Source: Sparassis latifolia
Lineage: Eukaryota; Basidiomycota; Agaricomycetes; Polyporales; Sparassidaceae
DNA: 64,000 nt
Assembly (NCBI GenBank): GCA_018466975.1
Contig: CM031561.1
Location: 1,488,001 to 1,552,000 of the forward strand
Direction of reading: 5' to 3'
The notes under the pieces were generated by a model, which was given only the letters and a program-made list of their open reading frames with translations, was not told where the DNA came from and did not search any database. The position numbers and the translations under genes are program-made. Each line of letters opens with the position of its first letter. Position 1 is the stretch's first letter. Below are positions 1 to 64,000 of this stretch, piece by piece.

Positions 1-3000
1 GAAAGTGGGCGCAGGCCCGACGGGGAGCCCGGGACGCCCGCAGCGGACGACTGTGCCGACTTCTTGGCTTTCGACTTGGGAACAAGCGGCCGGACGGCGC
101 GGGTCGACCACTCCGAGAATGATTTCGGCGAGATTGATGACTGCTTGGGAGACGGTGCAGCGTTCTCATCTGACCTGATGTAGACAATGCTTGAACGACG
201 CGTGTTCGTGTTCATGTCTTCCGGCAGTTTGGGCACGGGCGGGGCGTTTTGGGAGGATGGCCGAGAGTGGGCTTTGTGGGTCTCGTACGGAGTGCTCTCC
301 GCTTGCGGGCCGACGTTGTCAAATTCGAAGAGCGTGGCGTCAGAGTTGGCAGAGTGGGGCATCCGCAGCTCTTGGTCCAGCGCGGTGATGAGGATGGCAA
401 GGGAGTTGCGCGCTGTGTTGACACCGCTTGGCACGTCAGCCGAATGGGGCGGGGTCGCACCGATGGCATGGGTGGAAGTTGCGCGAGTAAGGTGTGCACC
501 GGGAGTGCTAGGGCGCAGGTGTTCGTCTTCTTCCATCACTACATTGAGGGGAGCTGGTGTTATGACTTCGTTGCCTAGGACAGTTTTCCTCCTATTGATG
601 TCATTGGTGCTGAGCGAAAAGTACTGTCCCACTCCGCCCTCCAGTGCTTGATTGAGATCGTTCCGCCACGTTGTCAGAGCATGAATGCCATCTTTGCCGA
701 GGCTGAGGCTAGAGTATCCGCTCGGTCAGCTATTGTCACACACAGAGACGAGCGCGAGACGTACCTAGGTAAGCTGAAGTGATGCCGCTTGTGCGTCGAC
801 ATCTTCTGCTCCCTCGGAGCAGCCATGCGCAGAGGAGGCGTCGAGTGTAACTCGGGTGACGAGAAGTCAGACGAGAGGCCACCCAATTCCTGCGGCACTG
901 TCCTAGTGCCCTTCGTATTACCCCTCTTCGCACTCGTGCCAAGCGTCGACATGGGGGAAGTCCATCCCTCGCGGATCTTCATATCCGCGCCGATCTTGAG
1001 GCCAGGAACAAGCAGCGGTAACAGGTGCGCCGACAGCGCGTCGATCTCCCCAACAGAGTCGTTGGCGACCGCGCCGAACGAGAACCCGGTCGACGCGGAC
1101 GACTGCGACTGCGACTTACGATGCTGCGCGAGGCGCGCCTTGCGCTCCCGCACGGAAGGGGGCGTCGGCGGGAGCGGGGATGCGGGCGGTGGGCTCATGG
1201 AGAAGTTTCCGCCATTGACCGAGGACACGGAGCGAGCGCGGAGGTGCGAGTGTCGCCGCGTGCTCTCATCCTGGGCAGCCTGCACACCGCTGACGCTAAC
1301 AGACAAACCGGTGGCCTCATTGTCCAGGGCCGCCTGGCGATCGGGCGAGGGTGGGACGACCATTGTAGTAGCAAGCGCAGAGTAGTGCCGCTGCGCGATC
1401 ATGATCTGCGTAGCGAAGGCGACCGAGTCAGACGCGCCGGAGTAATACGATGATGCCTTCGAATCCTTGCGCGTGCGCTTCTGCCCGAGCTCTGCACTGT
1501 TCTGTGACTGTGGCGTCTCGGGCAAGCGCACACCGCTGTCCTCGGTCTGCATTGGCAGTGGCGGGGTAAGCTCTGCCTCCTGCACGTCCTCACCCGGCGG
1601 AAGCACGGACAGCTTGGGCTTGGGGTGCAGAAGGCCGATCGCGCGACCCAGCTTGCTCTTGCCGTCGACGGCGTCGCCGTTGCTCAACCAGACATCGCCG
1701 CTGCGTCGGCCCTCAACGACCGTGATGCTCCCGCTGCGCTTGTACTCATGCGAGAACCGGATGGGAGGGAGGCTGTACGGAGAGGGAGTACGCATGACCA
1801 TGGGGGGCGGCTCGTCATAGGTTTCGAAGAGTCCTGTCGGGATAGGGAGAGGCGAGCGGAAAAGAATGTTGAGCGCAAGGAGAGGAGAGGACAACGTAAC
1901 CGAGAGGATGAGTAGAACGGACATCACAGGAGAGGCAACAGGGTGGCTAGCTGACACTGTTGCGAGGTACGGGAGACCCAAAGTCTAAGATACATCCAAT
2001 GGTAAGACAGCGAAAAGGGTCAGATGAAGAAGGCATACCCATGGAATCCAGATGAGAAGGAGCCAACCAATCGCACGGTAGATGGATACGTCGAGATCAC
2101 TGGCAGGGACCGATGTCAGGGCTGCAAGGCCCTTCTCTGCGTGAGCGGCCTCTGGACTATACCCGTATCCACCGAGCACTTGGGCACTGGCCATGGCAGG
2201 CGTGATAGGGCGCGATACCGCCGTGGATGGCAGAAGATCCTGTGTGGAAGAGGCTGGGGGCACTTCATGGCATGTCGTAGGGAAAGACCAAGCGGTGAGC
2301 GTCGGCTGAGAAACAGAAGATTCAGTAAGCCACGACGACTGGGAGCCCATCCGCGAGCGAGGCTCATTGCGTCTGAACGGGTCGGGGTCGTCGTTCAGGC
2401 TGCCGGGTGACGGTGGACGGTAAGGGGCCGGGAGAGGGGGAACTGGAGGTACAGGCGACTCGCGCCCGGCGTATGGAGCCGCAGGATTGAACCAAAAGGA
2501 CGATTTGGGCGGGATGGAATGATTAGACGCTGCCGCGGGGTGTTGGCTCATCATACGCGCACTGGCGTTGGAGGGCTTCGCGGAATGGTGCGTCGAGAAG
2601 GAAAAAGCAGATATGGACTCGCTGCGAGAGCTGGCACGGGACGTAATCCAAGAACTACCATCTCTGAGGGCATCAACATCTTCAGTCGCGAATGAGGGAC
2701 GAGGCATTTCGTCGACTTCCTTCGCAGGCGGCCATGGGTCTCTGATCTCGTTCAAAGCATCAAGATTGCGCCTGATGACGACGAGAGTGCCAATAAGAAA
2801 GAGAAAAGCTGCACTGCTGGCGACCGCTATAGTGGTGGAATACGCTACCAGGCCAATGAACAAACTTGACACGTTGGTAGCGGCAAGAATACCTGCCAAA
2901 GACGTGGAGGTAACAGCGAGAAGGAGCGTGGGTGCCCAAAGCATCCAATGCTTTCTGCCAAAAGCGACAGGGCGACCGATCCGGACGTGAACAAGCGCGA

Positions 3001-3401
3001 GAGATGCGACGACGAAAAGACAGCCTTGTCTTAAAGTCATGGCAATCCAAAGCCTTACAGCGGATCCGGAATCATGTGAAATATGGTAGTCGTTCGTTCC
3101 GGAGAGATGTTGTTGCACGGCTTGCCATATAAACATTGCCAGGGCAATAAGGTCGCAAGATGCGAGCCAGACATGACTCTTGTCGGCTGGGGTAAGGGAG
3201 CGGAAGTTAGGGAGACCGAATTCAGACTGCAACGAATGTCATCAACGCAAATTGTTGAGTAGAAAAACAGAAACATACAGGTGGAACCCGACGGCTGAGA
3301 GGATGAGGGGGCAAAATCGGAACCAATATACGAAGAACGACGAAGGCAGAGGATATGAACGAGACGAAAGCAATTGCAAGGGTCGGAATGATTGGAATCA
3401 T
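1..3401 (-). CDS. Seven-transmembrane protein with long disordered regions (3' end beyond window)
   Basis: Exons on the minus strand: 3401-3279, 3226-2039, 1984-765, 708-1 (continues past the edge). Introns are 52, 54 and 56 bp. The 54 bp intron (GTATGC...TTAG, 2038-1985) removes an in-frame TAG, and all joins keep frame. About 1079 residues are visible. Seven hydrophobic segments lie near residues 3-30, 60-80, 101-123, 135-158, 162-190, 427-448 and 455-478. A roughly 220-residue Ser/Pro-rich loop separates segments 5 and 6, and a long low-complexity tail follows segment 7. The segment after exon 1 (SEFGLPNFRSLTPADKSHVW) looks like a conserved block. Seven segments resemble a receptor layout, but I recognise no GPCR signature, so the function is unknown. 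The start is the first ATG that leads into segment 1. Confidence 0.8.
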
Positions 3402-3774
3402 ACTGGGCGTAGTCGTACGTTGATGTGTAGGGAGTGTCGTGCGTTGAGCGTGAAGAACGTAAGGCCTTCGTGAAACCGTCGAGTAAACTTGAACAGATCG
3501 AGGTCAAAGAAAGAGAGCACGGGGAGACTTCGTCGGTGCAAACTTCGGGATGGCAACGAATTCGAACCGTGGTAAAATGGGCCCGCCGAGTGGACCCACA
3601 CAAACACACACTGCCCAAACAAACGCGTCGCGCGAGTGGACCACGTGTTGCATTGTACGCGTCACGCGTTGCGCTTTCCTTGCATGAAACTAAAATCCCC
3701 TGCGACACCACGAAAAAAAGCTCTGAATCAGACTATAAGTGCCGCCAATTCTACGTGAAAAACATGAAACATGC
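3402..3774. promoter_or_regulatory. Upstream region of the 7TM gene, cut by the transposon insertion
   Basis: About 373 bp separate the 7TM start codon from the left target duplication of the large transposon. No convincing gene is present. This is presumably the promoter of the 7TM gene, now separated from whatever lay further upstream by 17.5 kb of inserted DNA. I see no named promoter motif. Confidence 0.35.
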
Positions 3775-3780
3775 GTATAG
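3775..3780 (+). repeat. Target site duplication, left copy (GTATAG)
   Basis: GTATAG directly precedes the left terminal inverted repeat and is repeated exactly right after the right terminal repeat at 21264-21269. A perfect 6 bp duplication at both ends is the expected footprint of one transposition event. Confidence 0.9.
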
Positions 3781-3805
3781 TATGGCGGCCTGTTCTGGAC
3801 AAAAT
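3781..3805 (+). repeat. Left terminal inverted repeat
   Basis: Aligned with the reverse complement of 21239-21263, the first 10 bases are identical, base 11 differs (T against C), bases 12-21 are identical, base 22 differs (A against G), and similarity fades after base 25. Confidence 0.9.
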
Positions 3806-3839
3806 ACAAGCAGATGTACAGGGGGCCCTCGACCTTGTA

Positions 3840-4062
3840 TTCACGCCAGTTCACGCGCATTCATCCGAGTGCATCGTGCACGTGACTGTGCATCTGCATG
3901 CATTCAAACGCATCGGGGCGCATTGGGCCAAATACAGCTCCTCTGCATCGATGCGCATGAATGCATGCATCTGGATGCATGTGTTCTCATTCTCGTTCTC
4001 GGTTCCGGACGCATGCATCTGCATGCACCCATGCATCGAGTGCATGTCGCTCCTGCCTCTCC
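3840..4062 (+). repeat. Left subterminal ATGCA/GCATGC-rich repeats
   Basis: Short palindromic words (GCATGC, ATGCAT, TGCATC, GTGCATC) recur many times in about 220 bp between the left TIR and the integrase start. The word CATCCGAGTGCATC near 3864 also occurs inverted near the right end, around 20953-20966. Subterminal arrays of this kind are commonly transposase-binding sites; that role is inferred. Confidence 0.75.
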
Positions 4063-4126
4063 GGTGAGCCACCTTCATCCCTTCGAGCACTTGTTTCTCT
4101 GCTCCAGGAACTTGAGGGTCCGCGAT

Positions 4127-5919
4127 ATGACAGAGCGGTTGGACAACATCCGTCGAGCCTACCACACCCTTGGAGATCGGGTGAATGTTGCTCTGCGAAC
4201 ACAAGTTGGGGATGTACAGCGATTGAGAATTGTACGTTCTCAAGCACTCTCGCTTGCCTCTGCTGCTGAAGTGGTCAGTATCTCTTCTGGGAGCATGTTG
4301 AACATCCACTGACCATCTTCCCAGCACCGCTCTGTCATTCCTCCGGCTGAACTGGTTCAACTTCGGTCCAACATTGCTGCCATTATTGAGGACCTGGACG
4401 CGGCTTCCCATCGTTCATCCGATCCCGCTGATAGACCCCCTCTCGAGGTCGTCAAGCGAACTCGCACTGGCACGCGGGGCCGCCCAAAGATCACCATTGA
4501 GCCGACCTTCCTTAAGTTCGCCATGGACATGAGGTCAAACTCGGACCTCGGACGCTTTTTCAACTGCTGTACGAGGACAGTGCGTCGTCGCGCCATAGAG
4601 CACGAACTCAGCATACCCGGTTTACCCGTGTACACAGAGCTGCAGGCCACGGACGGCTCCCTGCTTCGTCAGTATCACTCAACCCCAGCCCGTCCCTTGA
4701 CGTTGTCCGACAATGAGCTTGACCACGCCCTTGGTAATATCCTGGAGGTGTTCCCTCACTTTGGACGTAGGATGATCCATGGCCATCTCAAAGCTCAGGG
4801 TCAAAGTATTGCACGCAAGCGCATAGAAGCCTCGTACGAGCGAGTGCATGGTGCACCGGCCATCTTCGGTGCTCGACGTCCACTAGTGCGACGCAAATAT
4901 TCAGTACCTGGCCCACTTTCCCTTGTTCATCATGATGGACAGCACGGTGCGTTTTGTCCGCTCTGTTCTGCCAGTACTTATTGACTTTTCTGCAGGGCTC
5001 ATCCACTTCAAACTCATTACGCATTGCTTCATTGATGGTTATTCACGGTTTGTACTTGGAATCCGAGTGCACAGCAACAACCGCGCATCCACAGTGCTGC
5101 ATTTATTTCAGGATGCAGTGGATCAATTTGGAATTCCAAGCCGTGTACGAGGGGACCATGGCACCGAGAATCTCGGCGTAGCACAGTGGATGGAGGAAAA
5201 TAAGGGTTTAGATCGGGGATCATACATTTGGGGCCGGTGCGTGAATAGGCCTTCACTATGCAGGAACTCTCACGGACGTGATGGCCAGGAGCGTTCATAA
5301 TACTCGGATTGAACGTTTATGGGTTGATGTGACCTCCGGGTACGGTGAGAAGTGGCTTATATTTTTCTGTCAGCTCGAGATACACTGCGGGTGGGACATC
5401 CACAACCCTGACCATGTGTGGCTACTTCACCATCTATTCCTACCTGCCATCAACCAAGATGCTTTGGAGTGGGCAGAGGCATGGAATGCACACCGCATCT
5501 CAATGCAGGATTCTCGTCCCCGAAGCCCACGGGATATGTTTACCTTTGGAATGGTCCAGGAAGGTCCACGTGGACTCGAGCAATTCTTAGAGCCAATTGA
5601 TGACCTTACTGGCGAGTCCCTAGACGATTTTGGCATTGATTGGGGCACCTATCGGGATGACAGAATCATGTCACATTTTTTTGAGCACAACCCCATCGAA
5701 AGTGCAACATTTACCCCGAGTTCTGCTCCCTCTCACCTGGCAGAAGTTGTATGCGATGAACCAAACTGTCCTTTCTCGCGAAATGATGTCGAGTTGCTAG
5801 ACACAATACTTGGGCATGAGTTTGATCTGACTTCTCGTAGCATGGCCGTACGACGTTCAGTGTGGGAGAGGGGGTTAGCGCTGTGCGAGGCAATTGGCCG
5901 GCGGGAGATCGTAGGATAA
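4127..5919 (+). CDS. DDE integrase/transposase with rve core
   Basis: Exons 4127-4273, 4325-4946, 4996-5236, 5289-5919; three introns of 51, 49 and 52 bp; 546 residues. The N-terminal part is helical and basic. The rve (retroviral-integrase-like) core has catalytic Asp about 253 in HHDGQHG, a typical IDGYSR strand, Asp about 310 in RGDHGTEN, and Glu about 345 in HNTRIERLW, with 34 residues between the last two. The C-terminal part carries HCGWDIHNPDHVWLLHHLFL and NAHRI motifs that I recognise from a family of integrase-domain proteins abundant in Agaricomycete genomes. All catalytic residues are present and the frame is open, so it may be active. It lies just inside the left end, next to the subterminal repeats it probably binds. 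It is the likely transposase of the element. Confidence 0.88.
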
Positions 5920-6347
5920 GACACAGTTGTACCTCTTATACAAGCCATTGTGCATATCTTTGTGTGATGGCCTACGCAGGGCAGACACTTCTCGTTCATG
6001 GAAGTCCACGAGGCTATTGATCAGTGCTTCTCTCTGGAAGGTACGATTTCGGCATACAATCCGGCCTCTTACTTATTGTACGGTGTTTTTATGCTCACTG
6101 TTGACCGTCAGTGAGGTGTTGAAACACTTTGAGCACAATCAATTCATACAATAGCTGTGCATAAACAATTTTCTGAATGCCCTGTAGCAATATTGACACC
6201 GGCTGTACAGACATGTCCAGGATAAATAGTGCCGGAATACAGTCTTGCCGCACCATGCAGCCCATAGATTGTTCACCCTGGCGCCCATATTTTGGTCGTT
6301 ATGCCAGTAGGTGAGCCGCCATTCCTTCCCTGCCTCCTCCCACTACC
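5920..6347. other. Transposon spacer without a gene
   Basis: The 428 bp between the integrase stop and the next start hold only short shadow frames. This is presumably the integrase 3' UTR and the promoter of the following gene. I see no repeat or structured element. Confidence 0.5.
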
Positions 6348-8905
6348 ATGTCTGGGCGGCCCTCCAACAGGTCTCGGAATCGCGGTCAGGCATGCGGTCA
6401 CAGTCGTATGAGTACAGGGCATGTAATGTCTGCTGGAGAATTGGCCGGCGCAACTTCTAGGGCGGCATCAATGGAAGCAACGCCTTCCACACAGTCAATG
6501 CCCACAACAGCCACAGGCCCGGGGGAGTCTGCCAGGTCACTAAGAGCCCATCGGAGGGCTCAGCTTCACGGGGATCCCAATGTTGAGGTGAAAGGTGTGA
6601 TTGACATCTACAACTCACCAGGTCTGTTTCATGTTGAAGGGAAATCTCGTAGCAGCAACTTCGCATGATGAACCCATGAGTATATCTAACGAAGGCAACG
6701 AGGAGCTAGTGGTTGATCCTCCTTCAGGTATACTCTTTCTCTACCGTCCGAGGTTTCCAATTAATTTACTCTCGCGCTGGCCCAGCTGCATCATTTGATA
6801 CATATGGTATCATAAGTTCTCCCCTGACACCTGGTACAAAACTGGATGCATGCAGCTGTTCTCATGGCTAAATTATGCAGTCCCAGAGCTACCCGATTCA
6901 AGCATAAATTCCCCCGGTACAGACACGGATGCAGACATGTGTGGTACGTTCAGCAATGCGATCAAAATCTTTGAAGCTGATGAATGAGAGTGTTCACAGG
7001 TGTTGAGCGTGTCAGAAATATGCCAGTGGACATGGATGCCCGCCACGCCGGCGCCGGGCCCATGCGTAGCGAAGAACCACTGGTTAGCATCCCATTGACC
7101 CATGGTAAGTACAACACCCAGTTTCACAGGCCGCCCGCCTCACTGATGCTTCCACCAGAATTACTGGATCATCCGAGTCTTGAAGGTGGAGTGGATGGGT
7201 TCAGCATGCTTTCAGATATTGGGCGCTGCCCGAATTTAATATGGCGGCTCTGGATGAATACAGTACGTGTCTGCGATCTTGTGTTGGTCAATGCCGGCTG
7301 ACAATTTGAGAAGACCACTTCACTTTCCCCCCCAATAATATCAACACGGACTTCTCTACTTGGGGATTCTCCCTGGATTTCCCCCCAGATCAAACGGCTG
7401 TACCGTTCACATCTACATCCACTGATGGCCAGGTTCCACATGCTGTTATCACAACTACATCAGGGATGTCCGAGCAGAGTACATACATGCTGGAAGGCTC
7501 TTCCAAGCCAGACGGACCCAGTTCTGCTGAAGAGAGTAACCCGCCGGGGCGTGCATTCCAAGCTCCAAAGCTTCAGAGAGCTGTGGACGGTTTTTCGGGG
7601 AGCCCGAGAATGGCCACACCACCGGTGTCAGTGATGTTTCAAGCATCAACGCTTGTCACGGACTTTGCTGCCGCCATGTGCAATCACTCCATGTCTGCTG
7701 CTCATTCCAGTGTCACTGAGGGGCTTTCTAGCCCATTATTGGCCCCTTCATTGGAGTGGAATCCGCTTGCGGCCTACGTCAGTGTGGCATATCGAGATTC
7801 TTCCCATGCAGAACAGCTCCTCACCGCTGTCGTCAAGGCTTCTGTGCCTCCGGCAATGCATATTACTCTGAAAACTCTTATGGATGCAATTCTTGTGCGC
7901 TTCTCCTCCGCTTATCCCCCGCGTATCGTCAGTCTTCTCAAAGAGCTGTTGGCCATAAACAATGACTCTTACTGGGTTGCAACTTCCTCCACACCTACTC
8001 CAATCCGCGAACAAGGATATGACGACTTACGTGCCGGCTATGTTGAACACTCACCTCTCAGATACGCAGTTCAAGATGGACAAACTACCTTAGTGGCAGT
8101 AGATCCTGCGCTGGCCCTCCCAGTGCTTCTAAGTCAGAAGCTTGGGCCCGAAACTTCTCTATTTGTGGTCTATGTATCATCTCACCAGGTATGCAAACGT
8201 TGGCCCTCCCATAGTTGGGCTCAGATCTGATGTAATACTAGGCCATTGTACCCAACACTGCTCGTACAGATCAACTCTCTTCAAGTGGAGCCAGTGGTGC
8301 CCCAATTTTACCCAAGGTCGATGCGATAATGGACTTCCTGAGTACCAGCTATCATGTGGACCATGAAGCCATGGAAGGCGTAGCTAACAGGTCCCCGGCT
8401 TTTGGTTTGGCCTATGTCCAGGTTGTACAGATCACCACCGTGCGCCGCATCGCAGCAGAGTTACGTTTGACACCAGGAGTGCAAGGGTTTGGCAGGGCAG
8501 ATGGGGTAAATGTTTTGGTATCTTGGAGCGATCTTGTCACCTGGGCACGCTTGCCGGCGTCAGAACGGAATGTCCGAACGAAGGTCAACAAGGTGAGTAA
8601 TTATACTTGACATTATTAGCAACGTGCTGTGTGGTGACCCCCTGGGAGTGCAGGTTACGGGTATGTATCAGTGGCTGCGGGCGAAAAGAGAGGAAGGTCG
8701 CGACCTCACCAACTACACCGCAGAAGAGACGGAGTTGTTTTCATGGATACAGCTCCTTGTGGAACTGAGTCAACCAACCGCACATGAGGAGAAGACTTGG
8801 ACGGAGGCGGAGAAACAGGTGACAGCACTCCGCTGGCAACCAATTTTGCAACGACTTGATCTGTTTGCAAGTACACACAGCATACAGTGGAGTCATTATG
8901 AGTAG
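6348..8905 (+). CDS. Unrecognised multi-exon transposon cargo gene
   Basis: Start MSGRPSNRSRN at 6348. Exons I can place: 6348-6594, 6656-6727, 6786-6833, 6881-6943, 7000-7104, then an unresolved stretch (7160-7310), a long exon from about 7315 to 8188, 8242-8592, and 8654-8905 ending in TAG. The first introns are all phase 1, so the short 72, 48, 63 and 105 bp exons can be skipped without frame change. The N-terminal half is Ser/Thr/Pro-rich and probably disordered. The C-terminal 400 residues look folded, with a YNSP-like start, a region around GFGRADGVNVLVSW, and an acidic, Trp-containing helical end. I recognise no domain. Its place between the integrase and the oxygenase suggests a role in the element, for example DNA binding or regulation (inference). 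Confidence 0.65.
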
Positions 8906-8975
8906 ACAGAGGTCTCATTATTAATTCCGGCTGTGTCGAAAGTGTATTAAAGTCTTTTTAATATACGCTATGTCC

Positions 8976-10391
8976 CTACATATGCCTAGGGAACCTTGCA
9001 AGAGCAGCTAAGATTCGAGCGGCTACACCGTTGACGTATGCCTCACGCTCAGCTTCTGAAAGGTCAGAGACCATCCGACCACCCAGTTCAACCCACTGAA
9101 AAATTGAGCCACCGGTCCAAAACACAAGAGAGCCTCGCATCCCCTTGGAGATGAGAGCGGTATTGTAGTGGGTAAACAAGGCCGATGGGATGAACACGGG
9201 CACGCCGGGGCCCACCTCGATCTCATAACCAAGTTCTGCAATGCCAATTCGGCAATCTTGCGAAGCATCGAAGGTTCCGTATGGCATAATACAGCACAAG
9301 CCAGGGCCATAGTTGGTGGAGTCGAGGTGAGGCAAAGTGACCACAACACCGACGTTGAAGGCAAACGAAGTAAAAGGGTAGAATAGGGCCTCCAAGCCCG
9401 CATCCTGTCGCAGAACGTAGTCAAGGGTGGCCACGTAATGCGCATATAGAGCAGGAAATTGAGACTTGAATATACCTATGCCAGCTTCTATATGAGGTTA
9501 TGTGTACAGATGTATGGTTTAAACCCACCGTTTACGAGTGCGACCACTGGCTGCAGGAGTTTCCCAAGCTCGTGCACCACATCGATGTGCTTGAGGTAGT
9601 AAAGAGACATGCGAGGCCTCTGTCTCGCTATGGTCAACTTCTGGAGGCTCACATTCAGAACGGAGAGCGCTCACCACCTGATTGTCCCGATGCAAGGTGA
9701 AATAATACTGGAGGAAGTTACCCCGACTGGAGCCAGAATACGTCAGCTTGATGCCACTCTGTCGCAAATACTCTACAGCGGCTATTGCCACAGAGTTGGC
9801 GTGGAAGGTGGCTGGCCCCGTGAAGGAGCGGTAGATGACGAGCCGCCCTTCAGAGTCACAGATGTATGCAGCCATGCTACCTCCAATTTGAGCTCGGTTG
9901 TATGAAATGCACTGGAATTGGTGCTTACCCATTGGCACACTGGATGACTTCTCGCCGGAGTGGGCGCTCTGATTTGACGCGGCTCCCGATGTAACCTCCG
10001 GGCATCTTCCTCTGGGCCAGGGAGATCGTACTCTGCACGCGCGTGCCACTTACCTTCTTCTTGTTGGCATGAGCCACAGCGCGAGTAACTGTCCTCTTCC
10101 CAACGTAATCTCGCCGGCGTGCGTTGCGGCGAGGGCCGACTCCCCCGAGGGTGGCATCGAGGTTGGTTTCTGAATCTGCGCATTCACGAATGGCAGGGGT
10201 TGTGTTGGATATATCCCGTGCACAAGAGCCATCGCTCGGGCTGCAACCAAGATCAGCAGAGCTACCTTGTGTTCAAAAAGTGAAGGGGCATGCCTGTTTG
10301 GGCCCTGCACAACAATAACAGGAGTAGCGTGGTCCGGCTCCTCGGTCCTGCCCTCTTCCGCCTTCCAGACCGCCTCCAAACGCTCTCTCAT
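8976..10391 (-). CDS. TET/JBP-like 2-oxoglutarate/Fe(II) dioxygenase
   Basis: The last exon 9475-8976 encodes a double-stranded beta-helix: FPALYAHYV, then LPHLDSTN with the iron-binding H-x-D, GLCCIMPYGTFD, FIPSALFTHYNT with the distal iron-binding His, and GMRGSLVFW with the Arg expected to bind 2-oxoglutarate, then FQWVELGGR. This order matches the fungal TET/JBP-type oxygenase family (PF20515-like), whose animal members oxidise 5-methylcytosine. Upstream exons: 9619-9529, one ending at 9678, and others back to a likely ATG at 10391. A basic stretch (around GPRRNARRRDYVGKR) lies in the middle. The 5' exon joins are approximate. All metal ligands are intact. Fungal TET/JBP genes are known to travel with KDZ transposons; here the neighbour is an rve integrase instead. 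Substrate is not shown by sequence. Confidence 0.78.
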
Positions 10392-10650
10392 GGACACCTC
10401 CCCTCGATAGTCCAAACCGCCCTTCGCAAGAGCATCAGCGTGATGAAAGAAGTGGGCGAGTGAGCGGGCGTACCGTCAAAGGCATGGCGGCGTTGCTGGA
10501 GCCTGTGTAACACTGGGTGAGCCCATCATGCTGGCCAAATCTGAGGCAAAAGCCGACGACAGATAGCAGGCCGCAGGCAGCGCGAGCGATAGAGGTCTCC
10601 TTCGAGCTCGCACTACCTACCGCCCGCAAGGCCTCTGTACATGCAGCTCG

Positions 10651-10812
10651 CACGGTGGGTGATTTTATGGAAAGCCGCCGGCCTTTGTTGTGCACGGTGG
10701 GTGATTTTATGGCAAGCCGCCTGCCTTTGTTGTGCACTGTTGACGCGTCTCCTTTGTTGACGCGTTTTGTTGTTGACGCGTTTTGTTGTTGACGCGTTTT
10801 GTTGACGCGTCG
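10651..10812 (+). repeat. Tandem repeats: two 42 bp units, then TTGACGCGTTTTG units
   Basis: The unit starting GCACGGTGGGTGATTTTATG occurs twice back to back (10651-10692, 10693-10734) with a few differences. It is followed by at least three imperfect copies of TTGACGCGTTTTG, partly joined by TTG, to about 10812. Open frames here on the minus strand (repeated KSPTVHNKGRRL) are a by-product of the repeats. Confidence 0.7.
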
Positions 10813-11202
10813 CGCCTCCACGTGTACATCCATATGCGGCAGGTGCTGTCCTTCGCCCCCTGGGCTTCTCGGGCTTGACGGGGGTGGCCCTACTCCTTTC
10901 ACGCCTCTTCATCTTGAGGGCGGAGTCGACCCAGAAAATGAGTACTGCATCAAAATGGCGGCGAATACGCCACCCCGATGCGGCTTCTCTTCTCGACGCA
11001 AGAAGTGCGGGCGCGGGCGCGGTGCAGGGACGGGGTGGCAACGTACGAGCGTACGAGATGCGTCACTGGATTAGAGGCTGACGCGAATCTCGCCTTGTAG
11101 TGTCGCAGGTTCACGCCTTCCAGGGAGTCCCTGGCGGCGCACTTGCATTTGGTAGGTGCTCCTCGAGGATGCGCGGAGGTGGACCAGGTGGCCGGCAGTT
11201 CT

Positions 11203-11365
11203 TGCTGCGTCGAGGGATGAAGGACGAGGGGGAGGACGTCGAGCGGAGGCCGGCGATCGGGTGCGGATGGGTAGGTACGGGGGCAGGACCTCGCAATGCA
11301 CCGCCCGCATCTGCGTCCGCGAATTCCGCGCGAAGGTACGTGCACGTTTCTTCGCGTTTCGCGTT
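11203..11365 (+). repeat. 163 bp direct repeat, copy 1
   Basis: From GCTGCGTCGAGGGATGAAGG to TTTCGCGTT. It aligns with 11757-11920 with scattered substitutions (roughly 90 percent identity by eye). Read on the minus strand, both copies give a similar Arg-rich peptide (RARTFARNS), so a shared, decayed coding segment is possible. Confidence 0.75.
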
Positions 11366-11756
11366 AGCTTTTTATGCCCTCGGTGAAAAAGAAGCCAGAG
11401 AAATACCCGCAAGTTCTCGTATTTGGGTTTGGTAGATGGTGAGCTCGTTCAATTTGTACGCCAAAATCACTTCTCACAAGACCTGTGTGCAGAGTTTGTC
11501 CAAGCACGCATAAATTCTGCATCCGTACTCAAACAAATATGTGCTCTAGGGACGACCACCTCATGCTACCAGGGCCCCGGCGTCACCCGCGAAGACCAGC
11601 AGGACGTCTTTCCCCCGTCGTCTCCGGCTGATGCTTTGACCCCCTGACGCAACTCCACTGCCGACCCTGCCCTCGAGCTCTCCTGCATCCATCAGTCCCT
11701 CTACCTCATCGAGCCCGCACCTACCACACTGCGGAGGAGGCGAAGGAGGCGAGCAC

Positions 11757-11920
11757 TGCTGCGTCGAGGGACGAAGGACGAGGGGGAGGATGTCGAGCGG
11801 AGGCCGGCGATCGAGCGCAGATGGGTATATACGTGGGCAGAACCTCGCAACGCACCGCCCGCATCTGCGTCCACGAATTCCGCGCGAAGGTACGTGCGCG
11901 TTTCTTCGTGTTTCGCGTTT
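11757..11920 (+). repeat. 163 bp direct repeat, copy 2
   Basis: Second copy of the repeat at 11203-11365, same orientation, 554 bp downstream. Only the repeated block matches; flanks differ. Confidence 0.75.
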
Positions 11921-13479
11921 CTAGCTGCAGGGAGGGCATCCAGCAGCGACCCCTCATCCTCCTTCCGGTGTCCTCTCTGGTCTTCGTGCTTTTCTTAGCC
12001 CCTGCTGCTGTCCCTGTGGCTGCTCTGGCTGCTGTCTGCGCCGTCCCAGTGCTCTGCTTTTGGTGAGTGCTGTGTGACCTCTTGCTCTGCATGTCCAACA
12101 GTTCGGGTGTATATGCAGGTGGAGCGGACACGGTGCGTACGACCTCTGCATCACGATTCGTCCCTGCCCTCCCGCGCTCATGTTTCCTCCTGTACGCTCT
12201 CCTGTCCACAGACTTGTGCTCCTGTCGGATCCCCGTCTGTGTGCGCTCACGCACGTACTCCCGTGTGCCGAAGATGGTGCAGGAGTCTTCGGCTCGATCC
12301 TTACAGCTTCGGCAGCCCCGCAGATCGGACATTCTACATCAATGTATATCATCTTGATGCTACTGCAATGATTCAAGAGCAAATGTTCGATCTGTCGCCG
12401 ATCCCGTGCTGTTTGTCAGATCACACCTCCCCAGCTGTAGCTCGTGCAAGTCGAGCCCTGAACTCACCACATTTGAGGCGAGGCCGATGTATGAACGACG
12501 GCAACTTGTTACTCTTGGACATGCCAGGCAACTGGTGGGAGGATGCACAACTGTCGCCGAGAGCCAATTCCACTGCGTTGGATTGTAGGACGTCAGATCG
12601 TAGCGCATCGAATGTCAGCCATCTCGTGGCCCAGCGAGCTACAAAGACCAATTTACAAAGTCAACCTAGGAGAGGTGGATTGGCAGCAGGCAGTCAAAGC
12701 TCGATGAGTGCAGCAAGATGAGCTTGTACGTTGAAGCTTGTATCTGTGACGGGGACGTGCGCAAGGTCACACCCGGCGCGCCTACCTCTCGACACTCATC
12801 CATGTATGTCTTCGCGCACTCGGTCGCGACATCTACGGCTTCGCCGCGTGTCCCCATCGGGCGGTGAAGTCTCTATCGACATCTGGCGTTCGGATGACAC
12901 GCACCGAGCCGTGTTCTCTGTCCTTGCGCCCAGTATTTTGCCTTCATCATTTGTGTCGCGTGTTGTCCAAGACGGAGGTCAGAGGTCTGTCGAATGGGTA
13001 AGCATCTGCACTGGCATCTGTTGTTTCCCTTTTCTTGTCTAACTGATACTGTCATAGACCCTTCAAGACTATCCACTCGAGGCAGAATAGCAACGCTTCG
13101 TCACGTACGCCCGGCGTATTCGCTATTGACTGCGCCTCTAACGTCCAAAGCAATCCACCTGGCGGGCATGCCGCGCAAGAGCTCGCGTGTGTAAACCTGT
13201 GTATTCATGGGTGGGCGCATGTAAAGCTCTTTGCTGTGAGTGTGTGTCATGGCCCCGACGACACGTCCGACCGCAGAAAGATGAGACACCGATCTCGGCG
13301 CGGTTTCCCAAGGTGCTGTTGGAGCTCAACACCACGCCGAATTACAAGGTGCTCGTGTTGGATGTGCAAACGCGCGTGCGGAGTTGAGCAGGAGCACACC
13401 ACGGTCGACGCTGTCCTGTGCATAGAGCCATTGGTGCTCTTGCAAGATGGGTAGCTATTCCTGCTCGATTTGTTCGCGA

Positions 13480-15910
13480 CCGGCTTACTGACCGATTTGC
13501 AGCATCGACAGGCAGCGGCAAGTTGGAGAACCGCAGACTCGCCATCAAGACCAGCTCAGCGTTCCCACACTCTAGAAGAAGGGTTCAAAGCTGGCAAACC
13601 AGGTGCCCGCGGCCGAGTTTGTCCTGGAGAGTTTCGGAACGTGGTAGGCTCTGTGGCATCAAGACTCTCGATTACTACCTCGAGCGCAGCCGCGTTGCTG
13701 GGGCCCCTTCCGGAGAGCGGAATTTTCATATCTTCTACCACCTCGATGCCGGTGCTTCTCCGGGGGAGCGGCAGCACTTGCACCTCTCAGAGAAGACAAA
13801 CTATCGCTATCTCGGACAGTGCACCGCTGCGGGATGTGCCCATCACGGCCGGGACGAGGACGCCGTGCGGTTTGATCAGTTGAAGATGGCGTTGAACAAC
13901 GTGGGATTCTCGAAATGACATGTCATGCAGACGTGCCAGTTGGTTGCCGCCATCCTCCATATCGGTAACCTTGAGTTCCATGGATCGCTCCCGGAACGAA
14001 GATGCCGCCGTCGTGCGTAACACGGATGTCCTCGATATCGTCGCAGATTTCTTGGGCGTGCAGCCGGCAGCGCTGGAAGCGGCGCTGTCATACAGGACGA
14101 AGATGTTGAAAAAGGAATTGTGTACAGTCTTCCTGGATCCCGACGGTGCCTCGGACAACCGAGACGAACTCGCAAAGCCCCTGTACTTCCTCCTATTTGC
14201 ATGGTTGAATGAGCATATCAACCAATGCCTTTGCCGCGATGACTTCAATATGTTCATTGGACTATTTGACTTGCCCAGCCCCCAGGACATGACTAGCCGG
14301 CCGGACTTCCTGGATCAGTTTTGCGTCAATTACGACAACGAGCGGTTGCAGAACTTCAAGCAGAAGAAACTCTTCGAGCGTCATGTCAGCGAGTACACAA
14401 CAGAGGGCATCTGCCGCTTCGTTCCCCAGGTGCCGTACTTTGACAACTCGGAGTGTCTGCGCCTGCTGCAGCACAAGCCTGGTGGTCTTATTCATATCAT
14501 GGATGACCAGCCGAGGCGCCAGCCGAGGAGGACGGACCACACCGTGGCCGAGTCGTTTGCGAAGCGGTGGGGCAATCACACATCCTTCAAGATGGGCACG
14601 ATGGATCGCACTAGGTTACCCCACGTTCACTATCAATCATTTCAGCGGCCCCGTCATGTACTCGTCGCACGAATTCCTCGATAGGGATTTGGATGCCCTA
14701 AATCCTGATTTCGTCTCTCTTCTGCGCGGTGCATCTGCGAGCACAACCGACGCTCCTTCAGCTGATGGCTCAGGTTCCATCAACCCTTTCGTCCGGGGAC
14801 TGTACTCCGCGAAGGCCATTGCTACTCAGGCCCATCCTCGAAACGAGGATACCATCGTCGCAGCGCAGCAACCGGTTAAGCCAATGCGCGCGCCGTCGAT
14901 GCGCAGGAAAAACACGATTAAGCGGATGCCGACGTTGAAGGAAGGTGACCTTGACGAAAAGAAATGGGAGGACAAGGAGCCCCTAGGTACTGTGGGTAGC
15001 GGTGGTGCACCGTGCATTGCGGGCGAGTTCGCGCGCGCTGGATCGTTCTTGAGACCCTCGAGGAAACCCAATCATGGTATGTGTTCTGCATCAACCCCCA
15101 CGACTCACAGCTGCCAAACCAGCTGGAAGAAAGGTGGGTCAAGGGCCAAGTCAGGAGCTTGGGACTGGCAGAGATCGCGCGGAGATCGATGAACGTGTTC
15201 GAGGTGACTATGCTACGGACGAGTTTGTGCAGAGGTACAAGGCCCAGATATCTTCGTTGGCGCGGTCGAAGGTGATCCTCGAGAAATGGTCAAGCAGGCT
15301 AGGGCTACAGGAGAAAGACATCGACCTTGGTCTTCAGAAGGTGTGTTCCCTTCAGCTCGGGTGAAATCTCTGATCGTTAACGAAGATGTATAGGTGTTCC
15401 TGTCGCAAATCGCGTTCCACTTCCCCGAGGACGATCCTCGTTCCAAGGATATTGAAGAGCTCAAACGCAACAGATTGCGTGACGCTGAGGCTGAGGCCGG
15501 CCTCAATCCATGAGGATAGGGTGACCCTTATGCACTGTACGCTACGCCAGGCGCGGATACATCACCCTACGAAGAAGGCGGTTACAATGACCCGTTCAGC
15601 CAATCAAGTCAGGTTCTCCCTCTGGTTGCAAATACATCTCCGTCCCAGCGTGCCGATATGTACGATGAATACGACGAACGGAAGTCACTGCGGAGCGATG
15701 ACTACGATGGTCGCAGCGCCTTCACTAGCCAACGCGATAACGACTCGACGTCCAGCTTTGGCACCGGCGCGCAGAATGACATCTTCCAGAATGCGTCTAC
15801 CCTCGGGCCTGGCTCCGGCTCTGATGCAGTTACCTCCACCCCTGCTGCAGCGCCGCGTCCATGCCTGCCGCGTCACTCACGTCCACTCCCGTGGCAGCCC
15901 CGCTGACCTC
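13480..15910 (+). pseudogene. Decayed myosin-motor part of a myosin-chitin synthase gene
   Basis: Fragments in changing frames follow the order of the myosin-like motor domain of basidiomycete chitin synthases: a degenerate P-loop (STGSGKLENRRLAIKT, where the family has ETGSGKS), VPAAEFVLESFG, GRLCGIKTLDYYLERSRV, NFHIFYHLDAGA, TCQLVAAILHIGNLEF, VRNTDVLDIVADFLGV, WLNEHIN, GNHTSFKMGTMDRT, YPTFTINHFSGPVMYSSHEF, TWYVFC-like SWYVFCINPHDSQLPNQLE, then the linker ADMYDEYDERKSLRSDDYDG. At least five frame changes or stops interrupt it (for example near 13600, 13918, 13985, 14630, 15510). The membrane part and catalytic QxxRW chitin synthase region are absent. It is a captured, dead gene fragment inside the transposon. 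Confidence 0.85.
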
Positions 15911-16773
15911 AGACACGCCCGCCCCCCCCCCCCCGTCCTCGTCACCCGCGAGGCCGAAGAATGCAAAGAACACGAACGGGCACACGATGGTCACCCAGAT
16001 CTCCAGCATGTGGCCGCTGCCCTGCTGTGAGGCCCCATCAGGTCATGATTTTGCAACGGCTTTTGTGGCTAAAAGGTTTGGACATAGTGCTGCTCAATTT
16101 TCAGCGGATTCTCCTAGCATAAGCTCATAGACATACCCTAAGTTATATACAATCTCTCTGAAGTTTTAAACTGTAGCGCGGTATGACACGGACATATTCC
16201 CATCCACCATTCGCAGAGCTCGAGGAGCCACATGAAGAAGACAATTGGAGGACACACCTGAGACCAAAGATGAGCATCAGACTTGGAGATCGAGGAGTTA
16301 GAGCTACAGACAGCGACCGAGTACATGGGGGCCATAAGCAGTACTGCAAGTGACTGAACGGGGGCATACAGGACAAGGTAGACCTGGGCACAAATCTTGC
16401 GACTTGCTTGGAGCGCGAGCTGGCGGCAACTAACAAGCTGTCTCTACTAACATGCGGCCCGGGGGTCTCGGTGCCCCACTTTATGACGGACAAGGACAAA
16501 TATACATTCAAGTTTGATGACGCCATCAATATCACGCTCATTTGCTAGGAACAAGGGGAGGCATGGGATATATGTAAGGTGGATGCTTCCACCTGATCCG
16601 TATGCGCGTTGCCCGGGTGAGGTTGCCATTCCATGTCAATTCACAAACGTGTAATTTCTCTGATTCCCTATCTACCATGCTCTCGTGGATCGGTAAGGCT
16701 GACCCATGCACCGATTCCCCATATGAAACCATGCTGGAGTGATGTGATGGCTCTATGAGTAGAACGGAAGTAG
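15911..16773. other. Transposon interior, no gene recognised
   Basis: About 860 bp after the pseudogene. It contains a poly-C run near 15920 and short shadow frames. One hydrophobic stretch reads on the minus strand around 15935-16000 (LEIWVTIVCPFVFFAFFGLA), possibly another captured scrap, but it is too short to call. The rest is presumably 3' UTR of the HECT gene. Confidence 0.4.
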
Positions 16774-19700
16774 CTAGAGCACGTTGAACCCTTCTCCAAC
16801 CACCAATGGTGCGTGGAACCAGGCTTCAAACCACAGAGCTTCATCTGCGCGAACATCCTCCAACAACAGATTCTGAAGTCCCGGACTCATGATAACCTCA
16901 GCCCTCATGAAGCATGCCCCATATCGAATCGGTGGAATCTGTAGGTGCATGTCGAATCAGCTACCACTGCAACATGTAGACTGATTAAGGTGAACTTACC
17001 TTGTCTATGTCATCGAGATCCTGTCCACCGCCATAAGCTGGAAGACGATGGGTGAAGGCGAACTTTCCGACAAAAGGTAGGTGATCCATTACACCAGAAT
17101 GTCATCATGGTATAGTACACCACTCACTTGCAAATCCCAGTTGTCACCCAGTGGCAGCAGATCCGAGCCGCTCATCATCTTCAGAAGTTGGCGAACACGA
17201 TACACAGGGTTCTTGCATTCAGCTTCATACACAACAGGATCAACCATACCATGGAGGTAAGGATGATTCGGGTGCCCCATGCCTGTCAGGTAACGCAGAA
17301 CCAACTCCTTGAACTTATCCTCTGAGGCCCGCTCCTCTGCCATCAGGTCAAGTTTCTGCTCCGAAGAAAATTCCAGGTGGCTGAGCACCTGGTCGATATG
17401 GACAACACGGCGATTGTACATCGCAGTGAGTAGTGCCTTGGACTTCCCGGCAAATGTCTTGGTATGAGTTGAGTACCGTAGCATGACGTGTCAAGAAATG
17501 TACATCCGCACCTGCATGACATTGTGTCCTGGCCGCAACTCCACATCGAAACCTGAGATGAACGCTTGAAGGTCAGGGTGATTGGAAGGATCGTGGTGGC
17601 CGAGGAGAATGCGGGATACAAGGGAGCGCTCGATGCCAAGGTGCTCCTCCTCACCAATAGAACCCGACGTCAAAGTGTTCGTCTGTTCAAAACACAACCA
17701 GATCAGATGGCGAGATATCAGTCAGAGAGTACGGGAACACCCACAGTGATATCAGCATTGACAAGGAGAATGCCGAGGTCACTCCGATGATTCATTGCTA
17801 GTGCAGCCACACCGTCCCAGTCATACCATGGCTTTAACACAGCAAACTGCTTTGGATCCAGGGTTGATATGAATGCCCGGTCAACCAGAAGACTGGGGCG
17901 CCCATCAATTACAGCCTGGAGGAGAAAGGGAGACACCGGCTCTGGACCCAAACCTAGATTGACAAGGTGCATAAGGCATAAAAACCCAAAGGCCTGGAGT
18001 GCACACTGCCGTGGCCCGACGGCATCAGTGGAACTGTGATAACAGATTGTCTTATATACCCCATGTTCGATCCAAAAACCATCTTGGGCGGTGATCATCA
18101 CGATGGCATCTCGAAGAACTGCCTTTTCAGGCCCTGCACCAACACCAGCGTCTCTGTCATACAGTGCACATTGAATGGTCAATGGAGGGAAAAAGAAAAC
18201 AGAGACATACACTTGGAAACACCTTCCTGGGGATATCAGTGCAGCCAAGGATGCAAAATTGCATCTTACACCAGGTATTGCCCTCTCGAGGGAGGCCTGA
18301 AAATCTTGATGAGAAGGCTGACCGCTGAAATGCCACAAGACTAGAAAGAGCAGTGCTCGAGCAGCAAGAGCAGTAGTAGGCGCTTCGATATAGACATCAG
18401 TGCCTTCAGGGAACTCAGCGGGAAGGAGGTCTTGCACAACGTCTTGCCAAAGTCGGACTTCACGCCACGTGGCTGGCACCAGCGGCTCTATCGCGCGCCG
18501 TAAGGTGATGGATGGCGATATACCCTGCATAATTGTAGCGTGCTGTGAAACAATAGGTGGCACTGTGAGGGACTTACTGTGGCAGCGAGGTGTACACCGC
18601 CCGGGAGGCCGGAATGTTCACCGTGAATCTGTTATGCTCCTTTAATGATGCACTACACACCAATTAAGCTCACGCACTTCTGTGTGGCCCGTTTGGGCTT
18701 CAGGGGTGGGTTCTTGCCGGCGGCGGACTGTAGCGGGACCGTCATTCTGCCATTCAGTTCAGTACAGTCTGATATCCACGAAAAGACTTGAAATCAGTTG
18801 ACTTGCCTCAGTGGAGCTCGAACGTGAATGGGTTAGAGGATTGAGGCTCGTGATCATGTGGTCATGATCCTGATGGCTGTCTTGATAGGTGTTCGTGAGT
18901 GCAGTCAGCGTCAGATGTCCTTCGCGTTGATGACTCTGAGGGGTTGAGTAAGCTGACCATACAATAATCTATTGACAAACATGAACTGGCATACTGACCG
19001 TTAATCGCGATGGTACTGTGGTGGCCATTGTAGGTACATTGGGCCTAGGTTGCAATCTCGCCTGCTCCTGGATGTGAAGTCCAGTCATTGTGGGCACACT
19101 GGTAAACAGATGATGTAGGCTTACCCTTTCTCTGTACGAAATCATACCGTTTAGCGTATCTGGCAGCTAGCAATATCATGTCCGGTTAGGACGCATGTCC
19201 AAGATATAGTTCTATTGGATGACTTACACTTTCATCCGAAGAACTATTCCCCGCATCAACATCGCGTGAAAATCTGGCCGAATGGGTACCCATCGTGCTT
19301 AATGCAAAATGTACAGTGCAATCATCCTGGCAGGAGATTGGATTCTCTTCATGAATAGTTGGAAGCATGACACGCGCGGGGAAGCAGCGGTGACTTTGGT
19401 CACGCAGCTGCACTGTGCGAGCTGAGCCATCCAGGGGCAAAATGTTCGCTACCGGGCCGCGAAGATTTCCGTATCTTGGTGCTGGGTGAAATGTCAAGGG
19501 CAGCCCGCTAATATGAGAATGTCGTCTTGGATGCGCACCTATCATTAAAAAGAAATCAGAGCCGAAATGATTCGCTGTCGAGGACCCGAATGGTGCCACT
19601 TTCAGGGTGGACAGTGTGAAGTTTGTCGGCGTCAGGTTGCGATTGGCCTGGTACATCTTTTGACCAGTGCGCGAAGATCGTGCAGCAGGGACCATCAGTT

Positions 19701-20899
19701 GCCAAGTCAAAGTCGAAGGGGCATATGGCTCCCCATTGGGACGCTGTGCCAATTCGATGCCAAGTAGGCCACAGTGTTGAACCACTTGTTTGTCGAAGGC
19801 CTCCCATACGGGCCCGTCATTGCCCTCGAAGTCTACCTGAAAGAGTAAGTCTGCCCGATGGAGGGCGCGCTGCACAGCTGCCACCTCATCACCATCCCAT
19901 TTGAACTCTGGTGAAGGCTGATCAAACGCAGAGTATGTCGATCCTCGCAGCTATTTACAGCCATTAGAGGACCACGAAACAGCCGTGGCAACGTAAGACT
20001 CACTACATATGGCAGGAACCCAATCATGAAGCTTGTGTGAGTATCTACAACTGTGGCCCCAGACGGGCCCGCGGTGAGTGCCGGCTGTGGCGCTGATGTA
20101 CGAAAGCGCTGGGTGGTAGTGTTGCCTCTGCGCGTCGCAGCAGCATTTCTTGCTATCTGAGAAGGGGTAGTCCGGGTACTGGCATGACGTTGATAGCTCT
20201 CGACACGGCGATCGTTGGTGGATCCAGGTTGCATCTGACGAAGACCGGCATAGGCGCCAATGGGGGACAATGTCGAGACAGGGGTAACCGAGGCAATAGA
20301 CACAGCCGGGGGAGATGATATTTGAGTGACGCTCCGCGTCGGAACCGGCACCGAGGCGATACCTCTTGAATTAGGCTGAAATCGAGTTCGAGCACTGCAG
20401 AACAGGGTGAGTGTCATCCTGGCAATGGAATGGCAAGATTGGTGTCTCCTGACCTTGGCCTTGGAGTACTCAAACTTTGGTGCAGACGCCAAGGCGCCCC
20501 ACACTCACAGAGGGTCTCGGGAAACCAGTTGTTAGCAGTCTAAATTGTTTAGCCTCATGCAGAACGGTCATCCGAGAATTCAAGGGCACGCACTGAGTAG
20601 AATCCACCACAATCAGTGGCGATATATCCCCCCTTGGCCATCGCAACCAATGTGCCAGATTGAGCTCGAATTGTGTGCATGATCCAAGGGTGTCCACAAC
20701 CAGAGCATGGCTCCTGTGCACCATTGGCTTCCTAGGGAGTGTTCCGTCAGTGGCATGAGTAGCAAGAAGGGGCTGTGCAGACATATCGCGGAGGCTCCCC
20801 AGGCACCATTATAACAAAGGCCCCGCATCCTTGACAGTCTGCCAGGACGCAGTCATCCCGCTTGGCAAGTAAGACCAGCGATTCCATGCTGTGTAGCAT
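16774..20899 (-). CDS. HECT-domain E3 ubiquitin ligase-like protein, transposon-borne
   Basis: C-terminal exons are well placed: 17682-17512, 17457-17128, 17062-17000, 16938-16774, with one ending at 17745 before them; introns are 54-65 bp. The N-terminal exon (ATG at 20899 or 20887) has a Cys-rich zinc-ribbon-like stretch (ADCQGCG ... CTAPSCYSC). Ser/Pro-rich linker and several medium exons follow (20.5-18.6 kb). The C-terminal 350 residues resemble a HECT domain: a large N-lobe, FISGFDVELRPG, a helical block ending LVLRYLTGMGHP, FAFTHRLPAYGGG, and a C-lobe with Cys in YGACFMRAE at the place of the HECT T-C-F catalytic motif. Similar genes are repeated in Agaricomycete genomes. I could not make one join near 18578/18543 keep frame, so a break or mis-splice there is possible. 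Role in the element is unknown. Confidence 0.68.
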
Positions 20900-20947
20900 G
20901 ATGCGAAATGCGGGTAGAAGAACACACCACATATACAAAATTATCTC

Positions 20948-21238
20948 CGGCGGTGATGCACTCGGATGCAGCAGAGTGCATCGGGATGCATGAGGATGCA
21001 CCAGCGCAGCATGTCAATTGACACACCTCACAAGGCATATCCTGAGCTCCCGACGAACCAGTTGGATGTCTACGTCGTGCATCCACATTCACCGGTGCAG
21101 GTGCATGCATCAGCATTCATCTGCATTCAGCTGCACCGGTGAATGCGGATGAATGCGGGTGAATGCGGAGGAACACAGGTGATCATCGATGATCATCGAT
21201 GAAAGCGGATGAATGCAGATGAAGGGGGAACACACCGA
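20948..21238 (+). repeat. Right subterminal repeats (GATGCA, GAATGCGG, GATCATC units)
   Basis: Dense short repeats just inside the right TIR: GATGCA words at 20956-21000, ATGCATC/GCATTC words to 21130, then GAATGCGGAT-type units and two tandem GATCATC units (21181-21200). They mirror the left array in word content and orientation but are more regular. Confidence 0.75.
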
Positions 21239-21263
21239 TTTCTGTCCAGAACGGGCCGCCATA
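21239..21263 (-). repeat. Right terminal inverted repeat
   Basis: Reverse complement matches the left end of the element; see 3781-3805. The outermost bases GGCCGCCATA are directly followed by the second GTATAG. Confidence 0.9.
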
Positions 21264-21269
21264 GTATAG
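21264..21269 (+). repeat. Target site duplication, right copy (GTATAG)
   Basis: Exact copy of 3775-3780, immediately outside the right TIR. Confidence 0.9.
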
Positions 21270-21579
21270 GGTCTCTGTCGACTTTCTTTCGTACAGGCTG
21301 GAAGTTCGGTAGGCTACACGGATTTTCGGGGTCTTTACCACGTGGTAATTCGGTACCATTGGCACTCCCATAAGTCGGAAGCGGCCAACTTGGTGAGTAC
21401 GCTTCGAACTGCGTTCCACCTGAGCTTCAACCGTCACAAGCTCTTACTTGCCATCTTTATCGAATAAAATGGCCGTCAAGTGCGCGTTACCTTTGTTGTG
21501 TTCGACTTAGCAGTGAACGAGGAGACGCAGGTCTGTCGCTAACTGCATATTCTGCAAGATCATAAAGGGTGAGTCGTTC
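21270..21579. other. Right flank of the transposon, no confirmed gene
   Basis: About 310 bp of host DNA up to the assembly gap. A minus-strand frame (21437 toward 21270) encodes an uncharacterised stretch (VEAQVERSSKRTHQVGRF) and would run about 13 codons beyond the empty insertion site into the left flank before a stop. I cannot tell whether it is coding. Confidence 0.35.
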
Positions 21580-21679
21580 NNNNNNNNNNNNNNNNNNNNN
21601 NNNNNNNNNNNNNNNNNNNNNNNNNNNNNNNNNNNNNNNNNNNNNNNNNNNNNNNNNNNNNNNNNNNNNNNNNNNNNNN
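21580..21679. other. Assembly gap (100 N)
   Basis: Exactly 100 unknown bases, the usual placeholder for a gap of unknown size. The 5' part of the HBS1 gene is missing into it, so real length is probably greater than 100 bp. Confidence 0.95.
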
Positions 21680-22779
21680 GAAGAGATATGCAGTGCCATG
21701 CGACCATATCTCGTCCAGTCCGGGTTTCATCCTACAAAGACAAAATTTGTCCCAGTCGGAGCAGTGGCTGGGATCAACTTGACCGACCGCGAAGGCACAG
21801 CAGCACTGGCACTCAGTGAGTGGTACAAAGGGCCTACGTTGGTTGATCTCCTAGGTATGTTCCTTACGTGGATGGCCGATGGGACATACAAACAATCCCT
21901 ATAGATGATCTGGATACGCCTACCCGTGATATCACATCCCCTTTACGATTTCCGATCTCAAACGTCTACAAAGAACAAGGATCAGGTCTCGCGGTTTCTG
22001 GCCGAGTCTGTGGAGGTATCGTTCAAGTTGGTGAACGTCTGCGCATCTTACCTGGGGACGAGTCGGCCACGGTCAAATGTGAGCTAACCAAATCTCGAAT
22101 TTTAATTCTTATATCTCACCGTCTTTGAAGCGATTGAAAGTTACGAGAAGACGGTGCCATGGGCAATAGCTGGTTCCAACGTCGTCCTGTATCTAACTGC
22201 TGTCGATCCCGTGCATCTGGCAATAGGAAGCGTGCTTTGCCGTCCAACAGATCTCGTACCATTAGCCACGGTCTTCACAGCACGGGTGATGGTTTTCGAC
22301 ATTCAAGTGCCCATAACTGCAGGTGCATCGGTCAGTTGTACCAGTCTTTTATATGTTCTCCCTGCTTAATTATTGACGACAAGGTTGAGCTTTATCACCA
22401 TTCCCGTGACGTTCCTGCGTCGATCTCAAAGCTAGTGTCAGTACTGGATAGGGCCTCAGGCGTTGTAGTCAAGAAGAATCCGCGGTATGTTGCCTTCATG
22501 TTCTTTTCCTGACGCTCACATCAGTTTACGTCATATATAGTGTATTGACAAAGAACACCTCGGCAGAAGTGCAAATAACTCTTCGCACGGCATCATTGTC
22601 AGGTCCATCAGCTAAAACACAACCTGTTCCCCTGGAGCCGTTTGCCGTGAACAAAGAGATGGGTAGAATACTGATCAGGCGTAGTGGAGAAACCATTGGT
22701 GCTGGTGAGCAGCAAATCAAGATCATACCACTTTCGTTCTGACAAACAATCAGGTATCGTCCTGAGCATTGAATATTGA
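21680..22779 (+). CDS. HBS1: HBS1-like translational GTPase, C-terminal part (5' end in gap)
   Basis: Exons: gap edge-21854, 21905-22078, 22131-22330, 22384-22484, 22541-22704, 22754-22779 (TGA); introns of 50-56 bp with consistent phases. The visible part starts at the end of the GTPase domain (FVPVGAVAGINL, WYKGPTLVDLL) and covers EF-Tu domains 2 (SGRVCGGIVQVGERLRILPG) and 3 (ending GRILIRRSGETIGAGIV). The order and spacing fit eRF3/HBS1/EF-1-alpha relatives; the GAVAG and SIESYEKTVPWA segments favour HBS1. HBS1 with Dom34 rescues stalled ribosomes in no-go and non-stop decay. The G1-G4 motifs are not visible because of the gap. Confidence 0.85.
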
Positions 22780-22979
22780 ATCGACGTGAAGCTGGGCAAG
22801 TCCTTATAAACAACTTCAAATGTAGCACGAATCTGGATAGATATCTGTACGTGTGCTAGTTGTATCATATCGTCGGACATGCCAAAGTCTTTGTATCGTA
22901 CCGTATCTCCCTCTGAATCGGTGATATACAACGTTCTGCCGGCGGCTTTGAGAGATTCTGCGACGTTCAAGATCCTCAT
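22608..22979 (-). CDS. Hypothetical ORF antisense to the HBS1 3' end
   Basis: An open frame (MRILNVAESLKAAGRTLYI...) with protein-like composition fills most of the space between HBS1 and the transporter and overlaps the last HBS1 exons antisense. A possible upstream exon (23150-23057, MAFQGEGPVILAEIYGRG) would join in frame through a GTAGGG...TATAG intron, but a TGA interrupts it. It may be a small gene with an error, or chance. No domain recognised. Confidence 0.3.
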   Translation of the reverse strand: MRILNVAESLKAAGRTLYITDSEGDTVRYKDFGMSDDMIQLAHVQISIQIRATFEVVYKDLPSFTSIQYSMLRTIPDCLSERKWYDLDLLLTSTNGFSTTPDQYSTHLFVHGKRLQGNRLCFS

Positions 22980-23164
22980 GTGGATATTCCTATATTTGTC
23001 AGGGTATGTTCTCGGAACGACGGCGTCTCAGCCGGAGTACACGCTGAGAGTTTGTCACCCTACCAAGTATAGGCCTCTGTGACGACAATATGCTCTCAGC
23101 CTCGTCCATAAATCTCGGCTAGAATTACTGGGCCCTCCCCTTGAAACGCCATCCATCTCAAGTT

Positions 23165-24844
23165 ATGCCAGACTCTCATGTGCGACAATCTTCGACACAC
23201 GATGTGCATAATTATGATGCAGTGTATCGACCTATTCCTCAAGCACCGGTGGCATCTGAACCTGCCCGTCCATCTCTCGAACTTGATACCAGCGATGAGC
23301 AGGTCGAGCTGGTGGATGAACTTGCCAGCAGTACTCTGCTAGCAGAGGAGGATACACGGATACACGGAATTCATTTCATTCTCGGTTGCGCTGTGCTCCT
23401 GCCATGGAATGGTGCAGTCCAATCCACCTAAGTCCTGCTGTGTTTACTGAAGTGGCTTTTGTAGCGTTGATTACTGCCACTCCATATTTCTTGTCTCGTT
23501 TGGATGGCTCTCCCCTGAAGAGCACGTTCAGTTCCTATCTCTCAACTACCTTTATGGCTTCCAATCTTGGCTTCTTGGCCCGTGCTACTGCCACATCTAA
23601 GCAGGTTGGTCTCGTTATCTATATATACGCTACTTCTGAATCCATTCTCCCCCAGTCGTCCAATTCTCGGAGGGTCCTTCTCTCCATGTCATGGCTTGCT
23701 TTTCTATCAGCCACGCTCTACATCAGCACATTCATCCGTCCTCATCCAGGTGTCTTCTTCGCCTTTGTGCTAGTCAACGGCATACTGCAGGCAGCAGCAG
23801 GGTCATACCTTCAGACGGCTGTCGTTGCCGTCGCATCGCTTTTCGGGCATAGGACAATGCAGGCAGTAATGTCCGGCCAAGCTGGGGTCGGCGTTGTAGT
23901 GAGTGGAGTGCAAGTGCTTAGTGCTACTGCATCTACCCGTGGAAAGACATCTCCCCAATCTGCAGTGGCGCCTGGCTCGAAACCAGAGGAAGTTTCTGCG
24001 GCCATATTCTTCGCGCTGTCCACGTTATTCCTTGTAGCCAGCGCCGGAGTGCATGTTTGGATGACCCGTCTTCCGGTCTATCAGTCTGTGTTGGCGCAGT
24101 CGAGCAGCAGCGATAGGATGGGCAGTATCGAGGAGAATGATATGTCAGAAAGCATGGAAAGGCTCATAGCTGAAGAACATAATCATGGACGGAGAAAGCT
24201 GGACGAGAAGCCTCGAATATTCCGGTTAGCGAAGGTCAACCTCCCGTACAATTTTGCCGTTGCATATGTATTTGCGGTCACCCTGGTATGTGACCATTAG
24301 GCTTGAACTCTAGGGACTGATCAAGACGTCTCTGTAGGCCGTTTTCCCGCCGATCACTATATCCATTCAGTCCACCAACCCGTCTACGCATCCGCTTCTA
24401 TTCAGTGCCATCCACTTCCTTATCTACAATATCGGAGACTTCGTTGGCCGTTACTTGTGCTCCTTCCCAAGGCTCCTCGTCTGGTCTGCTCGACGCCTAT
24501 TAGCATTCTCCATATCGCGCACTCTGTTTATACCACTTTTCCTCATGTGCAACATTCAGTGGGCGAGTTCTTCCACCGTACCATCGACTCCCATCATCAA
24601 TTCCGATTGGCTATACATGTTCATCTTGCTTCTGTTCGGATTGACCGGTGGCTACGTGTCCAGCATGTGCATGATGTCCGCGCCATCCGTTGCGCACAAT
24701 CCTCGACTTCAAGGACGCACTAAAGACGTGGATGTGGCAGCTACGGTCGCAGCATTCTGTTTGGTCGGTGGTCTCACTTTTGGAAGCGTGGCGAGCTTTG
24801 CAGTGAGGGCTGCAGTATGTGACTGCAACCCCTTCAGTTCCTGA
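23165..24844 (+). CDS. Equilibrative nucleoside transporter (ENT/SLC29 family)
   Basis: Exons 23165-23411, 23465-23604, 23656-24285, 24338-24844; 507 residues; every intron removes stops and keeps frame. After an acidic cytosolic N-terminus comes LLPWNALITATPYFL, the ENT signature in the first membrane segment. About eleven hydrophobic segments follow, with a long polar loop near residues 270-320 between segments 6 and 7, as in the family. Conserved pieces include GSYLQTAVVAVASLFG, MQAVMSGQAGVGVVVSG and IYNIGDFVGRYLCSFP (the D-x2-GR motif). The product should carry nucleosides or nucleobases by facilitated or proton-coupled transport at the plasma or vacuolar membrane; the target membrane is not evident. 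Confidence 0.9.
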
Positions 24845-25287
24845 GAGGCGATAGTAGGATGTCATTGTATGTGCATCTCCCGCAGACAGTCAGTTGAAGG
24901 ACGCTGACGACTCAACGTGCAGATGTTGTGTAACGTTCACGATACCCTAGCTTCCAATGTATGCAATCAGAGCAATCATAGACACACGCCGCTGTTGTTT
25001 AGATTTTCACTTACTAGAAATTCACGCCGAGTCGGCTAACCACCAGGGGGTTATATCGGATGGCTCGGAACATATTACTGTGAGCGCTGAACCATGTAGT
25101 GGGAGTGCACACTGATCACCAGACAAAGTAGAATTTAGAAATGATCATGTGTAGGACGACGACCATGACCACCTGATCCTTGAGCGCATCATATCTGCCC
25201 GTGCGCAACAGGGAATGATCAGTGACTGGTCTGCAGGTCGGAAGTCATTGTGTCATGCCTCTGCCAGTCAGGTCATCTGTGCAAACA
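24845..25287. other. Intergenic, nothing recognised
   Basis: About 440 bp after the transporter stop with no supported gene, RNA gene or repeat. It presumably holds the 3' UTR of the transporter. Confidence 0.5.
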
Positions 25288-25518
25288 ATGGCTGACAGTA
25301 ACTCATCCACGCCCGACGAGACCGTGAAGACATCAGAACAGAAGAAGGAACTACCCAATGAACGGTCAGGTCGTCAGATTGCAGCTCTGGACGAAAGAAA
25401 GTACTGGTTAGATGTGCCGCTAGGTCTGAACACGGGAGTAATCGGGCACACGATTGCAGCCATGAACAAGTTGCGGAGACATATTGAGCACTTACCAACA
25501 TGGCCTGTCAGTGTGTAA
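25288..25518 (+). CDS. Small hypothetical ORF (76 aa)
   Basis: MADSNSSTPDETVKTSEQKK... is polar and highly charged, then more helical. Its stop abuts the last base of VFA1, which is on the other strand. It could be a real small gene or an accident of the VFA1 3' region. No domain recognised. Confidence 0.25.
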   Translation: MADSNSSTPDETVKTSEQKKELPNERSGRQIAALDERKYWLDVPLGLNTGVIGHTIAAMNKLRRHIEHLPTWPVSV

Positions 25519-26148
25519 TTACGTTGCTGGTGGCAAACTCGACCTGGGTGCGCCAGGTAGACGAGGAGCAAGCTCCTTCGCTTGTGCAGCTTGTCTGCGT
25601 CTGCGCTGTTCAGCCTGTCGCATTGCGAATACGTCTCGGTGCAAGGTATATCGTTCGTGTGAGGGCGTGGGCGGAGGACTGACCATTCCATCGGGAGGAA
25701 GTGAACCGGGAACGACGGCTGGTTTATTGTTGACGTCTTTGCTCTCCTTCACGTCCTTTTTCCCCTTCTCAGCATCGGCCTCCTTCTCCTTATCCTTCGA
25801 TTTCTCCTTCTCCTTCTCCTTCTCTTTCGCCTTCTCTAGCTTCACTTTCTGGTGCTCCTCCCACTCCTTCTTTACCTTCGCAATTTCGTCCGCGCCGACT
25901 CCCAGCTTCGCGGCAGCACCTGTAGGATCGCCTACGCGGGTTGCGAACGCATGATCGGTGAGATGGTTATCGCACGTGTAGATGAAATCGACGGTGTGGA
26001 TTGTCGCAAGCACGGTGGTGGTCGGCTTGTGGCAGACATAGCACGCCCGAGCGGTTCCTACAGCCTATGTATGGCATGTAAGTATGCAGATTTTGCGATA
26101 GATACCGCAGAGACGGACCCGCTTATAGTAGACGTTGGAGAAAGACAT
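25519..26148 (-). CDS. VFA1: Vps4-associated protein 1 (VFA1-like)
   Basis: Exons 26148-26106 and 26057-25519; 193 residues. The N-terminus MSFSNVYYKRVRLCGTARAC is followed by CYVCHKPTTTVL and FIYTCDNHL, the two Cys pairs of the Vfa1 zinc-binding domain. A Lys/Glu-rich coiled coil near residues 85-125 (KEKEKEKSKDKEKE) and a basic C-terminus follow, as in yeast Vfa1, which binds the AAA ATPase Vps4 and modulates ESCRT-III disassembly at endosomes. The 48 bp intron removes a frame break and restores the Cys motif, which decides the start. The length matches the family. Confidence 0.88.
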
Positions 26149-26286
26149 TGGTATGTCATAGAATACCGTGACCACGGACTGACTGCTGAGCAAGCCAAGT
26201 TAAGTACGGCTCCTTAACAGTGACGAATGCGATTGATCAAGTGATACAAGATACCGGAATAACGGGAGAGCCGTCCATATATGTAG

Positions 26287-28197
<1,911 letters not shown>

Positions 28198-28367
28198 GCG
28201 TGAGGGTTGTCCTCCACGGACAGGTGATCACAGATGTTGTACGCTAGTGAATCGCAGAATTCGAGGTGTATACAGGTCGCTTGCAATGTCGATGTAACAG
28301 TGCGAGATCAGACGACAATAATTTCCAACAAAACATAAGCATTCTAGCAGATAATTAGTGCGTGATC

Positions 28368-30050
28368 TTATACAGCTCGATCGACTAACACTCGCGGCTG
28401 CTTGTGACCAACGACCGCTCGCCACAATCCAGCAAGAGCAGCAACAACCTCCTTCCGTCGCATGCCACTTCTTCTCCACGCAACCTTAAACACGGCAAGC
28501 ACGCAAAGCATGAACGAGATGTCCAAAAATAAACGGCGCACGATCACCAGCACTGGGAGTTGTTCTGAGTCTGCACAATGAAAGCGAGGAGGTGTTTGAA
28601 CAGCGCAACAACACGCGTCAAGGGACGAATGACAATTGACCACATTCCCATATCGTCCAGATCCCACTCGATGCGCTCGGACTGTCCACCCAGGTCTCGG
28701 TGATCGGCGCTCCTCCACCGAGGAGACCGCGAGTCCCGTGCGGAGACCACGGATACGGTGGAACGGTGTATCGAGTTCTCGAGCACTTCTATTCGCTCCG
28801 TCAGGGCTGCGAGGTGCACCTGGACGCCTTCGATAGCGCGCTCCAGAGCCTGGCGGGACGGCGGGCGCGGGATACCACTCTGAAGAGAGTACGGTCTTGG
28901 GTAGTATGGCTGGCTGGGTGGTCTGAAGGATGGACGTGCGGAAAATGTGTGGCCAGGACCAACTACGTCGCTGGCAGAGGAGGTGGATATAATCCTCGGA
29001 TGAGGTGGCGTAGACGCAGCATTCACTGGCTCTCCGAATGCGGACTGAGCCTGATATTCTGAGTGAGGTTGGGTTGCAGGCACGCTCGAAATTGGTATTG
29101 GAGGTGAATGAATGAGGGAACGTGTGGCAGGCGTGCGATACCGCGCAGGGGTGCGATAGCGATGCGTGGACAGAGAAGATTGAGGACGGTCCGCCTGACT
29201 CTGAGCATACGCAGAGGATACAGGTGGCACCTGGTCCCCCGCTTCCTCGTCTTCCGAACTGCTCTGGTCAACCTGGGGTCCAGGAGGTGGTAGAGAAGCT
29301 TGGATGTTCGTTTGGGTGTTTCTGATATGAGCAGGTATATTCCCCAACTCGTAGAGTGGATGGTCGTCTGACGTGGTCGATCCAGAAGAGGAGGATCTTG
29401 TTGACTTCGAGAATGATGCTATGGTAGAAAGTATCAAAAGGTGACATCGTACTGCGGACAAGGCCAGTCATACCACTCATCACCATATTCGAGGGATCTC
29501 CAGAATATGACTCCAGCTCCCGCACCAAGTCCATGGCAATCGTCTTATCCGAGTATCTCCGCAAAACCTGACCACCACATGAGCGTATGCAGTATTGGCA
29601 CGCTGAGCCCTCATACCTTAAGCAATGCCTCTACGTATTTCCACTTGGCCTCATACGGATCGAGATCCTTGTGTTTCGCCCATTCATCCCTTCTCTCATT
29701 AAGAGAGCGGTAGACTGTGGGGTGAATTCTGCGACTTACCATTTGGCCCTCCCTAGCATGTCCCAAACGCTTGGACGGGGAGTTTGGACATTTCCGACAG
29801 TAGCTACAATTGATCTCAGAGTCTATTAGAGTGCCATCAGAACGCACGAGGTAAGCACCTTGTTTGTACAGACTAATAACACAACAGGGCTCGCTCAACT
29901 CTGACGACCACACTCTAATTGCTCCGGTGCGCACCTGTACATCGTGAGCTTCTCCTCATAACCGGTCTGTATTGGCCCATTCTTGGGCAGGCTCTGCACG
30001 ATTTCTACCGCACGGTCGAATTGTGCGTCGATGAGCTGTCGGGAATCCAT
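28368..30050 (-). CDS. Tail-anchored acyl-CoA-binding domain protein (ACBD5/Atg37-like)
   Basis: Exons 30050-29935, 29872-29859, 29803-29740, 29689-29617, 29567-29474, 29418-28615, 28570-28368; 455 residues. Residues 1-90 form an acyl-CoA-binding domain: QFDRAVEIVQSLPKNGPIQ, YEEKLTMYSLYKQATVGNV, then RPSVWDMLGRAKWDEWAKH, and YVEALLKVL. A long Ser/Pro-rich linker, a short coiled coil (VQVHLAALTERIEVLENSI) and a single hydrophobic segment near the C-terminus (LFLDISFMLCVLAVFKVAW) with a basic tail follow. This layout matches ACBD5/Atg37, which sit on peroxisomes and act in pexophagy and lipid contacts; that role is inferred. Exon 2 is only 14 bp, and the last intron is 44 bp. Confidence 0.88.
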
Positions 30051-30461
30051 CGCCACCAAACGAGGGGTCACCGTAGGGAGTCGGAAGAGCAAAAGTCAAA
30101 AACACGCAGATATGTATCACGGGTAGAGCATCGCTCGGCGCTTGATTGTTGCATCGGCGTCGGTCTGAAAAGGGAACGATTTCGCACACGCGGCCTGGCA
30201 TAGGTAGGTAGGTTGGTTTCATGGTAAGTACTCAGAACATTCACGACAAATCTCTGTTATATGCACGAGGGTCACGGTAATAACTACCAATCCTGTGCAA
30301 GAATGGACGTCGTTGAAGGATAGATCTATCATATTTCCCCGCACTCGTCAATATTGTCACTGCGAAATTATGCCAAGAACGGCAGACTGTCTTGCACTCT
30401 CCGGATAGTCAGACGGCAAGGGCGAATAGAGACATCATGTATCGGCATCAGGAGGTATGCG
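30051..30461. other. Intergenic, nothing recognised
   Basis: About 410 bp between the ACBD start (its promoter side) and the mS34 stop. No gene or repeat is supported. Confidence 0.5.
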
Positions 30462-30889
30462 CTACGATGCTAATGAAGGGGGTGATACTGGAGATGTCGT
30501 AAATTTGCGAGCTTGAGACATGCCTTCCGCCCATCTGTACTTCAATCCGCCGCGTATTTGCTCGTCCCGCTCGCTCACCCGCTGTCCTGCATTTTGAGCT
30601 GATATCAAGAACGGTTCGCTCAGAAACATGGTGTGGGCTCACCTCTCCATACGAGCACGCCCCACGCCTTTCCATGAGTGCCTTCAAGCTTCAATTTTGT
30701 CCTTGTGACCTCCCAATAGCAGCCCTCAATCCCCTTCGCGGACCATCGTGTCTGGTATACTCTCTGGCCAACGCCGTCTTGTGGATATCGTGAAAGGACC
30801 TCGTACAGGTTCCCAGGTTGGGAAGAGAGTGACGGAGGAAGTTTGGCTGGAAGAAGCTTTCTGAGCGCGGATCCTACGCTCGACGCCAT
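30462..30889 (-). CDS. Mitochondrial small ribosomal subunit protein mS34
   Basis: Exons 30889-30643 and 30586-30462; 123 residues. The N-terminus is short and basic. The core NLYEVLSRYPQDGVGQRVY, followed by CYWEVTRTKLK and GKAWGVLVWRG, then RGGLKYRWAEG, fits the MRP-S34 family. The intron (GTGAGC...TGCAG) bypasses an early stop and restores the conserved RGGLKY segment. The product is a structural part of the mitochondrial ribosome small subunit. It shares a 150 bp upstream region with a divergent mitochondrial gene. Confidence 0.85.
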
Positions 30890-31039
30890 AGCTAGGTTCT
30901 TCTCTGAGCAGGATATAGAGATAGGGATTCAGAGGCAGGATCGACGTGCAGCTGCGACGCAGGTGTCTCTTCCGTCACGCCTCGGTCATCGTCCATTTCC
31001 CGTTTTGGAAGACACAACTTGTCTCCGCTTGTCACGGCA
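30890..31039. promoter_or_regulatory. Bidirectional promoter region of mS34 and GatC-like genes
   Basis: The start codons of two divergently transcribed nuclear genes for mitochondrial translation are only 150 bp apart, so they must share upstream control sequence. No specific binding motif is identified. Confidence 0.5.
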
Positions 31040-31555
31040 ATGTCCTGCGCTGCACGACGGCGGTGCACAGCGCTGCAGCATTCCTGCCGGAGACTCTATT
31101 CTTCTGGAGTTGCAAAGCCAAGCCGGACTAGTCGCAAGACACTAACAGAGACCGACTCGTGTGGAATACCTCTGCAACCCACCTGGTCGGTAAACGAGCT
31201 GCTCTCATCATATCCTCAGCCGGTCATTACACCCTCAACACTGCAGCGGCTGCATGCACTGTCGGCACTGATCCCCCCAGCGGAGGGCACACCCGAACAC
31301 GAGACTTTGACGCGGGAAATGGAGGAGATGGTCAGGCTGGTCGAAGCGGTCAGACTGGTGGACACGAGCGAGGTTGCCGGGAAGGAAGGAGACATCCCGG
31401 ACGGGCGGATATGGGCTGAAGGTGTCGGCATAGACATCTCCGAAGCCGCGCAAATACCTGTGCATGATGGGGAGATCAATGGTCGTCAGTTGCTGCAACA
31501 TTCGTCCAGGGTCTCGAACGCACTGTACGAGGTGAATTCTCAAAGGACGAAGTGA
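31040..31555 (+). CDS. Mitochondrial Glu-tRNA(Gln) amidotransferase subunit C-like protein
   Basis: Single exon, 171 residues. MSCAARRRCTALQHSCRRLY is a typical Arg-rich mitochondrial presequence. The body, WSVNELLSSYPQPVITPSTL, then LHALSALIPPAEG and MVRLVEAVRLVDTSEV, matches the helical GatC family, followed by a short segment (EGDIPDGRIWAEG) common in fungal members. GatC with GatA and GatB converts Glu-tRNA(Gln) to Gln-tRNA(Gln) in mitochondria. Upstream in-frame sequence exists, but the presequence marks this ATG as the start. Confidence 0.78.
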   Translation: MSCAARRRCTALQHSCRRLYSSGVAKPSRTSRKTLTETDSCGIPLQPTWSVNELLSSYPQPVITPSTLQRLHALSALIPPAEGTPEHETLTREMEEMVRLVEAVRLVDTSEVAGKEGDIPDGRIWAEGVGIDISEAAQIPVHDGEINGRQLLQHSSRVSNALYEVNSQRTK

Positions 31556-32022
31556 TGGTGAGTTTTGGTCAAATAGGTGCCAAGGACTGTACTCCAGGTT
31601 TGACCACTCCTCACTCCAGATTCGGGTGGTTGTCCACGTGTACCCTCATGCGGTCTGTACTGCGTTACCCCCCTTCCGTTCAATACGTGTGCAGGGTCGG
31701 GTGCCGACCACTACCATCGAAAGTGAAAGAGGAAGTTAACGTGGATTTCCTTGTTCCGGGCGACACTTCAACTTATTTACGCCGATGTGTAGAGCCGTCA
31801 TGATGTTACTCATGGCAGAGGTCTTTCTCAACGATCCTTCTGCGACTACCTGCGGGGCGTGTTCGTGGACGCAATTCGTTGTATTATGCAATGCAACGAT
31901 ACACCGTAGAAGCAGCTGCAGGAGTATTTTCCCTGTGGAGAAAATACGGTTACTTTTGCATTGCGGGACAGCAAAACGATATATCGAAGCAAGATTGGAA
32001 CGAGGAGAACAAAAAGACATTT
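31556..32022. other. Intergenic, convergent 3' ends
   Basis: About 470 bp between the GatC-like stop and the dUTPase stop, expected to hold both 3' UTRs. No gene is supported. Confidence 0.5.
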
Positions 32023-32758
32023 CTAAAGCGCATTGTGCCCGCCGGTTGAACCGAAACCTCCTCCGCCACGCAACGTCTCATCCAAATCCTAGGGACCAAT
32101 TAGTCGGCCATCGGGCGCTCATGAGAACAGACTCACGTCGACTTCCAGAACCTCGGGCGTCACAATGCGCTCGAGAATGAGCTGTGCTATGCGGTCTCCC
32201 TCCTCGACTAAACCACGAAATTAACTCGATTAACTCGCATATTGACATGAGAACAGAGCACGTGGCATTACCTTGGAAATCCTGGTCTGAGAGATTGTAC
32301 AGCAGAATGAATAGTACCCCGCGGTAATCAGCATCAATGACGCCTGCCCCCGTGTCAATCATGAATTTGGATGCTGTCGAGTAATTGAGGCTGAAGTTCA
32401 TCGAAGTCATGGCACAAGACCTACCGAGTCCGCTCCGAGGAGCAACACGACCGTACGTTCCCGCGGGGACGGCGATGGAGAGTTGCGTGTCAACTAAAGC
32501 TTTTCCATGCGCTGGGATCAGTTTCCTCTCTGCGCTGCAGTCGTGAACGTTAGCGTCAGGTTTTGTCGTAAAAAATCCCAACGCGCACCTGTAAAGGTCA
32601 TAGCCTGCAGAGAGAGGCGATCCCCGCGTAGGAAGCTTGGCCTTCTCGGACAGCCGCTTGATGAGCAAGTTCGAGACAGGAGTCTGCTCAGATTTTCCAT
32701 TCTCCTCGGCGGGAGACATCTTGCGTTTCTTGAGCTGGGGAGAGTCGGACAGTGACAT
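32023..32758 (-). CDS. DUT1: dUTP pyrophosphatase (dUTPase)
   Basis: Exons 32758-32589, 32534-32425, 32373-32272, 32207-32137, 32088-32023; 172 residues. All five trimeric dUTPase motifs are present: [10 protein letters not shown] (1), APRSGLA (2), [11 protein letters not shown] (3), [12 protein letters not shown] (4) and [10 protein letters not shown] (5) at the C-terminus. A short Lys-rich N-terminus ([17 protein letters not shown]) could be a nuclear signal. The enzyme hydrolyses dUTP to dUMP and keeps uracil out of DNA. The start is 168 bp from a divergent neighbour, suggesting shared control. Confidence 0.95.
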
Positions 32759-32926
32759 GAAGGCGTAAAAAAGAATACGTGGCGGTGGAAAGCGCCCATT
32801 TAAGGTACAACGACGCGTCAGCGGAGTATGAAAGCGTGTCAACTCCGCACGTCACGGTCACGGGCGACTATTCTTCCCACCTTCAATGAACATTCAACCA
32901 TGCCGGCGTAGATATCCTACTGGTCG

Positions 32927-35064
32927 ATGGAGATGGAGTGCAAACTTACTGGAGAACAACTTCCTTTAGATTCCTTTTTCAATCGGTCCGCTTTACGGCA
33001 GCAGGTAAAGCGTAGGCCGCCCAAAAGGCCGATCGACCACGTCGACGAACCCGCCCATGGAACGCTCAGCAAGAAGAGCAAACATAAAGAAAACGTTCCT
33101 CCCAAGGACCCCGTAAGGGAAAAGTCTGCGAAGAGGTTGGGAGGGTATAAGACCACACCATGGCGGGAAGGTGAACATTCTCTTTGTTTGGGCTCGTGGA
33201 GTGTTACTGACCCGGTGCTACATGCAGAGCCACGCCAAATCATCGACCTCACTCATTCAGACCATGAACCTTTGCATAGCACGACAAAGGAGAATGTGCT
33301 CTCGTGTGGCTTGAGAACTACGCCGCCGAACGAGTATGCTCCTTTGTCCGGGCATACTCTTCTCACCCCTCCCCCGACAATGAAGCATCGAAACGGCATA
33401 CCCCCACTCAGCATAAAGGGTTTTCTTCCAATGACACTCTCTTCTTCTTCTGAGAGCACCCCTACTCCTGCCAACCATCACGCCGGGAATCTCATTCGGC
33501 TCCTTACACCCTGCACACCTGTCTCTCGGTCAAGGAGTTTTTTACCCTCGCACGGGGGGAGCTCTCCATCTACTACTTCTTCTACGGGTTTCAGTTCTCT
33601 CGTTGCTACGCAGGTGCAGATCGGTGCAGCTCGACCAGGTAAAAGGAAACGGACTTCGCAGCGAGAGGCTGTCGTTCTGTCTCAAGTGTCGCGACGTCTG
33701 CTATCTTCGTCACGGGGCTCGTGCCCAACTCCTGTTGCCTTCAAGAAACCGCAGGTTCCACCCAAACCCTTGACACTCCCTCGTACCATGGAATCTATCT
33801 CTCGTCTCGCACGTGGCCCTGTGCATGACGTTGCAGCATCCGTTCTGCTCGACGATGGCGATATATTCGTACCTTCATCCCAGACACAGGAGCTTCATAT
33901 TTCCCCTGCACTCGCTGCAAAGAGTCTGCCTAGATTGAACTTCACGTTCCGCATGCCTCTTGGGCACTTTGATGATGGAGAAATTATTCCCACTTCCCAG
34001 AGCCAAGAAAGGGAACTGGAAATTCCTGATTCTGATCTTGGAGTTGGGTCGCAGAGACACGAGTCAATCTCGAAAGAGGCCATGCGGATCTCGCAACAAC
34101 CACGGAAGCACATCACTTCGCGTGACGCTCTTCACGAAGTGCGCAACGCCCTGAGTTTGGTCTCAGAGTCTCTGGAGTTCGTGCCGAGCTCGCAGAGTCA
34201 GTTGGAGAAAGAACTGGACATGGCTTCTGTCAGCCCAATTTGCTTGGTCGATTCATCAAGGCGGTCTTCGGAGAACGAAGGCAATGGGCGAGCGCAACGG
34301 CCGATACCTTTGAGGTTAGTTCAGTGTTCTTGACGCCAAACTTCGCAGCTCACATCCATCACTACAGTAGCGAAGGCTCTGAAGAAGTCTCAGATCGTGT
34401 GCAAGACAAAGATAAACAGGTGTTAAATTCCCCTGTGCATCCATCTCAAGGCGAATCACAATACTCCAACGGTGTACATTCCCAACTCTACACGTCTCCT
34501 CCTCATCCTCCGACATCCTACGGCAGCTCGCTTGGAGATGTGGATAAGTTTAACCTGGCACCAGACACACCTCCACAGCTTCGAGCATTCCGAGACATGT
34601 TCAACGATGAGCCCTCTTTTCTTCAGGACAGCGAGAACACAGATGCTCATTCATGTTCTGTGGGAATATCTGCTAGCCCGCCGAGCAATACGCAGGATCC
34701 ACCGTTCGTAGTGAGCAGAGATCAATTTCTGCGCAGCTACTCCCTCACCGAACCGGAGTCTGACGACACACCACTTTCTTTGTTGGCGAACCCACCAATA
34801 CGCCAGGAAGAAACGGATCTTTTGCAACACCGTGTCCCTCACCGAGAAGTTGATGCAATCACTATAAGAATCCCCGGCAAGTCTTCGAATGACGCCGACG
34901 ACGAAGGAGCCTCCTCCTCCTCGGCCGACCAACCACTGAGCATCCCACACTCTTTCGATGAAGGCATGACTTACTCGTCCGTATCTGGAAGTTCGTCGAT
35001 TCCGGCAGTCGTCGCAGATTTCTTCGATATGTTCGATAGCGACGATTCTGTCGGGGATATATGA
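32927..35064 (+). CDS. Disordered protein with SQ/TQ repeats and a SUMO-interacting-like motif
   Basis: Exons 32927-34314 and 34368-35064 give 694 residues; the intron is 53 bp (GTTAGT...TACAG). I recognise no folded domain. Visible features are an N-terminal CKLTGEQLPLDSFF, a KRRPPKRP basic patch, RQIIDLTHSDHE (hydrophobic core followed by acids, as in SUMO-interacting motifs), and three spaced copies of a [IV]P-x-SQ-[ST]-Q motif (FVPSSQTQE, IPTSQSQER, FVPSSQSQL). SQ/TQ clusters are typical of ATM/ATR kinase substrates, so a genome-stability adaptor is a guess. The end is uncertain: an intron replacing the stop near 35047 and exons about 35104-35173 and 35235-35416 could add a helical tail (LEQLKVKQLDADAQEDALRH). 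Confidence 0.7.
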
Positions 35065-35416
35065 GAGCTGGTCGAGGGTGGGGGTTCGACTTTTGGATGT
35101 GTTGCAGCTGAGTTCCTTCTTGCAATTGATCTAATGTGTACGCGTACTCCTGATGGAATGGCATATTTTGATTCGGACTTCAGTCGGTCGGTGCGAGCTC
35201 ATCTGCTCGCGATATCTGCTACGGCGGTCAGAGCTCTGAGGTGCTAGCTTCCCGGCACTTGAGCAACTGAAGGTCAAACAACTCGACGCGGATGCTCAGG
35301 AAGACGCGCTACGGCATCATGGTAAGGGTGCTGGTCTCGCCGCGTCGTTCAGAGAGCTACTTCGCCGGGTAGACACGATGCAGACTGGTGGCCTTGCACA
35401 GATTGACGCATTCTGA

Positions 35417-35954
35417 CGATACGACCGCGCTAGAGTGACTGTGTCTAGACCTTCACGAAGGCGATCACCAGCAGCGGCTCGCGATAGATGCTTTTGTCTG
35501 CCCGAGGACGTCAATATATGGAGATTTACCCATCGGGGTTAACTCCGATAAGATCATGCTCACCCTTTTCCAAGTGCAGGTGGTCGTCCTTATCGCGGAT
35601 CAGGCGTATACTCTTCGTTTGCCTTCACATATATGTTTTCGACGCATTTCCCCTTCCGAGTGGCGTCCCGAATATTCTCCATCATCATCGATATACCTTT
35701 CTGAGGGCTGATTCATGCCTGAAGACTCTCAAGTCTCGTTCTCTTCACTTGGAAGGTTGTCGAGCCGAGAGTCCCGGCGCGATATTGCACCTCCAAGGCA
35801 GAAATTATGGCGCGATTCCCTTCCCTTCCAAGATACGCATCATACGCTGATACAGGGGGCATCTGATAGTTGGCGCAATGCTTCCGAGCCAGAGATATAA
35901 TGTCATTGGCTCTGCTCTGTCAGGTAATATTATAAGCAGATCCCATTCTCAGCC
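35417..35954. other. Intergenic, no clear gene
   Basis: About 540 bp upstream of the flavoenzyme gene. Short frames occur (for example MPEDSQVSFSSLGRL at 35715) but none has a recognisable domain or a convincing exon structure. Confidence 0.45.
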
Positions 35955-37627
35955 ATGTCGACGCCTCCCACCAAACCTAGAGTTCTCATTGTCGGTGCTG
36001 GGATCTTCGGTCTTAGTACGGGATATTATCTGTCTGAAGATGGTACGCTTCATCCAGTTTCTCCCAATATATTCATCGACATTGACGTTGCTGTACAGGC
36101 TACAATGATATCACGCTGTTTGATCAGCATCCTTACGACTCGGAGCAGGGTTACACCATGAATCCCTTGTCGACTGCAGCGTCTGTTGACGAGCACAAGA
36201 TCTTCCGGGCATCTTATGGGAACGAGCTGGTGTACCAGCGCCTAGCTTATGAGGCACGGGAGGCTTGGAAGAAATGGAATGAGGAGCTCGGTCCCGGTAA
36301 CGAGATCTTCATCGAGTCGGGCATGCTACGCCTTCAGCACGGAACCCACCTTAGTGGCTTGGAGCGCAGGACTCAGAAGAATATGGTGGCTGAGGGTCTC
36401 CGCGAGACGCAGTACATCCTTTCCAACGAGAACGATGTGCGCAGGGCCAAGGAGGATGGCTGGGCGGAGAAGCTGGTGAAGTTCCCCATCCCGGGAACGA
36501 ATGGCAAGGAGCACTTCGAGGCGGTGCTGGATACGACAGCCGGCTTTGTGTTTTGCAGCAGAGGCTGCGCGTACCTCGCTGACAAGCTCCGTAAGAAGGG
36601 GGCGAAGTTTGTCCATGGTCTCGAGAAGGGAGCTGTCACCTCCTTCAAGATCGAGGGCTCAGGTGATTCCAAGCGGATTGCTGGCATCGTCACCAAAGAT
36701 GGCAAGGAACATGCCGGAGATTTGGTGATTGTCGCTGGTGAGTTCGGTATTCGTTTCTGTTGGCGCCGATTTTGACTGGCATGATGCGTCAGGTGGTTCT
36801 GCGACACCCATCCTTGTTCCCGAATCCCGCTCCGTACTTGAAGCGACCGCAGGAAGCGTTGCATTCGTCGGTCTTCCGCCTCGCAAAGAAGCTCCCGAAC
36901 TCTGGGAGAAGTACTCCCCACAGCATCGTCCCGTCATCATTGGGCACGATCCGGATACCACTGGGAAGGAGGTCGGCAGTCGTAGCATATACATCTTCCC
37001 TCGGAATTCAGAAGGGCTCGTGAAGATTGGATATCGAGTGACGAAGGCATGTATCACTTGGCTTGTAAATGACGTCGTATCTGATGGTGATTTCTTTTGA
37101 TAGTACACCAACTACGTCAACCTCCCGGGGTCTGAACGTCCCATCGCCGTCCCTCTTCGTCCTGGAGTCGACGATACTGCGCTCCCGCTCCAGTCCGTGG
37201 AGGCAATCAAGACGTTTGTCTCGACGTTCATGCCCGACTTGGCTTCATTCCCCATCGTGAAGACCAGACTCTGCTTCTACACCGACACGGCCGACAAGCA
37301 TTTCTCATTGACTACGTCCCTGGCTACAGCGACACGCTCTTCCTTTGCACTGGTGGGAGCGGGCACGGTGCAAAATTCACGCCCGTCCTTGGCAAGGTGT
37401 GCTTTCTCATCTGAATACTTATGCGCGCGATTTCTGATTATTCACGTGCACTGTAGCATGTCCGAGACGTTATTCAGAAGAAGCCCAAGACCGAACTCAC
37501 CAAGACCTGGCGCTGGCGTCCAGAATTACCTCTGGGCAACGGTCTTGAGGAGGGCCCAACTGGTCCGAGGACGTTTGAGAAGTACGAGAGGTCAACACCT
37601 GCAGACTTGGTAAGGTCTGGGTGGTAA
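35955..37627 (+). CDS. FAD-dependent amine oxidase (sarcosine / fructosyl-amino acid oxidase-like), with a one-base frameshift
   Basis: Exons 35955-36042, 36099-36737, 36793-37046, 37104-37396, 37457-37627. The N-terminal FAD motif is [17 protein letters not shown]. The C-terminal part has [14 protein letters not shown], where Cys is expected to bind FAD covalently, and GGSGHGAKF. This is the DAO/monomeric sarcosine oxidase group (relatives act on sarcosine, pipecolate, saccharopine or Amadori compounds); exact substrate unclear. Near 37302 the frame changes: after DKHF the conserved [18 protein letters not shown] lies one base off, and adding one base makes exon 4 fit exactly. That suggests a consensus error or a very recent null allele. 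Intron 3 has a GC donor (AAG|GCATGT). Confidence 0.85.
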
Positions 37628-37895
37628 AGCGTGAAGATACATGGATGTAGTGGCTACTGGCCCAGTGATGCTTGTACGATATTTGTGAATCAGACTGTTG
37701 GATATGAACTCGAATACAGAAGTTCTGAGGTCACGGTAAAACCGCGGTACCACTCGCGCTCACGTGCTGACGACGCGCTGAGCTGAATCTGGCAGTGAAT
37801 GATTCGGAAAGGCCCTCAGTGATCTTCCGCTGCCACCTTGATCTCCATATATCGACGTTCTGTCTTGTATTCTCGTGGAATCAAATTAGAGCGAT

Positions 37896-39390
37896 ATGCT
37901 TACACCAGAAGAAACAAACGAAGATATTGCCTTGGTTGATGACCGTGAAATTCGCACTCATTCTGGGTCCAATTTCTTGACCACCCTCCGATACAACTTG
38001 AAGAAGTCTGCTCTTGGCTCTCTCTTTGTTTCCTACCATGCATCGTTGCGGAGCGATCTTCAAGACACCTTTGGCAGTGGCGTAGGGGCGCATACAGGGA
38101 TAGAGGCGCGTACAGCAACCAGGAAAACTGCCCAGCTTGATGATGATTCCGCGCAAGATCTTGGCAGACACTCCCCATACTTCGTTTCGGATATCGCAGA
38201 ATTATCTACTCCCACTCTTCCTTCTCGTCGCCAGTCTCGCCGTATATCTGTTCCTGATGTCAAGGCCGTCATTTCAAGTATCACCGGCAGTCTTGGTCGT
38301 TCTCGCTCTCAGTCAAATGCAAGTTCCGTGAAATCTGTCTCCTCTTCCGCGCGCGGTACCTCTCGCCCACGTCTGTTCTCGATTACTGCCTCTGGTTCTA
38401 CTGTCACTGATAGCACTCCACCGTTGACACCGAGTTCTGTGTTCTCTGCTGCATGCCCTCCTTGTGCCGACAAACCTGGCTTCCCGCGTACCTATGAATC
38501 TACTCCAGGTGCAGAAGAGGACGAAGTGTTGTCTCGTGAATCACTGCTCACATCTGTCAAGGAGGGGAAGAAACCTGAACGTTCTATCGTGCGTCTTATG
38601 TCTCGTTCCAGTTATCCCTATCGCCCAAATTGTGGGTTTTAGTGCTACGATGAACTAATCGCGGACATAAGCAATGACTATATGCAGAGTTCACCGCAAC
38701 AGCAACAAAGTGACAGCTTTGACGAGGACTCAGAAGAATGGTTCGGCCTGGAATACACTCTGGAGATCAGCAAGAGGGACCAAGGTGCCATAGCGCGTGC
38801 CTCTGTTTCCGCAGGAGAATACTCGAAGGCACGGAATCACATTCGAGCATGTACCTGCTCTCCCATGAGCTGATCTCGGTTTACTATTCTGTGCAGAGTC
38901 GAGCATCCTGGGCTGCAATGCGCTCCAGCTTGGTCCACCTGATGTTTCAAGACCAAGCGTATCAGCGTTGGAGGAAGTGGCACCGCTATCTCGACAGACA
39001 GGAAGAAATACGACGCATACAGGAAGTTACGAAATTTGGGAAGCGAGCACAGAGACGCGCCGAGATATATGTGAAGGAGCGAAGGATACGTAAATGGGTG
39101 GAGCAGCAGAAAGTAGGTAAATTCGGAATATCTTTGAGATCTCTACTAACTTGTAGCTGAAGGAAGAGACTGGATCTAGCGTTGAATTGAAGCAAGTCAT
39201 GGAAGGCCTAGCTGCACTGGCACAACATCGTCCGGTGGGTCCGCTGTCATGGACTCATGTGTATATTCACAAACTCGAACCCCAGGATCCTTATTTCCCA
39301 CCTCGAAAGCACAATATTGCTTGGCTGCTCAAGCGGTCACGGTCATCTGCCTGCCTTCGAGAGCTACTGCCCATTCCTGAGGTCCAGTGA
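37896..39390 (+). CDS. Conserved basidiomycete protein of unknown function
   Basis: Exons 37896-38588, 38643-38828, 38897-39112, 39157-39234, 39286-39390; 425 residues. The N-terminal half is Ser-rich (LPSRRQSRRISVPDV, SVSSSARGTSRPRLF). The C-terminal half has CYDELIADISNDYMQ, EWFGLEYTLEISKRD, SAGEYSKSRASWAAM, and FQDQAYQRWRKWHRYLD, a helical, Trp-rich block I recall from other Agaricomycete hypothetical proteins. The 54 bp first intron removes an in-frame TAG. The second intron uses a GC donor (AAG|GCACGG), which restores SKSRASW. No function can be assigned. Confidence 0.75.
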
Positions 39391-39920
39391 TCATCCGAGT
39401 CAAAGGCGAGTATTAGGTGAAAGTCCAAAGGAATCATGCCGATTCGAGATTGTGTACTATTCACATCACGTACACCAGCCTGCCTGTGTGAATTATTTAC
39501 CTCGATGCCGTTTTTTCTCTGTTCATGATAATTATTGGTTAAGACCAATTGTACGAACCGAGCATAGCAGGACTCGGACATTTTGGACAGACCATAGCCC
39601 ATGCTGGTTTTTATCCGGACAAACTCTGCCCGCGCCCGTGTCAACGGCTCATCAGCAGAGGTCAAAGTGAAGGAATGGCACTCTATGAGCACCAGGACCA
39701 CTAAACGGCCTCCGTTAGGCTTCTGGCGGGCGGGATTTAGGAAAATAAGCCATTTTGGAGGTATTTTGAGCCAATTTTGGACGGTTGTACCGGATCAAGC
39801 GCCCAAAAAGTCGGACAGATTTCGAAAAAATGGCCGTGTTTATTTGGAAATTTTTACCCGACATTTTTGGTCGATTTTCGGAATTTGTGAAACGGCATTG
39901 CCACCCATATTCAGGGGTCC
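39391..39920. other. Intergenic, AT-richer sequence before the MITE
   Basis: About 530 bp without a supported gene. From 39730 on it becomes rich in TTTTGG/AAAATT words, which may be a decayed repeat. Confidence 0.45.
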
Positions 39921-39922
39921 TA

Positions 39923-40112
39923 CATCAGGAAAAGTCAACTTCTGGTTAGCTCCATTTAGCTCCGTTATCTTCTTAATTAAGGAGGTCCTGTTTCTTATTT
40001 GGCCAATTAAAGCCAATAGGGGTGAATAATGGAGGAATAAGAGAAGGGATCTCCTTATTTTTCCTTAATCAAGGAAATAACACTGGTAAGCAAAAGTTGA
40101 CTTTTGCTGATG
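39923..40112 (+). mobile_element. MITE (190 bp, Tc1/mariner-like)
   Basis: Ends are inverted: CATCAGGAAAAGTCAACTTC at the left, and the reverse complement of the right end reads CATCAGCAAAAGTCAACTTT. TA dinucleotides flank both ends (39921-39922 and 40113-40114), as for Tc1/mariner-type insertions. The interior is AT-rich, partly palindromic (CCTTAATTAAGG-like) and has no open frame. It lies 140 bp upstream of the ESF2 start codon. Confidence 0.75.
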
Positions 40113-40252
40113 TAGCATAGCCCTCAGGCCCAAGCGCTCAGCACTCAGCAACGTGAGCGCTAAGCTGCAGATGTTTATGCTTGTTGTTCAAGAGCCTGTC
40201 TTCCTCTGAAATCTCCTACCGCCCCTTAAATTACCACTGACCATCATACATC

Positions 40253-41168
40253 ATGGCTGAAGAGGAGACCGGTACACAATCCTCAAGCTTCCATTTGGGG
40301 GAAGGAATGGATCCCGAAGGCTTCGCTGGACCATCCGAGAAGGTCGTACAACCCTTAACGGCTGAAGCACTATCTGCATTCCAGGCTGCCCAGGAGAAAG
40401 CTGGTGTTATCTACATATCACGGATACCCCCCGGCATGCGGCCGACAAAGGTCAGATATATCATGAGCGAATACGGGGAGGTGGGACGAGTGTATTTGCA
40501 GCAAGAAGGTACGAGATCTTCGTTGTGCGTATACACAAATGTCTCATCTTAAACGACGTCTCACACGGTACCTCCAGATCCTAAGCGTGCGTATTTGCGA
40601 CGAAAGTACACTTCTACGAAGAAGGCGCATTACACGGAAGGCTGGGTCGAGTTTAAAGACAAAAAGGTTGCTCGATCGGTCGCGGAGATGCTGAACGCAC
40701 AGCCCATCGGTGGGAAAAAGGGCACGCGCTGGCGAGACGACGTGTGGACGATGAAGTACTTGCCAAAGTTCAAATGGAACATGCTCACTGAGCAGATCGG
40801 TGAGTCCTCATTACCGCTGGGTGGGAGTTCGACTGATCACAAGGCTTGATACAGCACATGAAGCGGCTGTCCATACTGCGCAGTTGCGCGTGGAACTTTC
40901 CCAATCGCGGCGGGAGCAGCGGGAGTATCTGAAGAATGTGGAGCTCGCTAGAGTGCTGGACAAGCGCGCGGAACGCAAACGCAAATCTGACCCAGATGGA
41001 TCAGCAGATATGGCGAACAAACATCCACCGAAAGTTCAGAAGAACGAGCCTGATGATTCGCGGAGAGAGAGACCACCGAAGGAGAAAACGAACAAGAAGA
41101 AACTCCCAGAGATTGTTGATCCCAGTGCAGACAGACAGTTGGATAGTGTATTGCATAGCATATTTTAG
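40253..41168 (+). CDS. ESF2: Pre-rRNA processing RNA-binding protein ESF2/ABT1
   Basis: Exons 40253-40508, 40578-40799, 40855-41168; 263 residues. An RRM begins at [20 protein letters not shown] and continues with [11 protein letters not shown], then the family-typical insertion [18 protein letters not shown] and [37 protein letters not shown] coiled, highly charged C-terminus follows ([20 protein letters not shown]). Esf2/ABT1 is a nucleolar factor of the U3 SSU processome that activates the helicase Dbp8 in 18S rRNA maturation. Length and motif order fit well. Confidence 0.93.
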
Positions 41169-41490
41169 ATGCTTTTCGCATGGGACTCGGAGTCCACTGG
41201 TGCATTATGCAAAAGTGACTTGACCAACGAAAGGCGAGACGGGTCGACATGTTTGAAGCGGAGACTGAAATGGAGGAACACAGCGCTCGCCGCCGCACTG
41301 GCGTTTCACATCGCGAACACACTTGAGTCCGTCTCAGCGAGCGTCGAGAACGCCGTGCTCGTCGTTGTGTCGCGATCCCAAGAGGTCTGTGCTTCCATCA
41401 TGCTCGACTACTCTCTCTTACAGGCATTAATGATCAGTCCTCGCGCATCTTCTTCTCTTTTCTCTCCCTCTTCAGTTCTTTTCTCTGAAA

Positions 41491-44400
41491 ATGTCGTCTT
41501 GGTCTGGTGCTGCTTATCCTCCTCCCGCGCCTCCTCCACGCGGCCGTTCACGTTCGCGCTCCCCTTATCGTGGAGTGCACCCTCCGAGGCCCGTGTTTCC
41601 TGAGCCTGTATACGGCCAAGACCCCTACCGTGCCGACTGGGATGCGTATGACAGGGAGCGAGCGTGGGCCAACTACGAAAGAGAGCGAGCTGCCTACGAG
41701 TATAGCAGGCGAGGAGAAGCCGCAGTCCTCCTGCTGAAGAAGGTGAGGTCGTCGTCTCATACCACAATGACGTAGCTGACCTGTTCTCTGCCAGCTGGCC
41801 GCAAGCGACGACGCTCTCTCTCACCTTGGGACAGGGAGAGATACGAGCCTCGGCCGCGGTATCAGGAAGATTACGGTTTGTCTTTGTTCAGTCGTTGTTC
41901 GGACCACGGATTGAGATGATCTACATTCCTACAGACGCCCATTCTCGCGGGTATGGTTACGCGTCACCTCACCGGGGGCAGTATCCTCCTCCCCCTCCTC
42001 CCCCTCCATATGGTTCTTCCAGACGTGCTCCCCCTGACCCCCATACTTTCGATTATCCTGCGTCATTGAAACAGTATGCCGAGTGGTTCCGCTACTATTA
42101 TCCTCAGCAGGCCATTGAGGAGGATAATGCCGATAAAGCGGCGGAACAAGAAGCTGGAGACGGCTCCAAGCCTCGAAACGGTATCAGGGCTCGTTGGGAG
42201 AAGTACAAAAAGGACTTTGCTGCGCAACAGGTTGGCTGATCTCTCGACTATTCGCCGTCCTCTAGATGACTAACGCCACGCTCTTAGCTTCAGCGGATGT
42301 TTGATCACCACCGCAAGTCACCATGGTTTGCTGAGAAGTACGACCCAGCTCCTGAGTATACGAATATGCGTGCTCGGGTGAGGAAGGTTGGCTGGAGAGG
42401 GAGGATCGATTCCTTCTTGCTTGACGTCGAAGCTGGGAAGTTTGACCCTGACCTCAACGAACCTGAACCAGAGGCGACTTCGCCTGTCAAGGAGTCCACA
42501 AATGGCGACGCTGCCTCGAACGCGACTGAGGTAACTCCTGCGCAGGCTTCAGCTGAAGAAACCAAACCAGTTGTCACTGGCGACGAGGAGATGCAGTTCA
42601 ATGTGGAACCTGAAGACGAAGGTGGAGACAACGATGCGAGTCGTCTTGATACCAATGGCAAGACCTTTAACGATCTAAAGCGTCCCAACCGTGGGGAGGA
42701 GATATCTGTACAACCTGAAGGTAACCAAGTCATGATCCGCACCATTCCCCCTGACATAGGGCGTGTCAAGTTGGAGGATGTGAGTACTGCAGGGTTTTGT
42801 TGGTTGATAGTCCTGACAATCGTGATAGGCTTGTGGTAATATTCCCGGTTTCGTGTATCTCGCGCTTGGTGATCCTCTCCAGAAGAGAAATTATTATCGT
42901 GCTGGATGGCTGAAGTTCCGTGATGATGCTGACATGTCGACTGTCATGGCCGAACTTTCGGATAAGAAGGTTTGTTTTTGCTTTGAACACTTTTACGGCG
43001 ACTTATTACTGACGGCATGATATTAGATTGAAGGTTTCAAGTTGCATGTTGCGCATAACATCAAGCCGTTTACGAGCAGGATACGATATGCTCCCGAAGT
43101 TGCAAGCAAGCCCGACCGATTGGCCAAAGACCTGGAGAACGTCAAGACACTTGCTGCGATCTTGGAAGCGCATTATGATACTCTGCGGAAGCTGAAGGTT
43201 GCGCCAGAGGAGCAAAACGGTGATGCATCCGCTTTGACGAATGGAGATGCTGCCCGTGCGGAGCAGCCTGATGCAATTATGAGCGATGCTGCAGCGGTCG
43301 AAGAGGAAGACCCGGAGCCGCGGGAGCGAGGAAGTGATGCGGTGGAGAGGCGAATCGAGAAGATCATGGCTGATATCCGGGACCAAGGTCTCGTGGATGC
43401 TAGCGATGAGAAGGGTCTGGAGGCGAAGAAGGTGAGACATAGCGCCACATGAACCACTTTTTTCTTCTCCTCTTTGCTGACCCGCCTATGTTTCTAGACC
43501 GTAGTATCTTTGGACCTGTATCTTGCCTACCTTCGTGCTGCGTTTCACACATGCTACTATTGCGCAGTTGTAACGGATCATCAAGAGGAATTGCAGCGCA
43601 AGTGCGTAAAGCACATGAGGAAACCCCTGTCTAAGATGTTGCTTCAAGAGGTGAAAGCCGCAGAGGCTCAGAAGGCCCAGAAAGAGGTGAAAGAAGAAGA
43701 GGGCGATGAAGGAAAATCGAAGGACAAGGACAAGGAGGTCATGGGCAAGGAAAAGACATCGGAGACCCGCGACTGGAAGCGGAACGGTACTTTGGAATCT
43801 TTCGTTTGTTGTGCGACAGACTAAAGGATATCGTCAGATGAACGTTGGCTTGAATGGTTGGATTCCAAGGTCGCGCTATTGGTTAACCGTGACGGCGTTG
43901 ACCCCAGGGATTACGGTGGCAAAAGCTACGATAGGTGAGTGTACAGGAAAAGCTCTTGCAGGTATACTCATCGTGTGGCAGTGAATTGTCGAAAGCCTGT
44001 GAGCAATATATCAAGCAGGAAGACGAGGGCAAATATAGGTGCAAGACGTGTCAGAAGCTTTTCAAGGCTACATCCTTTGTTGAGAAGCATATTGCTAACA
44101 AGCACTCTGAACTTGTCAAACACCTTGAGGAAGTATGCATAGCACGTCATTCTTATGAACGTCCAGTGCTAATTATGATGGCTTTAGATCCCGTACTTCA
44201 ACAACTTCGCCCTTGATCCGCATCGCATCCAGCCATTCTCGCACCCGCCTCAACAGGTTGGCAACAGCCAAGCGCCACCTCCTCAGGCTTACGGTCTGCA
44301 GGGACCTGCATACCCCCCGGGTGATTATGGTCGTGCAGCCCCTTACCAAGGCTCGTATGGTGGTGCATATCCGCCACCTTATACTGCCGGCTACTGGGAT

Positions 44401-44750
44401 CCGTATACACACCCGTATCCCCGAATGCTTACCCGCCGCCTCCCGTTCGTCGTGACGAAGGTGTGACAGCACGGCGGCTCAGTGATCGTATCAGCGGGTT
44501 CGCACCTGGATATGAGCAGAACGTGGAGCCTCCACCGGTGCCCGCTTCTGCAGGACTTCCTGCGAAGCCCGTCGCATCTCTGGAGCCGGGACCTGGTGGT
44601 CGACGGGGCGGTCGTGGAGGCGCCGGTGTCGGCCCGCTGCCGCCCCCGCCTCCCGATGCAAAGGAAGATCCTCGTGCTGCAGCAGGGAAGAAAGTTAGCT
44701 ACCATGATATGGATCTTGTGGCGGAGGGTGACGTTGAGTTGACCTACTAA
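41491..44750 (+). CDS. ARS2/SERRATE-like RNA effector (zinc finger), with two apparent frameshifts
   Basis: Ten exons: 41491-41742, 41795-41875, 41935-42230, 42288-42779, 42829-42969, 43027-43431, 43498-43786, 43838-43934, 43982-44132, 44188-44750. The N-terminus is RS/RD-rich (PPRGRSRSRSPYRG). Then come the DUF3546-like DYPASLKQYAEWFRYYYPQQ, FDHHRKSPWFAEKYDP, the RRM-like region VYLALGDPLQKRNYYRAGW, the DERWLEWLDSKV block, and a C2H2 finger YRCKTCQKLFKATSFVEKHI. The Pro/Gly-rich tail ends in GPGGRRGGRGG. Ars2 links the nuclear cap complex to RNA processing and decay. Frame breaks of one base occur near 41709 (RRSRSPPAEE lies one frame off) and at the CCCC run at 44418-44421 (NAYPPPPVRRDEG one frame off); in an essential-type gene these look like consensus errors. 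Confidence 0.9.
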
Positions 44751-45128
44751 GCTATGTATTAGTTTGTTCTCTGGGTAGGCTGCATCGCACTGGCATTCGA
44801 GTAACAATATATTGCGTTTGATATTGGCTATGTATGACATGCTAACTATTCCTGCGGTGCGCACTACGTCGCTGCCAGGTGTTGTCAAGGAGACTAGGGG
44901 CATGTCACGCAGGCGGCGCGCACGAAGTTTGGCCATATTAGCTGGCTAGCGCCCGCGGATACACTTGGCTCCTCCGCGCCGCAAGGTCTGACGGCCTCGC
45001 CATCCACTTCCCCTTCCTATCCTCCCCCCTCATCCCTTGTTCCCGGATATCCCGCCTGTGCACTGTGCCGCTGTGCTGTCTCTCGCTGGCTCATTCTACT
45101 TGTCTCCCTTTTTCTGAGGCCGCCGGCC

Positions 45129-48100
45129 ATGTCTGGTGCGAGATTGCCCACCGTACGCCTGCCGACTGTCGTTGCAGGCCAAGGAGTCGACGAGGAACGT
45201 CTGGGTCAGGATTCGGCTGTGGTGGAGCTACCTCCCTCAAAGTTTGGTTTTGCATGGGCTGCGGAGCAGCCTCCTCACGTTACACTGCCATCGACAACTG
45301 AGCGACCTGCTGCAGGTATCTCGCTTAGTTCATCAGAAGGGGAGACTGATGTATCGGAGGAAGAGTTCAATCCACCCGCCAGGAGGGCTCCGAGATCGGG
45401 AGAGGGCGACGACTCGGAGTTCGTAACCCCCACGAAACACCTGAACTCGGACCAGAACCCACTGGATCGACCTGTGCAGTCCTTCCCTATGCTTTCTCGC
45501 GCCTTCTCAATGCCTCTACCTTCGCAGCTTCTGTCATTGCAGAATCCACGAAGAACCCCCTCTGGTGATAAATCGCCGCCGACCATCATTGAGCTGCCGC
45601 CGGAATATGGCCACTTCCACGAACTTTCGCTGGAGCTCGCCGATTCCGTCCAAATGGTAATCCAGACTTTGCTTCAACTTTCACCACCGCAGGTCCTGGA
45701 CCCAGTGAAGGAGCAATTCTCCGCGTGTTCCCTATCTATCCCCACACCTTCCATTTCTGCCATGTTTACGTCTATGAAAAATCTGAATTACATGTCTGCA
45801 AACATGTCTACCCTTAGCCTCGACTCTTTTGCGCAGAACACTCCAGAAGGGATCAAGACACTACAACCACAACCATCCGTGGTGTGGACTGACTTTGACG
45901 TCGGAGAGATGCTGCAAAGCGTAGGAGATGCATTGAGCGGTGTTGCAGCCCAAAGTGGGGTGGACCTCGTTTTGTTTCACCATGATTTAGGCCTGAAGCA
46001 CGTCGCTGTGAGAGGGGACGAGAGCGGAATCTCGTATACATTATCGCATGTGAGCAACAATGGCGGTTAGTGTTCATTGAATCTATTCGTTATTGATTGT
46101 ACCTTTAGGTCATTCGTCAGATAATTGGCACTGCATCTCGTGGGGATGCCATTGAGATTGGTTTGTTCGTCGAGGGGACGCAGTCCGTGACAACGCCTTC
46201 GCCAAATACTGACGACGATCCCGCCGCTGATTCGTCTGTCAGCCCAGCCCCATCCCCCATGTCTGACCCTGCAGGGCCTCTGCGGTGCAAATTCCACATA
46301 GCCCACAGATTTTCTGCGACGGAAGTCGAAGAGGTCGACTCGCCCGAGACTTCTGCGTCGTCGTCGCTCCCGTTTATGCGGCCCGAACCTTCTTTCAGTA
46401 GTCTTCTCCTACGACGGTTACTTCGGCACGTCAATGCATCTCTGGAGACAGACGTCCACACGAAGCACCCATTTCCAGGACGCCCATATGAGCTGACGAT
46501 GACATTGGAGCGTGGTTTGCCTTCCGTCGTCGATCCAGTTGTGAATCTCCCGCCGGAGGATGCGGCTTCACTGGGATATCCAGATTTCCGGATTGCTCAA
46601 GAACCCACTCTCGAGCAGTTGAATCAATTCGCGGAGTCTATGAGAGGCAAGAAGGCGACACTTTTCGCCAATCCTGACGGATCCTTTGCCCATCATCTCA
46701 CGAGTTACTTGACTGCATGGGGCTTGGATGTTAGTCATATGCCCGCCGATTCACAGACGGGAGGTTCGTCTGAGCCAGCAGAGAGGAGTCCGGAGGTGGC
46801 GATGAGTTCTGTCCTGGTGCGGGAAGACATCCCGAGTCTAGGGCTGTCGGAGCAGGTGCCGACTGTGCCATCGTACTCTGGTGGTACACCGACGACCGCT
46901 AATAGTCTGTCGTTCATTCTGATTGATGATGACGTTGCAGTTCTGCATAGCAGACTACAAACACTCAAAGCCGAGCTCGCGTATCCTTTGACTATCAATC
47001 CGCGAAAACGCCCTTCTCTGGCGGCAAATCATCGACCACGTTCATCGCCTCAGGTTGCTCGGGTCATGGGCTTAACTTCGGCGACAGTACCAGCTGCTTC
47101 ACAAGTTGTGGTCGTTCATTTCACCTCGCTATCAAACTTCAAGCTGGTCAAGGACGCTATCCAGTCTGTCCTTGCGCCCGGCAGCAATACTTCATCTCGC
47201 GTCCCAGAAGTCATTGTGATTCCCAAGCCCGCCGGCCCTCGTCGCGTGCTCACGGCTCTGCACACGGCTTTCACGAAACCCATTGTCGATCCTTATTTTG
47301 CCCCCATCGCGACATCCCCTATCAGTCCAGGGTTCCACTCTCCTTTCTTCAACATGGACCTGCCCAAGTCACCAGGTGGACGGTCGACCGCCAGTATGCG
47401 CACCGCGTCCGACAGGACGGCTAGGTCGCCGAAGGAGACCTTTGGAGACACATCCAGCGCTACGTCTTCGTCTCCCCGAGGCGTCCCCGATGGCATGGAA
47501 TATTTTTCAGATGCGGCTGCGAAGCTGGGAACTTCGCCAGCCTCGGGGCTCATCATTCAGAGTCCCGATGGACAGCCTACCGGAATCTTTTTCCAACCTA
47601 AAGCCAAGGGTGCACGAAATGTACCCAGTCTCAACGCTGAGCGCGAGCGCGGCCAATATGTACAATCCAGCCAGCGCACGAGAGGCGGTTCTTTCCGGCG
47701 CGGTTCAGGTGGCGACGAGACTGCGATCAAGATGGGGGCGCTGACGATGACGCCGCAAGAGATCGTTCGACGCAGCCCCCGAAATGCTATCAATGTTGAT
47801 ATCTCTGATCGCCAGACATCTGACGCGGCAGCGGGGGCGCGCCGGTGGCCACCTGCTGTGGGCGAAGATCCTCCTCCGCTCAGTATCGGACAAAGTAGCG
47901 CTGGTCCAAGTTCGGGTGTGCCCACGCTGGATGAGCAGTCCAGGTCGCAGACTGTCCCACGGGTGCCGACCAGGAAGGCGACTGCGCCGGATCCTCCAAC
48001 ATCGCCATTGCGTTCGCCAGCCACGCCCACCACACGTCGAGGCGCTCGACGGCCCGCAGTGGAGGCCATTGTGTCTGCTCCCGCTGTTGTACAGAAGAAG

Positions 48101-49472
48101 GGCAATAGATATGCGGATGGTTCTATTGTCCCGCCGATCAGCGTGCTCATCGTCGAAGGTACGTTTGCCTGGAGGGTTTCCTTCTGCTGTTCAATTTTTC
48201 TAACGCGTTCGTTGGTTAGATAACCCCATCAACCAGACTATTCTGTCCACATTCATGACGAGGAAGGGTATCAAGTATGATGTTGCGAAGAACGGAGAGG
48301 AAGCCGTGCAGAAGTGGCGATCCGGCGGATTCCACCTCATTCTGGTTAGTTTGCTACGTTGCTTATAAAAATTCGCCCCACTCAGTACGATTTCCCTCTT
48401 GCCAGATGGACATCCAAATGCCTGTCATGGACGGTATTCAGGCGACCAAGGAGATCAGGCGCATAGAGAAGTTAAACGGGGCGCCAGGCTTCCCATCCAC
48501 GCCGCAGTCTGAGGGCCAGCAGACACCCTCGGATACTTCCACGACAGATCGGTCGGCTCTGACGCCTCCTTACAGGTCTTCCGTAATCATCGTAGCATTG
48601 ACCGCCTCCTCGCTGCAGACGGATCGTGTGGCAGCCCTTGCTGCGGGATGCAACGACTTCCTGACGAAGCCCGTGTCCCTCCACTGGCTGAACAGCAAGA
48701 TCATCGAGTGGGGGTCGATCAAGGCGTTGCAAATGTGGGCGGACATCCGTCCGGACGTGGTGAAGAGTATTTCTACGGGCCAGGCGGCGCAGGCGCAGAA
48801 TGTCGCGCGGCGGCTGCATGTGCCTGAGGGACGATCGACGCCGTCTCGAAGTCGTTCACCCTCAACTACGGCGATTTTTTCGCGGAAGCAGGGGTCTTCT
48901 GTGGAGCTGCCGCCCATGGACCGCGACAAGACGATCACGCCGAACACTCCGCTCCACGAAGAATCGTTGGGGGTGTCCTCGCGCTCGTCGCCCGAATCTG
49001 CGAACGTCCACCCTCCGTTCTTCTCTCAAAAACGAAGTGAGTCCTCGTGTGCCTCTGGGGTGTTCGCCTGAGTCAGCCCGCTGACCCGTGGGCTTCTTGT
49101 AGCCCTCGTGCAGCCTGTTACGACCTTGGAAACTGCGACGGCCGGACAACCTCAGACGCCTGGTATGTTCTCGCGGAGCTCTTCTCTTTGTAGCGGCTGA
49201 CTCGTTTTGGTGTCTTGTGATATTTAGCCCAGGCCTACCAGTCTGCCGGTGGCGAGTTACCGTCTGCAGATGACGAGCCATCTCTTGCGCCGTCGCCGTC
49301 GCCTGGAGACCGTACGACAGATGTTGTGGCAGCATCTCGAGACCTTGACAAATTCAGCGATGCCGAGAGCATGTCTGAATCTGTCGGTGCAACACCTCCC
49401 ACAGATGTTCCCCCGAGTTCGGGCGACGACAGCCAGGCGCCTCCGCCTCCGACGCCGCCGCCATCGCAATGA
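45129..49472 (+). CDS. SSK1: SSK1 response regulator of the HOG stress pathway
   Basis: Exons 45129-46049, 46109-48158, 48220-48344, 48406-49036, 49103-49162, 49228-49472; 1343 residues. A long Ser/Pro-rich N-terminal region precedes a receiver domain starting at SVLIVEDNPINQTIL (acidic pair ending at Asp about 991). The phospho-acceptor is Asp about 1034 in LILMDIQMPVMDG, with Thr in VALTASS and Lys about 1120 in DFLTKPVS. A Ser/Thr-rich insertion of about 37 residues splits the receiver, as in many fungal Ssk1 proteins. Ssk1 receives phosphate from Ypd1 and, when dephosphorylated, activates the MAPKKK of the HOG pathway. A further disordered tail of about 220 residues follows. Confidence 0.93.
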
Positions 49473-50637
49473 CGGTGCGGGGCGACTCTTGGGCTGTTTG
49501 CATGGCTTGCACTCCCCTTTGTCTTTCCCTTGTTGCCAAGGGTCGCCGGGTTCTTTCGCGAGTTTTTCTGATTGTCATCATGGTTTGGTGGGTTCGTGGT
49601 ACGTTTTCTTGGTTTAGTTTTGGGCATTTGGGGTTTTTGGTCGTTTCTTGGGTACCGGGCCTGGGTCATATATGCTGCGTGCTGCTGCTGCTCTTTACAC
49701 TCATTCAGATACTCATACCTCCTCGCATTCACGACTTGCAAAAATTGTATGTATCTCACGATCGAGTCACGAATTCGGGTTCGTCCTTGCATTGTCGCCT
49801 GCACAGTCTATCATTTGTTTCCGCTCTGGCTCTCCTTGCTACGCGATCTGATGACCCCGTCGCTTTCCCCGCCGTCCGCCTCGCAATGTATAGTACGGAA
49901 TCGCTTTGGGTAGTCTAGTTACTCATACACACATTATATCGCATACACGGAAGATATATCGCTACTGATCTTGTACACGATCAGCCTCCGACTGACAAAT
50001 TGGGGCGAGGTCAGCGAAAGAAACTCAGCGGAGCACTGCCCGGCGGCATGTGGAGATCAGCAGGGGACAAGGCGGACCTGGAGCATCGCACCGTGCATGG
50101 AGAAGCAGGAAACCGCGGTGCTGGTGCGGTGCTGCTCAGCCTGCGAGAAGCAGGGGGGTTCTGCGAACTGGCAAAAATTGGGATGAGAAGGGGCGATAAG
50201 TGGGTCGGGGTTCGAATTCAAAGTGACGGTTGCTGCCGTCGCGGGACGCCTCTGCAGCCGCGGGCGAAGAAGGTTGGATGACGTAATGGGTTTAGCGTAC
50301 GCGAGATGCCAAGCAGGCGCCGCTGCGCGCTGAGTTTAAAGGAGCCAGGGCGATGGCCGGGGCACGTGCCTCGGCGCGCGGGAGAGGATGGAGTGGTGGC
50401 GACTGGAAGCGGGCGAGGATCCACTGAACGTTCGCGGAGGATATTCTGCAGGAATCGGGAGGCGCGTAGTCTGTAGTCCTCACCGCCATCGCCGCAGAGC
50501 GCGCAAGCACTGCAGACGCCCTGCGCATAGGTCTCCATATAAGGGAATTTTGTCAGCGGACTGGGTAGCGGACTTGAAAGGCCCGTCGGACATCTTCAGC
50601 TCATCCTCTCTTCGTCTCCACCACCATCTCCCCGACA
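49473..50637. other. Long intergenic region, nothing recognised
   Basis: About 1.2 kb with only shadow frames. It should hold the SSK1 3' UTR and the promoter of the next gene. A pyrimidine-rich stretch lies just before the next start, as is common in basidiomycete promoters. No repeat or RNA gene is seen. Confidence 0.5.
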
Positions 50638-51691
50638 TGAACTCCATCCACGACCCCCACGTCCACAAGCGCACCTCCATCACCGAGCTCCTCAACCCCG
50701 TCGCCGTTCCTCTGCCCCCTCTCGATCCCGCCGCCTACAGCACTACCCAGCTTCCCGGCCTCTCCTCCTTCCTTCCCCCGCCCATTCACAGCATGTTCAC
50801 CCCACTCCTACCCCCAACCCATCAATACATCCGCCCCCTCTGCTGCCTTTAGCCTCAGAGCAGCAAGCTGGGATCAGGCCACAAAGGATAACAACATGCC
50901 CTCCACCATGCGGCGCCAGGATTCCGATCCGGCCTCGTGTCGGTACTCCTCCTCCTCCTCCGTCCCGCCCCACCACCCAACCTACCACCAAGACCCGTTC
51001 TCCAGACCCGCGAGACAACTCGAGGAGACGCCCAATTACGGCATGGATGTCCAAAATTGGCCTACTTCTTCCGACCAAGCAAATACATCTTATCCTCCCC
51101 TGATATCGCCTATGTATTCGGACGAGCGCACCGGTGCGTCCCCTTTTGGCTTTCCCACCCTCCCGTTCGTTTACGAACATCCCGTTCCTCAGCCCTCTCT
51201 GGCGATTCCGTTCCAAAGAGTCTGTTTCGCGTCCCATCGCGCCTTCGCTTCGCGCGTCACTCACGCGTCTTTCTCCAGATTATCCACCCCAGCAGTACGA
51301 TCAGGACATGGTCGCCCAGCAATATGCAGCGAATGGTTATTTTCCAGTCATGTTGACAGACCCAGCTTGTGTGATCTAACCATGTTCTCTAGCATGGCAG
51401 CTGAAAGGCTTCTGTTCGAGTATGCATGTGGACGTAGGTGTAGCGATGGTCGCTTGACCCAATAATTAGCTGCTGAATCCTGATATGTGAATAGGAATTC
51501 GAGAGCGCGTCGCCCACGTTAGTTTCCGTGCCGATGCCTGCAGTGCCTGCAACAACGCCCTTCGCAAAAGGCGGAAGGCTTCCAGCAACTCGCGCCGCCT
51601 TTCGCTCCGTTCCTCTAATGATTTACAATTACGTAGTCCGATAATGCTACAATACATGCAAGGACAAGGGGCTACAACGCCAAGTACGTAA
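50638..51691 (+). CDS. Conserved protein with basic Cys-containing C-terminus (possible transcription factor), model approximate
   Basis: Pieces in order: MNSIHDPHVHKRTSITELLN (50638), LPGLSSFLPPP, SAAFSLRAASWDQATKD (about 50850), YPPLISPMYSDERT with a GTGCGT donor near 51142, SPDYPPQQYDQDMVAQQYA (about 51280), and the end ADACSACNNALRKRRKASS (51528) stopping with TAA at 51689-51691. I recall this pattern (MNSIHDPHVHKR start, RAASWD, CSACNNALRKRR end) from other Agaricomycete hypothetical proteins. The basic Cys-x2-Cys end hints at DNA binding, unproven. The first two pieces are one base out of frame near 50785, which could be another consensus error or an unseen intron. Exon limits are not secure. 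Confidence 0.5.
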
Positions 51692-51737
51692 AGAGAGGTC
51701 CAAGGCACATAACTAAATAGGTACTAGGTCTGATCTC

Positions 51738-52118
51738 CTATCGCAGGCAGCCGTCGACGGCCGTGACTTGATGGCGATGGGGTTGCACATCTGTCGGGAA
51801 GCGGGGTATCAGGTCGTCACGAGAACGGAAGTAGCGGTCCATCTCTGAGGCGTCGAAATCGGACAAGACGCCCGGGGTCGGGGGCTGAGGTGGAGAAGTG
51901 GTGACTGGAACGTCTTCTGGCGGCTTCGCGAGCTTGCCGCCGAGCCGGTGCGTCCTCTTCCGCTTTGCTTTTACCGGCGGCTTCTCCGATACGCTAGAGA
52001 CGGGCCCGGATGAGGTTTGCTCCCGGGGTGGGACGCTACGCACAGTAAAGTGCTCGAGTGTGCGCGTGTAGGGCGATAGGGTGTGGTTCGAGTGGGTAAG
52101 CGTAGATAGCTTGGACAC
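51738..52118 (-). other. Mdm34 C-terminal segment in a shifted frame
   Basis: An open frame reading VSKLSTLTHSNHTLSPYTRT, FTVRSVPPREQ and a basic RKRTHRLGGK patch, ending at 51738. It continues the usual Mdm34 C-terminus but lies beyond the TAG at 52148, and its own frame is closed by TGA just upstream. No GT-AG or GC-AG intron removes both stops while keeping the segment. Confidence 0.6.
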
Positions 52119-52147
52119 GGAATTATTGAGTCAAGTGGGTCGCAGAA

Positions 52148-53980
52148 CTATTTTAGGTCTTGTTCCAGCATGTGTGGGTCCGGTGGGGAGCCGAACGTGC
52201 TATCCATATTCAGCGAGGTGAGTGAGAGGCGGCGCGGGCGGCGTATGTGGACGCCTGTCTCGTCTTCCTCTGGAGGGGTAGGTATGGAGTGGGTCATGTC
52301 GCTGGAAGGTTGTGTTTGCAAGCTGGATGAGCTTCCTGGGCGGCGCGGCAGATAGTGCTCAAGTGGAGGTACGGGTGGCATGGAGGCTGAACGGCTACTT
52401 TCGCCAGGGTTCTCAGCCCAACCAGCTTCATTGGCCAGTTCGGAACGAAGAGCTGAGCCATCATATAAGGGAGTCGCACCGGCGAAGTATGGATTGTAAT
52501 TAGCGTCAGACCTGGAGGAGGAAGGGAGGGGTAGTGATAGCGAAGGCCGACATAGCACGGGAGCTGAGATGCTCGAGCGGGAAGGTAAGGGTCTGCGTGC
52601 AGGGCCGGGCGTCCCAGCCGCACTTGCGGCCTCGTCTGGAGGATGTATCTGTGACTGCGAGTGAATGACACGCGGCCGCGTGATGGTGCCCCCACCCACA
52701 GCGGGCACGCTTTCGTACTCAGTGACATCACCGACTTCGGACGGATGGTTGTAATCTGAGAGAAGGTCCTCCCAGTTTGCGACACCGAACGAGCTCGATG
52801 AGTCCATCGTGTCATCGATGTCACTCGGCTCCTCCGCCAAGTCGGCCAGGCCCTTTCTCTGAGCAGCGAAGAGGCTTCTGAAGCCGCCGAACATGCTCTT
52901 CGCAGGGAGGCCCTCTGGCCGCAGGCCGTATGTAGGGTCAAAGTGCTCGATTTCAGGGAACGAGGTGGGGTCCTCCGCTGCGGGCGGTCCTAGTACTGGT
53001 GCTGATATCGGAGTGACCGAGACAGAAGTTGGCGGGGATGCGGAAGAGGGTGCGGGTCTGCGACTACGGCCTGCGCTTGAAGTCGAATACACGGATGCGG
53101 AACGCGGGGGGTCAAAACCAGCAACACCGCGCAAGAAAGGGGACCGCAGTCCTGGGGACTGCAGCCCTATCGAGGACATACGTAGTGGGCGGTACAGCGA
53201 AAAGTCCGGTTTGTACGCCATCTCACGCGACCACTGTGGTGGTGCACTGGCGGGCTTGAGATACGGCGCCTCGACTTTAGCTTTCACCCACTGTTGGCTC
53301 AACCGATGTATGATTCCAGGTAAGTCCTCCCTGAACATTTGCCGCAACTGGTCCTCGATCTCCCGCTGGATAAATTTTTGAATCACCGCAATGGAGTCGA
53401 ATGTGCTATTAATGTCCACGTTCTGCAGGGGGTCCGTCTTGAAGACGAGAGTGATGCCCTTCTGTCGCGAGACCACTAGGACGACGTATGAGTTGAGCTT
53501 GAAGTGCGAGAGCCGGAGGAGCATGGGCACGACGAGGGGGTTTTTCGCTGCGAGCATACCTGTGGAGCCGGCCATGAGATCGATATCAGGTTGTTTGTGA
53601 TTCAGAGGGTTCGCCTAAAGCTCAGTCAGCACCAAGTATACTGGCATGCCCGACTTCAACTTGCCTGAACCTTGGTCCGCAAAACAATGTGGGCGTCCCC
53701 GGCGTAAGTCAGACGAAAGATCCCGCGAAACTGGTCCATGGTAAGCTCGCCGACGTCCCGAATCTCCAGCTCCGGGGGCTTAAGACGCAAATGAGGGGAC
53801 CTGCATACAAGTGGGAGCGGAAAGGTGACACACCTGAGTGCCCATCTCGAGCTCGACGACCTCGATCTTGTCCGCTATGACGGGCGGCTTGTTCCCCTTG
53901 TTAAGGGCGGCGTCGAGCATCTGGATGGCATCTGCGTGAAACTGGTCGGAGAAGCGGGGCCATTTGAAGGTGAACGACAT
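52148..53980 (-). CDS. MDM34: Mdm34, ERMES complex subunit
   Basis: Exons 53980-53834, 53778-53665, 53614-52148; 575 residues to the first stop. The SMP-type N-terminus [20 protein letters not shown] is followed by [72 protein letters not shown] and [20 protein letters not shown]. Mdm34 bridges the mitochondrial outer membrane and the ER within ERMES and transfers lipids through its SMP domain. The rest is Ser/Pro-rich. The second intron has a GC donor (CAG|GCAAGT). After the stop at 52148, the usual C-terminal segment (KLSTLTHSNHTLSPYTR) continues at 52118-51738 in another frame, so the true 3' end may differ. Confidence 0.92.
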
Positions 53981-54296
53981 CTGCGGGCTCGGAGAGTATG
54001 TGTCGCATGCGTAACATGGATTGCAAAGTCCGGGAAAGAGAAAAATAGGAAGAGAAACAGGAATCAAGAAGAGTGCGACAGAGAGGTGAGATGCATGAGC
54101 ACGGTGCGGAAGGGAACGCGACTGAAAGGTTAGATAGGTTTGCTACGACTCGCCCCGACCGCACGCGTCGCGTCGGGGACCACACTGAGGCTCGGCACGC
54201 CTCCGCGGCAACATCGCACTTGCAAATATTATCGAAAACTTATTACCGTCCAAGAAATATCGTACTGGAAATACACAGTCCCCTCGCAAGTGCAAC

Positions 54297-57240
<2,944 letters not shown>

Positions 57241-57478
57241 GGTGGGGTCAGCCGACGACTGGATGTAATAATGAGGGTATAGATTCTATCGTGCAAGCAG
57301 AACTTGGTTAATTCTAGAGCTGCGGATATACGTGTTCGTGCTGGAGCTGGGATGCTGTGTAATGTGCAGTGAAGTCTTTGGGCGCTTCCAGCTCGAGTGC
57401 TGATTACATACACCAGGATCTCGAGATTCATCTCATCTCATCTTATCTTATCTATTGACCGCAACTTGGAACCTCGCA
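57241..57478. promoter_or_regulatory. Shared upstream region of SEC18 and the DUF2009 gene
   Basis: Only 238 bp separate these divergent start codons. A TCTCATCTCATCTTATCTTATC pyrimidine-rich stretch (57431-57452) precedes the plus-strand start. Confidence 0.45.
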
Positions 57479-59792
57479 ATGATCGCAGTGCTCACCACAC
57501 GTGTCCCTTCTCTTCTTCGCCCTTTCCGCTCCGGGATTGGCACTTTTCTGAAAAATATGTCTCCAGGAAATACTCCGTCTAGGGAAGGGGAAGCTCCGGG
57601 GACGGATGCACCTGGATTCTCTCTCGCTACTATACTCAGTGACGACCACGACAACATCGAACACCCAAACGCGAAGGACGCGCCGGAGGGCAGCTGGGAC
57701 GAGGAACACCACGAGGAGACTGCGGCTCAGGGTTTTTGTGTAGAGTGTGAAGGTGCGTGTTCAATTTTTGCGCGTCGGTGTTCGTAACTTACGACGTGCA
57801 GACCAGCCTGCGGAAGTGCACTGCGAAACATGTTCTGACGACTACTGCGAAGTGTGTTTTGCTGCGCAGCACCGCAAGGGAACGCGTAAGCGGCACGCGA
57901 GCAAGTCGCTGACAAGTGAACGCCAAAAGAAAGCCAAGATGCATAACGGTGCTTCTACCACCAACGGAGTTGCTGTGAGATAACCTGCTACGCGTCAGCC
58001 CTCTAGCGGTGTGCTCACAATATCTTGCAGATGGATACGGACGACGACTCAGACCACGAACTTGAGCGAATCGCTGCTAATTCATCCTCTGCAGCAACTG
58101 CAGTACCCCAATCGACGGTCGGCGACTGGTTCGTTGAGCGTTCAAAGTTCATTCCTTTACGTCTCGCTCTGGAAGAGCGCAAGTATCTCCGCCTACTCGA
58201 AGCGGCGCTTAGCGTCTCGGAATACACAGATAGAATAGACGCGTTAGGCGGAAGTCTATCGAAGGCGAGGCGCATCGTACACCAGATCCGCGAGCTCTGT
58301 TCAATTCTTTCCGGGCTGGTACTCTCGGCGGATTACAAGCAGGGCCAGGAGTTATTTGCGGACCGCGACTTCGAGGCGAACGAAGCCTTCTTCCAACGGA
58401 TCTTCGAGCTCGGTCGACGACATAAGATCATGAACCCAGACAAGATGCGTTCCACATACGGGAAGCTCATGTATTTACTGCAGGTCAGTGCTCCATGTCT
58501 CTGTAGATACTTGTGCAAACATTGTCTCAGGATAGCCAAACCCCCGAAGTGAAAGAGCTGCTCAACTTCTCATGCGTAAAGCCCATCCAGTCGGTGTATA
58601 CCATCATAGAGGCGCACCATGCGGTTGATCTCTTGCGGGATGACCTTGTAGTGATCGCGACCAAGGAGATCTACTCGGAAGGGCGAACGCGGCGGGATGT
58701 CCAGAAAGACATTAAATTGAAGGAGCGTGCGATTGAGACCCTTGCTGCACGGTACGCACGCGTGGGTTTCAGCGAGGAAAACGTGCGCCAGTGCCTGTAC
58801 AGCATCGGGGACAATCACGCATTTCTCCGCACGAACCGTGATCCGTGCGACAAGATGATCGCGTACTTGAAGCAGTACTTCCACCCCACGCAGGCGAAGG
58901 ACTCGAAGAGCAGTCTCGCAATCAAGAGTGGGAAGGGCGGTGCAAGACTCACACATGACCACTCAAAGCAGTATGCCTATGTCATCCAGAGCTTGACGCT
59001 GTGGCGCGAGATCCTGCATGGTAAGCCTCTTATTCGAGAAGTTGTGGTTCACCTCGAGACTGATTGGACTCTACCGCGTATTAGACATGTTCCACCTATG
59101 GTCACTTGCTGAACAAGATCTTCTTTCTGAGAACGTACCATACCGTCTCCGCGACACTGGTCAAGGTCTGAACCGCGTACAGGCCGCTCCAAAGACGTCC
59201 CGCATGATGCACTCGATCCTCCATCGCGCTCAGAAAAGTGTCGGTTCATGGGTCGGATCTTCAGTTGTTCACATGGGTGATCACAATGTCCCCAATGCGT
59301 TGATGTTCATCGGTAAGTACCACAGGTCGCATCCATCTCCCCCTTCTTGACGTCTTCGTTTAGATAAATATTCGCAGATCTACCGGATCCTTCTTCCGAT
59401 ATGCAATACGCTTGCACAGATCCCAACGGTGGCAAAAGACCCCGCACTACGGTCGTATATTGATGACGAGTTCGGTTCGCCAGAGAATCTCTCTCGCGAG
59501 ATCCTCGCGGATTTCTTCCGTCATGGGTTCGACGGATCTGGTGCAGGAAATTATTTCGATGCAGGTAGATGGCTAGTCTTGTCAATGCTCAGGATGATTG
59601 CTGACACGGCCATCTCTGCAGGATCATGTATCGACGGTCGCTTGACAAGTGCATGGAACTGGTGCTCGTTATTGGAGAAGAAACGTTTCTTCCCGGTATT
59701 TTTACTGGCAGGTATGTCTAACTCTTCCTCGAGGAGGTCATTTCTCTTGACACATTACCCCAGGTTTCATGGGCTTTGATGGCGAATGGTAG
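57479..59792 (+). CDS. B-box zinc finger protein with DUF2009 domain
   Basis: Exons 57479-57752, 57802-57974, 58031-58483, 58531-59020, 59085-59312, 59364-59564, 59622-59711, 59764-59792; 645 residues, all phases consistent. A single B-box-type finger (CVECEDQPAEVHCETC, then CEVCFAAQHRKGTRKRH) lies near residues 88-125. The DUF2009-like body follows: VGDWFVERSKFIPLRLALEE, IRELCSILSGLV, MRSTYGKLMYLLQD, TKEIYSEGRTRRDVQKDI, HTPNN-free FSEENVRQCLYSIGDNHAFL, MGDHNVPNALMFIDKY, and FFPVFLLAGFMGFDGEW at the very end. This family is conserved in fungi, plants and protists without a known function. Confidence 0.88.
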
Positions 59793-60001
59793 CGCGCAAC
59801 CGACATCTCTTATGCTATTGTCTTCGAAATAGACTTGCTTTGATGTTGCAATTTGTTGCTTTGACTGGTGCACACACTGTAGAGCAGGGTACAATGGCAA
59901 TTACATATAATGCTACATGCGTTCGTTGCAGTAATCGCACACCCCCGCGGTGACCCAGCATCTGATAAATCACTCGGAAAGGCACCTTTTTCACTCCTCC
60001 C

Positions 60002-61625
60002 TCACGCTGCAGCCGCAGTCTCTGCAGGAATGACGGGCGTCTCTGTGCCATTTGGTGCTGTGCTTGCCCCTGCAGCACCTACCGCCTCTGTTGTATTGTT
60101 CTTTCGGGCGGCGGCTACGACCTCGAGCACCTCTGCGATGCTAGTCTTCCAAAGGCCCAGTCGTTTCTCCAGCAGCTCCCACTGTGGTCGCTCGAACGCA
60201 CGCGCTGCTGCGCGAGTGATGTGCAGTGTTTGTGTCGTCTGGGATAGACGACCGGAAACAAGACCCGCGCGTATAACTGGACATCGCACACGTCAACACA
60301 CATCCAGTACATAGTACATCTAATGAGCACATACCGTCAATGACCCAGCGCTCGACTTGAGAAGGCTCGACTTGCAGCGTGGACGCTATAGAGGCGTAAG
60401 GCAGGTCATGTCCAATGTTCTGGAACCCGAGGGTTGTGAGGCTGAGGAGCTTGATCTTGCGCTCTAGCTGCTCCTTGTCGAGCCCTGAGCAATGAATATA
60501 TTTGCACACAATCGTGAAGCGAGAACAATAGGGATGCACTCACCGTACTGGGCAAACGCATTCGCGTGGCTCGCCGACCAGGCGTGGTATTCAGGAAGCC
60601 CCTCGTTCAGGAAGATCTGGAGCAGGGAGAATAACTCGTGGTCCTTTGCAGATACAACGGCGTCAAGGCGGAATAACGGGTCGAAGTCGAATAGGGAGGG
60701 TAGCCGAAGTGCGGTGGCGATAGCATCCACAGCTGCAGCGTGTGCCGATGGTGAGGACGGAGGGAGAGAGTTGACATAGGACAACGTATATTCATATGAT
60801 GTTCCTCTGACATAAGAGGTAAAACGGTTATTTGGTTCTTTCTTCAAAGGAGGCTACCCACAGTTCTTGACATTTAGCAAAGGCATCGGCGATCGATTTC
60901 AAGAAGTCGCTCTTCTCCTCCTGCGAGACATCCCACTCTTGTAGCCACTTCTCAACTTTTGCTCGTTCGAGGGTAAGATGCTCGAGCTCGTCACTTGCGC
61001 TTGCGATTTCTATCAGCGTCTTATAAACGAGTAATCTCAGAGGAGATTGTCCAGGGATTGCGTTGAAAATATTTGACAATCTGGACGGATGTCGTTAAAA
61101 GTCAAGGGGCAACACGAAAGTGCTTCATACATCCGATATTTTGTCAGTGTTTGGTCTGGAGTGGAGGATATAGCTTGTAGGAGAGCAATTAGATGTACTT
61201 TTGTCTCGGGTGCATCAAGTGGTAGAACGGTGAGGAAGTGAGAAAATAAAAGGTTGAAGAATCCCTCGATTTCTGAATAGCAGTCAGTCGATACCAAGAC
61301 CAAAACAGGGTGTGAAAAGCGTACCCTTGTCCGTACCATCTCCCAACCCTTTCACCTCGCTGACCACCATTGTGAGAACCTTTCTCCGCCTGTCCTCGTC
61401 TTCTTCGATCGGTTTCTCGTTATCTGCTACGGTCAGAACATCCTGGAAGGGTTGTATGTAGCTTGCCCTCTCTTCCTCTGGATGGCCGCGTGCAAGGTAA
61501 ACTACCAGCTCGCGGATCTGAACGACAAAGATCAGCCCAATTCGCTTCATTCGAATATTAAAGACTGGTACCTGTTCCGAGAAGGTGCCCTCTGTAAATA
61601 CAGATACCGAGTCTGTCGCGGGCAT
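60002..61625 (-). CDS. Eukaryotic translation initiation factor 3 subunit M (eIF3m)
   Basis: ATG at 61625 (MPATDSVSVFTEGTFSEQ), stop at 60002; roughly eight introns, among them 60334-60277. Conserved pieces in order: QIRELVVYLARGHPEEERAS, FQDVLTVADNEKP, VSEVKGLGDGTDK, EIEGFFNLLFSHFL, SNIFNAIPGQSPLRLLVYKT, ERAKVEKWLQEWDVSQEEK, the PCI domain ALRLPSLFDFDPLFRLDAVV, LLQIFLNEGLPEYHAWSA, LERKIKLLSLTTLGFQNIG, YASIASTLQVEPSQVERWVI, and RAGLVSGRLSQTTQTLHIT. eIF3m is a PCI subunit of the eIF3 octamer that helps mRNA recruitment to the 40S subunit. The C-terminal Ala/Thr-rich tail is variable. Confidence 0.93.
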
Positions 61626-62489
61626 TTTTTGGGAGGAAGTTTGAGGCAAAGATTAGAGGCCCAATATGGCAAGTGCTTCTACCAACCATCCAAGTTGCCG
61701 ATACGGATCGGGCAAGTTTAATTCAAGTTCATCTAGCTCATAGTGACACGCTACTGTATGAATTGCAGAGTGTCATACATCTCATGCCATGCACCTGAAT
61801 ATCTCTTTTGTAGCGTATTCTCTCATCCGAGAACCGGAAGTCATCTCAGGCAGGCTGTACACTGACCTCAGACGTAATCATGGTCAACATGGATCGAAAG
61901 ATTCCAGACTGTGCCTGTACAAGATGCTATACCAACTATTGGCGTCGTGATCGCAGGTACTCTATTCCCCGTGAAGTGCCCGTACTGAGGAAACAGTTTC
62001 TATACGTATCAATTAGTTTTGAAGTCCATTGACATCTCATTTACAGTTGTCGCGGCTCAGTCTGCATTCTTCCAGATGTTCTATCGAGATCGGATGACAA
62101 CCAAAAGCAGTTCCCTACCATGAGTGCATAATGACGTTAGCGAAGAGCCTGCCCTCTCTCATCCTTTAAAATCCGCCCAGGGATGTTCGAAGTGGCCAAC
62201 ACTCCCGGATGCGGGACCCAGGGGTTTAATGTGAGCTGCACAGCCTCTACAGCTGGAATCTGTAACTAGTCGATGGACTGGGTTCGGGACGCCCAACCTC
62301 CAGAAATCGCCGGAGACCATATGTACTGATCGTCACGGAGTAGTAGCAGGTACCTCTTCTTCGTTCTTCAATGCACAGGCCTGTTACCACCTCGTTAAGC
62401 CTGCGTATTAGTGTGTACGGTGCATGCGACCATGGGTCATTCCGATAACGACAGTACATGAATGATATAACCCTCCAAAGACGTTAAGC
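61626..62489. other. Intergenic, nothing recognised
   Basis: About 860 bp between the eIF3m start and the dynein chain stop. It has lower GC content than the genes and no supported open frame, tRNA or repeat. Confidence 0.5.
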
Positions 62490-64000
62490 TCAACTACCTT
62501 CATCCATTTCACTCGCACCCGCGTTCGAGCTTGCTGTTGCATTACCATTGGCCTTGGGCGACGCCGCCCGCCCAGATGCAGCACTCGCACCTGCGCCAGT
62601 GCGGTCCTTCGAGCTCAACAAGCTCTGGAAGAAGTTTTGCAGTACCTCATGTTGCGTCTGCCCGCCCGTGGGACTCGGTGAGCCCGCAGACGACAGCGTT
62701 GGCGACGGGACAGTCGAGCGCCCGGCGCCACCGGCGGACGGGACAGTGAGTGTCGAGGGCGGGCGCCCCGCCGCCCGCCCCCCAAGCTTCCGCGCGGCAT
62801 CCCCGCTCACGCTCATGCCGAGCGCGGCGGTACCGCCACCAGCACCGCCGACTCCACCCTCCATCTCGGTCAGTGCGCGCTCGACGTTCGGCAGGTTGAA
62901 GCTACTGCTGCCCATGGGCCCGACGATGCCCGCCGCGACGCTCTCGTTCGGATTTCGGAATGCGCCACGTGGGTCGCGGTCGGGCTTCTTCGAGTTCTCG
63001 TCGTAGTTCTTGGCGAGGAATGCCTGCTCGGGCGTGGGGTTGTTGAAGGGGGGTAATGGCGGGGGCTGCGGGCAGTCAGTTTCGGCCCCGTATGCTGAAT
63101 CCACGCGGGAATGCTAACCTTGGCGCCCTGGTCGGGCACGAGCATGCTGTACATCTTCTTCGCGCCCGATTCGCCGGTGTCATCTTCCGCGTGGTCGAGA
63201 TCGTGTTCCCAAGCCTCGCCCCATGATTTGGCGTCGAACCCGTCGCGCAACACGCTGATCTTTCCCCAGCTGTCCCACCCTGCTGGTACGACGATCTTGT
63301 CGCGGTCGAGCGTGTTTGGTTTATGTTGGAAGGGGAAGCGGTTCCGGACGGGTGCGGGTGCATCTGTGGCCGACGCGAATCCGGGTGCTGGTGCGGGCGG
63401 CATAAAGAGTAGGTGGAGGGCGTACTGTCGGAGGAGCTGCAGTGTAGCAGGTAGAGGCGTGGTGTAGAACAGCGCGGAGCCATCTAGACATGCGTTATTC
63501 GTGAAGACGGAAATATGCGAGGGTATCTGTGACGCACATTTTAGACAGATGGTCCGCAAGACCTGCATGACGCCGTCCGTCCGTTCTTCCCATTCCTCTC
63601 CCTTGCCCTTTACCATTCCGCCCATTCCGGAGGTCCCGGCACCGATCATGTCGTCGGTCCCGTCGATTAGATCTGCTTTTGTGCATGCTACGATGATGGG
63701 CACGCCAGCGGTATTATGCGTAAATGTGCCTGGCCCTAGTGGCAGGAGAGTACTTGACATGGTAGAAGTAGTGGGTATTGGTTCGGCAGATGGTTCAGTA
63801 TAATGTTGCAGATGTGCCTGCACTGCAGATTGGCAGTCTCAAACTCAGAGAGCAGGAAGACAACGACGCGTGCTCACATCGTTCACGGTTCTCTTCCCGT
63901 ACAATTTCAAGCTCCCGCGCATCGCTCGTCCTCACCCAACTTTCCACCCATTCTAGCCATGTTTGCAGCTCCTCAACAAAGGTCCAGGGACGCGTCCAAT
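62490..64000 (-). CDS. Cytoplasmic dynein light intermediate chain (5' end beyond window)
   Basis: Exons from the right edge: 64000-63878 (partial), 63822-63538, 63483-63119, 63065-62490. Visible pieces: TFVEELQTWLEWVESW, GVPIIVACTKADLID (the GTPase-like T-K-x-D segment), RTDGVMQVLRTICLKYGSAL, FYTTPLPATLQLLRQYALHL, DRDKIVVPAGWDSWGKISVL, RDGFDAKSWGEAWEHDL. The adaptor-binding tail is Gly/Ser/Pro-rich and contains the helix HEVLQNFFQSLLSSKD, matching the conserved LIC helix that binds dynein adaptors. The P-loop part lies outside the window. The protein links the dynein heavy chain to cargo adaptors. Confidence 0.9.

Follow-up and report, generated by a model that had tools for sequence, protein, structure and literature searches.

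The window, by which we mean the whole 64-kb stretch of Sparassis latifolia DNA that was analysed, contains a real, well-delimited transposon of 17,483 bp at positions 3781–21263, on contig C10 (C numbers denote contigs of the 41.4-Mb genome, which has 22). Its matching ends, its target-site duplications (TSDs), its open transposase and a second copy on C2 show that both termini, the genes they enclose and a captured fragment were moved or copied together. We consider it probable that the element is a cut-and-paste transposon of the IS3EU superfamily with its own TET/JBP-like enzyme that relieves silencing, a cysteine-rich accessory factor, and a passively captured myosin fragment. The features of the element, including its terminal inverted repeats (TIRs), are as follows.

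3775..3780, no strand: left TSD, GTATAG, an exact 6-bp match to the right one
3781..3805, plus strand: left TIR, 22/25 bases identical to the right TIR
4127..5919, plus strand: transposase, 546 aa, open; exons 4127–4273, 4325–4946, 4996–5236 and 5289–5919
7310..8607, plus strand: second gene, weakly conserved in C5/C7 (about 32–39% in tblastn pieces)
8976..9932, minus strand: TET/JBP-like dioxygenase gene, modelled as 286 aa in 3 exons, the first of which may begin further upstream
12161..15949, no strand: captured segment, present in pieces on C6 at 92–97%
13896–14684, within the captured segment: open frame of a myosin-motor-like fragment (Pfam Myosin_head, E 1.3e-31)
16774..21013 (end about 21013), minus strand: large Cys-rich gene, two modelled exon blocks
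16774–16938, 17000–17062, 17128–17457, 17512–17682, 17733–18153 and 18211–18530, minus strand: Cys-rich gene, modelled exons of block 1
19228–19481, 19539–19905 and 20004–20417, minus strand: Cys-rich gene, modelled exons of block 2
about 20558–21013, minus strand: N-terminal exons of the Cys-rich gene, themselves rich in Cys; these and the stretch between the blocks lie outside the joined model
21239..21263, minus strand: right TIR, counterpart of the left TIR
21264..21269, no strand: right TSD, GTATAG, an exact 6-bp match to the left one

An earlier note on this DNA had described a 17.5-kb transposon with a 6-bp TSD and inverted ends. Both descriptions proved correct: GTATAG was found exactly at each border, and the ends are inverted, though imperfectly so. 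The element starts with TATGGCGGCC; read inward, its ends are TATGGCGGCCTGTTCTGGACAAAAT and TATGGCGGCCCGTTCTGGACAGAAA, identical at 22 of 25 bases. Similarity stops there, giving a TIR of about 24 bp, and in the sister units on C5 and C7 the match is 30 of 31 bases. Within the 64-kb window, no further site matched the element end with up to five substitutions.

We searched the entire 41.4 Mb for these ends, using a pattern of 20 fixed bases and allowing at most three mismatches. The pattern matched 19 times, versus two matches for the reversed control. Fourteen of the 19 matches paired into seven two-ended units; the remaining five were single ends on C13, C5, C7, C9 and C21, with one flank common to those on C7, C9 and C21. 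The earlier note had proposed looking for other copies with these termini, and the adverse outcome, that there would be none, did not occur. Besides the window element (17,483 bp), the units measured 17,460 bp (C2), 18,560 bp (C5) and 20,189 bp (C7), and the shorter ones 7,105 bp (C8), 1,676 bp (C11) and 1,291 bp (C12). An exact 6-bp TSD was present in five of the seven: GTATAG (window), CTTCTC (C2), GCATGT (C7), GCGACC (C11) and GTCATG (C12). The C5 unit had ACTTCC/GCTTCC, with five of six bases matching, and no 6-bp duplication was found at the TIR boundary of the C8 unit. Both termini read TATGG..CCATA in six of the seven units; the right end of the C8 unit was CATGG.

The window element and the C2 copy were 99.56% identical over 16,981 compared bases, captured DNA included, in an alignment made of pieces of at least 1 kb that together covered 17,024 of 17,483 bp. 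The near-identity of the C2 copy over 17.0 kb means that genes and cargo travelled together as a single unit, which agrees with the earlier claim of a single cargo-carrying DDE transposon. The units on C5 and C7 form a sister subfamily, 98–99% identical to each other, and the ends of the short units on C11 and C12 match C5 at 87–99%.

The transposase was modelled by eye, with splice signals and its C5 homologue as guides. Pfam assigned it to rva_4 (E 4.6e-56), upholding the integrase label given earlier, and also matched rve (E 1.3e-7, 0.4 bits under the cut-off). The integrase core residues were found as D (HHDGQHG), D (RGDHGTEN) and E (RIERLW). The protein was 89% identical to an S. crispa protein and 77% identical to its C5 counterpart over 545 codons (dN 0.14, dS saturated). 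One in-frame stop interrupts the C5 transposase, and in the C2 transposase three single bases are deleted within a stretch of about 40. We filed the element as a putative member of IS3EU because its termini, duplication length and open rva_4/rve transposase match that superfamily. Judging from the anatomy of the element and the chemistry of the family, the transposase would cut and join at the TIRs; a DDE transposase acting there would explain the duplications.

A more distant transposase, about 50–64% identical in pieces, was seen on C11, with a relative of the Cys-rich gene ~15 kb away on the opposite strand, an arrangement that suggests the same architecture as the window element. Only a diverged left end was detected at this locus and the right end was not found; the locus was left out of the unit count. 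On C9, a distant transposase and a Cys-rich gene relative are close to each other and share one strand, unlike in the window element.

The TET/JBP-like label of the earlier note was supported by profile comparison, below the Pfam cut-off. A Pfam scan of the window model gave no hit. The window protein was 95% identical to an S. latifolia protein, and six relatives were found; the H-x-D ... H iron ligands were invariant in all six as aligned and were also present in the window frame. Of the five relatives scanned with Pfam, two matched Tet_JBP at sub-threshold E values of 0.016 and 0.11 (the former, from S. latifolia, scored 14.9 bits versus a cut-off of 34.9). When a profile of the six relatives was compared by hhalign with the Tet_JBP ORF of C5, the score was 32.9 (E 2.2e-4), whereas 30 shuffles gave at most 17.2; the reference ORF itself matches Tet_JBP at E 7.8e-7 but under the curated Pfam cut-off. 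A solved-structure search with the TET alignment returned 0 matches at E ≤ 10. In the analysis as a whole, two AlphaFold predictions had mean pLDDT values of 39.0 and 33.7, leaving the models unusable.

Pairwise comparison of the TET exon in the copies of the window, C13 and C9 gave dN/dS values of 0.143, 0.145 and 0.217, which indicates constraint in these three copies. The exon is open in the window, C13, C9 and C16 copies and frame-broken in those on C2, C7 and C21; in C2 it aligns in shifted pieces. Between the window element and the C2 copy, 38 of 63 transitions were at CpG-type sites, where 27.7% was expected (p 6e-8), a pattern that would fit past CpG methylation. The ratio of observed to expected CpG was 1.01 in the window flanks, 0.84 in the window and C2 elements, 0.77 in C5, 0.74 in C7, 0.53 in C11 and 0.51 in C12, a gradient for which age, length and coding content are confounders and could equally account.

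The constraint on the TET exon and the clustering of copy differences at CpG fit a role against methylation silencing. We infer that the TET-like enzyme counters such silencing; it would oxidise methylated bases on the element's own DNA and silencing would thereby be relieved. The available text of PMC12730594 likewise infers relief of silencing by TET in its own elements. The broken TET frames, and damage to several of the transposases, speak against an anti-silencing reading. The broken TET frames also bear on an alternative that we judge unlikely though worth weighing, namely that this is the same IS3EU transposon and that the TET-like and other extra genes are passive passengers, useless for transposition. 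Host fragments are clearly carried passively, the myosin fragment in the window and a class II tRNA-synthetase fragment in C5, and the TET frames broken in some copies (C2, C7 and C21) agree with passenger status. That is difficult to reconcile with an exon that is open in other copies and constrained in all three compared, and with TET genes held independently by the two subfamilies.

The subfamilies differ in their TET genes. In C5 and C7 the gene is on the plus strand and adjoins the Cys-rich gene, whereas in the window it is on the minus strand and adjoins the second gene. A tblastn search of the window ORFs against C5, C7 and C8 gave no TET match, and the C5 TET ORF matched C5 and C7 only among the 12 sequences compared. 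The captured host gene fragment also differs between the two subfamilies. That the TET genes differ in identity, place and strand suggests separate captures, and the simplest reading of these sequences is that related transposons captured TET genes and host fragments separately; alternatively, an ancestral TET gene may have been replaced. With different TET genes in sister subfamilies, the enzyme would behave as a replaceable module.

The Cys-rich gene is conserved in pieces in C5/C7, and Trametes maxima holds a 1132-aa homologue of its protein. For the Cys-rich exons dN was 0.25 and 0.47, with dS not computable. This conserved opposite-strand gene may encode a second accessory factor. The earlier note had called it HECT-like, a label that our searches did not sustain. 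Pfam gave no hit at E ≤ 5, thus neither HECT nor alpha-kinase, for the two modelled parts (the N-terminal exons lay outside the scan), and no HECT at E ≤ 10 for two relatives. The hhalign score to HECT was 21.03, while the highest-scoring of 30 shuffles reached 21.01, and a PF00632 profile search of the genome found four loci, all other than the Cys-rich gene. On these grounds the HECT label is unsupported, and we kept it as a possibility only. A solved-structure search with the Cys-rich alignment returned 0 matches at E ≤ 10. By eye, a HECT reading looks possible from the order of motifs. Near the C-terminus, S. crispa, T. maxima and the window model each have a Cys within an ACF motif, in a region of unproven homology.

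A more tentative reading, which we would put forward as a possibility and no further, is that the TET/JBP enzyme of polypore IS3EU elements is an exchangeable anti-silencing module and that its Cys-rich partner is possibly a highly diverged HECT-type ligase. It takes in the 77% identical transposases, the TET genes that differ in kind, place and strand, and the Cys-rich gene standing where rusts have an alpha-kinase. If it were true, the elements would act on host silencing at two layers, DNA methylation and a protein target.

The remaining contents are the second gene, whose ORF at 7310–8230 had no Pfam hit, and the captured segment. Its myosin-type frame and the pieces on C6 bear out the earlier statement that the element contains captured host DNA. 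The C6 match is interrupted, and further copies at about 82–86% occur in many places. Chitin_synth_2 had 11 matches in the genome, none on C6. The myosin fragment, like the tRNA-synthetase fragment of C5/C7, would represent passive capture.

Polinton/Maverick elements have core genes for PolB, an ATPase, a protease and a capsid. It is very improbable that the window holds a degenerate member of that group, sharing an rve-type integrase core and a 6-bp TSD (the length given for Polinton in the available text of PMC10045372), since the scanned ORFs and models of the element (which did not include every small ORF) contained no domain of a polymerase, an ATPase, a protease or a capsid protein, and since TATGG ends with short TIRs fit IS3EU. 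An assembly artefact, or unrelated ends that happen to coincide, is equally hard to credit: a 100-bp assembly gap does lie at 21580–21679, outside the element and about 310 bp past its right end, but the interior contains 0 N bases, another contig carries a further full-length copy flanked by a TSD of its own, and units with the same ends occur in several lengths.

An IS3EU transposon bearing its own silencing-relieving enzyme, the reading we prefer, would extend the TET-bearing members of this superfamily to a polypore, a wood-decay mushroom. One genome contains near-identical full-length copies, short gene-less copies and a sister subfamily whose TET gene is a different one. This set of copies offers a natural experiment that asks if TET enzymes borne by transposons shield their own copies from methylation. 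The element also shows that several kilobases of DNA from the host can travel as one unit inside a DDE transposon.

The earlier note had overstated the novelty of the combination, because TET-bearing IS3EU transposons with 6-bp TSDs were published in December 2025 (Kojima 2025, PMC12730594) from seven species of rust fungi and from the truffle Tuber indicum. According to the available text of that paper, these elements have TAYGG..CCRTA ends, 6-bp TSDs and TIRs of >30 bp, and in all of them the TET gene is flanked by the transposase on one side and, on the other, by an alpha-kinase gene in the opposite orientation. The window element resembles these elements of Pucciniales and Tuber indicum in its ends, its 6-bp TSDs and the position of its TET gene between the transposase and a large opposite-strand gene. 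It differs in its polypore host, in an opposite-strand gene without an alpha-kinase hit, in its TIR of about 24 bp, and in a TET that keeps HxD rather than the HxE of the PE type. For Polyporales, the text available gives only TET-bearing Kyakuja transposons, and the words Sparassis, HECT and ubiquitin are absent from its main text. IS3EU repeats are named for Ganoderma leucocontextum in the available part of one paper, and we saw no description of the present combination among the listed open-licence papers on IS3EU, GingerRoot and TET/HECT transposons.

As the available text of PMC10045372 describes them, IS3EU families begin and end with TA, and their TSDs are usually 6 bp long; the window element shares these with the IS3EU/GingerRoot superfamily, together with an integrase-like DDE core. 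The full-length units here measure about 17–20 kb; set against that superfamily in general, they carry several additional genes as well as pieces of host genes. Kyakuja, Zisupton and Plavaka elements with TET genes are likewise agaricomycete DNA transposons bearing TET/JBP, but they use other transposases, and Kyakuja, unlike the window element, has 7-bp TSDs, CA..TG termini and no TIRs (PMC12730594, in its available text). Starships are also fungal and mobilise cargo; they rely on a tyrosine recombinase, are found in Pezizomycotina and can be as long as about 700 kb according to the accessible part of PMC12134995, whereas the window element has a DDE transposase, TIRs and TSDs. The kind of element is known already, and what is new is its polypore host, its Cys-rich partner and the presence of two different TET genes.

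The features considered here lie on the contigs of the whole genome (C7, C8, C9, C11 and C21) and within the window:

C8:383100-390204 (L027:1100-8204), 7.1-kb unit with two ends
C11:492538-510602, distant transposase and relative of the Cys-rich gene, on opposite strands
C7:1252776, C9:2832241 and C21:93776, three single-ended deletion derivatives
window 20950-21230 and 3850-4040, short-repeat clusters inside both ends of the main element

The ends of the C8 unit were near-identical and of the same kind as those of the main element. Its gene content included DEAD/Helicase_C helicase frames and DUF6589 frames, and no piece matching the transposase was found inside its 7.1 kb. There was no TSD at the TIR boundary; a CATGAT hexamer was repeated at both sides once the right end was set four bases shorter.

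On C11, the transposase was distant (about 50–64%), the Cys-rich-gene relative lay about 15 kb from it, and the left end was diverged (TATTTGAGGGGC). This is possibly an older element sharing the main element's layout. The short repeats clustered within the main element's own ends include GGATGAATGC and GCATGCATCTG, and these clusters are possible transposase-binding sites.

An identical flank was common to all three single-ended derivatives, as if they had been copied along with the surrounding DNA. The myosin-motor-like stretch had many partial copies (about 82–86%) spread over the genome (loci L041, L043 and further loci), which, as far as seen, were not within IS3EU ends.

The Tet_JBP family had 49 matches in the whole genome, 32 of them above the cut-off. 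Score and coverage were nearly equal for most of the top matches, which suggests a further abundant TET-bearing transposon family.
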